Below are positions 1-64,000 of a stretch of 64,000 nt of DNA, piece after piece. The first letter of the stretch is position 1. Each line of letters starts with the position of its first letter. The notes beneath the pieces are model-generated. The model worked only from the letters and a program-made list of their open reading frames with translations. It ran no database searches and was not told where the DNA came from. The stretch is taken from assembly GCF_039535115.1 (NCBI RefSeq), contig NZ_BAAAWO010000001.1, positions 3,534,001 through 3,598,000 on the forward strand, written 5' to 3'. This DNA comes from Paeniglutamicibacter sulfureus (GTDB taxonomy: Bacteria; Actinomycetota; Actinomycetes; Actinomycetales; Micrococcaceae). A program made the position numbers and the translations under genes.

Positions 1-1
1 C

Positions 2-535
2 CTGGCCACCGGCCTGATGCTGTTGCCCGGCGGGCTGCTCATGGGTCTGCTGGCCCCGTTCGTCGGACGGCTCTTCGACCGGGTTGGCCCGCGCCCGCTG
101 ATGATCCCGGGAACCGTGATCCTGGTGCTGGTGCTCTTCGGCTATTCGCGTCTGCTGGGCGCCGAGACCGCCCTCGGCGTGATTATCGCGCTGCACCTGA
201 CCATGTCGCTGGCGCTGTCGCTGATCTTCACCCCGGCGTTCACCACGGCATTGAACCCGCTGCCGCATTCGCTGCATTCCCACGGCTCCGCGGTGCTTTC
301 CACCCTGCAGCAGTTGGGCGGCGCGGCCGGCACCGCATTGCTGGTCGGCGTCCTGGCCTCGCGTATAGGCGCGGGTGCCGCGGCCGGCGCCGATCCCATC
401 CAGGCCCAGATCGACGGGTTCTCCGCCGGTTTCCTGGTGGCTTCGGTCTGCGCCGTGGGCATGGTGGTCATCGCGCTCTTCCTGACCAAGGCCAGGGAAC
501 CAGCCCCGGCCACGGCAGCGGAGCACGCGCACTAG
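2..535 (+). CDS. MFS drug exporter, DHA2 type (C-terminal part)
   Basis: The reading frame is already open at base 2, so the true start lies left of the window and only the last 177 residues are present. It starts inside a helix-rich segment (L-x-P-G-G-L-L-x-G) followed by a loop with G-R-L-F-D-R-x-G-P-R, the kind of cytoplasmic loop motif found in 14-helix DHA2 (EmrB/QacA) proton antiporters. About four further hydrophobic helices follow, then a short polar tail. Members of this family export drugs or toxic metabolites across the inner membrane using the proton gradient. The substrate cannot be inferred. A strong hairpin just downstream separates it from the convergent regulator gene. Confidence 0.85.
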   Translation: MATGLMLLPGGLLMGLLAPFVGRLFDRVGPRPLMIPGTVILVLVLFGYSRLLGAETALGVIIALHLTMSLALSLIFTPAFTTALNPLPHSLHSHGSAVLSTLQQLGGAAGTALLVGVLASRIGAGAAAGADPIQAQIDGFSAGFLVASVCAVGMVVIALFLTKAREPAPATAAEHAH

Positions 536-560
536 GACCTGGCACCTCGTTGACGTGAAG

Positions 561-605
561 CGATTCCCCGGCCATTGTCCGTTTCGGACAGTGGCCGGGG
601 AATCG
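561..605. terminator. Bidirectional terminator hairpin
   Basis: A 20-bp near-perfect stem (GATTCCCCGGCCA and GTCCG arms) closes a 3-base loop between two convergent genes. No clear T-tract is present, so it is assigned from stem strength and position. Confidence 0.7.
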
Positions 606-634
606 TCGCTTAAGGCGACCCCTCCCGGCCCGGA

Positions 635-1621
635 TCAGGTGACGACCTCACCGGTGGGACGCCCCTCCGGATCCAGCATCCAGCCCATGCGCTTGAATGA
701 ATGCACGCCCACGCAGGCCTCGATGATGTCGACACCGGGGACCCTGGCGGCGAGCCTGGCCTCAATGTCGGCGATGTCGGCCGGGGTGCGCAACTGCATC
801 ATGAACGTCATGTTCGCCGCACCCGTGGTTGAGGCGCAAAGGCGCAGCGTCCGATGCTCCATCAGGAAGGCTGCGACGGTGTCCGCAGTGCCTGCGGGAA
901 CCTTCGCGAACCATTGCACCGTCAGCGGGTACCCCGTGTAATGGCTCGCCAGATCGCAGCGCAGGGTCACCATGCCGGTCTCCAGCGCCGTGCGCAGCGC
1001 CCGGCCGGTGGTTGAGGGATGCTGGCCGGTGGCCTGGGCGATTTCCGCGGCCGTGGAACGGCCATCGCGCATCAGCACCCTGAGCATCGGCCAGAACGTG
1101 TCGGGGATGATCGTCGGCTGCGCCAGGGGTGGCTGGTTGAGGCGTTGGAGCTGGGCCTGCTGTGCGGGGGAGAGCACGTCCAGTCGCCACACGTTGCCGG
1201 TGGCGTAGAGCTTGGTGCACAGCGAGACCTTGGTGCGTTGGACGCCACGGGCGCCGCGGATGCGCGGCAGGATCTCCCGGGCCATGGTGAGCCAGTCGGC
1301 GGCCAGGCAGGTGAGGCGGAAGTCGGCACTGCTGGTCGCGTCGTCGACGGTGAGCACCTCGGAGATCGCGCAGAGGTCGACGCGCGCCTCGTCGATGAGC
1401 TCCGGATCGGCCACGACATCGATGAAGGCGGTGCAGTGCTGCTCGGGGTGTCCGCCCAGATGTCCGAGGACCCAGGCCATGCGATCCTCGCGCAATCGGT
1501 TCCAACGGGCGGAAAGCGTTGCCGGGTGGCGTCCCAGCGCGGCCGCCAATTCGGCCCAGCTGGCCCGCGGCGCGATTTGCAGCGCATTCACTAGTTGCAG
1601 GTCTTCCACCGGCAGTTCCAT
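635..1621 (-). CDS. Lrp/AsnC-family regulator with duplicated domains
   Basis: This 328-residue protein is about twice the length of a normal Lrp/AsnC regulator. It has two N-terminal-type AsnC helix-turn-helix regions, near residues 1-50 (L-Q-L-V-N-A-L-Q) and 175-215 (P-M-L-R-V-L-M-R-D-G-R), each followed by an alpha/beta ligand-sensing (RAM-like) segment. The start at 1621 is chosen because GAGGAGG sits six bases upstream; an in-frame ATG further upstream lacks a ribosome site. It is divergent from the transporter at 1869, which it probably controls. Such regulators usually sense amino acids or small metabolites. The ligand here is unknown. Confidence 0.85.
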   Translation of the reverse strand: MELPVEDLQLVNALQIAPRASWAELAAALGRHPATLSARWNRLREDRMAWVLGHLGGHPEQHCTAFIDVVADPELIDEARVDLCAISEVLTVDDATSSADFRLTCLAADWLTMAREILPRIRGARGVQRTKVSLCTKLYATGNVWRLDVLSPAQQAQLQRLNQPPLAQPTIIPDTFWPMLRVLMRDGRSTAAEIAQATGQHPSTTGRALRTALETGMVTLRCDLASHYTGYPLTVQWFAKVPAGTADTVAAFLMEHRTLRLCASTTGAANMTFMMQLRTPADIADIEARLAARVPGVDIIEACVGVHSFKRMGWMLDPEGRPTGEVVT

Positions 1622-1644
1622 GAGATCCCTCCTCGTCATTGCTG

Positions 1645-1687
1645 CACGAATTCGCGGCTTGGATGGCCCCCTGTGCAATTATTCGTG
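1645..1687. promoter_or_regulatory. Candidate Lrp-type operator (inverted 7-mers)
   Basis: CACGAAT at 1645-1651 and its reverse complement ATTCGTG at 1681-1687 lie in the divergent regulator/transporter gap, about 36 bp centre to centre, which is compatible with multi-site binding by an Lrp-like oligomer. Assignment is by position and symmetry only. Confidence 0.35.
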
Positions 1688-1868
1688 AATTCTAGTTCAT
1701 TGTCCTGCCCTGGCCCCACGATCGATAGTGACACGGCTCACCACCCGGTGGGTCGCCGGGCTCGCGAAAGCGACCACGACACGCAGCCGGCAACGCCAAG
1801 CTCGCTTCCCTGGCCTAACGCCAATTCCCATTTCCCTCTCCCCGCACAGAAGCAGGATCCAACCCGCC

Positions 1869-3221
1869 ATGAGCATCAAGGAACAGCTGGCCCCGGCCGG
1901 CACCATCCAACGCACCGAGCCTGCCGCGCACGGGGCACCCGGGCAGTCCACCTTCAAGACCCTGCTGGGCATTGGCGCCGGCAACGCCGTGGAATGGTTC
2001 GACTGGGCCATCTACGCCACGTTCGCCTCCTTCATCTCCGGCCAGCTCTTCTCCAAGGCCGACCCGACCTCCGCGTTCCTGGCCACCATGGCGATCTTCG
2101 CAGTCGGCTTCGTCGCCCGCCCCTTCGGCGGCGCATTCTTCGGCCTGATCGGCGACAAGGTCGGCCGCAAGTCCGCCATGACCATGGCCGTGGGCCTGGC
2201 CTCGCTCGGTTCGCTGATCATCGCGATCACCCCGACCTACGCCAGCATCGGGGCCGGCGCCTCGCTGATCTTGCTGGTGGCCCGGCTGTTGCAGGGCCTG
2301 GCGCACGGCGGCGAGATGCCCAGCGCGCAGACCTACCTCGCGGAGGTGGCCCCTGCCCCGAAGCGCGGGTTCTACTCCACGCTCATGTACTTCTCCGGGA
2401 CCGCCGGCATCGTTGCCGGAACGCTGCTCGGGGCCATCCTCACCGTCGTGCTGACCAAGGAACAGATGGGTGCCTTCGGCTGGCGCATCCCCTTCGCCGT
2501 CGGTGCGCTGATGGGTCTGTACACCCTGGTCATGCGCTCGCGCCTGAAGGAGACCGAGCAGTTCGAGGAGCAGAAGTCGGCCAAGGCCGCGGCCGCCACC
2601 AAGGGACCCTCGGTCTTCTCACAGATCATGGCCAACTGGCGCCAGGCGGTGCGGGTCATTGGCCTGACCGTTGGGTTGACCGTCGTCTACTACATCTGGT
2701 CCGTTTCGACCCCTGCCTACGCGATCGCCAACCTGAAGATGGATCCGGCAACCGCGCTGTGGACCGGCGTCGCCGCCAACCTGGTGTTCATGACGGCCCT
2801 GCCGTTCTGGGGGAAGCTTTCGGACCGCATCGGCCGCCGTCCGGTTCTGCTCATTTCGGCACTGGGTGCCGCGGTGCTGCAGTTCCCGATGTCATCCCTG
2901 GTGCGCGGTGAGGCATGGCAGCTGTTCATCGCCATGTCGGTGATGCTCATCTTCATCGCCGCCTCCGCCTCGATCGTTCCGGCCGTCTACGCCGAGCTGT
3001 TCCCCACCGCGATCCGCACCATCGGCGTGGCCATCCCCTACGCCATCGCCGTGGCGGCCTTCGGCGGCACCGCTGCCTTCCTGCAAGCCGGGTTCAACGC
3101 CTGGTTCGGTATCCCCACCGGCGGAACGGTCTTCGCGATCTACTCCATCGTCCTGCTGCTCATCAGCGCGCTCACCATCTACAAGATGCCCGAGTCCGTG
3201 GGCAAGGACCTGCGCGGCTAG
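1869..3221 (+). CDS. MFS metabolite:H+ symporter (MHS/KgtP-like)
   Basis: A 450-residue, 12-helix transporter. The opening G-N-A-V-E-W-F-D-W-A-I-Y in helix 1 and the loop G-x-x-G-D-K-V-G-R-K-S-A are hallmarks of the metabolite:H+ symporter branch, which includes alpha-ketoglutarate, proline/betaine and shikimate permeases. A second loop (G-K-L-S-D-R-I-G-R-R-P) marks the start of the second six-helix half. The start at 1869 is preferred because translation further upstream gives basic, non-conserved residues. It probably imports an organic acid or amino acid and is probably controlled by the divergent Lrp-type gene. Substrate unknown. Confidence 0.9.
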   Translation: MSIKEQLAPAGTIQRTEPAAHGAPGQSTFKTLLGIGAGNAVEWFDWAIYATFASFISGQLFSKADPTSAFLATMAIFAVGFVARPFGGAFFGLIGDKVGRKSAMTMAVGLASLGSLIIAITPTYASIGAGASLILLVARLLQGLAHGGEMPSAQTYLAEVAPAPKRGFYSTLMYFSGTAGIVAGTLLGAILTVVLTKEQMGAFGWRIPFAVGALMGLYTLVMRSRLKETEQFEEQKSAKAAAATKGPSVFSQIMANWRQAVRVIGLTVGLTVVYYIWSVSTPAYAIANLKMDPATALWTGVAANLVFMTALPFWGKLSDRIGRRPVLLISALGAAVLQFPMSSLVRGEAWQLFIAMSVMLIFIAASASIVPAVYAELFPTAIRTIGVAIPYAIAVAAFGGTAAFLQAGFNAWFGIPTGGTVFAIYSIVLLLISALTIYKMPESVGKDLRG

Positions 3222-3259
3222 CAACCGCGCCGCGACGCTGAAGGACCCCCCTCATCTAG

Positions 3260-3300
3260 GTGCGGGCCACCCGGGAATCCCCCTCCCGGATGGCCTGCAC
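3260..3300. terminator. Terminator hairpin between convergent genes
   Basis: A 17-bp stem with a few mismatches (GTGCGGGCCA.CCCGGGA paired with TCCCGG.TGGCC.GCAC) around a 7-base loop, between the transporter stop and the oxidoreductase stop on the other strand. Confidence 0.6.
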
Positions 3301-3381
3301 CGTCTGCGTGGGCGGCCATTGGCGGTCCTGCCGGTGACGCGCGTGCCCGCGCGGCCGGCCGAATGCCCCGCACCGGTGTGA

Positions 3382-4491
3382 CTACCAGTGGGCGCGCCAG
3401 TACTGGGCGGCGAAGGGCACCTGTTCGCGGGGTGCACCCAGCTCGGCGGCGGCCACCGCCGGCCAGTTCGGGTTCTTCAGGGCAGCACGGCCGATCGACA
3501 CCCCGTCGGCGGCACCGGTGACCAGCACCTGTTCGGCCTGCGAGGGGTCGTTGATCATGCCCACGGCCGTCACGAAGGCCGCCGGGACCGCCTGCTTCAC
3601 GGCGGTGGCCAGCGGCACCTGGAAGCCCGGGCCGCTGGGCCCGTGGTACTTGCCGATCCCCGCGCTGGACAGGTCGAAGGCCGTGACACCCAGCTCAAAG
3701 GCCTCGGCGGCGAAACGCGCGGTGTCCTGGATCCGCCACCCTCCATCGACCCAGTCATCCCCGGAGAAGCGGATGGCCAGCGGCTTGTGCGCCGGCCAGG
3801 CGGCACGCACCGCGGAGATCACCTCGCGCGCGTACCGGGTGCGGTTCCCGAAGCTTCCGCCGTATTCATCCGTGCGGGCGTTGGCCAGCGGCGAAAGGAA
3901 CTGGTGGATCAGGTAGCCGTGCGCCGCATGGATCTGGACGACATCGAACCCCGCTTCGTCGGCCCGGCGCGCCGCCTCGGCCCAGTCCCGGATCGATGCG
4001 GCAATCTGCTCGCCGCTCATGGCGAGCGGGGAGTCGAGCCCGAAGACATCGGTTTCCGAAGGAGCGGCGGTTTCCCACCCGCCGTCCTCCTCGCCGAGGC
4101 TGCCGACCTGTCCGGCGGCAGCGGGCTGGGGCAGCCAGGCATGCGTCGAGGCCTTGGCACCGGCGTGGGCCAGCTGGATGCCGGCTGCCGCGCCCTGGGA
4201 ATGGATGAAGTCGACAATGGGGGCCCACGCCCGGGACTGGTCATCGTTCCAGATGCCGGCATCCCTGTCGCTGATGCGTCCCTGGGCGGTGACCGCGGCG
4301 GCCTCGGTGAACACCAGGCCGAAGCCCCCGGCGGCGCGGGCGCCCAGATGGGCAAGGTGCCAGGCGTGCGGCACGCCGTCGCGGTTGTCGACCGAGTATT
4401 GGCACATGGGTGCCAGCACGGTGCGGTTCCGAAGCGTCAGGCCCGGGCCCTCGGGCGCGGCAAGGTCGACCGGAGTAAAGAGTTTGCTCAT
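3382..4491 (-). CDS. NADH:flavin oxidoreductase, Old Yellow Enzyme family (YqjM-like)
   Basis: A 369-residue TIM-barrel flavoenzyme that reduces activated C=C bonds using FMN and NAD(P)H. Visible signatures are A-P-M-C-Q-Y near residue 30 (the YqjM-class cysteine that tunes FMN), the Q-L-A-H-A-G segment, the substrate-anchoring H-A-A-H-G-Y-L, and a C-terminal phosphate-binding G-R-A-A-L-K-N-P. In the Q-L-A-H-A-G-R-K-A motif typical of the class the Arg is replaced by Ala, giving H-A-G-A-K-A. It lies 29 bases behind the VOC gene and is probably co-transcribed with it. Start chosen at the first Met giving a family-like N-terminus (M-S-K-L-F-T-P). Confidence 0.9.
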   Translation of the reverse strand: MSKLFTPVDLAAPEGPGLTLRNRTVLAPMCQYSVDNRDGVPHAWHLAHLGARAAGGFGLVFTEAAAVTAQGRISDRDAGIWNDDQSRAWAPIVDFIHSQGAAAGIQLAHAGAKASTHAWLPQPAAAGQVGSLGEEDGGWETAAPSETDVFGLDSPLAMSGEQIAASIRDWAEAARRADEAGFDVVQIHAAHGYLIHQFLSPLANARTDEYGGSFGNRTRYAREVISAVRAAWPAHKPLAIRFSGDDWVDGGWRIQDTARFAAEAFELGVTAFDLSSAGIGKYHGPSGPGFQVPLATAVKQAVPAAFVTAVGMINDPSQAEQVLVTGAADGVSIGRAALKNPNWPAVAAAELGAPREQVPFAAQYWRAHW

Positions 4492-4520
4492 GCCCGGTGG
4501 CAACAGGTGCGCCGTCCGGG

Positions 4521-5234
4521 CTATTCCCGCGGTGCCGGGCTTTGGGCATGGTGGTGGTGTTCGGCGACCCGCAGGTCCCCGCCATCCGGGTGCGCCACCA
4601 GCAGTGTCCGGTCGTGGGTCCCCGTGGCGAAGCGCGGTCGCAGTCCGGCGGCCTCCAACCGCGCGGCCAGGTGCCCGGCGTCGCCGTCGATGCCGAGTTC
4701 CAGGTCGACCCGGGTGGCTGCGGCGGGACGCAGGTCCACGTACCCGCCATGTTTGGCCCTGAAGTGCGCATCCAATGCTCCTGGCCCACCGGGGGACTGG
4801 ATCGCGCCGATGTTTCGCAGCGTCTGCGCGGAGCCCGGCACGTCGGGAGTGTTCCATACAGCCAGCACGCCGAGCGAACCCGGCGTGGACTGGAGTCCCG
4901 ATCCGGCGGTGACACCGGCGTTCACCGGGGTGGCCGTGAATTCCAGCCGGTCATCGGCGGTGATGTGCCCGATGGGTCCGGCGTCCGTGGTGCGCAGAAG
5001 CACCTCGGTGCCGTCGCTGCGGGTCCATTGCGCAAACTTGTCCAGGTCTCGCACCTCGAAACCCAGCTCGATGGCGAAGGAGGGCGCGGTACGGAGGAGA
5101 ACGCGTCCGGAACCCGCGGCAAAGCACCGTTCCCCGGAAGTTCCGTGCGGCAATTCGGCAAGCCCAATGGCCAGCAACAGCTCGGCCCAGGCAGCGGCGT
5201 GCCCGGTGTTCACCACGGGCCGCACGCGCAACAT
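4521..5234 (-). CDS. VOC (glyoxalase/bleomycin-resistance fold) protein
   Basis: A 237-residue protein with two beta-alpha-beta-beta-beta-like halves, roughly residues 1-105 and 120-230. The second half ends G-T-H-D-R-T-L-L-V-A-H-P-D-G, as in vicinal-oxygen-chelate proteins. Metal ligands cannot be placed with certainty. Its ATG overlaps the stop of the upstream ribbon-helix-helix gene (ATGA), so the two are translationally coupled. The family includes dioxygenases, glyoxalases and antibiotic-binding proteins. With an Old Yellow Enzyme next to it, a role in handling a reactive carbonyl or enone is plausible but is inference. Confidence 0.7.
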   Translation of the reverse strand: MLRVRPVVNTGHAAAWAELLLAIGLAELPHGTSGERCFAAGSGRVLLRTAPSFAIELGFEVRDLDKFAQWTRSDGTEVLLRTTDAGPIGHITADDRLEFTATPVNAGVTAGSGLQSTPGSLGVLAVWNTPDVPGSAQTLRNIGAIQSPGGPGALDAHFRAKHGGYVDLRPAAATRVDLELGIDGDAGHLAARLEAAGLRPRFATGTHDRTLLVAHPDGGDLRVAEHHHHAQSPAPRE

Positions 5235-5392
5235 CAGCGCCGCTCCAGGTACTCGGCGAGGGCCTTTTCCACGAAGGCGGAAAGGCTGCTGCCGTCATCG
5301 ACGGCGGCGTGCTTCACGCGGCGCACCAGCGGCGCCGGGAGGTAGACATTGAATTGGATCTTGTCGCTGTGTTCGTCCCTGTTCGCTGCCAT
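5234..5392 (-). CDS. Small ribbon-helix-helix (CopG/Arc-like) protein
   Basis: 52 residues. The middle reads [16 protein letters not shown], an N-terminal beta-strand followed by a helix, then [15 protein letters not shown]. This is the compact RHH DNA-binding fold of CopG, Arc and many antitoxins. It is the first gene of a three-gene operon (RHH, VOC, Old Yellow Enzyme), overlaps the next gene by ATGA, and is divergent from the YdeI-like gene. It is most likely an autorepressor of this operon. No toxin-like partner is present, so a toxin-antitoxin role is unlikely. Confidence 0.75.
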
Positions 5393-5400
5393 GCAACGGA

Positions 5401-5413
5401 TGCTAGCAATATA
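5401..5413 (-). promoter_or_regulatory. Possible -10 box and palindrome for the RHH operon
   Basis: On the minus strand TATATT (5413-5408) could be a -10 element. It abuts the 8-bp palindrome TGCTAGCA (5401-5408), which would cover the transcription start. No good -35 was found, so this is weak. Confidence 0.25.
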
Positions 5414-5473
5414 GCCGCCGTTGCCACAAGGCCACCGCTGGTCGCCCCCGGTGGCCGGTGGAATGATGGGTCC

Positions 5474-6046
5474 ATGGCGATCCCCCTGGAAGAACTGTTG
5501 GTGCCCGATGCCCCCGCGTGGCGCGCCTGGCTGCAGGAGCACCACGCCAGCCATCCGGGCGTGAACCTGGTGCTGCACAAGAAAGGCGGAACCACCACAA
5601 GCCTGACCTACGCGCAGGCGCTGGACGAGGCCCTGTGCTTCGGCTGGATCGACGGCCAGCGCAACGCGCGCGACGAGCACAGCTTCACCAACAGATTCAC
5701 CCCGCGCACCGCGCGCAGCAAGTGGTCCGCCAGGAACGTGGAACACGTCCAGCGGCTGGAGGCCGTCGGCCTGATCCAGCCGGCGGGGGCCGCCGCGGTC
5801 CAGGCGGCCAAAGCCGACGGGAGGTGGGACGAAGCCTATGCGGGGCAGGCATCGGCGCAGCTTCCCGCCGATTTCCTCGAGGCGGTTTCCGGATTTCCGC
5901 GGGCGCAGGAAACGCTGGCAGCCCTCGGCGCCAGCGAGCGATTCGCCATCTACTACCGGTTGCACACCGTCAAGGGGGATGAGACCCGCCGGAGGAAGAT
6001 CGCCGACTACGTGGCCCGGCTCGATGCCGGGCAAGGGATCTTCTAG
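5474..6046 (+). CDS. YdeI/OmpD-associated family protein
   Basis: A 190-residue protein beginning with a family-type segment (W-R-A-W-L-Q-E-H-H), then [10 protein letters not shown] and [17 protein letters not shown], and [11 protein letters not shown], which are the conserved blocks of the YdeI/OmpD-associated (bacteriocin-protection) family. The biochemical role of the family is not established; in enterobacteria it is linked to antimicrobial-peptide resistance. The ATG at 5474 is chosen because conservation begins there. Its stop overlaps the stop of the convergent gene within CTAG. Confidence 0.85.
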
Positions 6047-6789
6047 CTTTCGGCCCCATAGCGACGCACGAAGTTGCGCAGGATCAGTGCCGGCCACTCC
6101 ACGAGTGCGGCCATCGCCTCGTCGTGCAGCCGCTGGGCATCCTGCGGGGGGAAATAGCCCGCATCGCGGTAGATCATGATGCGCTGGGCCAGCCCGGCGG
6201 GGTCAAGCTCGGGATGGAACTGGGTGGCATAGAGATTGCTCTTGACCCTGAACATCTGCACGGGACAGGCAGCCGAATCGGCCAGCAACACCGCCGATTC
6301 CGGCAGCTCGGAGACGGCCTCCTTGTGCCCCACGAAGGCATCGAATTCCTCCGGCAGCCCGGCCAGCAGCGGATCGCGGCGTCCCTGGTCGGTGAGCCTG
6401 ATGCGCGAGGTGCCCACCGGTTCGCCAAAGTGCGTATCGACTCTCCCTCCCTGGTGGGTGCCGAGGGTGCCAACGCCGTAGCAGGCGCCCAGGAACGGGA
6501 AGTCCTCGGCCACCAGCACATCGAGCAGTCGGGAAAGGTCCGCCTCGCAGCGCAGCTGCGTCGCTGATTTCGTTGACGGATGGTCCGAGGCATTGAAGGG
6601 GCTGCCGCCCAGGATGATGCCCGGACAGTCCTCTAATCCCAGCCCGTCAAGGGAGCCCAGTGGTTCGCGCTCCAAGCGGATGACGCGCAGCGCATCGGCA
6701 TCGAGCCCGCTGGCATCCAAGACGCCGCGCACCTCGTCGGATGCGGCAAGGTCGTGTTCCCTCGTCGAAATCAAGATAAAGCGGCCCAT
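6043..6789 (-). CDS. Class I glutamine amidotransferase-like protein
   Basis: 248 residues. The nucleophile elbow G-A-C-Y-G-V-G carries the catalytic Cys near residue 102, and Q-F-H-P-E-L-D supplies the His and Glu of the class I triad near residue 190. The oxyanion-type loop G-G-S-P-F-N-A lies near residue 62. It resembles the stand-alone GuaA-type glutaminase domain proteins often annotated as GMP synthase-like, but it has no synthetase domain, so its amination partner is unknown. Related stand-alone enzymes hydrolyse gamma-glutamyl compounds. Confidence 0.85.
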
Positions 6790-6872
6790 GGCTGCAGTCT
6801 ACGTGCCGCAATCGACTCGACGAGCCGGGGGCGCTCTTCTATCCCGGCGCTTCCCGGTCTAGTCTGAAGTGA

Positions 6873-6888
6873 GTTAATGGCCACTAAC
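6873..6888. promoter_or_regulatory. Palindromic operator candidate upstream of the SDR gene
   Basis: GTTAATGGCCACTAAC is a 16-bp dyad with 14 of 16 positions symmetric, 77 bases before the SDR start. The symmetry and size suit a TetR- or GntR-type dimer. No candidate regulator gene is adjacent. Confidence 0.4.
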
Positions 6889-6964
6889 CCAGCTAGGTCG
6901 GCGCCGAGCGCTGGCCGGTAGCAGGGGACGGGTCCACAGCAGCGCAGACGAAGGGAACCGCACC

Positions 6965-7744
6965 ATGCTCATCACCGACTCAATCGCCTTGGTCACCGGG
7001 GGAGCCTCCGGCCTCGGGGCCGCCACCGCACGGGTGCTCTACGACGCCGGTGCCCAGGTGGTGCTGGTTGACCTGCCCTCCGCGAAGGGCGAGGAGGCAG
7101 CGGCGGCACTGGGGCCGCGGGCGAGGTTTGTGGCCGCCGACGTCACCGACGAAGCGCAGGTCAAAGCCGCCATTGCCGCAGCCGCGGACATGGGAAACCT
7201 GCGCATCGTGGTCAACTGCGCCGGGGTTGCCACCCCCGGCAAGGTGCTGGGGCGCGAGGGCGTGCTGCCGCTGTCCACCTTCGAAAAGGTCATCGCCATC
7301 AACCTCACCGGCACCTTCAACGTGGTCCGGCTGGCGGCAGAGGCCATGGCTGCAACCGACCCGGTCATCGACCCGGCCACCGGAACCCCCGAGCGCGGGG
7401 TCATCGTCAACACCGCCTCTGTCGCCGCCTTCGACGGGCAGATCGGCCAGCCCGCCTACTCCGCCTCCAAGGGCGCCGTCGCCGCGATGACGCTGCCGCT
7501 GGCCCGCGAACTGGCCCGTCACTACATCCGGGTCATGACCATTGCCCCGGGCATCTTCGAGACCCCGATGATGTCCTCGCTCTCCGACGAAGCGCAGGCA
7601 TCGCTCGGTGCCCAGGTGCCGCACCCGGCACGTCTGGGCAAGCCCGCCGAATACGCGGCCCTGGTGGAGCACATCGTGGCCAACCAGATGCTCAACGGCG
7701 AAACCATCCGCCTTGACGGGGCCATCCGCATGGGACCGAAGTAG
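6965..7744 (+). CDS. SDR dehydrogenase, 3-hydroxyacyl-CoA dehydrogenase type-2-like
   Basis: A classical short-chain dehydrogenase of 259 residues. It shows the NAD-binding T-G-G-A-S-G-L-G (residues 11-18), an N-C-A-G motif (about 92), catalytic Ser in N-T-A-S-V-A, and Y-S-A-S-K (about 167-171), then [10 protein letters not shown]. Asp near residue 37 (L-V-D-L) argues for NAD(H) rather than NADP(H). The long 130-145 loop and the C-terminus match HSD17B10-like 3-hydroxyacyl-CoA dehydrogenases, which act in fatty-acid or branched-chain catabolism. AAGGGA lies nine bases upstream of the ATG. It is transcribed alone. Confidence 0.85.
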
Positions 7745-7765
7745 CCGGACCGCGGAGCAAAACCC

Positions 7766-8542
7766 TCAGCGGGGCATGAGCTCCCCGGCGCGCACCGGAA
7801 CCTCGAGCCGGTTCCCCGGCACCGGTGCCGGGCACACCGCATGGGGTGAGAATGCCATGGGGTAGTTCAAGGTGCGGTTGAAATCAATGGCGACTTCCCC
7901 GTTCGTGCCGGGGTCCTTGACCGTGACAAAGCGCCAGGAAGCCGTCTGCACCCCGTTCGTCTGGTCCCGGAACGCCAAGGTCAGCGAACCATCGGCGTTC
8001 CGGGAAGCAGCCAGGGACGCGCGGTGCCCGGCCAGCTCGAATCCGACCTCGCCGACCAGTTCTGCCCTGAGCCTGGTGTCGGAACGGAAACTGTCGATCG
8101 GCACCACCTTCGGGGCGTGGAATGCGGTGTAGCGCCCGGGGACGATGAAGGTCGGGTCGTGGTCGAAGACCGGGACGCCGGTGAAGGCCTTCAGCCGGGG
8201 ATGGTGGCGCTCGCGGGTGCGGATCATGTACCTGCCCCCGCGCACGCCCAGTTCCACCAGGGTGTCACCGTGGCGGATGAAATGCATGGACTCGCCCTCG
8301 TGCAGGGACTTGGCCAACGTACCGTGAACCGGGTCGCCATCCGGGGTGGTCACGGAGTCCGACACCTCGAAGTCCGCGGTCGCCCCGGTGGCATCGGCGC
8401 TCCAGCTTCCCGGAACCAGGTCCAATAGGCAGGGATCCTCGGGCAGCCACTGGTAGCTGCTCAGTGAAAGCCACCCGAACGGGACCGCCAGGCCTTCGTC
8501 GCGCATGCGGCGCCACAGTGTGAAATTCGTGGGTGCACTCAT
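7766..8542 (-). CDS. DUF1684 family protein
   Basis: 258 residues. The C-terminal block D-F-N-R-T-L-N-Y-P-M-A-F-S, followed by C-P-A-P-x-P-G-N-R-L, is the signature of DUF1684, a beta-rich family of unknown biochemical function common in Actinobacteria. An N-terminal W-L-S-L-x-S-Y-Q-W-L segment also fits. It is convergent with the SDR gene (21-base gap) and divergent from the small gene at 8640. No signal peptide is visible, so it should be cytoplasmic. Confidence 0.85.
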   Translation of the reverse strand: MSAPTNFTLWRRMRDEGLAVPFGWLSLSSYQWLPEDPCLLDLVPGSWSADATGATADFEVSDSVTTPDGDPVHGTLAKSLHEGESMHFIRHGDTLVELGVRGGRYMIRTRERHHPRLKAFTGVPVFDHDPTFIVPGRYTAFHAPKVVPIDSFRSDTRLRAELVGEVGFELAGHRASLAASRNADGSLTLAFRDQTNGVQTASWRFVTVKDPGTNGEVAIDFNRTLNYPMAFSPHAVCPAPVPGNRLEVPVRAGELMPR

Positions 8543-8639
8543 GGAACCCAGTGTGCCACTTCAGCGCCCGGTCGCTCCGTCGCCTGAGGGGGGATCGCGA
8601 TGTGGCCATGCCGAATCCACAAGCATTAGGCTTGTTTCC

Positions 8640-8945
8640 ATGCCTTCCTATCGCGCCCAGCTGAACATCACGGGGCTTCGTCCCGGGCACGCGCCCGAAG
8701 CCGTCATGGGCACCGCCGTGGCATCGCTGGCCGACGGCCACCATGTGGATGCGAACCAGCTCGACGTGGTCGCCGGGGTACCGCGGATCACCGTGCGCTA
8801 CACCGTGGAGGAAGACGGGAACCCGGATATGCGCGCCGTTGCATCGGCCGCTGCCATGCGCGCGGCGGTGGAAAGGGTGGCGGTGAGCGAAAAGCTCGTG
8901 GTGCTGCGCCGCACCCGTGGACGCTGGATGACGCTGCGGCGCTAG
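8640..8945 (+). CDS. Small conserved hypothetical protein
   Basis: 101 residues, not recognised. It reads as an alternating beta/alpha domain: strand Y-R-A-Q-L-N-I-T-G-L, a helix around A-V-M-G-T-A-V-A-S-L, strands around L-D-V-V-A-G-V-P-R-I-T-V-R-Y-T-V, then a helix and a basic tail (R-R-T-R-G-R-W-M-T-L-R-R). The start at 8640 excludes an upstream extension that would overlap the divergent DUF1684 start. It may be a ferredoxin-like small domain, but this is a guess from the strand/helix order. Confidence 0.6.
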   Translation: MPSYRAQLNITGLRPGHAPEAVMGTAVASLADGHHVDANQLDVVAGVPRITVRYTVEEDGNPDMRAVASAAAMRAAVERVAVSEKLVVLRRTRGRWMTLRR

Positions 8946-8967
8946 GCGTGCGGCAGGATCTCGCGTC

Positions 8968-10920
8968 CTAGGAAAAGTCAGTCGGCTTGCCGCGGGCGGC
9001 GCGGTGCTCGGCATGGTGGATCTGGTAGCGCCGGTTCTCGGTTGCCAACAGCACCACGAAACCGGCCATTCCCGCGAGGATGGCGATCCAGATGGAGTTG
9101 TTGGTTCCCAATACCCGTGGCACGAGCAGCCAGAACATGCCCCAGCCAAATCCGATGGCCATGATGATGCGACCGCGCTCGGTCATGGACAGGCTTGTGG
9201 CACCGTAGCCCAGGGCAGGCACCAACAGGGTTGCGATCCAGATGCCCGCTCCGCCGGCACCCCAGGACTGCAGCATGTTCATGAAGGCGGACGCCAACAC
9301 GACCATGCTGAAACCGGTCATCAGGCTGACGGGTGCATCGGTGAACATCCGTTCGCGCGTGGTACGGGCGGTGTTCAGGTTCAGCTCGCGCACTGAGGTG
9401 TACAGGAACCAACAGCTTGCCGCGGCAAAACCGAAGGCGGGGAAAAGCCAGTCGTTCACGGCGCTGAGCATCCACAGCACATTGCCCACGCAGGCAAGCG
9501 CAAACCAATGGCCGACGGCGCGTTGGCGCATCGCGGAGCGCTGCGAGGGCGCCCACGAGTAGGCTGCACCCGCCACCGCCCAGAGAAGGACGACTGGCCA
9601 GATCAGGTGCGCACTGGGAGCCAGCGACAACAAGGAGTAATTGGAACCCAGGGATTCGACGGTGCCGGAGGACAACGTCTCCAGGCTGGCCAGGGACACA
9701 GCCGCCGCCGCCACGGTGGCAGCGCTGCCAAGGATTCGACGGCGCATGTCCGATGGTTCCTCGACGGGGTTGGGGCCGGTCTCCGGCAGGACGTAAGGTG
9801 CCTCGTAGACCGGTTCGGCCGTGGCCTGTTGCTGGTCTATTGCGGCCTTGGCGCTGGCAACCAGGGCCGCAAGATGCTCCGGATCCATGGGCGGGGCCGG
9901 AGTGGCTGCCACCGAGGTCCCGGAGTCGGAAACCACAATGTCTTCACCGGGAGCGGCGTGCTCCGCTGGATACCAGTCTGTGGCAGGACCTGGAACCAGG
10001 TTTCCGGCATGCAATTCCGGCTCGTCGTGCACCGGGGACTTGACGGCTTGCGCATCATCGGGCTGGAGGGGGTCCGAGGCATGGAACCTCGCCGCTTCGG
10101 CACCCCTGGCGCGGTCCTCGGACTGTGTCTGGGCGGCCAGCCGTGCCTCGTCGGCCTGCCGGGCGGCGGCATCGAGCTTGGCCTGGTGGGCAAGGCGCGC
10201 GGCGTCACGCTTGGCGGCTTCCGTCTTTGCCTCGGCCCGGGCGACCTCCACCAACCGTTCTTGTTCCTTGGTCTCTGCGGCCTTGGCCCGTTCGACGCGC
10301 AACCGGTGCCACCGCCTCTTGAAAGTGGCAGGGGCTGCGTAGATCTTGTCGCCCAGGCGTTCAAGATTTGGCGCGGGCACGGAATCCAGCCAATTGTTCA
10401 GTCCGCTGAAGCCGCCGGCGATCGTCTTGGCGGGAACAGCGGTTGCGTTCTTGTCCTTCGACGATTGCCCGTCTGTCAGGTGGCGCAACGGAGACTCGCC
10501 GAGTACCTGGTCCGTGGGCTTCTTGAGGACTTCATCCACGGTGTCGGGTTCGGGGACGGAGCGATGCGGCACGGGCCTGGAAATGCGTTTCGAGAGTTGT
10601 TCCTTGGCTTCTGCGGGTTTAACCGGGGCGGTCTCCCCGGCCTCACGGACCAGATCGGTGGGGCCGGGCGGCGTGGGTGCGATGTTGCTTTTGGCACCTG
10701 GCTTCGGCGTTTGGCCCGGGTTTGACGGACCTGCAGCCTTGGGCGGCTTCGTCGGCTTCGTCGGCTCGGTCTTGGCCGGATCTGCTTCGCCGGCTTCGGG
10801 GGTCTTGGCTTGTTCGGACTCCGTCGGTCCGGTCTTGGCCGGATGTCCCTTGTCGGAAGTCGAGCCCGGGTTCTGCGATTTGCTTGACGCGGCGGAGGTC
10901 TTGGTATCGGAATTGTTCAT
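8968..10920 (-). CDS. Membrane protein with long disordered N-terminal region
   Basis: 650 residues in two halves. Residues 1-420 are low-complexity and rich in Pro, Ala, Lys, Glu and Thr (repeated T-K-P-T-K-P and P-K-P-G runs), including a helical Ala/Lys/Glu/Arg-rich stretch near 210-280 that could be a coiled coil. Residues 420-640 hold about seven hydrophobic helices with many Trp residues (V-L-W-M-L-S-A-V-N-D-W-L-F-P). That part recalls the TspO/MBR tryptophan-rich sensory fold, but only loosely. The start at 10920 has AAGGAG seven bases upstream. No signal peptide precedes the disordered part, so that part is probably cytoplasmic. Confidence 0.75.
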   Translation of the reverse strand: MNNSDTKTSAASSKSQNPGSTSDKGHPAKTGPTESEQAKTPEAGEADPAKTEPTKPTKPPKAAGPSNPGQTPKPGAKSNIAPTPPGPTDLVREAGETAPVKPAEAKEQLSKRISRPVPHRSVPEPDTVDEVLKKPTDQVLGESPLRHLTDGQSSKDKNATAVPAKTIAGGFSGLNNWLDSVPAPNLERLGDKIYAAPATFKRRWHRLRVERAKAAETKEQERLVEVARAEAKTEAAKRDAARLAHQAKLDAAARQADEARLAAQTQSEDRARGAEAARFHASDPLQPDDAQAVKSPVHDEPELHAGNLVPGPATDWYPAEHAAPGEDIVVSDSGTSVAATPAPPMDPEHLAALVASAKAAIDQQQATAEPVYEAPYVLPETGPNPVEEPSDMRRRILGSAATVAAAAVSLASLETLSSGTVESLGSNYSLLSLAPSAHLIWPVVLLWAVAGAAYSWAPSQRSAMRQRAVGHWFALACVGNVLWMLSAVNDWLFPAFGFAAASCWFLYTSVRELNLNTARTTRERMFTDAPVSLMTGFSMVVLASAFMNMLQSWGAGGAGIWIATLLVPALGYGATSLSMTERGRIIMAIGFGWGMFWLLVPRVLGTNNSIWIAILAGMAGFVVLLATENRRYQIHHAEHRAARGKPTDFS

Positions 10921-11095
10921 GTTCAGCTCCTTCATCGCCGCGATGCATTTGGCGCATCTGCTCATCGGATGGCTTCCAGCGTACCCAACAACCCGCAGGT
11001 GATGTCCACTTCCCACGCCCGGCCGCTCGACCGGCAAAGGTGAGCTACGCCATGGCCGTTGGCAGAGCCTCGGCGACCATCCCTTCCGGTCCTGC

Positions 11096-12175
11096 TCAGG
11101 TGGGAGATTCGGAGAGTTCCAGTTCCGAGGTGTAACGCACCTGTGTCCCGGAGAGAGGGTCAATGAACGAAATGCTGCGGGCCAGCAGCTGCAGCGGGCG
11201 CTTGTAGTCATCCGCGGCCAGGTCCAGCAGCGTCGGGTAGAACGGGTCGTTGAGGATTCCGAGTCCCAGGGCCGCCAGGTGCACGCGCAGCTGGTGGGTC
11301 TTGCCCGAGTGCGGGCTCAGCCTGAATTTGGCGACCCGGAGCCCGGCAAAATGCCCGTTCGAGGTCCCGGTGCCCATCAGCTCAATGAGGGACTCTGCGT
11401 TCGGTTCCCCCTTCTCTACCAACGAGCGCAACTGCCCCTTGATCTTGCTCATGCGGTTGCGATACACCAGCGGTTCGTGCGCCAGCGCGTCGAGGCGGTC
11501 GCGCAGTGCGGCGGCCGTGAGCAGGTCGTTTCCCGGTCCGGCCGTTCCGTCGACCGCGTTGCCGCTGCGTTCCTCGGCGCTTCCACCGAGCCCGCCTGTG
11601 CCCAGGACCTCGCCGGCCGGGCGCCCCGCGACCGGCTCAAGCGCCGAAACCGCCTCGTAGGTCTTGGAGATCTCGCGGCGTTCGAAGAGCGTCTGGTAGG
11701 CGCCGCGGGTCTCCGGGTTGGTGGAGAAGAGCAGGATTCCTGCCGTCGCCCGATCCAGCCGGTGCATGGGGATCAGCTCCGGGTTGCCCACGCGGTTGCG
11801 CAGCCGCACGAGGGCTGACTGCTGGATGAAGCGACCGCCGGGGGTGGTGGGCAGGAAGTGCGGCTTGTCGATGACCAGCAGGTTTTCGTCGTGGTGCAGG
11901 ATCGTCTCGGTGAAGGGTATGGGTTCCTCGGCCGGCAGGTTTCGGTAGTACCAGATAAATTCGTGCGCGCCCAGCGGCGTGTGCTCATCCAGGGACTCCC
12001 CGTCAAGGCCCACGACCTCGCCCTGTTGGAAGCGACGTGCGATGCCTTGGGCGTCGACGTGCCCGAATCGATGCAGCATGTATTCGCACACCGTTGCCCA
12101 CTGGCCCCCGGAAGGCACGCGCAGACGGGTTGCATTGACACCGTTGCGCACGGGAAGGGGAGAAGTCATGGCCAT
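11096..12175 (-). CDS. RluA-family RNA pseudouridine synthase
   Basis: 359 residues. The catalytic motif M-H-R-L-D-R-A-T-A-G-I contains the Asp that attacks uridine C1', and the C-terminal H-S-G-K-T-H-Q-L-R-V-H-L is the second RluA-family block. An N-terminal S4-like region (V-C-E-Y-M-L-H-R-F-G) precedes it. A 60-residue Gly/Ala/Asp-rich insertion sits in the middle of the catalytic domain. It modifies uridine in 23S rRNA or tRNA; which site cannot be told. GGAAG lies about ten bases upstream of the ATG at 12175; another Met lies two codons later. Confidence 0.88.
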   Translation of the reverse strand: MAMTSPLPVRNGVNATRLRVPSGGQWATVCEYMLHRFGHVDAQGIARRFQQGEVVGLDGESLDEHTPLGAHEFIWYYRNLPAEEPIPFTETILHHDENLLVIDKPHFLPTTPGGRFIQQSALVRLRNRVGNPELIPMHRLDRATAGILLFSTNPETRGAYQTLFERREISKTYEAVSALEPVAGRPAGEVLGTGGLGGSAEERSGNAVDGTAGPGNDLLTAAALRDRLDALAHEPLVYRNRMSKIKGQLRSLVEKGEPNAESLIELMGTGTSNGHFAGLRVAKFRLSPHSGKTHQLRVHLAALGLGILNDPFYPTLLDLAADDYKRPLQLLARSISFIDPLSGTQVRYTSELELSESPT

Positions 12176-12230
12176 GCACACCAGTCTTCCACGTGTGCAC
12201 GGCCTGCCCCGGTGCGACAGGGGGGCTCTG

Positions 12231-13064
12231 TCAGCGCGTACGGCCGCCGCTGGGCACGTAGGAGCCCTGGCAGGAGGCACAGAAGAACACATCTCGTTCG
12301 GCGCTGCGCGTGGATTCGGCCAGCGATTCCTTTTGCAAGGTGCCACCACAGCGAAGGCACGCCTGGCCGGCACGGCCATAGACCCAGTACGGGTTCATCC
12401 CGTCGGAGCCCGTGGTCACGCGCCGGGCGCGGTCCTTGTTGGCATGCAGCAGGCGGTGGGCAATGTCGACCATATGGCCCAGGTCCTCCACCTCGCCCGC
12501 CGGGGTGCGTGGGTGCACCCGGGTGATAAAGAGCAGCTCGGAACGATACACATTGCCCAGTCCGGAAATCAGACGCTGGTCGAGCAACGCCAATCCAATG
12601 GGTCGCTCCGGGTCGATGAGCAGTCTGCGCAGTGCTTCGTCCGGATCCCAGGAATGCCCCAGCGGGTCCGGGCCCAGGTGGCCAATGACTTCAACCTCGT
12701 CGGTGGTCCGCAACACGTGCAGGAACCCGAGCTCGAAGCCCACCGCGGTGAAGGCCTTGTTGCCCAGCACCGCGCGTGCCTTGAACGCCGGGGACCGCCA
12801 GCGTTCCCCGGTGGCATAGACGTCCCAGTGACCCTCCATGAGCAGGTGCGAGTGGATGCTCAGCGGAGGGGCGGATACCTTCACGGGCGGGCGGGTGCGG
12901 ATGAGCAGATGCTTGCCGCGTGAAACGACCGACTCCACCATCCAATCCACCAACGACAAGGTTGCATGGGCGGGTACGCGAAAATCGCTCACGCTCAAGG
13001 CCCTGCCCCCCAGAGCGGCCTCCAATCGACGGGCCGTGCGAAAAACTGTATCCCCTTCGGGCAT
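12231..13064 (-). CDS. nei: Endonuclease VIII-like DNA glycosylase (Nei/Fpg family)
   Basis: 277 residues, starting M-P-E-G-D-T-V. The exposed Pro and the following Glu are the catalytic pair, and P-E-G-D marks the Nei rather than the Fpg branch (P-E-L-P). A helix-two-turn-helix (G-L-G-N-V-Y-R-S-E-L-L) lies near residue 170, and a C-terminal zinc finger has C-L-R-C-G and C-A-S-C. It removes oxidised pyrimidines and nicks the abasic site by beta/delta elimination. It lies next to Lhr, another nucleic-acid repair gene, but transcription is separated by 115 bases. Confidence 0.9.
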   Translation of the reverse strand: MPEGDTVFRTARRLEAALGGRALSVSDFRVPAHATLSLVDWMVESVVSRGKHLLIRTRPPVKVSAPPLSIHSHLLMEGHWDVYATGERWRSPAFKARAVLGNKAFTAVGFELGFLHVLRTTDEVEVIGHLGPDPLGHSWDPDEALRRLLIDPERPIGLALLDQRLISGLGNVYRSELLFITRVHPRTPAGEVEDLGHMVDIAHRLLHANKDRARRVTTGSDGMNPYWVYGRAGQACLRCGGTLQKESLAESTRSAERDVFFCASCQGSYVPSGGRTR

Positions 13065-13179
13065 CGCTAAAACCACCAATCCTGCTAGTAAAGGATGCAC
13101 TTGCCCTCAAGTATCAAGTGACCTAGACCACCCAGCCTAGCCGGTGTCGGTGAATCACGGGTGGAAACCGCGAAATTAC

Positions 13180-16100
13180 CTAGGACCTAAAACGCAGTCC
13201 ACTAGGACTCGAATAGAACCCGGCACGCAGCAGGGCCGTCCCGACGGGCGTTTCGAGAACAGGTTTCCCGTTGATTTTCTCGATTCCCAGCTTGGCGATG
13301 GCTGCACGTCGCAGCACAGCCACCAACTCGGTCGCTATGGCATCAAGCACCGCGGGATCCGCGGCGGCGGAATCCTGGTCCCCGGACAGGGCGCCGAAGC
13401 CCAGCACCGTCTTGCCTCCGCGCTCCACGTACAGGGCCAGCGCGCCGTCCAGCAGCACCACCAGCGCGCCGGCCTTGCGCCCGGGGCGGTGCCCGCCGGC
13501 GGCCTCCGGCCAGCCCAATGCCGCCCCGTACGGGTTGGCCGGGTCGGTGGCCGCCAGGGCCAGCGCCACCGGAGGCGCCCCGTGTCCGGGTTCGCGGACC
13601 AGCGCACGGAGCCTGTCGATGGTCGCGGAGGTGGAGAACTGGGCGGCGCCAAGCCGCTCCACGAAGTAGCCGCGGCGAGTGTGCCCGGCCTCCTCGAGCC
13701 GGCCCAGCACCCGGTAGAGCTGTCCGAATCCGCCGGGCACCGATTCGGCGGCGACCGAGCCGCGGGTCACCACCCCGTAGCGTTCGAGCAAGAACTCGGC
13801 GGCTGCGTGGGCGCGGATGGTGGTGTCTTTTTCCGGGGCGGGCAGGGCGCCCCAGCGGCCGGAAGCCGAATCGGGGAGCTGGCGGCGACCGGTCACATCG
13901 GCAGCTCCATCAGTGCGGGAAGATCGCAGCATCGCCATGCGCCCCAGCCGGGCTGTTCGCGCCCGCGGGGCCAGTGCCGGCACGCGGTGCGCGGCCTTGC
14001 CACCGGAGACCAGCTGGCGGATCGGCGCCAGGGTGTCGGGAGCGACGGCCGAGGCCCAGAAAAGTTCCCACAGGGCCTCGAGCACTTCCGCGGAGGACGG
14101 TTCGCTTCCCGACGCCGTGCCGGAACCGTCCGGGGGTGCGACGGCCAGCAACCGGGCCAGCTGCGGCACGAAGTAGGCGCCGGAGGAACCCAGCACCGAG
14201 AACAGCTCGGTGGCTAGCGGGCCCAGAGCCGAGGTGTCGGGCAACGGCAGGCTCAGCGGCGCGTTCTCGGCGGTGTGCAGGGCGATCCAGCCGTCGGTTC
14301 CGGCCAGCGCGCCGGCGCCGGAAACCAGCACCTCGCCGGCGCTCATGAGTTCGTCAAGCATTGCGGGCCGGTAGTCACGGACGCGGGCGGGCAGCACGTG
14401 TGATTCCAGGGCGGAGGCCGGAACCGGCACCCCGGCCAGCTGCTCGATGACCGCCAGCACCCCGTCGATGCCGCGCAGTCCCGCGCCGATGCCCTGCCAG
14501 CCCGGCAGGAACCTGGCGAAGGTCTCCTGGTCCACGGGCTCGACCTCCGCGCGCAGGGCGGCCAGCGAGCGGGTGCGGATCATCCGCAGCACCCCGGCAT
14601 CGCAGTACTCGGTGGCGCTGCCGCCGGTCACCGGGGAGTCAAGGAGCATTTCGGCGGGCCGGAACGCCCCGACCATGACCCGGGAATCCGACACCAGCCG
14701 CTCCAGCACGGAAACCACCACCGCGACGCCCAGGCCCAGTGCGGCCGCGACGTCCCCGGCGGTGAAAGGCCCGTGGGTGCGGGCAAAGCGGGAGACCAGG
14801 TCGCCCACCGGGTCGGCCACGGGGTCGATGAACGCCAGCGGCACGCCATGCGGCAGCGGCACCCCGAGCCCGTCGCGCAGCCGCGGGGCATCCTCGATCG
14901 CGGCGAACACTTCCCTGCCGCCCAGACGCACCGCAAGGGCGCGGTTGGAGCGGACCAATTGCTCCAGGTATCCGGCGGCGGCTTCCACCGCGTCGGCAGC
15001 GGAAGCGGCTTCGTCCTCGTGCCGCAGCCGGTCCGCCACGGCCTGGGCGTCCAGCGGGCCGAGCAACCGCAACAGGTCCGCCGCTCCCTCGAGCCCGGCC
15101 AACTTGCGGTTTTCTGCCGTGCGCTGGAGCTCGCCCTGGGTGCGGGCGATGACCTTGGCGTCGAGCAGCTCGCGCAACTCGGTGCGGCCCAGCAACTCGC
15201 CCAGCAGCGCCGGGTCAAGGGACAGGGCCGCGGCGCGGCGCTCGGCCAGCGGCGAATCGCCCTCGTAGAGGAACTGGGCGACGTAGCCGAAGAGCAGCGA
15301 CTGGGCGAAGGGAGAGGGTGTGCGGGTCTGCACCTCGCGCACCGCGATGCCGCGCGAACCCACCGCGGCAAGCAGGTTCTTCAGTGCGGGCAGATCGTAG
15401 ACGTCATTGAGGCATTCGCGAACCGTTTCCAGGATGATCGGGAAATCCGGGTACTTCCGCGCCACGTCCAGCAGCTGGGCGCTGCGTTGGCGCTGCTGCC
15501 ACAGCGGGGTGCGCTTGCCGGGGCTGGTACGCGGCAACAGCAAGGCGCGGGAGGCGCATTCGCGGAAGCGGGAGGCGAAAAGCGCCGAGTTGCCCACCTG
15601 CGCGGTGACCACGTCCTCGATTTCGTCGGACTCAAAGAAGAAGAGTTCGGCACCCGGCGGTTCGTCGTCCATCGCCGGGACGCGCAGCACGATCCCGTCG
15701 TCGGCTGCCATCGCGGAGCCGTCCAGCCCGTAGCGTTCGTGCAGCCGCGCCCCCACGGCCAGCGCCCAGGGAGAATGCACGGGCAGCCCGAAGGGCGAAT
15801 GCAGGATGACCCGCCAGTCACCGAGCTCGTCCACGAACCGCTCGACCACCAGCGTCTTGTCGCTGGGGACCACCGTGGTGGCTTCCGCCTGGGCTCCCAG
15901 GTAGTTCAAGAGATTCCCGGCGGCAAAGGCATCGAGCCCGATGCCGGCCAGCTTCTCCCGCGAGGCTTCGGCGGGCAGGTTGACCAGTTCGGAGGTGAAC
16001 TTGCCCAGCGCCTCGCCGAGTTCCACCGGCCGGCCCTGGGTGTCGCCCTTCCAGAACGGCAGTTTTCCCGGCTGTCCGAAGGCCGGGGAGACCAGCACCC

Positions 16101-18075
16101 GGTCGTGGGTGATGTCCTCGATCCGCCAGCTGGTGGCCCCCAGCGCGAACACGTCGGTGACGCGGGACTCGTAGACCATTTCCTCGTCGAGCTCGCCCAC
16201 CCGGCGCCCGCCCTTGGCACCGTCCTTGCTGGAGGAATCCTCGGAACCGACAAGATACACGCCGAAAAGTCCGCGGTCCGGGATCGTGCCGCCGCTGACG
16301 ACGGCCAGTCGCTGCGCGCCCGGCCGGCCCGTGAGCACCCCGGCGTCGCGGTCCCAGACGATGCGCGGTCGCAGTTGCGCGAACTCGTCCGAGGGATACT
16401 TGCCCGCCAGCATTTCCAGTGTCGCGGTGAACGCGGCGCGCGGCAGCGAGGCATAGGGCGCCGAACGGCGGACCGTCTCAAACCAGGCCTCCACACCCAC
16501 GTCCTCCAGCGCGCACGCCGCCAGCGTCTGTTGCGCCAGCACGTCCAGCGGGTTGGCGGGAATGTGCAGCTTTTCGATCTTGCCCTCGCGCATGCGCGAG
16601 ACGGTCAGTGCGGTGCTCAACAAATCCGACCGGTGCTTCGGGAAGAAGGTTCCTGTGGAAGTCTCGCCAACCTGGTGCCCGGCGCGGCCCACGCGCTGCA
16701 GGCCCGAGGCCACCGAAGGCGGCGACTCGACCTGGATCACCAGGTCAACCAGGCCCATGTCGATGCCCAGTTCCAGGGAACTGGTGGCCACCACGGCCCG
16801 CAGCACCCCGGTCTTAAGATCGTCCTCGATGTTCGCCCGGGTTTCCTTGGACACCGAGCCATGGTGCGCGCGGGCCAACGGTGCCACCGCCCCTCGCTCG
16901 CCCGCCGGGACACTGGTGGCGGTCGTTCCGGCCTGGGCCATCATGGCAGCCGGCATTCCGGTGCCCGGCTGGACCCGCGCCGCGGGCGTGCCTGCACCCG
17001 TCTCGGCTCCGGTGGAACCGATGCCGTTGGAGGCGAAGGTCGCTTCGGGGACGGCGTCCGTCCCCGCCGCCCGGGATTCGTGGATCTCGTTCAGCCGCCC
17101 GGTCAGCCGCTCGGCCAGCCTGCGCGAATTGGCAAAGACGATGGTGGAGCGGTTCGCCTCGATCAAATCGACGATCTGTTCCTCGACGTGCGGCCAGATG
17201 CTGGCCTGCGGGGCCAGCCCGGAACCGGGTCCCAGGTCGTGGGCGGCCGCGGCGGCGGGCAGGTCGGTCATGTCCTCGACAGGTACCCGCACGCTCAGTT
17301 CCCAGGTCTTGGTGATCGGCGGGGCGATGATGCTCACCGGGGCGGTGCCGCCCAGGAAGCGGGCCACCTCGTCGCGCGGTTCGACGGTGGCGGAGAGCCC
17401 GATGCGTTGGGCGGGGGCAGGGAGCAGGGCATCGAGGCGCTCCAGGGACAACGCAAGGTGGGCCCCGCGCTTGGTGCCGGCCACCGCGTGGACCTCATCG
17501 ATGATCACGGTGTGCACGCCGGTGAGGGATTCGCGGGCCCTGGAGGTGAGCATCAGGTAGAGCGACTCGGGGGTGGTGATGAGGATGTCGGGCGGGTTGG
17601 TCACCAGCTTGCGGCGTTCGTTGGCCGGGGTGTCGCCGGAGCGCACGCCGACCGACACCTGGGGCACCGCGAGTCCCAGGTGCGCGGCGGTGGCCTTGAT
17701 GCCCACCAGCGGAGCGCGCAGGTTGCGCTCCACATCCACGCCAAGTGCCTTCAACGGCGAAATGTAGAGCACCTTGGTGCCGCCGGATGTGGTCTCGGCC
17801 TTTTTGTCCTTGGACGCCCCCGATTCCAGTCCCGGAAGTGCGGGGGCCGTGATCTCCGTGGCGGTGCGGGCGAAGGAATCCAAGGCCCACAGGAACGCCG
17901 ACAGGGTCTTGCCCGATCCCGTGGGGGCAACGACCAAGGCATGTCGGCCCGTGGAGATGGCGTCCCACGCTCCGATCTGGGCGGGCGTCGGCGCGGCGAA
18001 GGCTCCCTCGAACCAGGCCCGCGTCGCGGGGGTGAACCGCTCAAGGACGTGCGCCGCTTCAACATTCTTAGCCAT
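13180..18075 (-). CDS. lhr: Lhr-type ATP-dependent helicase
   Basis: A 1631-residue superfamily 2 helicase of the long Lhr class. The N-terminal core shows P-T-P-A-Q (29-33), Walker A A-P-T-G-S-G-K-T (50-57), D-E-V-H (193-196) and S-A-T (228-230). The second RecA domain ends Q-R-V-G-R-A-G-H. The remainder is the large winged-helix and C-terminal region typical of actinobacterial Lhr, which unwinds RNA:DNA hybrids and works in DNA repair. A Gly/Ala/Pro-rich insertion of about 65 residues lies before R-A-H-H-G-S-V. The start M-A-K-N at 18075 is preferred over an upstream Met because the family begins there. Confidence 0.93.
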   Translation of the reverse strand: MAKNVEAAHVLERFTPATRAWFEGAFAAPTPAQIGAWDAISTGRHALVVAPTGSGKTLSAFLWALDSFARTATEITAPALPGLESGASKDKKAETTSGGTKVLYISPLKALGVDVERNLRAPLVGIKATAAHLGLAVPQVSVGVRSGDTPANERRKLVTNPPDILITTPESLYLMLTSRARESLTGVHTVIIDEVHAVAGTKRGAHLALSLERLDALLPAPAQRIGLSATVEPRDEVARFLGGTAPVSIIAPPITKTWELSVRVPVEDMTDLPAAAAAHDLGPGSGLAPQASIWPHVEEQIVDLIEANRSTIVFANSRRLAERLTGRLNEIHESRAAGTDAVPEATFASNGIGSTGAETGAGTPAARVQPGTGMPAAMMAQAGTTATSVPAGERGAVAPLARAHHGSVSKETRANIEDDLKTGVLRAVVATSSLELGIDMGLVDLVIQVESPPSVASGLQRVGRAGHQVGETSTGTFFPKHRSDLLSTALTVSRMREGKIEKLHIPANPLDVLAQQTLAACALEDVGVEAWFETVRRSAPYASLPRAAFTATLEMLAGKYPSDEFAQLRPRIVWDRDAGVLTGRPGAQRLAVVSGGTIPDRGLFGVYLVGSEDSSSKDGAKGGRRVGELDEEMVYESRVTDVFALGATSWRIEDITHDRVLVSPAFGQPGKLPFWKGDTQGRPVELGEALGKFTSELVNLPAEASREKLAGIGLDAFAAGNLLNYLGAQAEATTVVPSDKTLVVERFVDELGDWRVILHSPFGLPVHSPWALAVGARLHERYGLDGSAMAADDGIVLRVPAMDDEPPGAELFFFESDEIEDVVTAQVGNSALFASRFRECASRALLLPRTSPGKRTPLWQQRQRSAQLLDVARKYPDFPIILETVRECLNDVYDLPALKNLLAAVGSRGIAVREVQTRTPSPFAQSLLFGYVAQFLYEGDSPLAERRAAALSLDPALLGELLGRTELRELLDAKVIARTQGELQRTAENRKLAGLEGAADLLRLLGPLDAQAVADRLRHEDEAASAADAVEAAAGYLEQLVRSNRALAVRLGGREVFAAIEDAPRLRDGLGVPLPHGVPLAFIDPVADPVGDLVSRFARTHGPFTAGDVAAALGLGVAVVVSVLERLVSDSRVMVGAFRPAEMLLDSPVTGGSATEYCDAGVLRMIRTRSLAALRAEVEPVDQETFARFLPGWQGIGAGLRGIDGVLAVIEQLAGVPVPASALESHVLPARVRDYRPAMLDELMSAGEVLVSGAGALAGTDGWIALHTAENAPLSLPLPDTSALGPLATELFSVLGSSGAYFVPQLARLLAVAPPDGSGTASGSEPSSAEVLEALWELFWASAVAPDTLAPIRQLVSGGKAAHRVPALAPRARTARLGRMAMLRSSRTDGAADVTGRRQLPDSASGRWGALPAPEKDTTIRAHAAAEFLLERYGVVTRGSVAAESVPGGFGQLYRVLGRLEEAGHTRRGYFVERLGAAQFSTSATIDRLRALVREPGHGAPPVALALAATDPANPYGAALGWPEAAGGHRPGRKAGALVVLLDGALALYVERGGKTVLGFGALSGDQDSAAADPAVLDAIATELVAVLRRAAIAKLGIEKINGKPVLETPVGTALLRAGFYSSPSGLRFRS

Positions 18076-18135
18076 CGACCCCAGCCTAAGCGCTCGCAGG
18101 GTCAATTAGGGGACGGATTACCGCAGGGGCCCCGG

Positions 18136-18594
18136 CTAGACGTGGTGGTACTTGCCGCCACCGGAGATTTCCTGGGCTCGGTAGAGCTGCTCGGTGAGGA
18201 TCAGCCGCACCAGCTGGTGCGGGAAGACCAGTTTTGACAGGCTCCAGACGAAGTCGGCGCGGGAATGGACCGATTCGTCGACCCCGTAGGCGCCGCCGAT
18301 CACCACGGTGATGTTCCGCGAAGTGTCGAAGGGTCGCTGCAGGGTCTTGGCCAGGGTCGGGGAATCGATGTTCTTGCCCCGCTCATCCAGCAGCACCAGG
18401 AAATCCCGGGAATCGACCTTCGCCAGGATTCGCTCGGATTCCTCGGCGCGGGCCGAATCCCCCTCGCGTGCCGAGTGGGGGAGCAGCTGCCACTTGAGGT
18501 CGAAGGGCTTCTTCATGCGTTTTTCGTAGCGTTCGATGCCCTCGGTCACCCAGGATTCATGTTTCTTGCCGATGGCCAGCACGCGAATTGTCAT
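18136..18594 (-). CDS. rlmH: 23S rRNA (pseudouridine1915-N3)-methyltransferase RlmH
   Basis: 152 residues with the SPOUT-fold methyltransferase signature: L-L-D-E-R-G-K near residue 75, the SAM loop I-G-G-A-Y-G-V near 105, and the C-terminal L-T-E-Q-L-Y-R-A. The protein N3-methylates pseudouridine 1915 in helix 69 of 23S rRNA at the subunit interface. Start M-T-I-R-V-L-A-I-G with GGAAG upstream. It lies 60 bases upstream of lhr on the same strand and may share its transcript. Confidence 0.95.
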   Translation of the reverse strand: MTIRVLAIGKKHESWVTEGIERYEKRMKKPFDLKWQLLPHSAREGDSARAEESERILAKVDSRDFLVLLDERGKNIDSPTLAKTLQRPFDTSRNITVVIGGAYGVDESVHSRADFVWSLSKLVFPHQLVRLILTEQLYRAQEISGGGKYHHV

Positions 18595-18692
18595 GCTTCC
18601 ATCTTCCCGCATGCCGGTCCAAGCCTCCGGCACGCGGGGAGGAGGGCTGCCGCTTCGGGCCGTGCCAAGGCACGGACGTTAGGCTGGATTTC

Positions 18693-19397
18693 ATGAATTC
18701 ACCGCGCCGGACCGGGAAGAACCGCAGCCATGCCGGGTCGATCCTGGTTTTTTCCCTCGCCATTTTGCTGGGGCTTTTTGCCGTGGCACGCCGCATCTGG
18801 GTTTCGGCGCGCGCCGGCGGGGTTCCCAGTGTCTGGGACATCCCGGTCCTGGAATGGATGGTGTCGAACCGGAATGCGGCCACGACGGACGCGGCCTGGT
18901 TCTTCACCATCCTGGGGGACACCCCTGCCATGACCATTCTGGCGTTGTGCATTGCAGTTCTGTTCTCATGGCGCACCCGTGGCGTGTGGCCGGGAGTGCT
19001 CATCGCCGTGACGGCCGCGGGTTCCGTGGCATTGACGGTCGTGCTCAAGGCCACCCTGGGCCGGGCGCGGCCTTCACTGGACAGCGTTCTTGCCCCGCTC
19101 CCCGCGTCCTTTGCCTTCCCCAGCGGCCACGCACTGAATTCCATGGCGATCCTGGGGGTTGTCGGATACCTGTCGATCCTCATTTTTCGCACCCTCTGGG
19201 CGCGAGTCCTGGTCCTGTGCACCTTGGCGTGCTTTGTGCTTGGCGTGGGATGGAGCCGGATCTACTTGGGGCACCACTGGCTGACCGATGTCCTGGGTGG
19301 ATTGCTCATCGGCGGCGCATGGGCTGCTGTCGTCATCCTCCTGCATCACTTCGTGCTGCTCAGGAACCGGCGCAGGGTCAGGTGGCTGCAGCTCTAG
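18693..19397 (+). CDS. PAP2-family membrane phosphatase
   Basis: 234 residues with about five to six transmembrane helices. All three phosphatase motifs are present: K-A-T-L-G-R-A-R-P (C1), P-S-G-H (C2) and S-R-I-Y-L-G-H-H-W-L-T-D (C3, with the nucleophilic His). Members dephosphorylate lipid phosphates such as undecaprenyl pyrophosphate or phosphatidic acid at the outer face of the membrane. Arg/Lys residues before helix 1 fit an inside N-terminus. It is divergent from rlmH. Confidence 0.9.
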   Translation: MNSPRRTGKNRSHAGSILVFSLAILLGLFAVARRIWVSARAGGVPSVWDIPVLEWMVSNRNAATTDAAWFFTILGDTPAMTILALCIAVLFSWRTRGVWPGVLIAVTAAGSVALTVVLKATLGRARPSLDSVLAPLPASFAFPSGHALNSMAILGVVGYLSILIFRTLWARVLVLCTLACFVLGVGWSRIYLGHHWLTDVLGGLLIGGAWAAVVILLHHFVLLRNRRRVRWLQL

Positions 19398-19488
19398 GTT
19401 CCAGTGACTTGCCCCTGCGGCACCCGATGGTTTTTGGGGCACGCTCTTCCCTCGAACCAACGCCGCCAACGGGCGTAGGCTGACATGC

Positions 19489-20262
19489 ATGAGGGTGAGT
19501 GTTCTCGGCGGCAGCGGAAACATGGGCAAGCGGGTCGTCGGCCTGTTGCAGGAGGCCGGCCACGACGTGGTGGTTGCGAGCCGTTCATCGGGCGTTGACG
19601 CCTACACGGGATTTGGCTTGGCGGTGGCGCTGCGCGGTGCCGATACCGTGGTGGACTGCCTGAACATGACATCGGTCAACGCGCGAGCCTGCATAGATTT
19701 CCATGAAACCACGGCCAAGAACATCATTCGCTCCGCGGAGCAGGAAGGCGTCAAGCACCTGGTGTGCATCTCGATCATCAATGCCCGCAATCCGGAGGTC
19801 AACCGGCGCATGGGCTACTACCGGGGCAAGGCCGCGCAGGAGGCCCGCTACCAAAACGCCAAGATCCCCACGACCATTGTTCGTTCCACCCAGTGGTTCG
19901 AGCTGGCCGAGACCTTGCTGGACCAGATGAAAATCGGGCCTGTGGCGGTGGTGCCGCATATGCATTGCCAGCCGGTCGCGGCCGATGCGGTGGCGCAATT
20001 GGTTGTTTCCATGGCCGAGGCGGGGTCGGACGCTCCGGCTGGAGTTGAACTTGCAGGTCCCGAACCCCGCAACATGGCCCGGCTGGCGCGCCTTGTTGCC
20101 AGGAGCAACGCCGCCGCGAACCACCGTGGGCCGCATCCCCGCGTCATTGGCGTCCCGGTGCCGGGAATGAAGGCGTTGAACGGCGGGCTGCTCCCCGCCA
20201 ACGCCGTCCGTACTGATCCAACGACCTTTGAGCAGTGGCTGGCCAACGGCCGCAGAGCCTAG
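19489..20262 (+). CDS. NAD(P)-binding NmrA/SDR-a-like protein
   Basis: 257 residues opening with M-R-V-S-V-L-G-G-S-G-N-M-G-K-R-V, an atypical-SDR Rossmann loop. No Y-x-x-x-K catalytic pair is seen in the expected place (Y-Y-R-G-K occurs at about 105), so it could be either a reductase or a redox sensor of the NmrA type. The C-terminal half (V-E-L-A-G-P-E, P-G-M-K-A-L) matches proteins annotated as SDR or NAD(P)H-binding. It stands alone after the PAP2 gene with a 90-base gap. Confidence 0.75.
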   Translation: MRVSVLGGSGNMGKRVVGLLQEAGHDVVVASRSSGVDAYTGFGLAVALRGADTVVDCLNMTSVNARACIDFHETTAKNIIRSAEQEGVKHLVCISIINARNPEVNRRMGYYRGKAAQEARYQNAKIPTTIVRSTQWFELAETLLDQMKIGPVAVVPHMHCQPVAADAVAQLVVSMAEAGSDAPAGVELAGPEPRNMARLARLVARSNAAANHRGPHPRVIGVPVPGMKALNGGLLPANAVRTDPTTFEQWLANGRRA

Positions 20263-20287
20263 GTTGCCCCTTCCAGTCACTCCGCAC

Positions 20288-21184
20288 CTATGCGAGCCGG
20301 AGTGGCCGAACGCCGAGCTGGATGCTGACTTCCTGTCCCCACGAGGCGGTGAGGCGGTCCTGCTCCATGCCGTCGCCAAACACCACTAGTTGGTCCGACG
20401 CCACGGTGAGGCGCAGCGGTTCGTTTGCTTCAAGCACGCCTTCCGTCAGGGACGTCCCCGTGATGGGGGAGGGCCACGCTTCGCGGACAAACCAGGCCAG
20501 TCGGGGGTCCGTCGGGGCCGGCAGTGGCCGACCTCCGCGTTCGAGGGCTATGGAGGCGCACCATCCGGTGGCGCCCGTTCCGGTGGAGACGATGAGCCCG
20601 GACGAAGAGTGCCTTTCGGTCCGTCCGTCCGGAGTCGTGAGCTGGTAACGGGCAGACTGGTGGGAAGGGTGCCCGATGAAAATCTCGTTGAGCCCCGACA
20701 GTTCCTGACCGTCGTCGAGCCGCGCCGTCACCATGGCAAGTTCCCGGCAGCGCAGCGCAATCCTGTCCCCGTCAGGGGCGGCGTTCTGCAGCAGCCGTAC
20801 GGCATCCGCGGTGGTGTGCCGGACCAGAACGCCCGGATTCATTCCCGGTTCCGGGTCGATCCCGATGACGGGCTGTCCGGTGAGGTACTTGGCCACATTG
20901 GCCACGAGTCCGTCCTGGCCCACGACGGCGATGACGTCCTCGGCGGTGAACAGAAACCTGCCCAGGTCTGCGCGTTCCACCTCGGCGCGGCGCCAGTCGG
21001 GCGGCGCCGCGGCGCGGATGGTTGCCAGCGCCGCGCCGAGCAACTCGTGGCGCGCCTGGACAGCGGCAAGGGTTCGGCCCCGGGTGCCAAGAAAGAATTC
21101 GGTCTGGCCGAGCGTGGCGTGCCGGTCCAGCAATTCCGCCAGCTCGGTGCGCCGATGGACGATGACGAGGCGAGGTGTTGCCAT
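20288..21184 (-). CDS. NAD kinase-like protein with altered GGDG motif
   Basis: 298 residues. The core matches the NADK/diacylglycerol-kinase fold: V-V-G-Q-D-G at 87-92 stands where NAD kinases have G-G-D-G, then V-I-G-I-D, L-N-E at 165-167, and S-S-G-L-I-V-S-T-G-T-G-A-T-G at 194-207. The first Gly of GGDG is Gln, while the Asp needed for catalysis is kept. It is therefore a divergent member, either an NAD kinase paralogue or a kinase for a related nucleotide. The SPFH gene ends eight bases upstream, so the two form an operon, divergent from a NrtR-type regulator, which suggests a place in NAD metabolism. Confidence 0.8.
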   Translation of the reverse strand: MATPRLVIVHRRTELAELLDRHATLGQTEFFLGTRGRTLAAVQARHELLGAALATIRAAAPPDWRRAEVERADLGRFLFTAEDVIAVVGQDGLVANVAKYLTGQPVIGIDPEPGMNPGVLVRHTTADAVRLLQNAAPDGDRIALRCRELAMVTARLDDGQELSGLNEIFIGHPSHQSARYQLTTPDGRTERHSSSGLIVSTGTGATGWCASIALERGGRPLPAPTDPRLAWFVREAWPSPITGTSLTEGVLEANEPLRLTVASDQLVVFGDGMEQDRLTASWGQEVSIQLGVRPLRLA

Positions 21185-21192
21185 GGCCGGGA

Positions 21193-22212
21193 CTACTTTC
21201 CGCCGGTGGCCGCGGCGCCCGGCTCCCGAATCAACCCGGCCAGTGCCCCGCTGAGCAGGTCCGGGGTGACGGTCAGGTTACCGATGTTCGGCAGCGAGCC
21301 GGCGGCCTCGCGGACCGCCAGAGCCAGCAGGGTGGCCTGGTCCATGCCCCGGTAGGCCTCCATGGCGGCGGCTTCCCGTGCTGCTTCCGCCTCGCCCACC
21401 AAACGGATCCGGTTGGCCTCGGCGGTGGCGCCGATGCCCCGGCGTTCGGCTTCCGCATTGGCCTGGATCAGGCCGGCGGCGGCCTGTTCCTCGGCTTCGC
21501 GCCTGGCGTTGGCACCCTCTTGGGCCACGAGGTGTTCGCGCCGGGAGGCCAGTTCGATCTGGCTGGCCATCTCGTTCTCCGAGATGGTCCGTTCGCGTTC
21601 GACCGCAACTGCCCGGCGTTCGTACACGGCACGGTCGGCCTCGGCCTGCAGTTGTTCGCGGACCGGTGTCTGAAGCGCCCGTTCGACCTCGGACTCCGGC
21701 CGGACGGCGAGGACCTGTACGCCGAGGATCTCGATACCGGTGGACACCAGCCGGGTATCGGCGCTCAGGGCCTCGGTGAGGAGGTTGCGAAGCTCGCTGA
21801 CGCCGTGTTCCAGCGACTGGGCGAGCGTGGTGGTGGCGATGTGGTCGATCGCGTGGCTCTGGCAGAGCTGGCCGATGATGGTGGTCACCTGCTCCTTGCC
21901 GCCGGAGGTTGCCGGGCCCGCCTGCTGGAGGGCGAAGTCGAGCCGGCTGGCCACGGACACCGGGTCCACGAAGCGGTAGGTGACGTTGGCCTGGACGCTG
22001 ACGTCCTGGTGGTCGCGGGTGATGGCGTGGAAGAGCGTGGGTAGTTCCTGGTCGTCGACGGGAACCTCGCTGAGTACGGATGACGCCGGCCGGAACCAAA
22101 ACGCCTGGCCCACACCCTGGTGCCTGACGGCGCCCTTTTGCAGGTGGACAACGTAACCGGTGGGGCTGCCCAGGAAGTGGCTGATCCAGGGGTAGCGCTT
22201 GATGGTGGCCAT
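21193..22212 (-). CDS. SPFH/band-7 domain protein
   Basis: 339 residues. It has the SPFH domain (about residues 20-190: P-V-D-D-Q-E-L-P, then V-S-V-Q-A-N-V-T-Y-R-F-V-D-P) followed by a long Glu/Ala/Arg-rich coiled coil (190-300: R-R-A-V-A-V-E-R-E-R-T, then A-E-A-E-R-R-G-I). This is the stomatin/prohibitin layout, but there is no N-terminal transmembrane helix, so any membrane contact must be through the domain surface or partners. GAGGAG is positioned about nine bases before the ATG at 22212. It is the first gene of an operon with the NAD-kinase-like gene and lies under two palindromes shared with the divergent NrtR-type gene. Confidence 0.88.
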   Translation of the reverse strand: MATIKRYPWISHFLGSPTGYVVHLQKGAVRHQGVGQAFWFRPASSVLSEVPVDDQELPTLFHAITRDHQDVSVQANVTYRFVDPVSVASRLDFALQQAGPATSGGKEQVTTIIGQLCQSHAIDHIATTTLAQSLEHGVSELRNLLTEALSADTRLVSTGIEILGVQVLAVRPESEVERALQTPVREQLQAEADRAVYERRAVAVERERTISENEMASQIELASRREHLVAQEGANARREAEEQAAAGLIQANAEAERRGIGATAEANRIRLVGEAEAAREAAAMEAYRGMDQATLLALAVREAAGSLPNIGNLTVTPDLLSGALAGLIREPGAAATGGK

Positions 22213-22239
22213 GGCGGGGGTTCTCCTCAAACTTCACTT

Positions 22240-22260
22240 TTGTCGTCACTTTGACGATAA
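22240..22260. promoter_or_regulatory. NrtR-type operator box 1
   Basis: A 21-bp dyad with arms TTGTCGTCA and TGACGATAA around CTT; 8 of 9 arm positions are symmetric. It lies 28 bases upstream of the SPFH start. Confidence 0.65.
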
Positions 22261-22284
22261 GACGAGCGTAGGGTGCTTACTGAA

Positions 22285-22305
22285 TTATTGTCAACATGAC
22301 GATAA
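22285..22305. promoter_or_regulatory. NrtR-type operator box 2
   Basis: A 21-bp dyad with arms TTATTGTCA and TGACGATAA around ACA; 8 of 9 arm positions are symmetric. The right arm is identical to that of box 1, and the centres are 45 bp apart. It ends 17 bases before the Nudix regulator start. Confidence 0.65.
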
Positions 22306-22322
22306 GTATTTATGATGGGTGC

Positions 22323-23057
22323 ATGCCTCAATCCCATCCGGAGCCCACGCGCTTCCCGGTGACGGTGGACATCGTCGCCCTCACCGTCCGCGACGATGCC
22401 CTGAACGTCCTGCTGATCACCCGCCTCATCGAGCCGTTCCGCGGCAAGCTCGCGCTGCCGGGAGGGTTCGTGCTTGCCGGAGAGGGCCTGGGGGAGGCTG
22501 CGATCCGCGAGCTGGCGGAGGAGGCCGGGGTCGAGCAGGTCCCGGGGCACCTGGAGCAGCTGCAGAGCTATGGGCCGAAGGGGCGTGACCCGCGCGGGGA
22601 TGTGCTCACCGTGGCCCACCTGATGCTGGCGCCCAACTTTCCCGTATTGTCCGCCGGAAGCGACGCCGAGCACGCCGCTTGGTATCCGGTCAGCCACGTT
22701 CTGGAGGGGGAAACCGAACTTGCCTTCGACCACGGGCGCATCCTGGCCGATGCCGTGGAGCGGGCGCGGTCAAAGCTCGAGTACTCGCCGCTGGGGGCGG
22801 CGTTCTGCGGGGAGGAGTTCACCATCGCCCAGCTCCGCGCCGTGTATGAGGCGGTGTGGGGCACCCGCCTGGATCCCCGGAACTTCCACCGCAAGGCCAC
22901 GGGAAACCCCGGTTTCCTCGAGGACACCGGCCGAATGACCGCGGGCGACGCCGGTCGCCCTGCGGCGCTTTTCCGGCTCGCGCCGGCGGCCCGTTCCGCG
23001 GCGGGAGAACCAGTCCGGGCGGTGCTCAACCCGCCTCTCATGCGGCCTCGCCCTTAA
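22323..23057 (+). CDS. NrtR-type Nudix transcriptional regulator
   Basis: 244 residues. The N-terminal Nudix domain has an intact Nudix box at 48-70 (G-F-V-L-A-G-E, then R-E-L-A-E-E-A-G-V), so ADP-ribose or related hydrolysis is possible. The C-terminal part (about 165-205: F-T-I-A-Q-L-R-A-V-Y-E-A-V-W-G, N-F-H-R-K) is the winged-helix module of the NrtR family, which represses NAD-metabolism genes and senses ADP-ribose-type ligands. Two palindromes lie in its own promoter, shared with the divergent SPFH/NAD-kinase-like operon. Start at 22323 because upstream in-frame codons fall inside box 2. Confidence 0.85.
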   Translation: MPQSHPEPTRFPVTVDIVALTVRDDALNVLLITRLIEPFRGKLALPGGFVLAGEGLGEAAIRELAEEAGVEQVPGHLEQLQSYGPKGRDPRGDVLTVAHLMLAPNFPVLSAGSDAEHAAWYPVSHVLEGETELAFDHGRILADAVERARSKLEYSPLGAAFCGEEFTIAQLRAVYEAVWGTRLDPRNFHRKATGNPGFLEDTGRMTAGDAGRPAALFRLAPAARSAAGEPVRAVLNPPLMRPRP

Positions 23058-23173
23058 TGGTCGGCGCCGCCGACAAGAACTGTGAGCGTTGCCCCCCCGG
23101 CGTCGCCAAACGAGGAATCTTGCGAGAATTTTGTTGGCGTTGCGTTGCTGTGAGGTCAATTTCCGGGCAAAGC

Positions 23174-23218
23174 AAAAGGCCCCGAATCCCTTGTTTAGAG
23201 GGGAATCGGGGCCTTTTT
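23174..23218 (-). terminator. Terminator after tRNA-Ser(CGA)
   Basis: AAAAGGCCCCGAATCCC pairs across a short loop with GGGAATCGGGGCCTTTTT directly behind the 3' end of the tRNA. It has T-runs on both sides, so it may also stop the regulator transcript from the other strand. Confidence 0.85.
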
Positions 23219-23219
23219 C

Positions 23220-23310
23220 TGGCGGTGACGGAGGGATTTGAACCCTCGGTACGGGGTTACCGTACACAACATTTCGAGTGTTGCACCTTCGGCCGCTCGG
23301 ACACGTCACC
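23220..23310 (-). tRNA. tRNA-Ser (anticodon CGA)
   Basis: The 91-base gene includes an encoded CCA end. The acceptor arms GGTGACG and CGTCACC pair, the T-loop GGTTCAAATCC is present, and a long variable arm (GTACGG/CCGTAC type) marks a class II tRNA. The anticodon loop CTCGAAA gives CGA, read as serine (UCG codons). Confidence 0.95.
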
Positions 23311-23380
23311 AGACCAGAACACTCTACCGGGTAAATGGCCCACAACAAAAACGAGTCATCTTTCGGGGCAGAATGTAGCC

Positions 23381-24619
23381 ATGACGACGAAGAGCGAAAC
23401 GCCGCAAATTCCCCAGGAGAAGCTGACCCTGCAGGTGCTGCGCGCCTGGTCGTGGCACCGCCAGGGACTGGACGGTGCGCTGGCGGGATGCGATTCCGCG
23501 ACCGTGCTGGACCGCGTGGGCTGGGCTCGGTCGATCGGAGGCGCCAACACCTACCTGACGCTCTTTGCGCGTGCAGGGATCCGCCGCCCCGAGGCCGACG
23601 CGGCGCTCGCCGCGCAGCACATCCATGAACTGCCCACCGCGCGGGGCTGCACCTACGTCCTGCCCGCCAAGGACTATGCCTGGGGTCTGCAAATCGGGCA
23701 CGCCTCGGCGGAGGCCGCGGTAAAGGTGTTGGTGCGACTGGGGGTGGAGCGGGAAGAAGTCGAGCAGCTGGCCGAGGATGTGCTGCAGGTCCTGCTCCGG
23801 GCTCGGGACACCGCCGTTGAGGCCCTGGACCCCCGCGGGCTGAAGGAGATCCTGGGCGACAAGGTCCGCAGCATGGGCGAGGAAGGCAAGAAGAAGGGCG
23901 CCAGCACCACGCTGCCCGCGGCTCTCGGGCTCCTGCAGACCGACGGACGGATCCGGCGCGTGCCGGTGAACGGGCGGCTGGACCAGCAGCGCTACTCCTA
24001 CGTGGCCTGGGAACTTCCTGCCAGCGGCGAATCCGACGAAGCGGTCAGGGCGCGGATGCTCGAGGGGTTCTTGGGCTGGACGGGTGGGGCCACGCTGGGA
24101 CAGATCCGCTGGTTCACCGCTTTCACCGTGGCCCAGGCCAAGAAGGCGCTTGCGGCCACCGGGGCCGTGGAAGTCGCCACCGCGGCCGGCGACGTGCTGT
24201 GGATGCTGCCGGAAGACGTGGACGGGCTCGCCGGATTTGAGGTACCGCCGGCCGAAGACATCCAGCTGCTGTCGGGCTCCGATTCGCTCGTGTTGCTGCG
24301 CCGGAACGCGGCAGACCTGATCGATGAAACGGGGTGCCAGGCAGTGCAGGGGCTGAGCGGGTCGGCGTTGGCCGCCGATCTCTCGGATCACCCGATCGTG
24401 GACCGCGGCCGGATCATCGGATTGTGGCAGTACGACCCGGAAGGCACTCGGATTGCGTGGTGGACGTTCGAGCCCGCAAGCGCCGGCGTGCGCTCGCGCA
24501 TTTCGCAGGTCGAAGAATGGATCACCGCGGACCTGGGGGATTTCAGGTCATTTAGCCTGGATTCCCCGAAGTCGCGGGCGAAGAACATTGCCAGGCTCGA
24601 TGCGTTGCGAAAGAAATAG
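23381..24619 (+). CDS. Winged-helix DNA-binding protein, AlkZ-like (HTH_42)
   Basis: 412 residues resembling the AlkZ/YcaQ family of winged-helix DNA glycosylases, which release adducts or unhook crosslinks: an N-terminal L-R-A-W-S-W-H-R-Q-G-L segment, a middle winged-helix region (L-G-L-L-Q-T-D-G-R-I-R-R-V-P), and a C-terminal D-H-P-I-V-D-R-G-R-I-I-G-L-W-Q-Y-D. In characterised AlkZ/YcaQ enzymes a Q-x-Q or Q-x-D pair lies in the N-terminal part; here that area reads W-A-R-S-I-G-G-A-N, so the catalytic pair is not recognisable. It may be a non-catalytic or differently acting homologue. Start at the Met where conservation begins; no strong ribosome site. Confidence 0.7.
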   Translation: MTTKSETPQIPQEKLTLQVLRAWSWHRQGLDGALAGCDSATVLDRVGWARSIGGANTYLTLFARAGIRRPEADAALAAQHIHELPTARGCTYVLPAKDYAWGLQIGHASAEAAVKVLVRLGVEREEVEQLAEDVLQVLLRARDTAVEALDPRGLKEILGDKVRSMGEEGKKKGASTTLPAALGLLQTDGRIRRVPVNGRLDQQRYSYVAWELPASGESDEAVRARMLEGFLGWTGGATLGQIRWFTAFTVAQAKKALAATGAVEVATAAGDVLWMLPEDVDGLAGFEVPPAEDIQLLSGSDSLVLLRRNAADLIDETGCQAVQGLSGSALAADLSDHPIVDRGRIIGLWQYDPEGTRIAWWTFEPASAGVRSRISQVEEWITADLGDFRSFSLDSPKSRAKNIARLDALRKK

Positions 24620-24630
24620 CGGGCCCTGGC

Positions 24631-25119
24631 TTAGTCCAGGCGCCGGGCGCGGAAGAAATCGGTGAGCAGGGCTGCGCATTCGGCCTCCCGCACCCCGGGG
24701 TAGACCTCGACCCAGTGGTTCAGCCGCGGCTCGCGCAGGATGTCGAACACCGATCCGACGGCGCCGGCCTTCTCGTCCCAGGCACCGAAGACGACCTTCG
24801 GGATGCGCGAAAGAACGATGGCCCCGGCGCACATGGCGCAGGGCTCGAGGGTGACCACCAGGGTGCAGTCCTCCAGCCGCCACCCATCCCCGCGCCCGGC
24901 ATCGCGCAACGCCTGGGCCGCGGCGCGGATGGCCACGATCTCGGCATGGGCCGTGGGATCCCCGTGCGCCTCGCGCTCGTTACGGCCGGTGGCCAGCACA
25001 GTCGAATCGGGGCCGATGACGACCGCGCCGATGGGAACGTCGCCGGTGGCCAAGGCCGCCTTGGCCTCGGCGAGGGCCAGGTCCATGAGGTCGCGGTGGC
25101 TGGGTTGTTCGGGAATCAC
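24631..25119 (-). CDS. tadA: tRNA adenosine(34) deaminase TadA
   Basis: 162 residues. The zinc-dependent deaminase motifs are intact: H-A-E near residue 57 (His zinc ligand and Glu proton shuttle) and P-C-A-M-C near 91. It converts A34 to inosine in tRNA-Arg(ACG), whose two gene copies lie about 17 kb away in this window. Convergent with the AlkZ-like gene (11-base gap). Confidence 0.93.
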   Translation of the reverse strand: MIPEQPSHRDLMDLALAEAKAALATGDVPIGAVVIGPDSTVLATGRNEREAHGDPTAHAEIVAIRAAAQALRDAGRGDGWRLEDCTLVVTLEPCAMCAGAIVLSRIPKVVFGAWDEKAGAVGSVFDILREPRLNHWVEVYPGVREAECAALLTDFFRARRLD

Positions 25120-25198
25120 CCGGCCAAGTCTAGTTCCGGTGCAGGGACCTCGCTGCCGTCTGCACCGGAATGCGGCAACCGGCTGCCGGTAGGTGCGG

Positions 25199-26608
25199 CT
25201 AGCCGGGGCTCGGCAGGACGATGTTGTGGTTCAGGCGAAGCCTGTTGTGCGGGTCGTAGCGGCGTTTGAGCGCCGTGAGTTTGGCGAGCTTTTCGGCCCC
25301 GTAGAGGTCGAGGGCATCGAAGCCACCGGGCACGTGTTCATCGCTGCTGGAAAAATTCACGTACTCCCCGCCGTGCGTGAAGGGTTGCATTTCATGGTGG
25401 AAGCCGCGGATGAAAGCCACATGGTGGTCGTCGCGTTCCTTCCCGTTCCAGAACCCGTAGATGTTGAGCCAGAAGGGGGAGCTCCGGTCCTCGAATGCCG
25501 TAGCTTCAGGGCGAACCCGTCCCATGGCGCCACCCATGACGTGGATGTCGAAGCCCATGCCCGGCCAGTCGAGTTGCCGCGCCCGGGCGGTGAATACGTT
25601 GATGGCCTCGTCCGAGAGGTCATCCAGTGCCGTGTTCTTCCAGTAGGCGCGAACGCCCTTGGGGAACATCTCGTCCACCACGGACTGCCAGTCGGGCCAT
25701 GAAACGGGGGAGATGTCCTGTTCCTCGGTGGGCGCAGCCGCGAGGAATTTCTCGACGCAGGTGGCTCCGGCCGCATGATCCGGATCCGCCCAGAGGAATC
25801 CGACGATGAGCACGCTGCTGTTGCCCAGCTCCCACTCGGGCGGCGGCACCATGGCCGTGACGATGACCGTCATCTGGTCCGGGAGCCCGGCGGCCCAGTC
25901 GCGCAGGGCGCGCAAGGCTTGCTTCCACTGTTTTGGTCGATAGATCAGGTTCCCGGCATAGAGGGTTTCCGGCAGCGGGTGGGCCTTGAACGTGAACTCG
26001 GTGACGACCCCGAAGTTTCCGCCGCCTCCGGTAAGACCCCAGAGCAGGTCGGGGTTGGTGGTGGCGTCGGTGTGGACCAACTCGCCCTCGGGGGTGACAA
26101 GGTCCGCCGCCAAGAGGTTGTCGACGGTCAGTCCTAGGGGTCGGGTGAGCCAGCCGAACCCACCGCCCAGACACAGTCCGGCCACCCCGGTCTTGGAGAC
26201 GACCCCGACGGGAACCGCCAGCCCGTGGGCGCTGGTAGCGCGGTCGAGTTCACCCAGCAGTGCCCCTCCGCCGACCCTCACCCGTTGCTCCGCGGCATCC
26301 ACGTGCACGGTGTTCAGGGCACGCATATCGAGCACCAGGCCGTGCTCGACGGTGCCGAACCCCGCCACGTTGTGCCCGCCGGAACGAATCGCCAACGGCA
26401 ACCCGTGCTCACGGGAGAAGGCCAGCGCGAGAGACACGTCCGCGACGTCGGCGGCGCCGACCACCAGCATGGGGTGCCTGTCGATCATGGCGTTCCAGAC
26501 GGTGCGGACCTCGCCGTATTCGGGGTCGGCGGCGGTGAAGAGCAGCCCGTGCAGTGACGCCGACAGCGACCGCAGTGCGGATGCCGGAAGCGGGTGGGTG
26601 ATGTCCAT
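25199..26608 (-). CDS. FAD-linked oxidase, berberine-bridge-enzyme type
   Basis: 469 residues. The N-terminal PCMH-type FAD domain contains R-S-G-G-H-N-V-A-G (residues about 73-81), whose His is the usual covalent FAD anchor, then G-G-G-F-G-W-L-T-R and [16 protein letters not shown]. The C-terminus ends with the BBE segment [13 protein letters not shown] Cys is present in G-L-C-L-G-G-G, but whether it forms a second flavin bond is uncertain. Such enzymes oxidise sugars or alcohols with O2. No signal peptide is seen. Divergent from upp. Start M-D-I-T-H-P fits the family; a longer frame upstream is not conserved-looking. Confidence 0.85.
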
Positions 26609-26759
26609 GGTGCCAGCTTCGTGTTGTGTCCAGGTCGAGACCGGCCCGGTCTGTGGCCCATTCTCCTCGCGGCCCAAAGGCCGGTCAATGGCGGGAATCA
26701 CCCGAAGCCGGAAAGCGAAAGCCGGGGAACGTGCCCGTTTGGCTGGTAGATTTTGGTGC

Positions 26760-27398
26760 ATGCGTGTACAGGTAATCGACCACCCATTGGTGGCCCACAA
26801 GGTATCGGTCCTTCGGGACAAGAACACCCCGTCGCCGGTCTTCCGGCAGCTGACCGACGAGCTGGTGACCCTGCTGGCCTACGAGGCAACGCGCGAGGTC
26901 AAGACCGTCGAGGTCCAGGTTCAGACCCCGGTGGCCACGACCACCGGCATCGCCTTCGCCAAGCCGACCCCGTTGGTGGTGCCGATCCTGCGCGCCGGCC
27001 TGGGCATGCTCGAGGGCATGACCCGCTTGGTTCCCACCGCCGAGGTCGGCTTCCTGGGCATGGCCCGCAACGAGGAAACCCTCGACATCATCACCTACGC
27101 CGAGCGACTTCCCTCCGATTTGACCGGACGCCAGGTGTTCGTGCTCGATCCGATGCTGGCCACCGGCGGCACGCTGATCGAATCGATCAAGTTCCTCTTT
27201 GACCGCGGAGCCGCGGACGTCACCTGCATCTGCCTGATCGCCGCCCCCGAGGGCCTGGCTCGCCTCGAGGAGGCCTACGGCGACAACGAGAAGGTCCACC
27301 TGGTGCTGGGCGCCCTGGACGAGAAGCTCGATGAGAACGCCTACATCGTTCCCGGCTTGGGCGATGCGGGCGACCGCCTCTACGGCGTGGCACACTAG
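26760..27398 (+). CDS. upp: Uracil phosphoribosyltransferase
   Basis: 212 residues. The PRPP-binding loop [12 protein letters not shown] lies near 127-138, R-A-G-L-G-M-L at about 80, and the uracil-binding tail [12 protein letters not shown] at 190-201. It salvages uracil to [13 protein letters not shown] is the standard N-terminus. Monocistronic, ended by a strong hairpin. Confidence 0.96.
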
Positions 27399-27410
27399 CA
27401 ACCGCATCAA

Positions 27411-27459
27411 CGGCGTCGGGCCGGCAGGGGAACCAGGTTCCCGTGCCGGCCCGACGCCG
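27411..27459. terminator. Terminator behind upp
   Basis: A long stem (CGGCGTCGGGCCGGCA with TGCCGGCCCGACGCCG) whose loop contains a smaller stem (GGGGAACC with GGTTCCC); TTTT follows on the plus strand. Confidence 0.9.
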
Positions 27460-27488
27460 TTTTCATGCCGTGGGGACGGTGCCCGGAC

Positions 27489-29126
27489 TCAGGCCTTGGT
27501 CGTCTTCGGCGGGGTCGAGGGCTTGGGCGGCACCGCGGGCGGCAGCGGCAGGCGCACCTCGAAGACGGTGTTTCCGGGAACGGAGGAGACCGTGATGGTC
27601 CCGTCGTGGGACTCCACGATGGCCTTGGCGATGGGCAGTCCCAACCCGGTGGTTCCGTCCGCGCCGGAGCGTGCGGCATCCGCGCGGGTGAAGCGCTTGA
27701 ACACCAGCGGCAGGAAGTCCGGGGCAATGCCTTCTCCGGTGTCGCTGACCCGCAGCACCGCCTCGTGCGTGGCGGCGTCGCGGCGGACCTCGACGGTGAC
27801 GTTGTTGCCTTCCAAGGTGTGCTTTCGGGCGTTGCCCAGCAGGTTGGTGATGACCCGGCGCAGAGCCGAAGCATCGCCCGAAACCACCAGCGGTGTTGCG
27901 GGGATCCGGGGGGTCCAATGATGGGCGGGAGCCGTAATGGCAAAATCCTCGGTGATTTCGGCGGCCAGCTTGCCCAGATCGACCGGGGCCTTCTTGACCT
28001 GGTGCTTCTCATCGAGCCGGGCCAGCAACAGCAGGTTCTCCACCAGGGAGCTCATCCGGGTGCTCTGTTCCAGCACCCGCTTCAGCGAGCGTTGCCCGTC
28101 GTCGGAGAAATGCTCGGTGGCGCTGATCAACTCGGTGTACCCGCGGATGGCCGACAGCGGGGTGCGCAGCTCGTGGGAGGCATCGGCCACGAACTGGCGC
28201 ATCTGTGCCTCCGAGGCCTCACGCACGGCGAAGGCGGCGCCCACATTGTCGAGCAAGGCATTGAGAGCCCTGCCGACCTCCCCGGATTCGGTGCCCGGAA
28301 TGGAGTCCTCCGGGGCCACCCGTGCCTCCAGGGCGGCGGTGCCCGATTCGAGTTCGGCGTTGGCCACGGATGACGCCACGGCCGAGACTCGCTGCAGCGG
28401 AGCCAGGGAACGGCGAATGATCATCGAGCCGATAAGCCCGATGGCAATCAGCCCGGCCAAGGAGATCGTCACGGTCAGGATGCCTAGGGAAGCCAGGGTC
28501 CGCTCGGTGGGCGCCATGGGCAGGCCGGTGATCAGGACTCCGCCGGAACCGGGATCGTGCTGGGCCGAGAGCATGTAGTCGCCGATGCTCAGGTGGTGGA
28601 CGACCGGGGGTGCATCGATCTCAACAGAGGTCAGGGGCTGCACATCGGTGTCGGTGATGTCCTTGCGCTCGCCGGTCTTCGAATCGAGCACGGCACCGGA
28701 AAACAAGTAGCCGGAGACGATCTTGGCATTGAGGGTTCCGGATGCCTGCCCCGGGGCAAAGGGCGATTCGGTGGATGGCTTGCGGCCATTTTGCGCTGAA
28801 TAGCTGGCGGCGCGGTCGGCGGCGAACTCCAATTGTTCGTGCAGTTGGGCCGTAAGGGACTGGCGCATTCCGGCATTGAGCAACAAGCCAATGACGGTGC
28901 AGATCAATGCCAGGGAGCCAATTAGGGCGAGCAGCAACTTGCGCTGCAGGGGGAGGTGGCCAAGGCGGTGTCGCAGCCCGAGATGCAGCGGGTCCTTTTC
29001 GGGATGGTTCCCGCCGGGAAAGGTGGCTTCCTTGCCATCGTTGTTCGCGGCCTGCATCGAGAGCGCCTCGGTGGGCCGGGGTTCCGGTGCGCCGGAGGGT
29101 GGGGAGGGCCGTGCAGGTTGGGTCAT
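27489..29126 (-). CDS. Sensor histidine kinase (OmpR-pair type)
   Basis: 545 residues. Transmembrane helices at about 62-85 and 212-237 bracket an extracytoplasmic sensor of about 125 residues, followed by a HAMP region, then the H-box D-A-S-H-E-L-R-T-P-L with phospho-accepting His318, an N-box (N-L-L-G-N-A-R-K-H-T), D-T-G-E-G-I and G-L-G-L. A 60-residue disordered N-terminus and a Pro-rich C-terminus lie inside the cell. Its ATG overlaps the stop of the response regulator (ATGA), so both are made together. Signal unknown. Confidence 0.95.
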   Translation of the reverse strand: MTQPARPSPPSGAPEPRPTEALSMQAANNDGKEATFPGGNHPEKDPLHLGLRHRLGHLPLQRKLLLALIGSLALICTVIGLLLNAGMRQSLTAQLHEQLEFAADRAASYSAQNGRKPSTESPFAPGQASGTLNAKIVSGYLFSGAVLDSKTGERKDITDTDVQPLTSVEIDAPPVVHHLSIGDYMLSAQHDPGSGGVLITGLPMAPTERTLASLGILTVTISLAGLIAIGLIGSMIIRRSLAPLQRVSAVASSVANAELESGTAALEARVAPEDSIPGTESGEVGRALNALLDNVGAAFAVREASEAQMRQFVADASHELRTPLSAIRGYTELISATEHFSDDGQRSLKRVLEQSTRMSSLVENLLLLARLDEKHQVKKAPVDLGKLAAEITEDFAITAPAHHWTPRIPATPLVVSGDASALRRVITNLLGNARKHTLEGNNVTVEVRRDAATHEAVLRVSDTGEGIAPDFLPLVFKRFTRADAARSGADGTTGLGLPIAKAIVESHDGTITVSSVPGNTVFEVRLPLPPAVPPKPSTPPKTTKA

Positions 29127-29863
29127 GATGCCGGCTTGAGCATGTATCCGGCTCCACGCACGGTGTGAATCATGGCCGGACCATCGGCTTCGATCTTTTT
29201 GCGCAGGTAGGAAACGTAGAGTTCGACAATGTTGGCTTGGCCACCGAAGTCGTAGTGCCAGACATTGTCGAGGATCTGGGACTTCGAGACGACCCTGCGG
29301 GCGTTGACCATCAGGTAGGAGAGCAGGTCGAACTCGGTCGCGGTGAGGCTGATGGGGACCCCGGCACGCGTGACGTCGTGGGAGTCGGAGTTCAGCACCA
29401 GGTCTCCCACGACCAGTTCCGCGCCGTCAGCCGCGGTGGCGCCCGAACGCTCGACAAGCTTGTGCAGGCGCAGCAACACCTCTTCGAGGCTGAAAGGCTT
29501 GGCCACATAGTCGTCGGCACCAATGCCCAGGCCCTCGATCCTGTCCTCGACCGCGTCCTTGGCGGTCAGGAAGAGGACAGGGACCTCGGGCAGGAAGGTA
29601 CGGACCTTGCGCAGCACCTCCGGGCCCTCGAATCCGGGCAGCATCCAGTCCAGCACCAGGACATCCGGGACCGATTTGCGGGCTGCCTCCACCGCGGTGG
29701 GCCCGTCGTGGGCCACGGTGGCTTCCCAACCCAGCATCCGGGTGCCCATGGAGACCAGCTCGGCCAGCGAGGGCTCGTCGTCGACAACAAGTACCCGGAT
29801 GGCGGTACCGTCCGGGTGGGTCAGGCGGGGCAGTTGCGTGGGTGAAAAGCGGGAATCTGGCAT
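29123..29863 (-). CDS. OmpR-family response regulator
   Basis: 246 residues. The receiver domain has the acidic pair D28-D29, phospho-acceptor D72 (L-D-W-M-L-P) and the Lys in V-A-K-P-F; a winged-helix DNA-binding domain follows (T-E-F-D-L-L-S-Y-L, V-S-Y-L-R-K-K-I, H-T-V-R-G-A-G-Y). It is the cognate partner of the overlapping sensor kinase. Start at 29863 with GGAGAG eight bases upstream. The 584-base gap upstream holds its promoter and that of the divergent winged-helix gene. Confidence 0.96.
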   Translation of the reverse strand: MPDSRFSPTQLPRLTHPDGTAIRVLVVDDEPSLAELVSMGTRMLGWEATVAHDGPTAVEAARKSVPDVLVLDWMLPGFEGPEVLRKVRTFLPEVPVLFLTAKDAVEDRIEGLGIGADDYVAKPFSLEEVLLRLHKLVERSGATAADGAELVVGDLVLNSDSHDVTRAGVPISLTATEFDLLSYLMVNARRVVSKSQILDNVWHYDFGGQANIVELYVSYLRKKIEADGPAMIHTVRGAGYMLKPAS

Positions 29864-30447
29864 GTCTTTAACTCTCCATCCGAGGTTTAGGCCGGCCCTG
29901 TGGCCCGGCTGTGTGCGCGCTGTGAGGCCTGGTCGTTCCAGCCTAAGGCCTGCAGTTGGCGGCATCCTGGCGCGGGGGCCATCGGCACCCGCAGGTTCAT
30001 TGCCTGAGACCCGGTCCGGGTGTAGGTCGGGGATTCCAAACGCCGCGGGACTGCCGATTGATCACATTGACCGGTGGTGAGGAAAAGATGGCGCATAACG
30101 TCGATCGGAGAGTCCGCATTGCGCAAATCTGTACAATGTGATGATCGACACGTTAAGCGCTCGATGTCTCACATCGTGGACGCAATCCCAGTTTGTTACT
30201 TGCGGGTTCCGAATATTACGAGGAAACTAGAAATTGTGAATAGCGCAGCAACAACACCTCAGGGCCTCTTCGGAGGCATGGCGATGACTTGTCGCCAGTG
30301 TTGTTGTCGAATGCCCAGCTGAGCGACCGGAACCCTTCGGCGCTCAGTGACACTCGCATCGCTCCCATGGCTTCGCACCTGCGAGGTAAGCGGAGCACCT
30401 AAGCATTCGCGCCATTCCGTGGCATTCACACGAGTTAGAGGTAAAGC
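29864..30447. other. Long intergenic region with structured leader
   Basis: 584 bases between divergent regulator genes with no credible gene. The last 150 bases, upstream of the plus-strand gene, can fold: CTGAGCG and CCG at 30319-30328 pair with CGG and CGCTCAG at 30338-30347 (one bulge, 8-base loop), and GGCGA pairs with TCGCC just before this. The middle (about 30060-30250) is clearly more AT-rich than its surroundings. A long 5' leader for the gene at 30448 is likely. I could not match it to a known riboswitch class. Confidence 0.45.
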
Positions 30448-31245
30448 ATGTCGGTAACGTCCGGATACGTCCATGTCTCAATCCGCAACGCCCAGTCCCG
30501 CGCCGCCGCAGCGCAGCGCAGCACTGCTCCCGGCGGCTATGCCCCGGCCGGCTATCGCCAACTCCATGCCGTGCCCGCGGCGCAAGAGCCTCGCCCGATG
30601 ACAGCCCCGACTCCGGTTGTAGCCCCCAGCGGCACCCCGGGACCACAGCCGGTATCCACCGATACCACTGCCCGCGGGTTTGTGCTCTACGTCGGCTTGG
30701 ACGAATCGGTGGCACAGGCGCAGGGGACCTCGCTGGGCAAGCTTGCCACGCAGGTCCGCGCCTTCCTGGCCACGCTCTCTCCCGAAGCACAGACCCACGC
30801 GGCCGTCGCACTGGCCCCGACCAGCGCACAGGGCGAGAACATCGACGTGGTGCGCCAGGCCCTGGGGGATCCCACGGTCAACCGCCGCCCGCGCGTGGAT
30901 TCCCGCCCGGCAGCGCCGCGCCCCTCCGGCGTGCTGATCGACCTGTCGCGCCGCGAGGTGCACCTGGACGGCGAGACCCTGAACCTGACGTTCAAGGAAT
31001 TCGAGCTGCTGAACTACCTGGTGGAAAACGGCACGCGCACCGTGGGCCGCGACGAGCTGCTCACCAACCTGTGGCGCAACGCCGAAGAGGTGCCCAACGA
31101 GCGCACCATCGACGTGCACATTCGTCGCCTGCGCTCCAAGCTGGGACGTCTGGCCAACACGGTGCGCACCGTGCGCGGCCAGGGCTACCGCTTCTACGAG
31201 CACCCCGAGGTTGTCGTCTGGGCCGCCCCGGAGTACACCATCTAA
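30448..31245 (+). CDS. Winged-helix regulator without receiver domain
   Basis: 265 residues. The C-terminal 100 residues are an OmpR/PhoB-type DNA-binding domain (L-T-F-K-E-F-E-L-L-N-Y-L-V, R-D-E-L-L-T-N-L-W-R, R-T-I-D-V-H-I-R-R-L-R-S-K-L, V-R-G-Q-G-Y-R-F). No receiver domain precedes it. Instead there is a 75-residue flexible Ala/Pro/Gln-rich stretch and a 75-residue alpha/beta segment (G-F-V-L-Y-V-G-L-D-E-S-V) with no phospho-acceptor pattern. It is therefore not controlled by phosphorylation in the usual way. GAGGTAAAG lies just before the ATG. It has a long leader and is divergent from the two-component pair. Confidence 0.85.
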   Translation: MSVTSGYVHVSIRNAQSRAAAAQRSTAPGGYAPAGYRQLHAVPAAQEPRPMTAPTPVVAPSGTPGPQPVSTDTTARGFVLYVGLDESVAQAQGTSLGKLATQVRAFLATLSPEAQTHAAVALAPTSAQGENIDVVRQALGDPTVNRRPRVDSRPAAPRPSGVLIDLSRREVHLDGETLNLTFKEFELLNYLVENGTRTVGRDELLTNLWRNAEEVPNERTIDVHIRRLRSKLGRLANTVRTVRGQGYRFYEHPEVVVWAAPEYTI

Positions 31246-31261
31246 GTTCATTTCTTGTTCC

Positions 31262-31303
31262 CTGCGGGGGCGCGGGCATCCACGGATGCCGGCGCCCCCG
31301 CAG
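31262..31303 (+). terminator. Terminator behind the winged-helix gene
   Basis: Near-perfect stem CTGCGGGGGCGC.GGCATC / GATGCC.GCGCCCCCGCAG around a 4-base loop, 16 bases after the stop. Confidence 0.85.
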
Positions 31304-31356
31304 TTGCTTAAGTCCAGTGGAGGCCTGCGGCCCCCGTGCGCCCTAAGCTTGGATGC

Positions 31357-31878
31357 ATGAGCGAACACCATCTGAAGCGTCTCGTCTTGTTGCGCCACGC
31401 CAAGAGCGACTACCCGCTGGGGGTCAGTGACCACGACCGTCCTCTGGGTGCCCGTGGAAACCGCGAGGCGCCTGCCGCGGGGGCATGGCTGCGCGAAAAC
31501 GACGTGGTGCCCGACTTCATCATGCTCTCCGACGCCCAGCGGACCCGCGCCACCTGCGCGTGGGTGATCAGCGAACTGGGGGAGAAGGCGCCCACGCCCT
31601 ACCTGGATTCGCGGATCTACGGCGCCTCGAGCACCAGGCTGTGCTCCATCATCAACGAGACTCCCGAAACCGTCACCACGCTCATGGTCATCGGCCACCA
31701 GCCGGTGCTGCAGGAGCTGGCCATGCGCCTGGCGTCGGTGGATTCGAACGAGGAAGCCGTCTACGAGCTGGCCATGGACTACCCGACGCTGGGGCTGACG
31801 GTGCTGCAGACCGAGAAATCCTGGGCGGAGATCGACGGCCGCGACATGCAGGTGACCCACTTCGTGGTTCCGCGCTGA
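31357..31878 (+). CDS. sixA: SixA-type phosphohistidine phosphatase
   Basis: 173 residues of the histidine-phosphatase (phosphoglycerate mutase) superfamily. The signature L-L-R-H-A-K-S has Arg13 and His14, the phospho-accepting His; the second catalytic His is in V-I-G-H-Q-P-V near residue 117. The short length and R-H-A-K match SixA, which dephosphorylates phosphohistidine in HPt or PTS proteins. In Actinobacteria the target is not established. The EamA gene begins three bases after its stop, so they form an operon. Confidence 0.88.
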   Translation: MSEHHLKRLVLLRHAKSDYPLGVSDHDRPLGARGNREAPAAGAWLRENDVVPDFIMLSDAQRTRATCAWVISELGEKAPTPYLDSRIYGASSTRLCSIINETPETVTTLMVIGHQPVLQELAMRLASVDSNEEAVYELAMDYPTLGLTVLQTEKSWAEIDGRDMQVTHFVVPR

Positions 31879-31881
31879 CCC

Positions 31882-32829
31882 GTGAAACCCCGCGATACGC
31901 TCCTTGCCTTGTTGGTCGCCCTGCTCTGGGGGCTGAACTTCCTGTTCATCGACCTGGGGCTGCGCGACACGCTGCCGCTGGTGTTCGTTGCCCTGCGCTT
32001 CGCCGCCGTCGCCTTCCCGCTGGTGTTTTTCGTTCCCCGGCCCAAGGTGGGCTGGAAGGTCGTCGCCGGCATCGGGCTGGCCATGAGCGCCGGGCAATTC
32101 GGGCTGCTCTTTACCGCCATGCACCTGGGGCTGCCGGCCGGGCTGGCACCGGTGGCGCTGCAGGCACAGATGTTCTTCACCATCGGGCTCGGCGCCCTTT
32201 TCCTGCGGGAATTCCCCACCAGGAAGCAGGTCCTCGGCTCCATCCTGGGCATTGCCGGGCTGGTCGTGGTGGGCTTTGGCCGGGTTGCCTCGCTGCCCGA
32301 GGGCGCAGCATTGGCCGGCGTCCTGGTGCCGTTGCTGATCTGCATTGCCGCCGGTTTCGCCTGGGGCGTCGGAAACGTCATCTCGCGTTCGGCCTCCGGC
32401 GCCTCCGGGTTGGGGCTGGTGGTGCACTCGGCGCTCTGGGTCCCGTTGCCGATGCTTGGCCTTTCGCTGCTGCTCGACGGGCCCGCCGCCGTGGGCGATG
32501 CGCTTGCCACGCTGGGCCCGGAGACGTGGTGGGGAATCGCCTTCACCGCGCTGGTGGCCTCGCTGGTCGGGTACAGCATCTGGAATACGCTGCTGGGCAA
32601 GTACCCCACCGCCAAGGTCGTGCCCTACACCTTGTTGATCCCCGCCATCGGGATGGGCAGCGCCGCCCTGGTGCTCCACGAGTATCCCAATGCGCTGGAA
32701 ATCACCGGGGCCGCGGTGCTGGTGCTGGGGGTTGCCGTCGGGACGTTGCGGTTTGGCACGGCGAGGCCCGAAGCGGCGCCCGCGCCGCGGGAGCGCCCGG
32801 AAAACGACGCCGTGGCCGAACACACGTGA
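31882..32829 (+). CDS. EamA-family transporter (DMT superfamily)
   Basis: 315 residues with ten hydrophobic helices in two EamA repeats (first about 5-140: A-L-L-W-G-L-N-F-L-F-I; second about 150-290: L-V-G-Y-S-I-W-N-T-L-L). Members export amino acids or other small metabolites. A hydrophilic Pro/Glu-rich tail follows the last helix. It uses a GTG start right behind sixA and shares its transcript. Confidence 0.88.
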   Translation: MKPRDTLLALLVALLWGLNFLFIDLGLRDTLPLVFVALRFAAVAFPLVFFVPRPKVGWKVVAGIGLAMSAGQFGLLFTAMHLGLPAGLAPVALQAQMFFTIGLGALFLREFPTRKQVLGSILGIAGLVVVGFGRVASLPEGAALAGVLVPLLICIAAGFAWGVGNVISRSASGASGLGLVVHSALWVPLPMLGLSLLLDGPAAVGDALATLGPETWWGIAFTALVASLVGYSIWNTLLGKYPTAKVVPYTLLIPAIGMGSAALVLHEYPNALEITGAAVLVLGVAVGTLRFGTARPEAAPAPRERPENDAVAEHT

Positions 32830-32892
32830 GAAAGCGGATGAGAGTTTTCCGCGGCCCGGAACCCCGGGTTCACGGGCCCCGAACCGGCGTAC

Positions 32893-32923
32893 ATGAGAAC
32901 GCGTGAGGCGATTATGAGAACGC
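32893..32923 (+). promoter_or_regulatory. Direct repeats upstream of the P-loop/ABC pair
   Basis: ATGAGAACGC occurs at 32893-32902 and again at 32914-32923, exactly 21 bp (two helical turns) apart, about 90 bases before the next gene. This is the arrangement of an activator binding in tandem on one DNA face. Confidence 0.35.
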
Positions 32924-33012
32924 CCTCATCGACCGTTCACCCTTTGCTCATTTGAGCCGCTTTGACTAGGAGCAACGCAAGCCACCGAGCCCCTTGAAAA
33001 GGAACCCAGCAG

Positions 33013-34176
33013 ATGAGCATCAGCCCCAGCCTTGAAACCGAAACCTTCGAAGCCAACGAAGCCCTTGCGGCGGCCGAAGGCCGACTGCGCCACCTGAAAC
33101 TCGATGCACAGCGCGCGCTGAAGATCCGCGCCGCCTACACCACCCGCTTCGTGGCCACCGAGTTCTCCAAGAACGCCGAGGACTTCCACCTCGTCGCCGG
33201 GGCGGACGTCACCCCGCAGCCCGGGGACGTGGTCATCGCCCGCGTCGCCGAGATCGGCAAGCACACCCGCCTCGAGTCCCCGGTCTCCCGCCGACAACTG
33301 ATGTTCGTCGGCCAGGAAATCATGGTCGCCTACGGCAACCGCTACGCCCCGGACCAGTTCCTGGCGCACGTGCCGGACTCCCTGGAGCCCTGTCACCTGG
33401 TGGCCGGCGGCGGCCTGGCCGGGTACGTCACCGAGATGCACGCCTCGATCGATGCAGCCACGGCCATCGAGCCCATCGGCCTGCTGGCCACCAAGAACGG
33501 GGTGGTCAACCTGCGCGACTTCGCGCCGCTGCAAGTCGGCACCCCGTCGCTGGCAGCGCTGCGCGCCGTAGGCACCGTGCGCCCGCCGGTCATCGCGGTG
33601 CTGGGCACCTCGATGAACTCCGGCAAGTCCACCACCTTGGGCTGCCTGGTCAACGGACTGTCCAATGCCGGGCTCAACGTGGCCGCGGGCAAGGCCACCG
33701 GCACCGGGGCGGGCAACGACCCGAACCTGTTCATCGACGCCGGCGCGTTCCCGGTCTGCGACTTTACCGACTTCGGCTACCCCACCACCTTCAAGCTCGC
33801 CTACGAGCAGGTCCGCGACCTGCTGGCCGCGATGATCGACGAACAGGCCGCTTCCGGCGCCGACGTGGTCGTCATCGAGATCGCCGACGGCCTGTACCAG
33901 GGCGAGACCTCCCGGTTGCTGCGCGACCCGCTCTTCGCCGCCTACGTGGACACCGTGGTGTTCTCCGCCCAGGACGCCCTGGGTGCCCGGGCCGGGCTGG
34001 ACGTGCTGCAGGACACGGCGGTGCCGGTTGCCGCGGTATCCGGCCTGCTCACCGCTTCCCCGCTGGCGACCGCCGAGGCCGCCTCCCGGCTCGACGTCCC
34101 GGTCATCGACACCTACGCCCTGTGCCGCCCCGAGGTCGCCACCGCCTTGATCCCGGTGCGCGCCGCCTCGCTGTGA
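33013..34176 (+). CDS. DUF1611-like P-loop protein
   Basis: 387 residues. Residues 198-207 read G-T-S-M-N-S-G-K-S-T, an intact Walker A of the dethiobiotin-synthetase/MobB-like type, followed by K-A-T-G-T-G-A-G and, near 295, V-V-V-I-E-I-A-D-G, a Walker B-like strand. The N-terminal 190 residues form a beta-rich region with the block Y-G-N-R-Y-A-P-D-Q-F. This resembles DUF1611-type proteins, some of which act on D-amino acids, but I cannot assign a substrate. Its stop overlaps the GTG start of the degenerate ABC protein (GTGA), so the two are made as a unit. AAAAGGAA precedes the ATG. Confidence 0.7.
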   Translation: MSISPSLETETFEANEALAAAEGRLRHLKLDAQRALKIRAAYTTRFVATEFSKNAEDFHLVAGADVTPQPGDVVIARVAEIGKHTRLESPVSRRQLMFVGQEIMVAYGNRYAPDQFLAHVPDSLEPCHLVAGGGLAGYVTEMHASIDAATAIEPIGLLATKNGVVNLRDFAPLQVGTPSLAALRAVGTVRPPVIAVLGTSMNSGKSTTLGCLVNGLSNAGLNVAAGKATGTGAGNDPNLFIDAGAFPVCDFTDFGYPTTFKLAYEQVRDLLAAMIDEQAASGADVVVIEIADGLYQGETSRLLRDPLFAAYVDTVVFSAQDALGARAGLDVLQDTAVPVAAVSGLLTASPLATAEAASRLDVPVIDTYALCRPEVATALIPVRAASL

Positions 34177-35888
34177 GCGGCCTCGAGGTCCTGAGGCAGG
34201 GGCAGCGCGGACCAACCACGCAACCGCTGGACATCGTGCCCGCCGCCAGCGAACGCGAACCTGCCCCGCGCCTGCCGAAGCTGGTCACCGGGAAACGCCG
34301 AGGACTCTTTGCCGCGCTGCTGGCCCTGGCCATCGGCTGCGGCGCGCTCGGGGTCGCCATCGCCCTGCTGGTCGGCGCACTGGTGGGCGGGGGCGCGGTG
34401 CTGCCGATGTCCCTGGGCATCGGGGCGTTGATCCTGGTGCTGGGCTACGGCCGCTACCTGGAACGGGTGCTGGCCGAAAAGCTCGGGCAGCACTACGTGG
34501 CCCAGCTGAGGCTCTCGCTGATCTCCCACTCGCTGCTGGCCGCCAAGGTCCCCTCGGTGGGCATCACCGTGGCCCGGGCCAGCAACGACCTGTCCTCGGT
34601 GCGGAACTGGGTGGCCCAGGGCATCGCCCCGCTGCTGGCCGGCATCCCGCTGGTGCTCATTTCCATGGCCGGGCTCTGGATGCTTCATCCGGTGCTGGCA
34701 CTGGCACTCGGGCTGCCGGTGCTGGTGCTGGCCGGCGCCCTGTTGTTGCTGGCGAAGCCCGCCTACGAGAGGGCGCGGACCCTGAGGCGTCACCGCGGGA
34801 ACCTGGCCGCGCGCATTGCCGACACCGTTGCAGCCTCCTCCGCCGTGGTGGCGGCCGGCGGAGTGGCACGCGAGCTGTCCCGGGTGGAATCCAGCGGCCA
34901 GAAGGTCGTGGATGCCGCGGTGTCGCGGGCCAGACTGGCGGCGGTGCTGCGCGCCTGTTCGCTGGGCATGCCCCTGCTGGCCACCGCCGTGGTGGTGCTG
35001 GTTTCGCGCAACGCGGCCCTGGACGCCGGACACATCGCCACCGCACTGACGCTGCTGGGGCTGTGCGCAGCCCCGGTGGGCGAGTGGGGACGCATCGTGG
35101 AATACCGGCAGAACCATCGGGCGGCGTCCCGGATAATTGCCCCGCTGTTGCGGGAGGAAAGCGCACTGTCCGCGGGCCCGGTGCTGCGCCAAAAGGCACA
35201 GCGGGCCGCGGCGCAGATCCAGGCCTCGCGGGTCGAGGGGTTGTGGCTGCACGGCGTGGACATCGACGGAAAGCCGGTCCCGGAGCTGCGGGCCGAGCCC
35301 GGCGAACGGATCCGGATGACCGGAGCCGACGCGAAGTTGCGCGGAGAGCTGTTCAGCGTGCTGGCCACCGCGCGCACGCAGGCCGGTCCGATCCTCGGTG
35401 ACCTCGGCGACGATGTTGCCCATCGCGGGCAGTGCTACGTGGTGGCCGGCGTGATTCCCGGGTCGGTGAATGAAAAGAAGCGGCGCCGGCTCATTGGTGC
35501 GGCCTTCGCCTCGATGGTGCCCGAGCGCGGCACCTTGCTGCGTGCCCTGCGCTACCGCCGACCCGACGCCGATCCGGCCAAGGCGCTGGCGCTGGCTGCG
35601 CGTCTGGGACTGGACGCGGCATCGCTGGAGCACGGCCATGACACGCACCTGCGCCGCGGCGGGGCGCCGCTTGATGCCACGCAGCGCGCGGGACTCATGG
35701 TCGCCCGCGCCATGCTCGGCTCCCCGCCGTTGCTGTTGCTCAACGAGATCGACGGCCACCTGGACACAGCCGCCCGCGGGCAGCTCGAACAAATGCTCGA
35801 CGGGTACCGTGGCGTGGTGATCGTGTGCTCCGACTCCGAGTGGTGCGCGGGATACCGCCAATGGGACCTGGACGGCCCGGCGGACTGA
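34173..35888 (+). CDS. ABC exporter-like protein with degenerate ATPase domain
   Basis: 571 residues. About residues 40-300 form a six-helix ABC-exporter-type membrane domain. Residues 350-565 follow the ABC ATPase layout but lack its key residues: the Walker A position (376-391) reads E-P-G-E-R-I-R-M-T-G-A-D-A-K-L-R without G-K-S/T, the signature is L-D-A-T-Q-R-A-G-L (500-508), and Walker B ends L-L-L-L-N-E (520-525) with Asn for Asp. The domain should not hydrolyse ATP by itself. It could heterodimerise with an active partner or draw on the P-loop protein it is coupled to (GTGA overlap). The GTG start sits within that overlap. Confidence 0.8.
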   Translation: MSGLEVLRQGQRGPTTQPLDIVPAASEREPAPRLPKLVTGKRRGLFAALLALAIGCGALGVAIALLVGALVGGGAVLPMSLGIGALILVLGYGRYLERVLAEKLGQHYVAQLRLSLISHSLLAAKVPSVGITVARASNDLSSVRNWVAQGIAPLLAGIPLVLISMAGLWMLHPVLALALGLPVLVLAGALLLLAKPAYERARTLRRHRGNLAARIADTVAASSAVVAAGGVARELSRVESSGQKVVDAAVSRARLAAVLRACSLGMPLLATAVVVLVSRNAALDAGHIATALTLLGLCAAPVGEWGRIVEYRQNHRAASRIIAPLLREESALSAGPVLRQKAQRAAAQIQASRVEGLWLHGVDIDGKPVPELRAEPGERIRMTGADAKLRGELFSVLATARTQAGPILGDLGDDVAHRGQCYVVAGVIPGSVNEKKRRRLIGAAFASMVPERGTLLRALRYRRPDADPAKALALAARLGLDAASLEHGHDTHLRRGGAPLDATQRAGLMVARAMLGSPPLLLLNEIDGHLDTAARGQLEQMLDGYRGVVIVCSDSEWCAGYRQWDLDGPAD

Positions 35889-35907
35889 TCGAGGACCGGC
35901 CGGGGAA

Positions 35908-36510
35908 TCAGCGCAGGGGAGCGGTGAAGGCCATCGCTGCCCCGACGCATTCCTCGATGCTCCGCTCCGGGTGGAAGACCTGGCGGTCCCGGCCCAGGAT
36001 GAGCGTGGCCCCGAACAACGCGGTGGCCAGCGCGTCAAGGTCGGGCACCGGATGCCCGGCCGGGGCCGCGTCGGCCAGGCGGGACAGGGCCGTGCGGACC
36101 ATCCCGATGACGTCGTTGCGCATCTGCGCCAGCGCCCCTGCCCATTGGCTGTCGGACTGCCATTGCTCGGAAATCCAAAGCTGCGAGAAGGCAGGGTATT
36201 CGGCAATGAATTCCAGGGCCTCGGCAACCATCAGCCGCAACCCGGCGTCCGGGTCCGCGTGAGTGGTGCCGGGCTCGAGGCGTTCGAACAGGATGGCAAT
36301 GCCGTAGTTCAGCAGCTCGCCAATAAGCTCGTTCTTGGACCCGAAGTTGTAGTAGACGGTGCCCTTGGAGACTCCCGCTGCCTTGGCGATCTCATCCACG
36401 CTCACCTGCTGGTGCCCGCGGGCGCCGATCAATTCCATGGAGGCGGTGAAAAGCCGGTGCTTGGAGTCGGTCGCGCGCACCCGGGGCCGGGGCGTGGTGT
36501 TCTGGCTCAT
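35908..36510 (-). CDS. TetR-family regulator
   Basis: 200 residues. The N-terminal helix-turn-helix I-A-K-A-A-G-V-S-K-G-T-V-Y-Y-N-F-G-S-K is a textbook TetR recognition region (residues about 41-59), followed by a helical ligand domain. It is the third gene of a minus-strand operon, overlapping the YhgE gene stop by ATGA. An 18-bp perfect palindrome inside the operon promoter is its probable operator, giving negative autoregulation relieved by a ligand. Only 19 bases separate it from the convergent ABC-like gene. Confidence 0.93.
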   Translation of the reverse strand: MSQNTTPRPRVRATDSKHRLFTASMELIGARGHQQVSVDEIAKAAGVSKGTVYYNFGSKNELIGELLNYGIAILFERLEPGTTHADPDAGLRLMVAEALEFIAEYPAFSQLWISEQWQSDSQWAGALAQMRNDVIGMVRTALSRLADAAPAGHPVPDLDALATALFGATLILGRDRQVFHPERSIEECVGAAMAFTAPLR

Positions 36511-38825
36511 GCGCTTAGCTCCGGATGCAGTGTTTTCAGGGACCAGGTCTTGTGCAATCGTACCGCCACGGTGCTGGCCACCAGGCCCAGCACGGTGTAG
36601 CCGACCAGCCCCGCGACGATGGGACCGAGCACCGAGAGGTCTGCCCCGTACATCAGGTGGCGCAGGCCCGTGACCACGTGGCCCATGGGCAGCCAGCGGT
36701 GTGCCACGTGCAGTGCCTCGGGGGTGGTTTCCCAGGGGAAGGTGCCCCCGGAGGAGACCAGCTGCAGCACCATGAGCACCAGCACCACCATCTTGCCCGG
36801 GGTTCCGGCTAGCGCGCAGATGCCCTGGATGATGGCGGTGAAGGCCATGGAAGCCAGCAGGAACAACCCCCAGGTCATCCACGGGTGGACGGTGTCCAGT
36901 CCCAACCCGTAGAGCACCACGGCGTAGAGGATGGTGCCCTGGAGCATCGAGATGCCCAGGAACGGCAGCCAGCCGCCGATCGCGATCTTCCAGTTCGCGG
37001 CGTTGGAGGCCAGCGCGCGCTTGGTGATCGGGCGCATGATCTGCACCAGGATGAACGCGCCGATCCAGATGGCCAAGGTCATGAAGAACGGGGCGAGCCC
37101 CTCGCCGTAGACCCCGGCCTTGGCCTGGTCGGTGCGCTTGATGTCGACCGGGTCCCCGATCACGGAGGAAACCTGTTCCCGTGAGGAGGCATCCGGGTTG
37201 GGCACCTCGGAGGTTCCGTCGGCCAACTTGGTGGACAGTTCCCCGGAGCCGTCGCGCAGTTCGGTGGCGCCGTCGCCCAGCTCGCCCACGCCCGTGCCCA
37301 GTTTCTTCACGCCCGAGGCCAGCACGCCGGTTCCCTCGTGCAGGGTGTCGGCACCCTCGGCCAGCGCACCGGCCCCGGAGTCGAGCTTCTTCGCCCCGGC
37401 CAGTGCATCGTGTTGTCCCTCGGCCAGGGTGCCCGCCCCGTCGGCGAGGAGCTGGGCACCGCCGTTGAGCTTGGACGCGCCGGCCGCGGCATCGGAAATG
37501 CCCGTCTTCAAGGCAGGCATGGCCCCGGCCAGCTGATGGGTTCCGTCAGCGAGCGTGGACAGCCCTCCGGAGAGTTCCTTCGCGCCGGCGGCGACATGGG
37601 CGGACCCGTCGGCGAGCGCGGAGATCTGCGACCGGGCGGTGGTCAGCTGCTTCTTGGTGTCGGCGACCTGGCCGGCCACGCCGCTGGAGGCCGCCGCGTC
37701 CGTGACGTCCTTGCGCACGGTCTGTGACTGTTCGGGGGTCAAGACCCCGGCCTCGACCAGGGTGTCCAGCCGGGTATCCAGCGTTTCGGTGGCCGAATCA
37801 ATGCGGCTCTCGGCATCCTTCTCCAAGGCCGTGAGCGTCTCGGCCGCCTGGGCGACCTTGTCATCCAGGGCTTTGTTGCCGGCGGCGACCTGGGCGGCGC
37901 CGGAGGAAAGCTTCTTGGAGGCGTCGGCGGCCTTTTGCGCCCCGTCATCGAGCTGCGCCGTCTTGGCAGGAAGCGAGGAGGTCTTGGCCTTCAGTTCCCC
38001 CAGCCCGTCGTCGAGGTCCTTGGTGCCCGCGGCCAGGGTTCCGGCACCGTCGGCAAGCTTGTCCGCGCCGTTGTCCAGCTTCCTTTGCCCTGCCACCAGC
38101 GAACCGGTGCCATCGTGCAGGGCGTCGGCCCCGTCCGCCAGATCTCCTGCACCGGAGTCGAGCTTGGTCGCCCCGTTGCCAAGTGTTTTCGTGCCATCGG
38201 CCAGGGAAGTGACCCCATCGGAGAGTTTCACGGTGCCGGTGTGCAGTTCCCCGGCGCCGTCGGCGGCCTTGGCCATGGAGGTGTGGATGTCCGAGAAGCC
38301 GGTCAGCAGGGCATCGGCGGTCTGGGTGCCGACCTCCTTGGCCACGGTGTTGTGGACCTGTCCGGCGAGCTTGTCGGCGAAGGTGCCGACCATGTAGTTG
38401 TTGGCGTCATTGGTGGTGATCTTCAGGATGCCCTGCTTGGCCTTTTCGAAGTCGCCGGGGGAGGCGAGGTTGGCGGAGAAGTCCTGGGGGATCGTCATGG
38501 CGAAGGCGTAGTCGCCGGCCGCGACCCCCGCATCCGCCTCGGCCTCGGAGGTGACCACGCTCCAGCCAAAGGTCCCGTCCTCAAGCAGTTCGGCGGTGAC
38601 GTCGTCGCCGACCTTCAGCTCCTGGCCGTCCTGCGCGGAACCGGCGTCGAGGTTGACGATGGCCGCCTTGACGTTGTGCAGGTGTGCGTACGGGTCCCAG
38701 TTCGCGTAGAGGTACAGGGCGCCATAGAGCAACGGGACCAGGCACATGGCGATGATGGCAATCCGCGGCAGGCGCCCGGAGGTCATGCGCTTGAGTTCGG
38801 AGAGGGCCAGGCGCAACGTGGTCAT
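36507..38825 (-). CDS. YhgE/Pip-family membrane protein
   Basis: 772 residues. One N-terminal transmembrane helix (about 22-42) is followed by an extracellular region of about 540 residues with many short repeats of the form L-x-D-G-x-x-x-L and L-x-x-G-A (for example L-A-D-G-A-G-T-L-A), which form long helices. A C-terminal ABC-2-type membrane domain of five to six helices ends the protein. This is the layout of YhgE/Pip proteins (phage-infection protein, EsaA relatives). It overlaps the gene before it (degenerate ABC ATPase) and the TetR gene after it, both by ATGA. It probably works as an envelope transporter or stress-responsive exporter. Confidence 0.9.
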   Translation of the reverse strand: MTTLRLALSELKRMTSGRLPRIAIIAMCLVPLLYGALYLYANWDPYAHLHNVKAAIVNLDAGSAQDGQELKVGDDVTAELLEDGTFGWSVVTSEAEADAGVAAGDYAFAMTIPQDFSANLASPGDFEKAKQGILKITTNDANNYMVGTFADKLAGQVHNTVAKEVGTQTADALLTGFSDIHTSMAKAADGAGELHTGTVKLSDGVTSLADGTKTLGNGATKLDSGAGDLADGADALHDGTGSLVAGQRKLDNGADKLADGAGTLAAGTKDLDDGLGELKAKTSSLPAKTAQLDDGAQKAADASKKLSSGAAQVAAGNKALDDKVAQAAETLTALEKDAESRIDSATETLDTRLDTLVEAGVLTPEQSQTVRKDVTDAAASSGVAGQVADTKKQLTTARSQISALADGSAHVAAGAKELSGGLSTLADGTHQLAGAMPALKTGISDAAAGASKLNGGAQLLADGAGTLAEGQHDALAGAKKLDSGAGALAEGADTLHEGTGVLASGVKKLGTGVGELGDGATELRDGSGELSTKLADGTSEVPNPDASSREQVSSVIGDPVDIKRTDQAKAGVYGEGLAPFFMTLAIWIGAFILVQIMRPITKRALASNAANWKIAIGGWLPFLGISMLQGTILYAVVLYGLGLDTVHPWMTWGLFLLASMAFTAIIQGICALAGTPGKMVVLVLMVLQLVSSGGTFPWETTPEALHVAHRWLPMGHVVTGLRHLMYGADLSVLGPIVAGLVGYTVLGLVASTVAVRLHKTWSLKTLHPELSA

Positions 38826-39628
38826 GATTCTTCCTTCGGTGCGGTCAAATGCGTGGTGGGTGCCGCGGCATCGGCGTCATCGGCGAGGCCCTGGGCAGTC
38901 ACTGGGGATGCCTCGGCGACCGGTTCCCCGGGGTTCTCCCGGGGTGCGGCGGTCGCCTGGTCTTCCGTATCGAGGTCCGCCGCGGGTGCCGGAGCAACCG
39001 CCAGCTTGTCCTGCACCCGGCCGGCCCAAGCCGTCGACCCGCCCCAATTCGCCGGGATGCGCTGGACGACCGCCACCACGGCCGGGGCACGGCGCCCGGT
39101 GGCCACCGATTGCAGATAGTGGAACCAGTCGTCCTCGGGGATGCCATGGCGGTCGGGGGAATCGAAGACCAGCATCTCGACGCCGCGGTCCTCGAGCGCC
39201 AAGTGGGTGAGCAGCGCGAGACGTGCGAGCGGGTCGATGGCGTCGAGCCATTCATTGGCCAGCTCGTCCATGTGGTGTTTCCTGATCCAGGCATCGATCC
39301 CGCTTCGCCGCCAGATCGGTCCGGGCTGCAGCGCAAGGTCCTCGGCCACGAGGTCGCGCACCCGGAGGTGTGCCTCGGGTTCGTTGATTTCCGGGGAATC
39401 GACCAGTGCGCTGATGCGTCGTACCGGGCCCAGCGTGGAATTGCCCGACCAGCTCACCGTTCCCTCGGTGGGGCGCATGCGGGCACTGAGGCCCAGTGCA
39501 AGTGCGGTGCGGGTGGGCTGGGGCACCGCCTGGACCAGCAGGAGTTCGCCGCGCGCAACGGCGAGGCTCGTTGGATGCAGGAGGGGCAGGTGGCGGCCGG
39601 CAATGGCCAGGCTATCGGCGATAAGCAC
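38822..39628 (-). CDS. ABC ATPase-like protein without Walker A
   Basis: 268 residues. The first 200 follow an ABC ATPase: A-V-A-R-G-E-L-L-L-V-Q-A, then R-M-R-P-T-E-G-T-V-S-W, then V-E-M-L-V-F-D-S-P-D in the Walker B place. Where Walker A should be it reads V-P-Q-P-T-R-T-A, with no G-K-S/T, and the Glu after Walker B is Ser. No signature motif is clear. The C-terminal 65 residues are Ala/Pro/Asp-rich and disordered. It starts with GTG at 39628, probably leaderless, and is the first gene of the operon with the YhgE/Pip gene. Likely a non-hydrolysing partner. Confidence 0.75.
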   Translation of the reverse strand: MLIADSLAIAGRHLPLLHPTSLAVARGELLLVQAVPQPTRTALALGLSARMRPTEGTVSWSGNSTLGPVRRISALVDSPEINEPEAHLRVRDLVAEDLALQPGPIWRRSGIDAWIRKHHMDELANEWLDAIDPLARLALLTHLALEDRGVEMLVFDSPDRHGIPEDDWFHYLQSVATGRRAPAVVAVVQRIPANWGGSTAWAGRVQDKLAVAPAPAADLDTEDQATAAPRENPGEPVAEASPVTAQGLADDADAAAPTTHLTAPKEES

Positions 39629-39634
39629 GATTAG

Positions 39635-39664
39635 AGCATAAACCGAACTGACCGGTCAGTTCAA
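39635..39664 (-). promoter_or_regulatory. Promoter with embedded TetR operator
   Basis: On the minus strand TTGAAC (39664-39659) and TATGCT (39640-39635) are spaced by 18 bases. GAACTGACCGGTCAGTTC (39645-39662) is a perfect 18-bp palindrome that fills the spacer. The GTG start of the first gene lies six bases after the -10, so the transcript would start at or next to the start codon. TetR binding here would block RNA polymerase. Confidence 0.75.
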
Positions 39665-39782
39665 ATAGTGTGGGTGTCTGGTTCGCCACGAATCTCGTTC
39701 CCAAGGGTGGGCCAATGACACAATCAAGCATCTTTTGGCCACCGGGCTCCGCAGGGACAGGGACGCGGGAGAAGATGGGGAT

Positions 39783-40808
39783 ATGGGCAAGAGATTTTGG
39801 GTTGGCGGCTATTCCCCGGACGGCGGCGGGACGAGCCTGGGCATCCGGGCCATCGAGATCAGCCGCGGATTGCTCACGGATCTCGGCCTGGCCCACGCCG
39901 CTGATTCACCTTCGTGGCTGGCAACCCACCCGAAGCTTCCAGTGCTGTATGCGGCACTGGAACACCGCGGCGAGATCGCCGCGTACCGAATCATGGACAA
40001 GGACAAGCTTGAGTCCCTGGGCAAGCCCGTGGCTGCCGGTCCGATGGTGTGCCATTTGGCCGTCGCCGGCGCCGGAACCGTGTTGATTGCCAGCTGCTAC
40101 GGTGACGGGCGGGTGCTGGCTTACCCGATCAATGCGGACGGCTCGCTGGCCAAGCCCACCATTGCGCCCGCATCGACCGACCCCTTTGCCAGCCCTGGTC
40201 ACCACCCGAGGGCCTCCCGTGCTCACCAAGGCACGGCGCTGCGCTCTGGCAAGATCGTCACCACCGACCTGGGCCACGATTCACTGCGGATGTGGGACCT
40301 GGTGGGAGGGGAGTTGCGGCTGCACCGGCAAGTCGCCTTGCGCAAGGGGGACGGCCCGCGCCACCTCGTGGAGCATCCATCGGGGCTCATCTACGTGGTC
40401 ACTGAACACAGCGCCCAGGTCATTGCGCTGGCCGTCAACGCCGCGGGTGAATGGCAGGAAGTGTCGCGCGATTCCCTGGGCGACGGCATCCTCGCCGGCG
40501 AGCACTTCCCCGCGGAGATATCCCTGGACCGGCACACCAACAAGCTCTACGTAGGGGTGCGTGGAGCCCGCGCCATTTCCGTGCTGGAGCTCAAAGGCGG
40601 ACGGCCCGTCGTCCTGGGAGCCGTGCCGTGTGCGGGCGAGTGGCCGAGACATCATCTGCAGGTAGGGAACTCACTATTGGTGGCCAACCAACTCTCGAAC
40701 ACCATAGAGGTCCTCGGATTGGGTCCAGAAGACGGCTTGCCACTCAAGCACCTGAACTCGCTGGCATTGGATAGCCCCACCTGCATCGTCGCGCAAATGC
40801 CGAGCTAG
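39783..40808 (+). CDS. Lactonase family protein (YbhE-type beta-propeller)
   Basis: 341 residues of repeated four-stranded blades (V-L-Y-A-A-L-E-H-R-G-E-I-A-A-Y, L-I-Y-V-V-T-E-H-S-A-Q-V-I-A-L, K-L-Y-V-G-V-R-G-A-R-A-I-S-V-L). G-D-G-P-R-H-L is the conserved block of the 6-phosphogluconolactonase (YbhE/Pgl) propeller family, and W-P-R-H is near the end. It probably hydrolyses a sugar lactone; 6-phosphogluconolactone is the best guess. It lies divergent to the TetR-controlled operon with 118 bases between the operator and its ATG. No partner genes of the pentose phosphate pathway are adjacent. Confidence 0.85.
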   Translation: MGKRFWVGGYSPDGGGTSLGIRAIEISRGLLTDLGLAHAADSPSWLATHPKLPVLYAALEHRGEIAAYRIMDKDKLESLGKPVAAGPMVCHLAVAGAGTVLIASCYGDGRVLAYPINADGSLAKPTIAPASTDPFASPGHHPRASRAHQGTALRSGKIVTTDLGHDSLRMWDLVGGELRLHRQVALRKGDGPRHLVEHPSGLIYVVTEHSAQVIALAVNAAGEWQEVSRDSLGDGILAGEHFPAEISLDRHTNKLYVGVRGARAISVLELKGGRPVVLGAVPCAGEWPRHHLQVGNSLLVANQLSNTIEVLGLGPEDGLPLKHLNSLALDSPTCIVAQMPS

Positions 40809-40959
40809 GCGAGCGGCGACCGAGCCGACTCCCGGCTGGAGCCGTGCACGCCGATGGCCGGGTTTGGGTATTGTGTGTGGCGGAACCAGGGATGCCGCGG
40901 CATCCCGCCGATCGCCGACCTCACGGCAAGCCGGGGAACTAAGACATTGAAGGGACGCC

Positions 40960-41697
40960 ATGAACCGCTGGTCGCGCGCACGGTGGTGGCTATTGGATTA
41001 CGCATATGCCGGTTGGCGGCAATTCATGTCGTTGGTCCGCCGCGAAAGTCCCGCCTCGTACCGAAACGGCGACGCGTCGCTTCCTGCCATTGTGTTGCTC
41101 CCCGGAGTGTACGAAACCTGGCTTTTTCTTGAGCCGGCAGCCTCGCGGCTCAACGAGGCAGGGTACCGCGTGTTCACTGTCCCGGAACTGGGAATCAACA
41201 AGCGTCCGGTGCCCGAGTCCGCGCAGATCGTGCGGCGGCGCCTCGCAGATCTTCACCGGCAACATGGGATCAACGAGTGCCTTTTGCTGGCCCACAGCAA
41301 GGGCGGCTTGACGGGCAAGCACGCAATGCTCGACGTGCTGCTATCGCAGAAGACCGAGATGAAGTCGCCACCTGGCTCGGAGATCCAGATCCTGGGTCTG
41401 GTGGCCATTGGAACGCCATTTGCCGGCTCCATCTATGCCAAATACCTGTTCTCGCGCACGCTGCGCCACTTTTCGCCAACGAACGCAGTCCTTGTCTCGC
41501 TCCAGGCGCAGGAAGAAGTCAATGACCGGATTGTTTCCATTTATCCGGAATTTGATCCGCACATTCCCGTTGGCAGTGCCCTTGTCGGTGCAAGGAACGT
41601 GAGGCTTCAAGTTGCAGGGCATTTCCGCTCGCTGAGCGAACCGGTCCTGCTGGCTGCCGTCGATGAAGCGGTGGCTTTCCTGGCACTGGATACTTGA
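40960..41697 (+). CDS. Alpha/beta hydrolase (lipase-like)
   Basis: 245 residues. The nucleophile elbow A-H-S-K-G-G (Ser near 110) follows the strand L-L-L. L-P-G-V-Y near residue 49 is the oxyanion region, and V-A-I-G-T-P-F follows. H-F-R-S near residue 226 is a plausible catalytic His. The N-terminal R-W-S-R-A-R-W-W-L-L has a basic aromatic character but no signal-peptidase site, so cytoplasmic or peripheral membrane location is likely. Substrate unknown. It ends before a hairpin shared with the tRNA on the other strand. Confidence 0.8.
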   Translation: MNRWSRARWWLLDYAYAGWRQFMSLVRRESPASYRNGDASLPAIVLLPGVYETWLFLEPAASRLNEAGYRVFTVPELGINKRPVPESAQIVRRRLADLHRQHGINECLLLAHSKGGLTGKHAMLDVLLSQKTEMKSPPGSEIQILGLVAIGTPFAGSIYAKYLFSRTLRHFSPTNAVLVSLQAQEEVNDRIVSIYPEFDPHIPVGSALVGARNVRLQVAGHFRSLSEPVLLAAVDEAVAFLALDT

Positions 41698-41730
41698 GGG
41701 CCGGCGTATAGGCAGCCAAGCCGAAAATAA

Positions 41731-41762
41731 AGAGAGCCGCAATCTTTCGATTGCGGCTCTCT
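41731..41762. terminator. Terminator between hydrolase and tRNA-Arg copy 1
   Basis: AGAGAGCCGCAATC pairs with GATTGCGGCTCTCT around TTTC; it can serve both strands. Confidence 0.85.
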
Positions 41763-41771
41763 TCATATGAG

Positions 41772-41845
<74 letters not shown>

Positions 41846-42251
41846 ATATTCGGTTTTGATCCTGCCTCGCAGCTTGACCTCGAACAACTATACATACCTT
41901 TGGCGTGCTGGTCGATTCAAACAGGATATTCGTGCGCGAACTCACGCTTCCCGTGGCGATCCGGGGCATGTACTGCTGAACCTGGGGAAGCCGGCTTCGA
42001 GTGGAAACCGTTTCCTTGGGACAAGGCGGTGGGCCGGATTCGGCAATAGCGGTGTTGACGGCTCCCTGGCCGATGAGCATTTCATGCGCAAAAGAGGTGA
42101 CGAAAAGGAAGGCGCAAGAAAAGGGAGAAGTGGTGGTCACGCCCGTGGAGAACACCATCAAGCCGCCCGCCCCGCCCGTACCGAGGGAGGCTTGATCGGC
42201 GACAGGTTCGGTAAGGCCCGACTCTCGAGCGGCCTGGCCCGTGATTAAAGC
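41846..42251. other. Spacer between duplicated tRNA-Arg genes
   Basis: About 400 bases with no confident gene. Its left edge is the promoter region of tRNA copy 1, with a minus-strand -10 TATAGT at 41892-41887, matched by TATAGT at 42410-42405 in front of copy 2. A short plus-strand frame ending at 42195 would encode a 40-residue Lys/Pro-rich peptide if started at an ATG near 42073. It has no ribosome site or recognised similarity and is left unannotated. Confidence 0.5.
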
Positions 42252-42281
42252 AGAAAAGCCACGATTTCTCGTGGCTTTTCT
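42252..42281 (-). terminator. Terminator after tRNA-Arg copy 2
   Basis: AGAAAAGCCACGA pairs with TCGTGGCTTTTCT around TTTC, three bases behind the encoded CCA. Confidence 0.9.
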
Positions 42282-42284
42282 CAT

Positions 42285-42361
<77 letters not shown>

Positions 42362-42494
42362 ATATTCTGTATTAGGTACCAACCTCGCGGTTCGACCTCG
42401 AATAACTATACAGAGGAATGTCGCCCGTGCAAAATCCAGGGGCCTTCGAGATGAAAGGTTTCGGGGAGGCTTTTCATGAAGTATACCGGTCTAC

Positions 42495-42508
42495 GTGACC
42501 TTCGTCAC
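42495..42508. promoter_or_regulatory. CRP/GlxR-like site upstream of pckG
   Basis: GTGACCTTCGTCAC has the exact GTGA-N6-TCAC form of CRP-family sites and lies about 160 bases upstream of the PEPCK start. In Corynebacterium the CRP-type regulator GlxR controls many carbon-metabolism genes. The link here is inference. Confidence 0.45.
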
Positions 42509-42669
42509 TTCTTGCGTTTAGGGGCAAATGGGCAAAGCCCGAAATGCCGGGGTTTTCGGCTTAACTAAATCATTTTCCGGGTTTTTTGGCGATATGGGTC
42601 ACAGGGGCTCCGAGGATCGGCCCCATAGCATCGACATATTGCAAATTCAGCCCAATGGAGGGAATGGAC

Positions 42670-44499
42670 ATGAGCGAGAGCTCGGACCAGAAGGTCATCG
42701 ACGCAGCACCGACAACGCATTCAAAGCTTGCCGCTTGGGTGCAGGAAATCGCGGAACTGACGAAGCCTGACCATGTCTATTGGGTGGATGGCACGCAGGA
42801 GGAGAACGATCGCCTGACCGCTGAACTGGTTGCCGGTGGCACGCTGCAGAAGCTCACCGATCCTTCGTTCCCCAACTCCTTCGCTGCATTCTCGGATCCC
42901 AAGGACGTGGCCCGGGTTGAGGAACGTACGTTCATCTGCTCGGAAAACGAGAAGGACGCCGGCTTCACCAACAACTGGGAAAGCCCGGTCAAGATGAAGT
43001 CGATGCTCAAGGGCCTGTTCGATGGCGCCATGCGCGGTCGAACCATGTACGTCATCCCATTCGTCATGGGACCGCTGGACGCAGAGCAGCCGCAGTACGG
43101 CGTCGAGCTCACCGACTCCGCCTACGTTGTCGCATCCATGCGCATCATGGCCCGCATAGGCAATGACGTGCTGCGAAAGATGGAAGCCGAGGAAGCCTTC
43201 TTCGTCCCCGCGCTGCACTCTGTCGGCGCCCCGTTGGCTCCCGGCCAAGACGACGTGGCATGGCCGTGCAACGAGGACAAGTGGATCGTGCACTTCCCCG
43301 AAGAGCGCTCCATCTGGTCCTACGGCTCGGGCTACGGCGGAAACGCCCTGCTGGGCAAGAAGTGCTACGCGCTGCGCATCGCCTCGGTGATGGCACGCGA
43401 CGAGGGCTGGCTGGCCGAGCACATGCTCATCCTCAAGCTCACCAACCCGGAAGGCAAGAGCTACAACGTCGCCGCCGCCTTCCCGTCCGCCTGCGGCAAG
43501 ACCAACCTGGCCCTCTTGGATCCGACCATTGACGGCTGGAAGGCCGAGACCCTTGGCGATGACATCAACTGGATGCGCATCGGCAAGGAAGGCGAGCTTC
43601 GCGGCGTCAACCCGGAATACGGCCTGTTCGGCGTCGCTCCGGGCACCGGTTGGTCCACCAACCCCAACGCCATGCGCGCCATCACCAAGGGCAACTCCAT
43701 CTTCACCAACGTTGCGCTCACCGACGAAGGCGGCGTGTGGTGGGAAGGCATGACCGACGAGGCCCCGGCGCACCTGACCGACTGGTTGGGCAACGACTGG
43801 ACCCCGGACTCCGGCCGTCCCGCCGCACACCCGAACTCCCGTTTCTGCACCCCGATCTCCCAGGTCGACATGCTGGCCCAGGAGTACTACAGCCCGGACG
43901 GCGTCGAGATCCACGCGATCCTCTTCGGCGGACGTCGCAAGACCACCATTCCCTTGGTGACCCAGGCACGTAGCTGGACCAACGGCATCTTCATGGGCTC
44001 GACCCTGTCCTCGGAAACCACGGCTGCAGCCGCCGGCGCCGTGGGCGTGGTTCGTCGCGACCCCATGGCCATGCTTCCCTTCATCGGCTACAACGCCGGT
44101 GACTACCTGAATCACTGGGACTCCATCGAATCCAAGGCCAACCCGGAACGCCTGCCCAAGATCTTCCTCGTCAACTGGTTCCGTCGCAACGCCGAGGGCG
44201 GCTTCGCGTGGCCCGGGTTCGGGGACAACTCCCGCGTGCTGAAGTGGGCCATCGATCGCATCGAGGGCAAGGCCGACGCCGTCGAGACCCCCATCGGATT
44301 CGTGCCGACCGGCGACTCGATCGACCTGACCGGGCTGGACATGACCCCAGCAGACGTCGACGCCGCAGTGTCAGTGGACAAGGGTGAATGGGCCACCGAG
44401 CTGGCCAGCATCGAGGAATGGTACGCAAAGTTCGGCGAGGCGCTTCCGGCGTCGCTGCGCAGCGAACTCGATGGACTGAAGGAGCGCATGGGGGCCTAG
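42670..44499 (+). CDS. pckG: Phosphoenolpyruvate carboxykinase (GTP)
   Basis: 609 residues. The PEPCK kinase-1 loop [11 protein letters not shown] (near 275) contains the P-loop and the reactive Cys of GTP-dependent enzymes. Other blocks are [23 protein letters not shown] and N-W-F-R-R. It converts oxaloacetate and GTP to PEP, CO2 and GDP, the entry step of gluconeogenesis. The start at 42670 is chosen because GGAGGGA lies seven bases upstream; two earlier in-frame Met codons overlap that site. A CRP-like palindrome sits upstream. Confidence 0.97.
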
Positions 44500-44544
44500 G
44501 CTTCCCCGCGCAGACAGCAGTTCTCCAGGGCCCCGTTTTCATCG

Positions 44545-44572
44545 CCCGCCTTCCCGGTTACGGGAAGGCGGG
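44545..44572 (+). terminator. Terminator behind pckG
   Basis: CCCGCCTTCCCG and CGGGAAGGCGGG form a perfect 12-bp stem around GTTA, with weak outer pairing beyond. Confidence 0.8.
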
Positions 44573-44693
44573 AGCGATGAGGGCGGGGCCCTTCCGCTAC
44601 CCCGCGACAAGGCCTGCCTTTCTCGTCATCGCCGGTGGTGGGGCACGCCTTTGGTCGATGGGATCCGTTATTAAGTGCGTGGCTGCTGGAACA

Positions 44694-44707
44694 ATCCCCT
44701 AGGGGAT
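44694..44707. promoter_or_regulatory. Palindrome in the PadR-type promoter
   Basis: ATCCCCTAGGGGAT is a perfect 14-bp palindrome ending 16 bases before the PadR-type start codon; a candidate autoregulatory operator. Confidence 0.5.
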
Positions 44708-44723
44708 GTGTCAGGATGAAAGC

Positions 44724-45251
44724 ATGATTCTTGCGCGTTTGATCCTCGGGCTCTTGAGTTTGGCGCCCATGACCGGGTATGAACTGAAGAAGCACTTTGA
44801 CTCGTCCATCAATCATTTCTGGAACGCCGACAAGGCACAGATCTACCGCACCCTGGCCCAGCTGGTGAAGGACGGCCACGCGACCGTGACCACCATTGCC
44901 CAGCGAAATTATCCGGACCGCCAGGAACACCACATCACCGACCAGGGTCGCCGGGAGCTCGTGGAATGGCTGGGTGGCGAGGTCACCGCCCACACGCCTC
45001 GCGAGCCGTTCCTGGCCCGGGTGTTCTTTGCCGCGGAACTCGATCGCGACTCGGTGTTGGAGATGATCCAGTCCCGACGCGAGGCGACGCAAGAGGTATT
45101 GGACGACTACCTCTCCCAGCGTGAGGACATTGACATGAGAGCAGCAGCCGACCGCCGCAGCTTCCTGATGGCGGCAACCCTGGACAACGGAATCCGCCAC
45201 GCATCGGCCGAACTCGAATGGCTGGACGCCGTGACTGAGTACCTGCCATGA
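44724..45251 (+). CDS. PadR-family regulator
   Basis: 175 residues. The N-terminal winged helix L-I-L-G-L-L-S-L-A-P-M-T-G-Y-E-L-K-K, then Q-I-Y-R-T-L-A-Q-L, is the PadR signature; a C-terminal coiled-coil domain of about 80 residues (Vir_act_alpha_C-like) makes the dimer. PadR proteins repress detoxification or exporter genes and respond to small aromatic or drug-like ligands. It is translationally coupled (ATGA) to the alpha/beta hydrolase. AGGATGAAAGC precedes the ATG. Confidence 0.92.
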   Translation: MILARLILGLLSLAPMTGYELKKHFDSSINHFWNADKAQIYRTLAQLVKDGHATVTTIAQRNYPDRQEHHITDQGRRELVEWLGGEVTAHTPREPFLARVFFAAELDRDSVLEMIQSRREATQEVLDDYLSQREDIDMRAAADRRSFLMAATLDNGIRHASAELEWLDAVTEYLP

Positions 45252-46531
45252 ACCGCCACGAGCACCCCGCCGACGGTGATGCCGGAACCGACGAGGAATT
45301 CGTGGACCGTTCCTTCGCGGACGAGCCCACCGCTGCCGGCAAGCCGGCTAAGGCCCCCAAGCAAGATCGTCCGGCCAAGGCGACATCCCCGAAACGCGAA
45401 CCAAAGGAACGCAAGCCGCGCCCCGAACCGCAGCCAACGGCTAAGACTGCCGCCAAGGACGCCGTGAAGCCCGAGGCGAAGGAGGCCGTGCCAGCCGCTG
45501 CCGAGGCGCCGAAGGCCCCGGCCGAAGCCGCCGCCATGCAGGAACCCGCGAAACCCTCCGGTGAAGTGCCCCGGACCGCTGTCCGGGACAAGGCCTCCGA
45601 CACCCACAAGCCGGCGCGCCATACCAAGGCCCCGAGACAATCCAGGACGACGGTCCCGCACACACGCCCCGAGCCTGGGGCTGCGGCGGCGCCGGGCACC
45701 GAATCAAGGCAGGCGTCCTCACCGGCACCGCGTGATCCCGGCGCGTACCCGGAGTTCCATGCGCCCACACGCCCGCGCCGGGACGGCAAGGCCGCGCAGA
45801 CCATCGTCTTCCTGCACGGCGGCAACGTCGCGAACTGGACCTGGGACCCCCAGGTGCGGGCCTTTGGGGACTACGAGGTCCTCACCCCTCATCTTCCCGG
45901 CTTCGGCGCCCGGGCCCAGGAGGACTGGGCGGGGCTCGACAGCGCCGCCGACGACGTGGCAGCCGTCATTGCCGACGAGGTCTCCAACGGCGGTGCCCAC
46001 CTCGTGGGCCTGTCCCTGGGTGGTGTCGTGGCACTGCGCGTGTTGGCCAGGCACCCGGAACTCGTCGAATCATTGCTGATTTCCGGCGTCCCGGCCGCAG
46101 GAGTCTCGGCTTCCATGCGGACCATGAGCCGGATGCAACTTCGCCTCTTCGGCAGCGAATGGTACTGGCGCTTCCAGGCCGGCGCCTACGGCATGGTCGC
46201 CGACGAGAAGGAACTCTTCACCGAACACGGCACGCACCTGCGTGCCGACAACATGCGCGCCATCATGGACGAGGTGGATCCCGGCGGCGTCCCGGACAAG
46301 CTCGGGAACTACAAGGGACCCGTGCTGGTGATTGCCGGAAGCAAGGAACCCAAGCTGGTGGCCAAGTCCTTCCCGGCCCTGGCCCGCGCCCTCCCGCAGG
46401 CCGAGTTCCGCACCGCCGTGGGCATGCACCACCAGTGGAACATCGAAGATCCCATCCTCTTCAACGCCACTGTGCGGGCCTGGATCGAAAAGCACACCGC
46501 CCACCCTCGCTTGCAGGAGCCCGGACAGTAG
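45248..46531 (+). CDS. Alpha/beta hydrolase with disordered N-terminal region
   Basis: 427 residues. The first 175 are a disordered Ala/Lys/Pro/Glu-rich stretch. From about 185 a compact alpha/beta hydrolase follows: oxyanion strand F-L-H-G-G, nucleophile elbow L-S-L-G-G (Ser near 257), and catalytic His in M-H-H-Q-W-N near 397. The acid is probably in V-I-A-G-S-K-E-P. Its ATG overlaps the PadR stop, so the regulator and enzyme are made together, which suggests the hydrolase acts on the same chemical class the regulator senses. The disordered half is unusual for this enzyme class. Confidence 0.82.
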   Translation: MNRHEHPADGDAGTDEEFVDRSFADEPTAAGKPAKAPKQDRPAKATSPKREPKERKPRPEPQPTAKTAAKDAVKPEAKEAVPAAAEAPKAPAEAAAMQEPAKPSGEVPRTAVRDKASDTHKPARHTKAPRQSRTTVPHTRPEPGAAAAPGTESRQASSPAPRDPGAYPEFHAPTRPRRDGKAAQTIVFLHGGNVANWTWDPQVRAFGDYEVLTPHLPGFGARAQEDWAGLDSAADDVAAVIADEVSNGGAHLVGLSLGGVVALRVLARHPELVESLLISGVPAAGVSASMRTMSRMQLRLFGSEWYWRFQAGAYGMVADEKELFTEHGTHLRADNMRAIMDEVDPGGVPDKLGNYKGPVLVIAGSKEPKLVAKSFPALARALPQAEFRTAVGMHHQWNIEDPILFNATVRAWIEKHTAHPRLQEPGQ

Positions 46532-46572
46532 GATCACGCGCTGCTCACGGATGGCCGCGGGAGCCCGAAAAT

Positions 46573-46608
46573 CGAAGGCCGTCACCGAACGATCGGTGGC
46601 GGTCTTCG
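46573..46608. terminator. Hairpin after the hydrolase gene
   Basis: 16-bp stem, 14 pairs plus two G-T, around ACGA, 41 bases after the stop. Its stem is almost the same as that of the hairpin at 49892. Confidence 0.7.
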
Positions 46609-46860
46609 CCATGGCCGGGATGGGCTTGAACGTGCTTATTGAGATCTCGCCCGGGGATTCGGGATCTCTAGCTAAAATTCCTGTCCGACTACCTTGAATT
46701 TGTAATCCGACTAGGCCCACTTCGACACCGAGTCTCACTTTTGCGAGGTCCCCTATAGGCTCGGGATACTGTCGATATTCGGTTCGAAGTGAATCGAACC
46801 GGGGTCTGACCCGGCGATTGCTGGCTATGAGAATCGAATCCCCGTGAAAGGCCACAACCG
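46609..46860. other. AT-richer spacer without a gene
   Basis: About 250 bases with lower GC than the surroundings and no credible gene. It precedes the IS-split membrane-protein gene and probably carries its promoter. Confidence 0.5.
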
Positions 46861-47034
46861 ATGACCAAGAAACCTGTAATACCAACACACGAAACCATCA
46901 GTAAAGCTGGCGATGGGCTCGAAATTACTGGCATCATCATTTCGACACTTTGCCTGGTGGTTGGAGCTCTCACTCTCTTTGCTTCCGGGTGTATGGACGG
47001 AGCTTTCGGTAACGCCTGTGGAACGAACCGGTAG
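46861..47034 (+). pseudogene. Small membrane protein, 5' part interrupted by IS21
   Basis: The frame opens at ATG 46861 and runs 43 codons (M-T-K-K-P-V-I-P, then a hydrophobic helix I-I-I-S-T-L-C-L-V-V-G-A-L-T-L-F-A) to base 46989, the edge of the insertion. It then reads 14 foreign codons inside the left inverted repeat before TAG at 47032-47034. AAAGG lies upstream. Joined to 49658-49810, the frame would give a 93-residue protein with two helices. The protein family is not recognised. Confidence 0.8.
46984..46989. repeat. Target-site duplication, left copy
   Basis: TCCGGG, repeated exactly at 49652-49657 on the other side of the IS21 element. Confidence 0.9.
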
Positions 47035-47035
47035 C
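46990..47035 (+). repeat. IS21 left terminal inverted repeat
   Basis: 46 bp, 41 of 46 positions match the reverse complement of 49606-49651; shared core segments GGAGCTTTCGGTA and GTGGAACGAACCGGTAGC. Confidence 0.93.
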
Positions 47036-47037
47036 AC

Positions 47038-47075
47038 TGGTGCGAGGACCCGGTAGTGCCCGAACCCTCGCACCA
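47038..47075 (-). terminator. Inverted repeat behind istB
   Basis: TGGTGCGAGG at 47038-47047 and CCTCGCACCA at 47066-47075 pair perfectly; the position fits a terminator for the transposition operon or protection from outside transcription. Confidence 0.55.
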
Positions 47076-47088
47076 GCACCCCACCGCT

Positions 47089-47862
47089 TTAGCTTGCAGG
47101 CTCAGCTCCTTGATCGGCGTGGGCGCGCCGGCGCATATTCGGCCCGTCAAGCTGGATCAGTTCACTGCTGGAAACAATGCGGTTAAGGATTGACTCGGCG
47201 ATCACCGCATCGTGCAGCGACTTGTACCAGTCCTCGGGATCGAACTGCGACGTCACCACCGTGGCGCCCCGGTGTTCACGTCCTGCGAGGATATTGAGCA
47301 GTTCGCTCGCAGTCTCCGGGCTGATCGGCGTGGTCAGGAAATCATCCAGGACCAGGACATCGCAGTCGTGCAGGTCTCCGAGGAACTTCAGCCGTTCGGA
47401 GTCCGCCCGATGATAGACCGCGAGCTTATTGGCCAGGTCATCAAGCCGGAAGTAGCGTGCCGTGTGGTCGTGCCGGCAAGCCGCGTTGACCAAGGCCTGG
47501 GCCAAATACGATTTGCCGACACTTGATTTCCCGAGGATCACCAGATTCGTCGTCTGCTCAATCCACTGGCACGACGCGAGCCGTGCCACGACCTCCCGGT
47601 TCAGCGTCCTATCGGGCAGATAGTGGATCTCTTCAATGCAAGCGGCCGGGTTGGGCGTTTTCGACTCCTTGAGCAGTTTCACCACCCGACGCTGGGCCCG
47701 GGCCGTGGTCTCCTGGTCCAAGGCGTGACGGACCTTGCGGGAGAACGTCCATTCGTCATAGGCCGGATCGTTGGCCATGTCGATGACAGCCTGGCCGAAC
47801 GCGGTCATCCGCAACCTGGTAAACAGCCCCATGTCATCTTCCGTCAGGTGGTGGTCAAGCAC
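47089..47862 (-). CDS. istB: IS21 helper ATPase IstB
   Basis: 257 residues of the IstB/DnaC AAA+ family: Walker A G-K-S-S-V-G-K-S (111-118), Walker B V-L-V-L-D-D-F near 166, and V-V-T-S-Q-F-D-P-E-D-W-Y. IstB wraps the target DNA and recruits the IstA transposase. The GTG at 47862 overlaps the end of istA by eight bases; an ATG ten codons later (M-G-L-F-T-R-L) is an alternative. Confidence 0.95.
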   Translation of the reverse strand: MLDHHLTEDDMGLFTRLRMTAFGQAVIDMANDPAYDEWTFSRKVRHALDQETTARAQRRVVKLLKESKTPNPAACIEEIHYLPDRTLNREVVARLASCQWIEQTTNLVILGKSSVGKSYLAQALVNAACRHDHTARYFRLDDLANKLAVYHRADSERLKFLGDLHDCDVLVLDDFLTTPISPETASELLNILAGREHRGATVVTSQFDPEDWYKSLHDAVIAESILNRIVSSSELIQLDGPNMRRRAHADQGAEPAS

Positions 47863-49534
47863 GGCCTTCCCCCGTCGTCGGCTCGGTCAGGCTTGCGTTG
47901 GTCAGCGCCTCGAGACTGAACTGCGAGATCCCGTCCAGGTGGGCACGGCTGGTATCCCGGACGCCCACCGTTCTCCCCGTCGCAGCGGACGGCCCCGGGC
48001 CAGGAGCGAGAGTTGCAGGACGCCCGGCATGGTCCGCACGCAGGACGGCGATGCGATGCTTGACCGCGGTATAGCTGATCGGGTTCCTCGCGTCGTGCAC
48101 GCAGAGGTCGTGGCAGGCCTGTTCCAACAGGCTGCGGTTGTTGCCTTTCCCCAGCTCGAGGATGTTCAAGCACGACCGGTAGCCCTGGGCTTCGATCTTC
48201 TTCCGCTCCAGCAACCGGGTCAAAGCCTGGACCGTGTAGGGGCCGACCTTGGTCGCTTGCCGGATGAAATAGGCCCGGGTCCATAGCAGTGAGGTGTCCT
48301 CATACCCGTGCGGCGCATGGTCGGCGTCGGTGACGTAGGAATGACGCCGCGCCCCACGCTGGTGCGAAGCGATCACTGCCCCGCCGGCAAGGATCGTGAC
48401 CTGCTCACCGACCACCCGCACGTCCAGGGTCTGCCCGGCGTGCTGGTGCGGAACCGAGTATTTGATCGTGTCGACCTGCACGTGCCAGTCCCGCGAGACC
48501 TTCGCCTTGCGCCACTGAACTTCCCGCCACGGCTCATCCGGGAGGCCGATCAACTCGGGGCGCTCGGCTTCCTCGAACCACTCACGCCGGGAGCGGGGCT
48601 CACCGCGGAAGGGCGTCCGTTCGTTGATCATGTCCATCTGTTCGGCCACGGCCTCATTGAGCTCATCCAGGGTCGTGAAGCGCCGGTCGGCAAGATAGTG
48701 GATGATCCAGTTCGTCACGATCTTCACCCCGGCCTCGACGTGGCCTTTCTCTTGCGGCTTGTAGGATCCGGTCGGGACTGCCGCGCTCTGGTAATACTCC
48801 AGGAAAGCCTCATAGGACTGGTTCACGTCCCGGGCCTTTTCATAGCGGCTGATCTGGTTCGAGGCGGTCGAGGCATTGTCGGGAATGACCAGTTGGGTCA
48901 CGCCTTGAAAATATTCAAAGGCCCTGCGGTGCATCTGGCACCACGCTGGAAGCTTCTCGTCCAGGGACCCGTACGCGAAGATCATGCCCGAATACGGCAA
49001 CGACGCCACGAAGACCGAGACCTTCGTGGTTTCCCGGGTGATGGGGTCGGTCAGCTGCATCTTGGTCCCGGCCCAGTCGACCTGCATCGTGCGTCCGGGT
49101 TCGTGCGTAAGCGGGCTGGTCAGGTCGTTGGCCTTCACGTGCTCGGCAACGATCTGGCAGAACCGTTCATACCCGTAAAACCGGGCGGAGCCCGTGTGCG
49201 GGGTGTCCAGGTAGCGGGCCCACATGACCTTTAACGGTGGCTTTTTCCGGCCGATCCGGGCCTTCACCACGGCATCGATGTTGACGGGAACGAACTCGCT
49301 GGACACGTTCTTGCGGCCATCGCTGAAAAGCCGGTCAAGGTCCTCATCGCTAAGCGCACCGACCTGATCAAGGGTGGTCAGTTTCTGGTCGTCAAGGACC
49401 TGGCGGGCCTTGGAGATCGTTCGATGCGAGCAACCGGCTCGCGCTTGGACCTGCCGATACGAATTGCCCTGCACCAGCAGGGCCATGATTTGTTTGTAAT
49501 CAGCCACTACGGTCGGTTTCCTTTCACTGTCCAC
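47855..49534 (-). CDS. istA: IS21 transposase IstA
   Basis: 559 residues. An N-terminal helix-turn-helix (S-Y-R-Q-V-Q-A-R-A-G-C-S-H-R-T-I) is followed by an RNase H-like DDE domain with D153 (Q-V-D-W-A-G), D219 (I-P-D-N-A-S) and E267 (K-G-H-V-E); a Mu-transposase-type beta domain lies near 350-400. No frameshift or stop interrupts it. It cuts and joins the ends marked by the TGT-starting inverted repeats. Confidence 0.95.
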   Translation of the reverse strand: MDSERKPTVVADYKQIMALLVQGNSYRQVQARAGCSHRTISKARQVLDDQKLTTLDQVGALSDEDLDRLFSDGRKNVSSEFVPVNIDAVVKARIGRKKPPLKVMWARYLDTPHTGSARFYGYERFCQIVAEHVKANDLTSPLTHEPGRTMQVDWAGTKMQLTDPITRETTKVSVFVASLPYSGMIFAYGSLDEKLPAWCQMHRRAFEYFQGVTQLVIPDNASTASNQISRYEKARDVNQSYEAFLEYYQSAAVPTGSYKPQEKGHVEAGVKIVTNWIIHYLADRRFTTLDELNEAVAEQMDMINERTPFRGEPRSRREWFEEAERPELIGLPDEPWREVQWRKAKVSRDWHVQVDTIKYSVPHQHAGQTLDVRVVGEQVTILAGGAVIASHQRGARRHSYVTDADHAPHGYEDTSLLWTRAYFIRQATKVGPYTVQALTRLLERKKIEAQGYRSCLNILELGKGNNRSLLEQACHDLCVHDARNPISYTAVKHRIAVLRADHAGRPATLAPGPGPSAATGRTVGVRDTSRAHLDGISQFSLEALTNASLTEPTTGEGRA

Positions 49535-49605
49535 GACCTGTTGCCGTGGGTGAAAGCAATCCTGACTCTGAATCCCCCGAAGCGCTACCGGATACTTACA
49601 TTTTT

Positions 49606-49651
49606 GCTACCGGTTCGTTCCACATGCGCTACCGAAAGCTCCGCCTAAACA
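49606..49651 (-). repeat. IS21 right terminal inverted repeat
   Basis: Partner of 46990-47035, read on the minus strand from TGT at 49651. Confidence 0.93.
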
Positions 49652-49657
49652 TCCGGG
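49652..49657. repeat. Target-site duplication, right copy
   Basis: TCCGGG, identical to 46984-46989. Confidence 0.9.
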
Positions 49658-49810
49658 AACGGCGTTCCGTTTATTGGGATCACATTCGGTCTACTGCTCA
49701 TGATCACCGGATACACGAAAAAGACATCGGCTGCGACAATGGCGATGTTCATCATTGCGACCGACAAGAACGAACGTGAAATCGCAAACACCAAAAGTGC
49801 GAATGAGTAA
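49658..49810 (+). pseudogene. Small membrane protein, 3' part separated by IS21
   Basis: Fifty codons and TAA, in the frame that continues the 5' part once the element and one target copy are removed: N-G-V-P-F-I-G-I-T-F-G-L-L-L-M-I-T-G-Y, then M-A-M-F-I-I-A-T-D-K-N-E-R-E-I-A. It holds the second membrane helix and a polar tail. It has no start of its own and is probably silent. Confidence 0.8.
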
Positions 49811-49891
49811 GCGTTTGGAACACCCGTAGCCCTCTCACCACGGGATGCGGTTTGCCGTCATCGAATCGAATTGGTCAGTTCTTGCGCAATC

Positions 49892-49929
49892 GCAAAGGCC
49901 GCCACCGAGTTATCGGTGGCGGCCTTTGC
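49892..49929. terminator. Terminator between the split gene and hmp
   Basis: Perfect 17-bp stem (GCAAAGGCCGCCACCGA and its complement) around GTTA, between convergent genes. Confidence 0.9.
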
Positions 49930-49987
49930 CCCCCAAGCGGGTTCCGCTGATATGCCTATCGCCGCGGGACCCGTGGCTTCCCAGTCG

Positions 49988-51169
49988 TTAGGCGGCGAGC
50001 CACAGATCGGGGCCGAAGACCTCGTAGTGGATGTTCGTGGCGGGGATTCCCGCCTCGATGGCCTGCGAGCGGACCGCGCGCATGAACGGCAGCGGGCCGC
50101 ACAGGTACAGGCGGGCATCGGTCGGCAGCTCCAGGTTGGCCAGGGACATGTAGCCCTCGGCGGCTTCGGTGTCCTCGGCCTTGGCGCTGATGTCCTCGAG
50201 CCACAGCTTCAGTTCGGCGTTGGGCAGGGACTCGACGGATTCGAGCATCTGCTCCTTCAGCGCCCAGGCATCCTCGGTGGCCTCCGCGTGTAGCACCATG
50301 ACCTGGCGGTCAGAGCCTGCAGCGGCCAGGGTGGCCAGTGCGGAGGCGCTCGGGGTGCAGCCGATGCCTGCTGTGGCCAGGATGATCGGAGCGCCGGTGG
50401 TGTCGATGACCAGGTCGCCGTAGGGGTTGGAGAGCTCGATGACGTCCCCGACGCTCAGGTGCTGGTGCATGAATGGGGACACCTCGCCGCCGCCGTCGAA
50501 CTTGGTCGTGATCACGCGCTCGGTGGTGGAAGTGACGGAATCGCTGAGTGTGTACTGGCGGCACTGGCGCAATCCGTCCAGCAGCGGGACACGGACCGAG
50601 ACGAACTGGCCGGCCTTGGCGACGGTGACCGGGGTGTCGTCTGCCGGGACGAAGCGGAAGGTGACGGATCCTGTGCCGGCGGCTTCCTTGGACACAAGCT
50701 TCCAGTGGGTCCAGATCTTGTCGTTGGCCTGCTTGGCGTAGAGGCCCTTTTCGATCTTGATCAGCGCGTCGGCCATGAGCCAGTAGACCTCGGTCCATGC
50801 CTCTGCGACCTCGGGGGTCACCGCGTCGCCCAAGTCCTCGACGATCGCGGCGAACAGGTGCTCGTACACGATCGGGTACTGTTCCTCGACGATGCCCAGC
50901 GAGGTGTGCTTATGGGCGATTCGGGACAGAACGGCCTCCGGCAGGGTGCCCGGGTTGTTGACCAGATGCGTGGCGAATGCGGCGATTGATCCGGCCAACG
51001 CCTGTTGCTGCATACCATTCTTCTGGTTTGCACGGGAGAAGAGTCCGTCCAGGAGCTCCGGGTGGGCTTCGAACAAGCGCTCGTAGAACTTGGGGGTGAT
51101 GTGGGAAATGCGTTCGCCAATGATGGGTAGCGTGGCTTCGATGACCGGGCGGGACTTCTCGGAAAGCAT
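49988..51169 (-). CDS. hmp: Flavohemoglobin (nitric oxide dioxygenase)
   Basis: 393 residues. The globin domain (1-145) has Tyr29, a Gln near 54 and the proximal His88 (A-H-K-H-T-S-L-G-I). The FAD domain shows Q-C-R-Q-Y-T-L-S-D and G-G-G-E-V-S, and the NAD domain shows A-G-I-G-C-T-P and Y-L-C-G-P-L-P-F-M. It oxidises NO to nitrate with O2 and NAD(P)H. The start has AGGAG seven bases upstream. A perfect dyad 32 bases upstream is the probable NsrR operator, and the regulator gene is the next one upstream on the same strand. Confidence 0.96.
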   Translation of the reverse strand: MLSEKSRPVIEATLPIIGERISHITPKFYERLFEAHPELLDGLFSRANQKNGMQQQALAGSIAAFATHLVNNPGTLPEAVLSRIAHKHTSLGIVEEQYPIVYEHLFAAIVEDLGDAVTPEVAEAWTEVYWLMADALIKIEKGLYAKQANDKIWTHWKLVSKEAAGTGSVTFRFVPADDTPVTVAKAGQFVSVRVPLLDGLRQCRQYTLSDSVTSTTERVITTKFDGGGEVSPFMHQHLSVGDVIELSNPYGDLVIDTTGAPIILATAGIGCTPSASALATLAAAGSDRQVMVLHAEATEDAWALKEQMLESVESLPNAELKLWLEDISAKAEDTEAAEGYMSLANLELPTDARLYLCGPLPFMRAVRSQAIEAGIPATNIHYEVFGPDLWLAA

Positions 51170-51200
51170 CTTGTGGCTCCTGACGGAGGGTGATTGTGTT

Positions 51201-51223
51201 ATCTTGCATCCGATATGCAAGAT
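51201..51223. promoter_or_regulatory. NsrR operator in the hmp promoter
   Basis: Arms ATCTTGCAT and ATGCAAGAT are perfectly complementary around CCGAT; the 23-bp size and A/T-GCAT-type arms fit known NsrR boxes. Confidence 0.75.
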
Positions 51224-51349
51224 TGATAATTCAGTTCTACACGGAGTAGAAGTCGGAAGCAAATCGGCCCGTTGGTATGTGGGCCCGGGAGCGGTTCCCA
51301 GACAACCTGGACGGGAGCACCTCGCCCCAAAATATGAGGCGGCAGGCGG

Positions 51350-51796
51350 TTAGGGCAGCGCCGGGAAGGGGAGCAGTACGCTGGCGGAAGGCGAGGTGAG
51401 ATCCCTTACGCACAAAAGGTCGAGCTCGGCATAGAACGCCTCCCGGGCTCGTCGAAGGGCACCGCGGAGCTTGCATCCAGCGAGCAGCGGGCAGGGGATA
51501 CCGGCTTCGGAAACGCAATCGACGACATCCTCGCGGCCGTCAAGGTCGCGCATCAGGGTACCGACGGGCAGCCTCAAGCCCTGGTCGGTGATTTGCGAAC
51601 CGCCATAGCGTCCTCGCGCCACGTCCAGGGCGCCGCGGTTGCGCAGTTCCACAATGGCCTTCGCCACGTGGTTGTAGGGCACCCCGATTTGCTCGGCGAT
51701 TTCCTTGGTGGTGACCTGTTGGTCGCGACGGGAGCCGAGAAACATCAAGGTGCGCAGGCACACGTCCGCAAAGGCGCTGAGTTTCACGTGTTCCAT
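51350..51796 (-). CDS. nsrR: Rrf2-family NO-sensing repressor NsrR
   Basis: 148 residues. The N-terminal winged helix (T-T-K-E-I-A-E-Q-I-G-V-P-Y-N-H-V-A-K) is followed by the three Fe-S cluster cysteines C94, C102 and C108 (D-C-V, P-C-P, G-C-K), with the spacing of NsrR. The 4Fe-4S cluster reacts with NO and releases DNA, derepressing hmp directly downstream. An alternative GTG start lies three codons in. Confidence 0.92.
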   Translation of the reverse strand: MEHVKLSAFADVCLRTLMFLGSRRDQQVTTKEIAEQIGVPYNHVAKAIVELRNRGALDVARGRYGGSQITDQGLRLPVGTLMRDLDGREDVVDCVSEAGIPCPLLAGCKLRGALRRAREAFYAELDLLCVRDLTSPSASVLLPFPALP

Positions 51797-51956
51797 TGTC
51801 GCAGGTGTTGGCCCTCCGCGGCGCGGGCTGTGCCGAGGTGCACAGTGGGCCGCCGGCGTGCGACATCTGGTTTCCCCGAATACCTGTACAAAGACCTGTG
51901 GCCCAGAGCCCGGATTAGCGGGTTCCGGGCCAGAGGCAGGAAAGCAATGGAGGGGG

Positions 51957-52439
51957 CTAGGCCCAGACCTGGATCTGGCCGCCCTCGGCGCTGGGCTCGG
52001 AGAATTCCCAGATGCCGGTTTCCGGATCCGGCGCGGTGTACGGCTGCACGATGGCAATCGAAGCTCCGGCGCGGTGTTCGGCCAGTACATGGACCGCGTC
52101 CATGCCGTCATCGAGCAAGGTGACATCCGAAACGAAGGCGACGGCGTTGAAGGAATCGCGCTGGTCGGCCAGTAGCTGGACCAGGTCCTTCATCATCACC
52201 TCGGCGTCGATGTCGGCTTCGGGATCGTCCAGGTCCTCGGTGGGCTGGACGGCCAGCAAGCGCAGTTCGGGCTCGGCGTTTTCTTCGGTGGCGGGCTCAA
52301 CGGCGATGGCGAAGGGAAGGAACACGCCCTGTTCTTCCAGCTGCTCACGTGCGACACCCAGGGCGGTGCCCAGGACCTTGTTCAGTTCCGCCTGGGCGGC
52401 TTCGTCGAGTTCAGTGATCTTGTTTTCGGGGGTGCTCAT
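51957..52439 (-). CDS. Conserved hypothetical coupled to phosphomannomutase
   Basis: 160 residues, acidic and soluble, not recognised as a named family. It reads as an alpha/beta domain: a helix around A-A-Q-A-E-L-N-K-V-L-G-T-A-L, strands around F-L-P-F-A-I-A-V and L-R-L-L-A-V-Q-P, a helix V-M-M-K-D-L-V-Q-L-L-A-D-Q-R, strand A-V-A-F-V-S-D-V, and a last strand before a polar tail. Its start overlaps the phosphomannomutase stop by ATGA, so the two are made together. Confidence 0.7.
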   Translation of the reverse strand: MSTPENKITELDEAAQAELNKVLGTALGVAREQLEEQGVFLPFAIAVEPATEENAEPELRLLAVQPTEDLDDPEADIDAEVMMKDLVQLLADQRDSFNAVAFVSDVTLLDDGMDAVHVLAEHRAGASIAIVQPYTAPDPETGIWEFSEPSAEGGQIQVWA

Positions 52440-53923
52440 GCGTTGCTCCTGACGATATCCAGAACTCCGTCACGGACGAGTTCCATGGTCTTTCGGTCAA
52501 TGGCTTCCCCGTTGTAGCGGAGGAAGGGTTCGGTGTTGGAGGGACGGAGGTTGAACCAGAACGAGCCATCGGCTGCCGTCACGGTCGTCCCGTCCATGGT
52601 ACCCACAACGGTCGCTCGATTCGCCAGATCCGGATGGCAGGGCGGGCAGACCAGGCCACTTCGATCGGCGTTGTGTTCGTACCCGTTGGCAAATTCCGCG
52701 AGCACGCGGGCCACGGCCCCTGCCTTGTCCTCGACCTCGGAGTTGATCTCCCCGGAGGAAACATAGGGCTCGTACTCGGCGGCGAAGTCGCTCAGTGCGG
52801 TGTCCTGGTGGCCTAGTGCCGCGAGCACATGCATTGCGGCCAGCATGCCGGTGTCAGCGTTGTAGAAGTCGCGGAAGTAGTAGTGGGCGGAGTGCTCCCC
52901 GCCGAAGACCGCACCTTCGGTGGCCATGACGGCCTTGATGAAGGAGTGGCCTACGCGGGTGACCACGGGGCGGCCGCCGGCCGCGGTGACTGCCTCGGGC
53001 ACGGCGCGGGAAGTGATCAAGTTGTGGATGACCACCGGGGTTTCCTCGCCCGCTGCCTGGGCGCGCGCGATCTCGCGCACCGCCACCAACGCGGTGATGG
53101 CCGAGGGGGAGACAGGCTCGCCCTTTTCGTCGATCACGAAGCAGCGGTCGGCGTCGCCGTCGAAGGCCAGGCCGATGTCGGCGCCGTGTTCGAGCACCGC
53201 GGCCTGCAGGTCGCGCAGGTTCTCGGGTTCCAGCGGATTGGCCGGGTGGTTGGGGAAGGTGCCGTCGAGCTCGAAGTACATCTCGATGATTTCCAGCGGC
53301 AAACCCGGCAGCAGGGTGTCGCCCAGCACCGCGGGGGTGGTGAGCCCGCCCATGCCGTTGGCGGCGTCCACCACGACCTTCAGCGGGCGGATGCCCGACA
53401 GGTCCACCAAGGAGCGCAGGTAGTCGGCGTAGCCGGCTAGCACGTCGAGCTCGCCGACGGTGCCCTCGGGGGCCTCGGTGGACACCGGAAGCCCCTCCTC
53501 GAGGTAGCTCTGTGCCAGGTCGCGGATGTCAAAGAGCCCGGTGTCCGAGGACACCGGCACGGCACCGGCCTTGGCCATCTTGATGCCGTTGTAGGCGGCG
53601 GGGTTGTGGCTCGCGGTGAACACCACCCCGGCGCAGTTCAGCGACCCGGCGGCGAAGTAGAGCTCGTCGGTGGAAATCAGCCCCAGCATCTTCGGGTTGG
53701 CGCCGCGGTAGGCAGCCCCGCGCGCGAAGGCGGCGGCGAACTCTGGAGAGGAAGGGCGCATGTCCCCGCCCACCAGGACGTCCTGTCCGGCCAGGCCCAG
53801 CACGTCGACAAATGCGGCGCCAATGGCCTCGACCGCCTCGGCCGTAATAGTGGACCCGACGATGCCGCGCACGTCGTAGGCCTTGAAGGACTCAGAAAGA
53901 TCGATTTCCACACTCACATCCAT
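52436..53923 (-). CDS. manB: Phosphomannomutase/phosphoglucomutase
   Basis: 495 residues in the four-domain phosphohexomutase layout: active-site Ser105 in T-A-S-H-N-P, metal loop D-G-D-A-D-R near 255, sugar-binding G-E-H-S-A-H-Y near 345, and the phosphate-binding loop R-P-S-N-T-E-P near 460. It interconverts mannose-6-P and mannose-1-P (or the glucose pair) for GDP-mannose and cell-envelope glycans. A 1.5-kb gene of usual length. The start M-D-V-S-V-E-I is chosen near the family N-terminus. Confidence 0.93.
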   Translation of the reverse strand: MDVSVEIDLSESFKAYDVRGIVGSTITAEAVEAIGAAFVDVLGLAGQDVLVGGDMRPSSPEFAAAFARGAAYRGANPKMLGLISTDELYFAAGSLNCAGVVFTASHNPAAYNGIKMAKAGAVPVSSDTGLFDIRDLAQSYLEEGLPVSTEAPEGTVGELDVLAGYADYLRSLVDLSGIRPLKVVVDAANGMGGLTTPAVLGDTLLPGLPLEIIEMYFELDGTFPNHPANPLEPENLRDLQAAVLEHGADIGLAFDGDADRCFVIDEKGEPVSPSAITALVAVREIARAQAAGEETPVVIHNLITSRAVPEAVTAAGGRPVVTRVGHSFIKAVMATEGAVFGGEHSAHYYFRDFYNADTGMLAAMHVLAALGHQDTALSDFAAEYEPYVSSGEINSEVEDKAGAVARVLAEFANGYEHNADRSGLVCPPCHPDLANRATVVGTMDGTTVTAADGSFWFNLRPSNTEPFLRYNGEAIDRKTMELVRDGVLDIVRSNA

Positions 53924-54042
53924 GAGCTTATCGGGTTGGCATGGTGCGGCGCGGATTTGAGTCATCGAAGGTGAGTAGTTCCATAGGGCGCGGTTGCCTG
54001 CGGTGCGGGCAAGTGTCGGCGGACACTGGAATACTGGGGGCC

Positions 54043-56178
54043 ATGGACGCCTACACACCCAGCATCGATTCGGACTTGCGCTCCGCTGCCACCGCCATCC
54101 TGCGTTCCTTGGTGGGCAGGGACGACGCCGATTTCCACGACGGGCAGTTCGAGGCCATTGAGGCCCTGGTTGCCGGGGGACGCCGCGCCCTGGTGGTGCA
54201 GCGAACGGGCTGGGGAAAATCGGCCGTGTACTTCGTGGCATCGCTGCTGCTGCGGGCCCGCGGCGCCGGGCCGACGCTGATAGTCTCCCCGCTGCTTGCG
54301 CTGATGCGCGACCAGGTGGCCGCGGCGTCCCGTGCCGGGGTGCGGGCCGAGGCGATCAACTCCGCAAACGCCCTTGACTGGCAGTCAATTGCCCAAAAGC
54401 TCGACAACGACGAGCTGGACGTGTTGCTGGTGTCCCCGGAGCGGCTGAACAACCCGGTCTTCCGCGACACCCAGCTGCCCGCGCTGGTGGCGCGGATGGG
54501 GCTGTTGGTCATTGACGAAGCCCACTGCATCTCCGACTGGGGCCATGACTTCCGCCCCGACTACCGCCGCATCAAGGACCTCATCCACGCGTTGCCCGGC
54601 AGCGTCCCGGTGCTTGCCACCACCGCCACCGCCAACGAGCGGGTGGTCCACGACGTGCAGGAGCAACTGGCCGTGGGCGGTGCCGAGGTCTTCACGCTTC
54701 GCGGGTCGCTGGCCCGCGAATCCCTGCGCCTTGGGGTGCTGCGGCTGGCATCGCCACGCTCGCAATTCGCCTGGCTGCTCACGCACCTGAACGACTTCCA
54801 CGGTTCGGGCATCATCTACACGCTGACGGTCTCCGCGGCCGAGGACATCACCCGGCTGCTGGCCGAGGCCGGACACAAGGTGCTGGCGTATTCGGGACGA
54901 ACCGACACCGAGGAGCGCCACCGCGCCGAAACCGCGCTTAAGAACAACGAGGTCAAGGCGCTGGTCGCCACCAGCGCGCTGGGCATGGGCTTCGACAAGC
55001 CGGACCTTGGCTTCGTCATCCACGTCGGGGCGCCCAGTTCCCCAGTGGCCTACTACCAGCAGGTGGGCCGTGCGGGACGTGGCAGCATCAACGCCGACGT
55101 CCTGCTGCTGCCGGGCCCGGAGGACCGAGAAATCTGGCGCTACTTTGCCACGAGCTCGATGCCGGACGAGCAAAAGGCGCACGCCGTCCTGCAGGAACTC
55201 GGCGCCACCCAGGGCCCCCTCTCGGTTCCCGCGCTCGAGGCCCGCGTCAACATCAAGCGCACCCCCCTGGAACTGCTGCTCAAGGTGCTGGCGGTGGACG
55301 GGGCCGTGGAACGAGTCTCCGGCGGGTGGATCCGCTCGGGTGCCCAGTGGTTCTACGACGCCGAACGCTACACCCGCGTTGCAGCAGCACGCGTGGCCGA
55401 ACAAAACGCCATGCTCGACTACGAGAACCTGAAGACCTGCCGCATGGAATTCCTCGCCCGGGCTCTTGACGACCCGGCCGCAGCACCGTGCGGCCGTTGC
55501 GACAACTGCGCAGGCGTCTGGTTCAGGGACGACATCCAGGACTCGGCCAAGGACTCGGCACAGACCGCGCTGGGCAGGGTAGGCGCATTGGTTGAGGCCC
55601 GCCGGATGTACCCCGGCGGAATGGAAAAACTTGGTGTGCAGCTCAAGGGCAAGATCAAGCCTGAGTTCCAGGCCGAGGACGGCCGCGCGCTGGCGCGCCT
55701 GACCGACTTGGGCTGGGGCGGCCGGTTGCGTGCGTTGCTGGAAAATGCGGATGAACCGGATGCACCCATTTCACAGGGCATGCTCGATGCCTGCGTGAAG
55801 GTCCTGAGCGAGTGGAAATGGTCCACCCGGCCGGTGGCAGTGGTTTCCATGCCGTCGCGGACCCGACCGCAATTGGTTGGATCGTTTGCCCAGGGCATCT
55901 CGACCATTGGGCGGCTTCCATATTTGGGACAGCTCGAATACCGGGATCACGGACCACGCGGCGGTTCGGGCGGAAACTCCGCCTTCCGGCTCGCCGCTGT
56001 CTGGGACCAATTCGTGGTTCCCGGCGAAATGGCCGAGAAGCTTGCCGGAGCACCCGGACCGGTCCTGCTGCTCGATGACCTGGCAGACAGCCGATGGTCG
56101 TTGACCGAAGCGACCAGGATTCTGCGCGAGGCAGGTGCCCCCGGGGTGCTTCCCTTCGTGCTGGGAGCGGCGGGCTAG
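54043..56178 (+). CDS. recQ: RecQ-type helicase fused to a phosphoribosyltransferase-like domain
   Basis: 711 residues. The helicase core has Walker A Q-R-T-G-W-G-K-S (53-60), D-E-A-H (158-161) and Q-Q-V-G-R-A-G-R, followed by the RecQ zinc-binding cysteines (C-R-M-E-F, C-G-R-C-D-N-C). The last about 120 residues do not form an HRDC domain. They carry V-L-L-L-D-D-L-A-D-S-R-W-S-L-T (about 674-688), which is the PRPP-binding loop of type I phosphoribosyltransferases such as ComF. The enzyme unwinds DNA 3' to 5'. What the added domain does is unknown. Divergent from manB. Confidence 0.9.
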   Translation: MDAYTPSIDSDLRSAATAILRSLVGRDDADFHDGQFEAIEALVAGGRRALVVQRTGWGKSAVYFVASLLLRARGAGPTLIVSPLLALMRDQVAAASRAGVRAEAINSANALDWQSIAQKLDNDELDVLLVSPERLNNPVFRDTQLPALVARMGLLVIDEAHCISDWGHDFRPDYRRIKDLIHALPGSVPVLATTATANERVVHDVQEQLAVGGAEVFTLRGSLARESLRLGVLRLASPRSQFAWLLTHLNDFHGSGIIYTLTVSAAEDITRLLAEAGHKVLAYSGRTDTEERHRAETALKNNEVKALVATSALGMGFDKPDLGFVIHVGAPSSPVAYYQQVGRAGRGSINADVLLLPGPEDREIWRYFATSSMPDEQKAHAVLQELGATQGPLSVPALEARVNIKRTPLELLLKVLAVDGAVERVSGGWIRSGAQWFYDAERYTRVAAARVAEQNAMLDYENLKTCRMEFLARALDDPAAAPCGRCDNCAGVWFRDDIQDSAKDSAQTALGRVGALVEARRMYPGGMEKLGVQLKGKIKPEFQAEDGRALARLTDLGWGGRLRALLENADEPDAPISQGMLDACVKVLSEWKWSTRPVAVVSMPSRTRPQLVGSFAQGISTIGRLPYLGQLEYRDHGPRGGSGGNSAFRLAAVWDQFVVPGEMAEKLAGAPGPVLLLDDLADSRWSLTEATRILREAGAPGVLPFVLGAAG

Positions 56179-56349
56179 CAAAGCCCCGGAATCGGTTCCG
56201 GAAATGTGCCAATCCGGCCTTGTCCTGCTGGTGTGTGGTTCCCGTAAGAATCCGCGTCATCCAGCTCTGTATAAGGCTCGATGGAGCTCCTACAATGAGG
56301 CGAACGCTGAGTCATGAAAGCGTTTGCCACAATCCAAGGAAGTGTTGCT

Positions 56350-56598
56350 ATGGCTGAATTCATGGACGTGCACAATCACATGCAGGGCTTGTCTGCGGAG
56401 GATCTGAAGGCTGCGCACGCGGCCGATCTTGCCATCCAGGACGAGGAAAACGTGCAATTCAAGAAGGCATGGGCCGATCCGGAAAGCGGGAAGATTTTCT
56501 GCCTGTCCGAAGGTCCCTCGAAAGAAGCGGTCCAGCGGGTCCACGAGCGGGCAGGCCATCTGGCCGATGAGATCTACGAGGTCCCGTTGGTGGTCTGA
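56350..56598 (+). CDS. DUF4242 (SCO4226-like) small protein
   Basis: 82 residues with a ferredoxin-like pattern: M-D-V-H-N-H-M near the start, then F-K-K-A-W-A-D-P-E-S-G-K-I-F-C-L-S-E-G-P-S-K-E-A-V, the conserved block of the SCO4226 nickel-binding family. The paired His residues (H8, H10) and Cys could bind metal. AAGGAAG lies eight bases upstream. It stands alone after recQ. Confidence 0.85.
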   Translation: MAEFMDVHNHMQGLSAEDLKAAHAADLAIQDEENVQFKKAWADPESGKIFCLSEGPSKEAVQRVHERAGHLADEIYEVPLVV

Positions 56599-56855
56599 TC
56601 CTCGGTGCCGAGGGGGCCTAGGGAGCCAATCGCTGGCTGGAGCGCAAGGCGCAATGCGGGTCGTGATGCAGCCGATTTTCGGCGGCTTCACGACCCCTGT
56701 GCATGGCCGAGGACGGATGGGGGATTTTCGGTCCCTCGGATGTCAACATGCGGGGATGGAAAATCTCGCCAACACCGGGCATCGGGGCCTGGGCCGACAC
56801 AATCCGGCAGCCGCCTAGTTCCGCACTGTGTCCCGCGGGGCCGTAGGCTAGAGTC

Positions 56856-57833
56856 ATGGAAATTCTGCTTTGGGTCGTCGTTCCGCTGCTCATTCTCGGA
56901 CTTGCGTGGATCGGGTTGAAGAAGCTGCGCATTAAGAACTCGGCAGAGGTTTCTGCCGCAATCACCCCGGAATCGGCCCAGGCAGCCGCAGCACAGCTGA
57001 CAGCAGAGGGTCACCGAGCCGTCTACAAGTCCTTGGCCCAGGGCGACTTCATGGCCGCAGTGCAAAACTACAAGGCCATGACCGCGGCCGGGTACAAGGC
57101 CAGCATCATTGCCGTCCGCAGTCTGGAGCGGTTCCCCCAGATCCGTAAAGATTCCGCCGGCGGACCCACGATTTCCGAGCAGGTCGAAGCCGAACGCCGG
57201 GCAGAGGAATCCGAAATCTCCGAACCGCAGACCGGCGCGGCCACCGAAATCCCGCTGACGCCGGAGCCCGCCATTCCTGCCGTTGAAGGCGGGATGGACG
57301 AAAACATAGCCGCGCCGGAAAACTCCGACAAATCCGATGACCCCTGGGTGGTGCCCAGTGAATGGGCCAAGGAATTCGGCAGCGAATCGGAACGGACTTC
57401 CACGCAGTTCAAGGTCGCCTATCTGGTGGACGGCGAGTCCCGCGAGTTTGCCAGCGAGGACTTGCCGCCTGCCGAGTACGACCAGTTTCTTTCGTTGGTG
57501 CGCGACGAGGACCTTCCGGGAGCTGCGGAGCTCATTGCCAAGCACTCCGGCCTGGAGCAGGCAGAGATCCTGCGAATGCTCGCGGCCTCCCCGTTAGGCG
57601 GCGGCGAGACGCCAACGGCAAACATTGCAGACTTCAGTTTTGAAGGCCAGGGCCCGGACGGTGCCGTGAAATTCAGCATCAATGACCTTGCCGAACCCGA
57701 ACGCACTGAATTGCTGGAACACCTGCGTCTGGGCGAGCTTGATGAGGCCACGACCATTGTCGTCCGCCACACCGGCCTGCCCGACGACATGGTGCGCACG
57801 TTGCTCAATGCGTTTGGAGACGGAGACAAGTAG
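56856..57833 (+). CDS. Membrane-anchored hypothetical with helical repeats
   Basis: 325 residues. An N-terminal transmembrane helix (L-L-W-V-V-V-P-L-L-I-L-G-L-A-W) anchors an otherwise soluble protein with a disordered acidic middle (about 95-165). Related short helical units occur three times: G-D-F-M-A-A-V-Q-N-Y-K-A, D-L-P-G-A-A-E-L-I-A-K-H-S-G-L and E-L-D-E-A-T-T-I-V-V-R-H-T-G-L. The last two are clearly the same repeat. The family is not recognised. It lies between the DUF4242 gene and the tRNA-Ser on the other strand. Confidence 0.7.
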   Translation: MEILLWVVVPLLILGLAWIGLKKLRIKNSAEVSAAITPESAQAAAAQLTAEGHRAVYKSLAQGDFMAAVQNYKAMTAAGYKASIIAVRSLERFPQIRKDSAGGPTISEQVEAERRAEESEISEPQTGAATEIPLTPEPAIPAVEGGMDENIAAPENSDKSDDPWVVPSEWAKEFGSESERTSTQFKVAYLVDGESREFASEDLPPAEYDQFLSLVRDEDLPGAAELIAKHSGLEQAEILRMLAASPLGGGETPTANIADFSFEGQGPDGAVKFSINDLAEPERTELLEHLRLGELDEATTIVVRHTGLPDDMVRTLLNAFGDGDK

Positions 57834-57954
57834 GGGTCGCCGGCGGTGCTGCCGCCGGACCTGGACTTCTGGCCGCTCACGGTTGGCTCCACCCGGAGCC
57901 AGCCGAACGCGGTTTCTTGTCCGAACAACCCTCTTCCGGCCGCGGGGGTAAAGA

Positions 57955-57985
57955 CGAAAAAACCCCCACCGAAGTAGGGGTTTTT
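57955..57985. terminator. Terminator between the hypothetical gene and tRNA-Ser(GCU)
   Basis: AAAAACCCC pairs with GGGGTTTTT around an imperfect inner stem; T-runs occur on both strands. Confidence 0.85.
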
Positions 57986-57988
57986 CAG

Positions 57989-58077
57989 CGGACACGGGGA
58001 GATTTGAACTCCCGGTCGAGTTTAACCCCGACACTTCATTAGCAGTGAAGCCCATTCGGCCGCTCTGGCACGTGTCC
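57989..58077 (-). tRNA. tRNA-Ser (anticodon GCU)
   Basis: 89 bases. Acceptor arms GGACACG and CGTGTCC pair with G as discriminator. The anticodon loop CTGCTAA gives GCT, for AGC/AGU serine codons. A long variable arm (TCGGGGTTAAACTCGA) confirms class II. CCA is not encoded. Confidence 0.95.
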
Positions 58078-58215
58078 GTTTTGCTGTTTCCAGCTCCCCT
58101 AGACTACCCAAAGCTGGGGCGGCACACAAAACGAGTGTTTTTGTGTGGCAACAAAGCCCCGGGATCCGTGGATTTCGGAGGCCAGTGGCACCGCATGGCA
58201 GGTAGCGTTGGCCCC

Positions 58216-58656
58216 ATGAAAGCCACCAGACTGGTCACCATTGCCGATCTCGACTACAACTCGTCCAACAAGGGACGTATTTCGGTGACGGCCCGGCTCG
58301 CTGTCGTTCTTGACACGGGACGTGACGTGCTTTTGTTGGATGATCGCGGTTGGTCCTCGACCGCGACGTGGTCGGAGGCGTCGGAAGAGGACATCAGGGA
58401 AACCGCATTGGTTGTGGTTGGACCGGATGAACCGTCTGGCGACCAGACTGAAGAAGATATGGCGGCGGACTATTGGGAGTACCTGGGCGAAATCCTTGAG
58501 CGGCAGGATCTGGACATTGATCCCGCCGAACTCCGGGAACTGCCTCACGAGGTCCGGCTGAGCCAACGCCTACTCAAGCGCATCGGCGCGGCAACCGGCA
58601 CCGCGACACATGAGGACCAGGGTTTAACGATCCGGCAGTCTCGGCTCAACCCCTGA
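58216..58656 (+). CDS. Conserved hypothetical protein
   Basis: 146 residues, acidic. It begins with a beta-rich part (T-R-L-V-T-I-A-D-L, R-I-S-V-T-A-R-L-A-V-V-L, D-V-L-L-L-D-D-R-G-W-S) and ends in a helical region. The block D-D-R-G-W and the length suggest a small conserved actinobacterial protein, but I do not recognise its family. Its last 11 bases overlap the end of the convergent prolyl oligopeptidase gene. Confidence 0.6.
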   Translation: MKATRLVTIADLDYNSSNKGRISVTARLAVVLDTGRDVLLLDDRGWSSTATWSEASEEDIRETALVVVGPDEPSGDQTEEDMAADYWEYLGEILERQDLDIDPAELRELPHEVRLSQRLLKRIGAATGTATHEDQGLTIRQSRLNP

Positions 58657-60856
58657 CATGCCGCCAGAGGAACTCATAGCTGGTGGTTAGCATGATGGCC
58701 GAGGCCTTGTTGTCACTGGCCCCGGCATGGCCACCATCGAGAGACTCGTGGTAACGAACATTGCCCACACCCATGAGCATCATCTTCGCGGCCATCTTCC
58801 GGGCTTGCACCGGTCCGACCCGGTCGTCGCTGGTTGCGCTCCAGATCAGGGAGGCCGGGTACTCGATACCCTCGGGGAGGGCATCATCGAGTCGGTGGTA
58901 GGGGGAGAAGGTCTGCACGAAATCCCAGTCTCCGGGCACATCCGGATCCCCGTACTCGGCAATCCATGAATGTCCGGCCGCAAGACGGGTGTAGCGACGC
59001 ATGTCCAATAGTGGAACGCCGCAGGAGATCGCCCCGAAAAGCTCCGGGTAGCCGGTGATCATGTTTCCCATGAGCAGTCCGCCGTTTGAGCGTCCGGTGG
59101 CGGCCAAGTGCTCGCGCGAGGTGACACCCCGGGCGATGAGATCGCGGGCTATGGCTGCGAAGTCCTCGTAGGCGCGGTGACGGTTCTCCCGCAAGGCGGC
59201 GCGATGCCAGCGCGGGCCGTACTCGCCGCCGCCGCGGATATTCGCCACCACATAGCTGCCGCGCCTGCCCTCTTTCGTGCGGCGGGTCAGCCAGCCAGGG
59301 CCCAGGGCACCCAGGTAGCCCGGGGTCAGGCTGGTCTGGAACCCGCCGTAGCCATTCATCAGCACCGGGTTCCCTCCATCGAGCGGCAGCCCGCGCGGGG
59401 ACACCTGGAAATATGGGACCCGGGTTCCGTCATCGGAAATTGCGAAGTGCTGGGAGACCTCGAAGTCACCGGCCTCGAATCGGGCAGGAGCGCTTTTGAC
59501 GACCTGTGGAACAGCCGGGCCCTCGGTGTCGGGGTTGAGGCTGACGGTTCCGCGGGCCAGCGTGGTGGGCGTGAGGAATCCGGTGAGCGTCAGCCAGAAG
59601 TCATCATCGCATACTGGGTCTTCGTCGTCGACGGCCGAAATGCTGAAGCTGTGCAGCGGGGAGCCGATGTCCAAGGGATGCAGCGCGAAGTCGTTTGCCG
59701 GATCGCAGACGAGGATCTGTGAGGAGACGTCCTGCAGGACGTTGAGGAGAATGTGGTTTGCCGTGAAATCGATGGACTGCAGGGACGTGGATGGAGTGGG
59801 AACAAAGATTTCACGCAATGTGGCCGCACCGCTCATGAAATCCCCAAGATCGGCCAACACGAGCGATCCCGGAATGTACGTGGTTCCGTCGCGGGTCCAG
59901 GCGGTCTGCGGGGAGAACAACACCCATCCACGGTGCAGCGAGACGCCCACATCGGTGGGGACGTCCAAGTGCACCCATTGGTCTTCTTGGCGCACGAACG
60001 TCTTGGAATTGTAGAAGTCGATGACGTCGTGGGCGACGTCGCGTTCGAAGCCCGGCGTCGAATCGTGGGAGACATAGGCCAGGACGTGTGACTGGTCAAT
60101 GGCGAAGATTTCCTCTCCATCGTCCAGGTCCTGTCCGCGGACCAGCCGACGCACGGTGCGGGCGTAGGAGGAGAGGGTGAGTGATCCCTCGCCGACATCG
60201 GTGGCCACGTACAACGTGTCGGCATCCGCCCAAGACACGTTGGTCTTGGCGACGGGCAAGTCGAAGCCGCCCGGGACAAAGGCGCGGGAGGGCAGGTCGA
60301 ATTCCCGCACTCGCACTTGGTCGCCTCCGTCGGGGGAAAGCTTGATCAGGGCCCGAGCGTACTCTTCACCCGGTGCCGGGCGCAGCATCTGCGCCCCGGA
60401 GAAGACCCAGTCGATACCTTCGGCTTCTGCCAAGGCATCCACGTCGAGCAGTAGTTCCCACTGCGGATCGTCTTGCCGATAGGACTCCCAGCTGCTGCGA
60501 CGCCACAAACCCTTGGGATGCCCGGAATCTCGCCAGAAATTGTAGTAGTGCTGCCCGCGCTTGGTGACCATCGGGATCCTGTCGGAAGCATCCAGGATCT
60601 TGAGGATTTCTTCCTGGGTGGCGGCGAAATCCTCGTCGAAGAGCTCCGCTTCGGTGCGGGCGTTCTGTCCGAGTACCCAGTCCATGGCGCGCTCTGAATC
60701 CAGCTCTTCCAGCCACAGAAGCGGATCTGTGGGGGTGTCAGTGACAGGCCGGGGCACATCTGTTCGAGCAATCGGATCGATTGCTTGGGTCGTGGAAGTA
60801 TTAGTCGGTTCGGTGAGAGTTGTCGGCGCGGGCGTATCCAGGGGAGGGGTGCTCAT
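58646..60856 (-). CDS. Prolyl oligopeptidase-family peptidase (S9A)
   Basis: 736 residues. The C-terminal alpha/beta hydrolase domain has the nucleophile elbow G-R-S-N-G-G-L-L, acid D in S-D-D-R-V and catalytic His in D-G-G-H-A-G. Upstream are the N-G-Y-G-G-F-Q and R-G-G-G-E-Y-G-P-R-W-H blocks of S9 peptidases, and the N-terminal part is the seven-bladed propeller that gates the site. D-P-L-L-W-L-E starts the conserved part; a 40-residue Thr/Pro-rich tail precedes it. No signal peptide, so it is cytoplasmic. It cleaves short proline-containing peptides. Confidence 0.93.
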   Translation of the reverse strand: MSTPPLDTPAPTTLTEPTNTSTTQAIDPIARTDVPRPVTDTPTDPLLWLEELDSERAMDWVLGQNARTEAELFDEDFAATQEEILKILDASDRIPMVTKRGQHYYNFWRDSGHPKGLWRRSSWESYRQDDPQWELLLDVDALAEAEGIDWVFSGAQMLRPAPGEEYARALIKLSPDGGDQVRVREFDLPSRAFVPGGFDLPVAKTNVSWADADTLYVATDVGEGSLTLSSYARTVRRLVRGQDLDDGEEIFAIDQSHVLAYVSHDSTPGFERDVAHDVIDFYNSKTFVRQEDQWVHLDVPTDVGVSLHRGWVLFSPQTAWTRDGTTYIPGSLVLADLGDFMSGAATLREIFVPTPSTSLQSIDFTANHILLNVLQDVSSQILVCDPANDFALHPLDIGSPLHSFSISAVDDEDPVCDDDFWLTLTGFLTPTTLARGTVSLNPDTEGPAVPQVVKSAPARFEAGDFEVSQHFAISDDGTRVPYFQVSPRGLPLDGGNPVLMNGYGGFQTSLTPGYLGALGPGWLTRRTKEGRRGSYVVANIRGGGEYGPRWHRAALRENRHRAYEDFAAIARDLIARGVTSREHLAATGRSNGGLLMGNMITGYPELFGAISCGVPLLDMRRYTRLAAGHSWIAEYGDPDVPGDWDFVQTFSPYHRLDDALPEGIEYPASLIWSATSDDRVGPVQARKMAAKMMLMGVGNVRYHESLDGGHAGASDNKASAIMLTTSYEFLWRHVRG

Positions 60857-61000
60857 ATGGACAGTCTAAGGATGCGGTTGGATGTGTGCTTCGGGTTCGT
60901 AACCGATTCGTTACTCAATTGCTGATGAGAATCACTTTTTTGTTCGGGTTAGTGGGTAGGTTGGGCACTGGGTCTTAGTTTCGTTGAATAGGGGAAATCA

Positions 61001-62098
61001 ATGCAATTTGGAGAACGGTTAGCAGCGCTGGCAGCAAAGATTCAGCAACAACGCACGATCATCGAAACCGAAGAAGCGACGAAGAACGCATTCATCATGC
61101 CGTTCATTTCGACGATCCTTGGTTATGACGTTTTCAATCCGCTGGAAGTTGTCCCCGAATTCACCGCCGACATCGGGATCAAAAAGGGCGAAAAGATCGA
61201 TTACGCAATCATGCTCGATGGCGAGGTGCAGATCCTGATTGAGTGCAAGCGATCGGTCGGTGGCCTGAAGTATGAGCATGCGTCTCAGCTTTACCGATAC
61301 TTCGCAGCAACCACCGCACGGATCGCGATCTTGACCAATGGCGAGGTTTACCAGTTCTATACCGATCTTGATGCACCGAACAAGATGGATGCGAAGCCAT
61401 TCTTGATCCTCGATATGAATGACATCGACGAAACGTTGATCCCCGAACTGCGCAAGCTCTCCCGCGACGCTTTTGACCTTGAATCCATCGTCAGCGCAGC
61501 CGAAGAATTACGTTATGTCGGGGAAATCAAACGTGCCATCGCTGCGAACTTCCAAGAGCCAACGGCCGAGTGGGTCAAATTCCTCTCTGCGGGCGTCTAC
61601 GGGGGCCAGTTTACGCAACGGGTTCGCGAGCAGTTCACGGGCCTCGTTGCCAAGGCCACGAAACAGTACCTTGCGGATCAGGTGAATGATCGGCTCAAGG
61701 CAGCACTCGGGGAGCCGAACATCCCCATGGTCACCGCGGCGGCGGCAGCGGCCAGCGTAACCAGCCAACCCGTGGCCGAGGCAGACCTCGAGCAAGACGA
61801 TGGAGTCGACACGACCCTGGAAGAGATTGAAGGCTTCCACATTGTTCGAGCCATTGTTTGCAAAACCGTCAAGGTCAACCGCATTGCGCATCGAGATGCG
61901 AAGTCCTATTTTGCGGTTCTCCTCGACGACAACAATCGCAAGCCCATCGCCAGATTGCATTTCAACAGATCGCAGAAGTACCTAGGTCTGTTTGGGGAGG
62001 ACAAGGCTGAGACGCGCATCCCCATTGAGAGCCTGGACGAAATCTACATGCATGCAGATGCCCTGCGTGCCACCGTCGAAAGCTATGAAGCGGCCTAA
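61001..62098 (+). CDS. Orphan HsdR N-terminal-type nuclease
   Basis: 365 residues. The first 100 are a type I restriction HsdR_N-like domain: E-E-A-T-K-N-A-F-I-M-P-F, then E53, D67 (K-I-D-Y-A-I-M) and E81-C-K83 (I-E-C-K-R), forming a complete PD-(D/E)xK site. No helicase, HsdM or HsdS lies nearby. A C-terminal domain of about 75 residues (V-C-K-T-V-K-V-N-R-I, then K-P-I-A-R-L-H-F-N) looks like a DNA-binding or dimer module. Such stand-alone proteins are common but poorly studied. GC is lower than in the neighbours. GGGGAAA precedes the ATG. Confidence 0.85.
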   Translation: MQFGERLAALAAKIQQQRTIIETEEATKNAFIMPFISTILGYDVFNPLEVVPEFTADIGIKKGEKIDYAIMLDGEVQILIECKRSVGGLKYEHASQLYRYFAATTARIAILTNGEVYQFYTDLDAPNKMDAKPFLILDMNDIDETLIPELRKLSRDAFDLESIVSAAEELRYVGEIKRAIAANFQEPTAEWVKFLSAGVYGGQFTQRVREQFTGLVAKATKQYLADQVNDRLKAALGEPNIPMVTAAAAAASVTSQPVAEADLEQDDGVDTTLEEIEGFHIVRAIVCKTVKVNRIAHRDAKSYFAVLLDDNNRKPIARLHFNRSQKYLGLFGEDKAETRIPIESLDEIYMHADALRATVESYEAA

Positions 62099-62123
62099 GT
62101 AATCCTGCCAGCGGTGCGGACCC

Positions 62124-62171
62124 TCGCTTCGCTTGGGCGCGGTCTTCAAATGCTGCGCCCAAGCGAAGCGA
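62124..62171 (+). terminator. Long inverted repeat behind the nuclease gene
   Basis: Two perfect 17-base arms (TCGCTTCGCTTGGGCGC and its complement) separated by 14 bases, 25 bases after the stop. No T-tract follows. Confidence 0.6.
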
Positions 62172-62201
62172 TGGACCGCAACAGCAGACTAGGCTGAATC
62201 C

Positions 62202-64000
62202 GTGAGTGAGAAGAAAAATTTCGGTCGGGAACCGTACGTCATAGCCATTGTGGGTGCAGGGCCCAGGGGAACCTCGGTCCTCGAACGCCTGGCTGCCGAG
62301 TTGCGGCGCACCCAGAGCCACTCACGCAAGATCACTGTGGTCGTCTATGACGTCCATGACCCGGGTGCCGGTCATGTCTGGTCCACGGCCCAGTCCCGTC
62401 TCTTCTTGATGAACACCCCGGCAGGGTTCCCCACGGTGGCCCCCGTCCGCACGCACCCGGACGAGCCGGGGCTGAGCTTTGACCAGTGGCGTGCCGCCGG
62501 CGGCGACGGGGCGGCGCTCAGCAGCGTGGAAAGAACGGAACTGGAGCAGATGGAACGAGGCTCCTACCCTCCGCGGGCCCTCTACGGCCGCTACCTGCGT
62601 CATGTTTTTGACGGATCGGTTGCAGCGCTTCGTTCCCATGAGGCGGTTTCCGAGGTGCGCTTCGAGCGTGCAGAGGTCACCGCGCTGCACCGCGGGGAGG
62701 CCGACTACTTGCTTCAGGCCCACCCCGTCGATGGCACCCGCCCCCACCCGCGGCGGTCGGGACCGGAGTTCGAACTGCGCGCCGACGCGGTGGTCTTGGC
62801 CCTGGGACATGTTTCGGCACGACTGAACCCGTCACAGGGAGCCATGGCCCAGGCCGCCGATGATGCCGGCCTGCTCTACCAGGGCCCGAACGTGCCCGGG
62901 GACGTTGCCTGGGACAAGGTGCCGGGCGGGGAGACGGTATTGGTACGGGGCCTGGGACTGAACTTCTTTGACGTGATGGTTGCCTTGACGGTGGGACGCG
63001 GGGGTCAATTCAACGAAATCAACGGAGGGCCCGGCCGGGCCCTGGAGTATTGGCCCACGGGCCGCGAGCCGCGCATTGTGGCAGCCTCCCGCCGCGGGAC
63101 GCCGTACCGCGCGAAATCCTGCATCGAGGATTTCATCCCGGACTCGGTCCGGCTGCGCTACCTGGATAGCGAGGTGCTCGTCCAAAGGGTCGCCGAGGCC
63201 CGGATGCTCAACCCGGAGGCAACGGTGCGCTTCGACGCCCACGTGTGGCCGTTGCTGCACCGCGATGTCCTGCTGGCGTACTACCGCACGGCGGCCCGGC
63301 GCCACCCCTCCCGCTTCGAGGTGGACCCGGACGAGTTCGTTGACATGCTCACCGATGCCCTCGATGCCGAGCACCAGGCGGGGTCCCAGGTATGGCTGCA
63401 GGAAGCCCGACGACTCGTGGGGGAACTGGCTCCGGCCATGGGGTTCCTGGATGTTCCGGGGCTGGGGCATCCCTTTGCGGAACAGGGATTCCCTTCCCTG
63501 AAGGCATACCAAAAAGCGGTCATGGAATACCTGGAGTACGATGCCATTTCCTCGGTGGAGGGTGAGAAGGACCCACTGAAGATGGCCATCGCCACGTTGA
63601 ACGCCGGGCGCATGATCGTCAAGGACCTGCTCGCCGAGGGCCTGATTTCCGACGAGTCGCGGCTGGCCGAGGTACAGGGTTGGTTCGAGCCCCTGGTGGA
63701 GGGGTTGGCTTCCGGTCCGCCCCTGCAGCGCATCGAGGAACTGGCAGCGCTGGCGCGCGCCAAGGTCGTGGAATTCATCGGCCCCGACCCGGAATTCGAG
63801 ATCGATGTGCCCACCGGGATGTTCACCGCGTCCTCGCCCTGGGTCGATGCCCCGGCATACACGGCACGGACGCTCATCGAGGCGATGATGCCGGCCAACC
63901 GCGTGCTGCAAACAGATTCACCGCTGCTGCGGCAACTGCTTGACGACGGGTTGGCGGCTGCCTTCACCATGCGCAACGACCAGGGCGAACCGATCCCGGG
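62202..64000 (+). CDS. FAD/NAD(P)-binding protein (partial, C-terminus outside)
   Basis: Starts with GTG at 62202 and stays open to the end of the window, at least 599 residues. The N-terminus has the dinucleotide-binding V-I-A-I-V-G-A-G-P-R-G-T-S-V-L-E-R-L, then D-P-G-A-G-H-V-W and N-T-P-A, and a later A-V-V-L-A-L-G-H-V block. This is the FAD-NAD(P)-binding (NAD_binding_9, PF13454) family found widely in Actinobacteria. Its reaction is not known. Relatives are linked to N-hydroxylating and ornithine-type monooxygenases, but that is uncertain. Confidence 0.82.
   Translation, partial: MSEKKNFGREPYVIAIVGAGPRGTSVLERLAAELRRTQSHSRKITVVVYDVHDPGAGHVWSTAQSRLFLMNTPAGFPTVAPVRTHPDEPGLSFDQWRAAGGDGAALSSVERTELEQMERGSYPPRALYGRYLRHVFDGSVAALRSHEAVSEVRFERAEVTALHRGEADYLLQAHPVDGTRPHPRRSGPEFELRADAVVLALGHVSARLNPSQGAMAQAADDAGLLYQGPNVPGDVAWDKVPGGETVLVRGLGLNFFDVMVALTVGRGGQFNEINGGPGRALEYWPTGREPRIVAASRRGTPYRAKSCIEDFIPDSVRLRYLDSEVLVQRVAEARMLNPEATVRFDAHVWPLLHRDVLLAYYRTAARRHPSRFEVDPDEFVDMLTDALDAEHQAGSQVWLQEARRLVGELAPAMGFLDVPGLGHPFAEQGFPSLKAYQKAVMEYLEYDAISSVEGEKDPLKMAIATLNAGRMIVKDLLAEGLISDESRLAEVQGWFEPLVEGLASGPPLQRIEELAALARAKVVEFIGPDPEFEIDVPTGMFTASSPWVDAPAYTARTLIEAMMPANRVLQTDSPLLRQLLDDGLAAAFTMRNDQGEPIP

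Follow-up and report, generated by a model that had tools for sequence, protein, structure and literature searches.

An NrtR-type regulator, an SPFH protein and an NADK2-like protein in a recurrent gene cassette with a predicted double operator

To our knowledge, SPFH proteins rarely come with a known partner enzyme or a known inducing signal. A locus of Paeniglutamicibacter sulfureus raises the question of whether both can be read from gene order and regulatory DNA. In the window (the whole stretch of 64,000 nucleotides analysed here) an NrtR-type regulator gene with a Nudix and a winged-helix part (nrtR) lies on the plus strand, divergent from an SPFH gene (spfh) and a following NAD-kinase-like gene (kin) on the minus strand. 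This layout had been proposed in an earlier note on the same DNA, and open reading frames and Pfam searches bore it out. The features of the locus are as follows.

20288–21184, minus strand: kin, gene of predicted NAD-kinase fold, NADK2-like, with a GQDGLVAN motif; 298 amino acids
21193–22212, minus strand: spfh, SPFH/Band_7 gene; 339 amino acids, no evident transmembrane segment, predicted helix 174–288
22240–22260, no strand: putative proximal operator on the spfh side, from the dyad scan
22265–22270, minus strand: predicted spfh -10 box TACGCT, 18 nt after the -35 box
22285–22305, no strand: putative distal operator; the spfh -35 box falls within its right arm, read on the minus strand
22289–22294, minus strand: predicted spfh -35 box TTGACA, inside the distal operator
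22288–22293, plus strand: predicted nrtR -35 box TTGTCA, inside the distal operator
22311–22316, plus strand: predicted nrtR -10 box TATGAT, six bases before ATG 22323
22323–23057, plus strand: nrtR, Nudix and winged helix, complete Nudix box; 244 amino acids
23220–23310, minus strand: tRNA-Ser(CGA), bordering the insertion site; flank, outside the cassette

Conservation of the gene set

We collected loci by searching from the kinase-like protein. The best 80 of 290 confirmed stretches were kept, and counts on these 80 loci therefore lean to close relatives and are not independent. The gene order and strands of the window recurred in 73 of the best 80 of 290. At five loci the SPFH gene was found without a regulator match (L069, L086, L091, L092 and L102, three of these contigs being cut there), and two showed neither SPFH gene nor regulator (L105, a cut contig, and L057, with a partial kinase). 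The frames of spfh and kin were adjacent or overlapping at 73 of 76 loci. A fixed fourth gene was rejected: among 32 loci, the clusters present in more than four loci cover the three genes among the matches listed, other-frame ORFs included.

Among 296 genomes of the phylum, the source genome included, the kinase was present in 12 (E 1e-8) and the SPFH protein in 13, including all 12 kinase carriers (E 1e-20). NrtR relatives were detected in 23 genomes, of which 10 belong to the 12 kinase carriers and 13 lack the kinase (E 1e-40). From these counts the SPFH-kinase pair is close to obligate, and NrtR has other jobs too. The closeness of the frames together with the co-occurrence suggests that the two proteins may form a complex.

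Relatives also occur in Proteobacteria and Treponema. Providencia, Rhizobium, Methylomonas and Proteus have the order NUDIX-SPFH-kinase, either in the annotation or on reading. In Treponema, Roseomonas, Kitasatospora and one Streptomyces plasmid no annotated NUDIX gene adjoins the SPFH-kinase pair, and in Treponema, Roseomonas, Hamadaea (L102) and L069 no NrtR match adjoins it. In E. coli there was no blastn match to the Proteus spfh-kinase DNA.

The double operator and its link to NrtR

Two 21-bp dyads 45 bp apart with the same right arm had been pointed out in the gap between the divergent genes, and our dyad scan recovered both, alike in their right arm on the plus strand and each with one mismatch to TTATCGTCA-N3-TGACGATAA. 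In 100 shuffles of the window the mean number of dyad matches was 0.00. At up to three mismatches the 4.57-Mb genome held the two window dyads, one site with 3 mismatches and no others, the scanning consensus being that of the earlier note and close to the window's own sites. A wider regulon in the source genome was rejected on this whole-genome scan, which gave no further site within 2 mismatches.

Two dyads were located upstream of spfh at 74 of 78 SPFH-bearing loci from the best 80 of 290. Adding 13 loci of further genomes to these 78 gave 86 of 91. The observation of the earlier note is confirmed and extends further than that note had stated. Same-genome duplicates (L004, L017, L019, L020, L022) and the broken, distant copy of G259 (L015, L016) were dropped before this count; if G259 is counted, which has no dyad pair and no site within 5 mismatches, the figure is 86 of 92. 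The five misses are L007, L069, L091, L092 and the Hamadaea locus L102, with L091 and L092 being cut contigs. Measured between the two best sites per locus, the spacing of the 86 pairs was 33 bp (n = 11), 34 bp (n = 38), 44 bp (n = 6) or 45 bp (n = 31), with none in between. The step of 11 bp corresponds to about one helical turn of DNA. On the kinase tree the shift in spacing needs at least two changes, one in the Micrococcaceae group and one for G023 and G193 inside genus g8. This genus is probably Streptomyces; its genomes have about 74% GC and are similar to Streptomyces plasmid loci.

The dyads overlap the predicted promoters. Distal dyads carried a T at the end of the spacer, creating TTGA, in 74 of 74 cases, and a T at the same place was present in 27% of proximal dyads. 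A TANNNT hexamer followed the spfh -35 box by 17 or 18 nt at 85 of 86 loci. Where the spacing is short (49 loci), the left arm of the proximal dyad itself forms this -10 box, which is therefore not independent evidence. At the long-spaced loci it was located between the dyads in 37 of 37 cases; other offsets were nearly empty except for 28/29, where the proximal dyad supplies the TANNNT. On the nrtR strand a TANNNT was found 5–8 nt before an in-frame start codon at 71 of 74 loci including the window (70 of 73 without it, versus 24 of 2920 shuffles). In the window (22296–22322), nrtR probably starts at 22323 and not at the first ATG of its frame, because TATGAT lies six bases before ATG 22323 and ATG 22296 falls inside the distal dyad; nrtR looks leaderless.

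Does NrtR read these dyads? The strongest indications come from genomes in which nrtR is displaced or missing. In the seven kinase carriers of genus g8 the operon carries the dyads and the NrtR matches lie elsewhere in the genome. In 7 of 7, the best or near-best NrtR match is preceded at short distance by a dyad-like site with 3 mismatches, and at the four g8 loci that were read the NrtR was 53–55% identical to that of the window, with the site just before its start. G214 encodes the SPFH-kinase pair and shows neither an NrtR match (E 1e-40) nor a dyad pair. On these two grounds we tie NrtR to the dyad motif. With the gene order at 73 of the best 80 of 290 loci and the dyad pairs at 86 of 91 added, regulation of spfh and kin by the adjacent NrtR through two dyads, as the earlier note had read the locus, is well supported by comparative genomics.

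The seven g8 genomes contain ten further sites with 2–3 mismatches away from spfh and the main nrtR. At one of them (G246:C26:11850) a second NrtR match follows after 73 bases; three others, at L161 3070 and 9509 and at L162 3011, were read in their surroundings and yielded no assignment. Upstream of spfh, sites of the form TTANNGTC-N5-GACNNTAA with 0–2 mismatches were detected four times in Providencia (L110 3849–3948) and three times in Proteus (L113 3867–3947). Methylomonas has two 3-mismatch sites of this form and no better one, and the scan of Rhizobium gave none.

The proteins and the mobility of the cassette

The nrtR product matched the Pfam families NUDIX (2.9e-15) and NrtR_WHD (1e-15), both above cut-off. 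Against NF050029, the curated NrtR equivalog, it scored 106 bits versus a cut-off of 400, and equivalence to that NrtR is therefore not claimed. Its Nudix box is complete, while that of the NrtR encoded beside nadA in the same genome is degenerate. Regulator proteins were extracted for 57 of the 73 order-conserved loci (from the best 80 of 290). A pattern scan finds the box complete in 53; three differ at the last glycine, and L044, which the scan missed, is complete on reading. In a wider set that includes partial and duplicate rows, 62 of 65 are complete. The intact box suggests that the regulator may be able to consume its ligand.

The kinase-like protein gave no Pfam match at E 0.01, and NCBIfam returned only NAD-kinase matches far below cut-off. 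A kinase of P. sulfureus is 98% identical to it. Its predicted model shows a NAD-kinase fold closest to human mitochondrial NADK2. Where NAD kinases have GGDG, 93 of 102 sequences (duplicates and fragments included) carry GQDG and 9 carry GPDG; for the best 80 of 290 loci the numbers are 74 and 6. GGDG itself occurred in 0 of the 102, so the protein is classed as NAD-kinase-like only, and with Gln or Pro in place of the second glycine NAD kinase activity is not assured. Across 11 sequences that span Treponema to Actinobacteria, the motif Asp, the Asn of LNE/VND and the C-terminal DG do not vary. The source genome encodes a standard NAD kinase as well. The label NAD-kinase-like, which goes back to the earlier note, is supported by the predicted fold.

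Of that note's description of the SPFH protein as membrane-scaffold-type, the membrane part is not supported as it stands. Association with membranes is the usual case among SPFH proteins, though not a universal one. The protein matched Band_7 (5.8e-15, 56.2 bits, cut-off 23.6), and its highest 19-residue hydropathy mean is 1.25, with no hydrophobic segment of span-like length or strength. It has no evident transmembrane segment, and peripheral membrane binding is possible. The model, moderately sure at a pTM of 0.49, predicts an SPFH domain and then one long helix; whole-length fold matches were weak (TM 0.29–0.47 by query). The model also matches the vault cages PDB 9mxj and 9bw6, solved with ADP-ribose and with PARP4, perhaps merely through a shared fold.

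The cassette is inserted between an SDR-type gene and tRNA-Ser(CGA) (window 20262–23310). Of 13 other genomes of the genus, five carry the kinase, one as a broken copy. Among eight relatives compared at the tRNA-Ser site (L149–L156), G303 holds the cassette, G296 is empty and G299 has retained kinase remains only. In G297 and G306 the SDR-type gene and the tRNA are separated by some 2.4 kb of other DNA, and G301, G304 and G308 have no SDR match and 1.0–2.6 kb between the next gene and the tRNA. A relative was found on 64 records of a plasmid collection, all less than 60% identical and some of them chromosome-sized. The kinase tree places a Chloroflexota MAG copy within Actinobacteria, with weak resolution at the forks concerned. 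In the record of Sporosarcina beigongshangi (L056) the kinase is nearly that of the Micrococcaceae genome G330, so this contig could stem from contamination or from a transfer in the very recent past.

A phage origin was rejected, with 0 kinase matches among 50,697 phage records and 0 of 28 pattern hits confirmed in viral contigs. Membership in a known defence system found little support: PADLOC, whose library covers described systems, gave no convincing match and three weak ones (E 0.0049 or worse).

Proposed mechanism and known systems

As the best explanation, and one that we hold to be probable with room for doubt, we propose a self-contained, horizontally spread cassette in which an SPFH and NADK2-type pair is repressed by NrtR at a double operator and released by ADP-ribose. 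The two operators in the gap, in helical phase with each other, would be bound by NrtR dimers. The predicted -35 box of spfh, and in the window also that of nrtR, overlaps the distal operator. The predicted spfh -10 box overlaps the proximal operator at spacing 33/34; at 44/45, as in the window, this operator lies just behind the box. Since the operators overlap both promoters, NrtR would be a repressor of spfh-kin and of itself. A Nudix ligand would then release NrtR, most likely ADP-ribose from NAD breakdown, a signal assumed by analogy with other NrtR proteins. An SPFH protein of cage-forming type and the NADK2-type enzyme would probably act together, with the enzyme phosphorylating NAD(H) or a close ADP-ribose compound. 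Actinobacterial NrtR with its complete Nudix box may hydrolyse its own signal and thereby switch the system off again. We infer that the cassette would serve NAD(P) control. Several observations speak against this explanation: the replaced second glycine of the kinase motif beside a standard NAD kinase in the source genome, the SPFH-kinase pairs that lack an adjacent NrtR match, the missing dyad pair in L102 and in the broken copy of G259, the NrtR relatives in 13 of 296 genomes that lack the kinase, the Rhizobium scan, and the moderately sure SPFH model with its weak whole-length fold matches.

Other readings concern the regulator, the enzyme and the purpose of the system. It is highly improbable that another regulator binds the dyads, with NrtR as a mere neighbour: the site upstream of the displaced nrtR does have three mismatches, and the link is read from sequence, but that site precedes nrtR in all seven genomes in which it lies far from spfh-kin, and G214 lacks NrtR match and dyad pair alike. 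A good deal more weight, though less than our own reading has, belongs to the idea that the kinase-like protein is not a NAD kinase. It might phosphorylate another nucleotide (e.g. ADP-ribose or a nicotinamide nucleotide) or be a non-catalytic NAD(P) sensor on an SPFH assembly. GQDG or GPDG in every one of the 102 sequences (duplicates and fragments included), the standard NAD kinase in the same genome and the distance from any curated NAD-kinase cut-off speak for it. NADK2 acts on NAD, however, and it is the closest relative in both fold and sequence, while the three invariant elements are kept in all 11 sequences compared.

Somewhat unlikely in our view is an accessory defence or stress island, in which NAD-cleaving toxins or defence systems release ADP-ribose, NrtR is lifted and the pair protects or restores the NAD(P) pool. 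The patchy presence within phylum and genus, the tRNA-Ser site found empty, filled and decayed within one genus and the plasmid-collection records are consistent with it; the lack of a convincing PADLOC match, of any phage or viral-contig copy and of a recurrent neighbour of any kind among the matches listed for 32 loci argues against it. Bolder, and unlikely as a whole, is a version of the repressed and ADP-ribose-released cassette as a mobile emergency system for cells losing NAD: a divergent enzyme of NADK2 type, with NADP or a new phosphorylated ADP-ribose compound as its product, would be housed in or docked to an SPFH cage, and the repressor would destroy its own signal.

Known NrtR targets are genes of NAD biosynthesis and salvage. 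The NrtR regulons of NAD metabolism were reportedly described by Rodionov in 2008, and they share with the cassette the Nudix and NrtR winged-helix regulator and an auto-regulated palindromic operator between divergent genes, auto-regulation of the cassette being predicted from its promoters. The cassette differs from these regulons in its predicted target, an SPFH-kinase pair, in its doubled, helically phased operator and in its complete Nudix box. The NrtR of M. smegmatis is inactive as a Nudix enzyme. For M. smegmatis NrtR, Gao 2019 (eLife, PMC6800001) gives the operator GTTTTCGA-N7-TCGAAAAC.

Within the source genome the nearest comparison is the NrtR beside nadA (L106, G000:C1:1083660), a member of the same family with 37% identity over 216 columns. 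A nearby TTAGTGTCATATTGACC resembles one half of a cassette dyad; however, the Nudix box is degenerate, the next gene encodes NadA and the half-site TTAGTGTCA differs from that of the cassette at two positions.

Because a Providencia heimbachae relative of the kinase (P0228, 35% identical to the window protein) is called NrtY in UniRef, the SPFH-kinase pair was probably noticed and named earlier, reportedly in the 2008 NrtR work. NrtY belongs to the same kinase family with GQDGLVAN, and Providencia alcalifaciens has NUDIX, SPFH and kinase genes in the same order, but the four aligned Proteobacterial regulators have degenerate Nudix boxes. Among the matches listed from the open-licence literature, no paper describes the three-gene set, nor did we find the actinobacterial cassette, the phased double operator, the NADK2 kinship or a function described there.

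Human mitochondrial NADK2 (7r4j–7r4m, 7n29) is the best match of the kinase-like protein in sequence and in predicted fold, including the SSGL..TGTG region. Cage-forming SPFH proteins (HflK/C, erlin, stomatin, prohibitin, flotillin, vault) likewise have an SPFH domain and then one long helix. Unlike them, the cassette protein has no evident membrane segment, and its partner is a kinase-fold protein, not NfeD, a common SPFH gene partner according to PMC2636767. The tight pair and the double operator thus offer a candidate enzyme and a candidate signal, making the function of an SPFH protein and of a bacterial NADK2 relative directly testable. Its one-turn spacing step, which has arisen at least twice, makes the operator a clear case of helical phasing in nature, and the recurrence of the three genes in many bacteria next to a conserved double DNA switch points to an unstudied module of NAD control.
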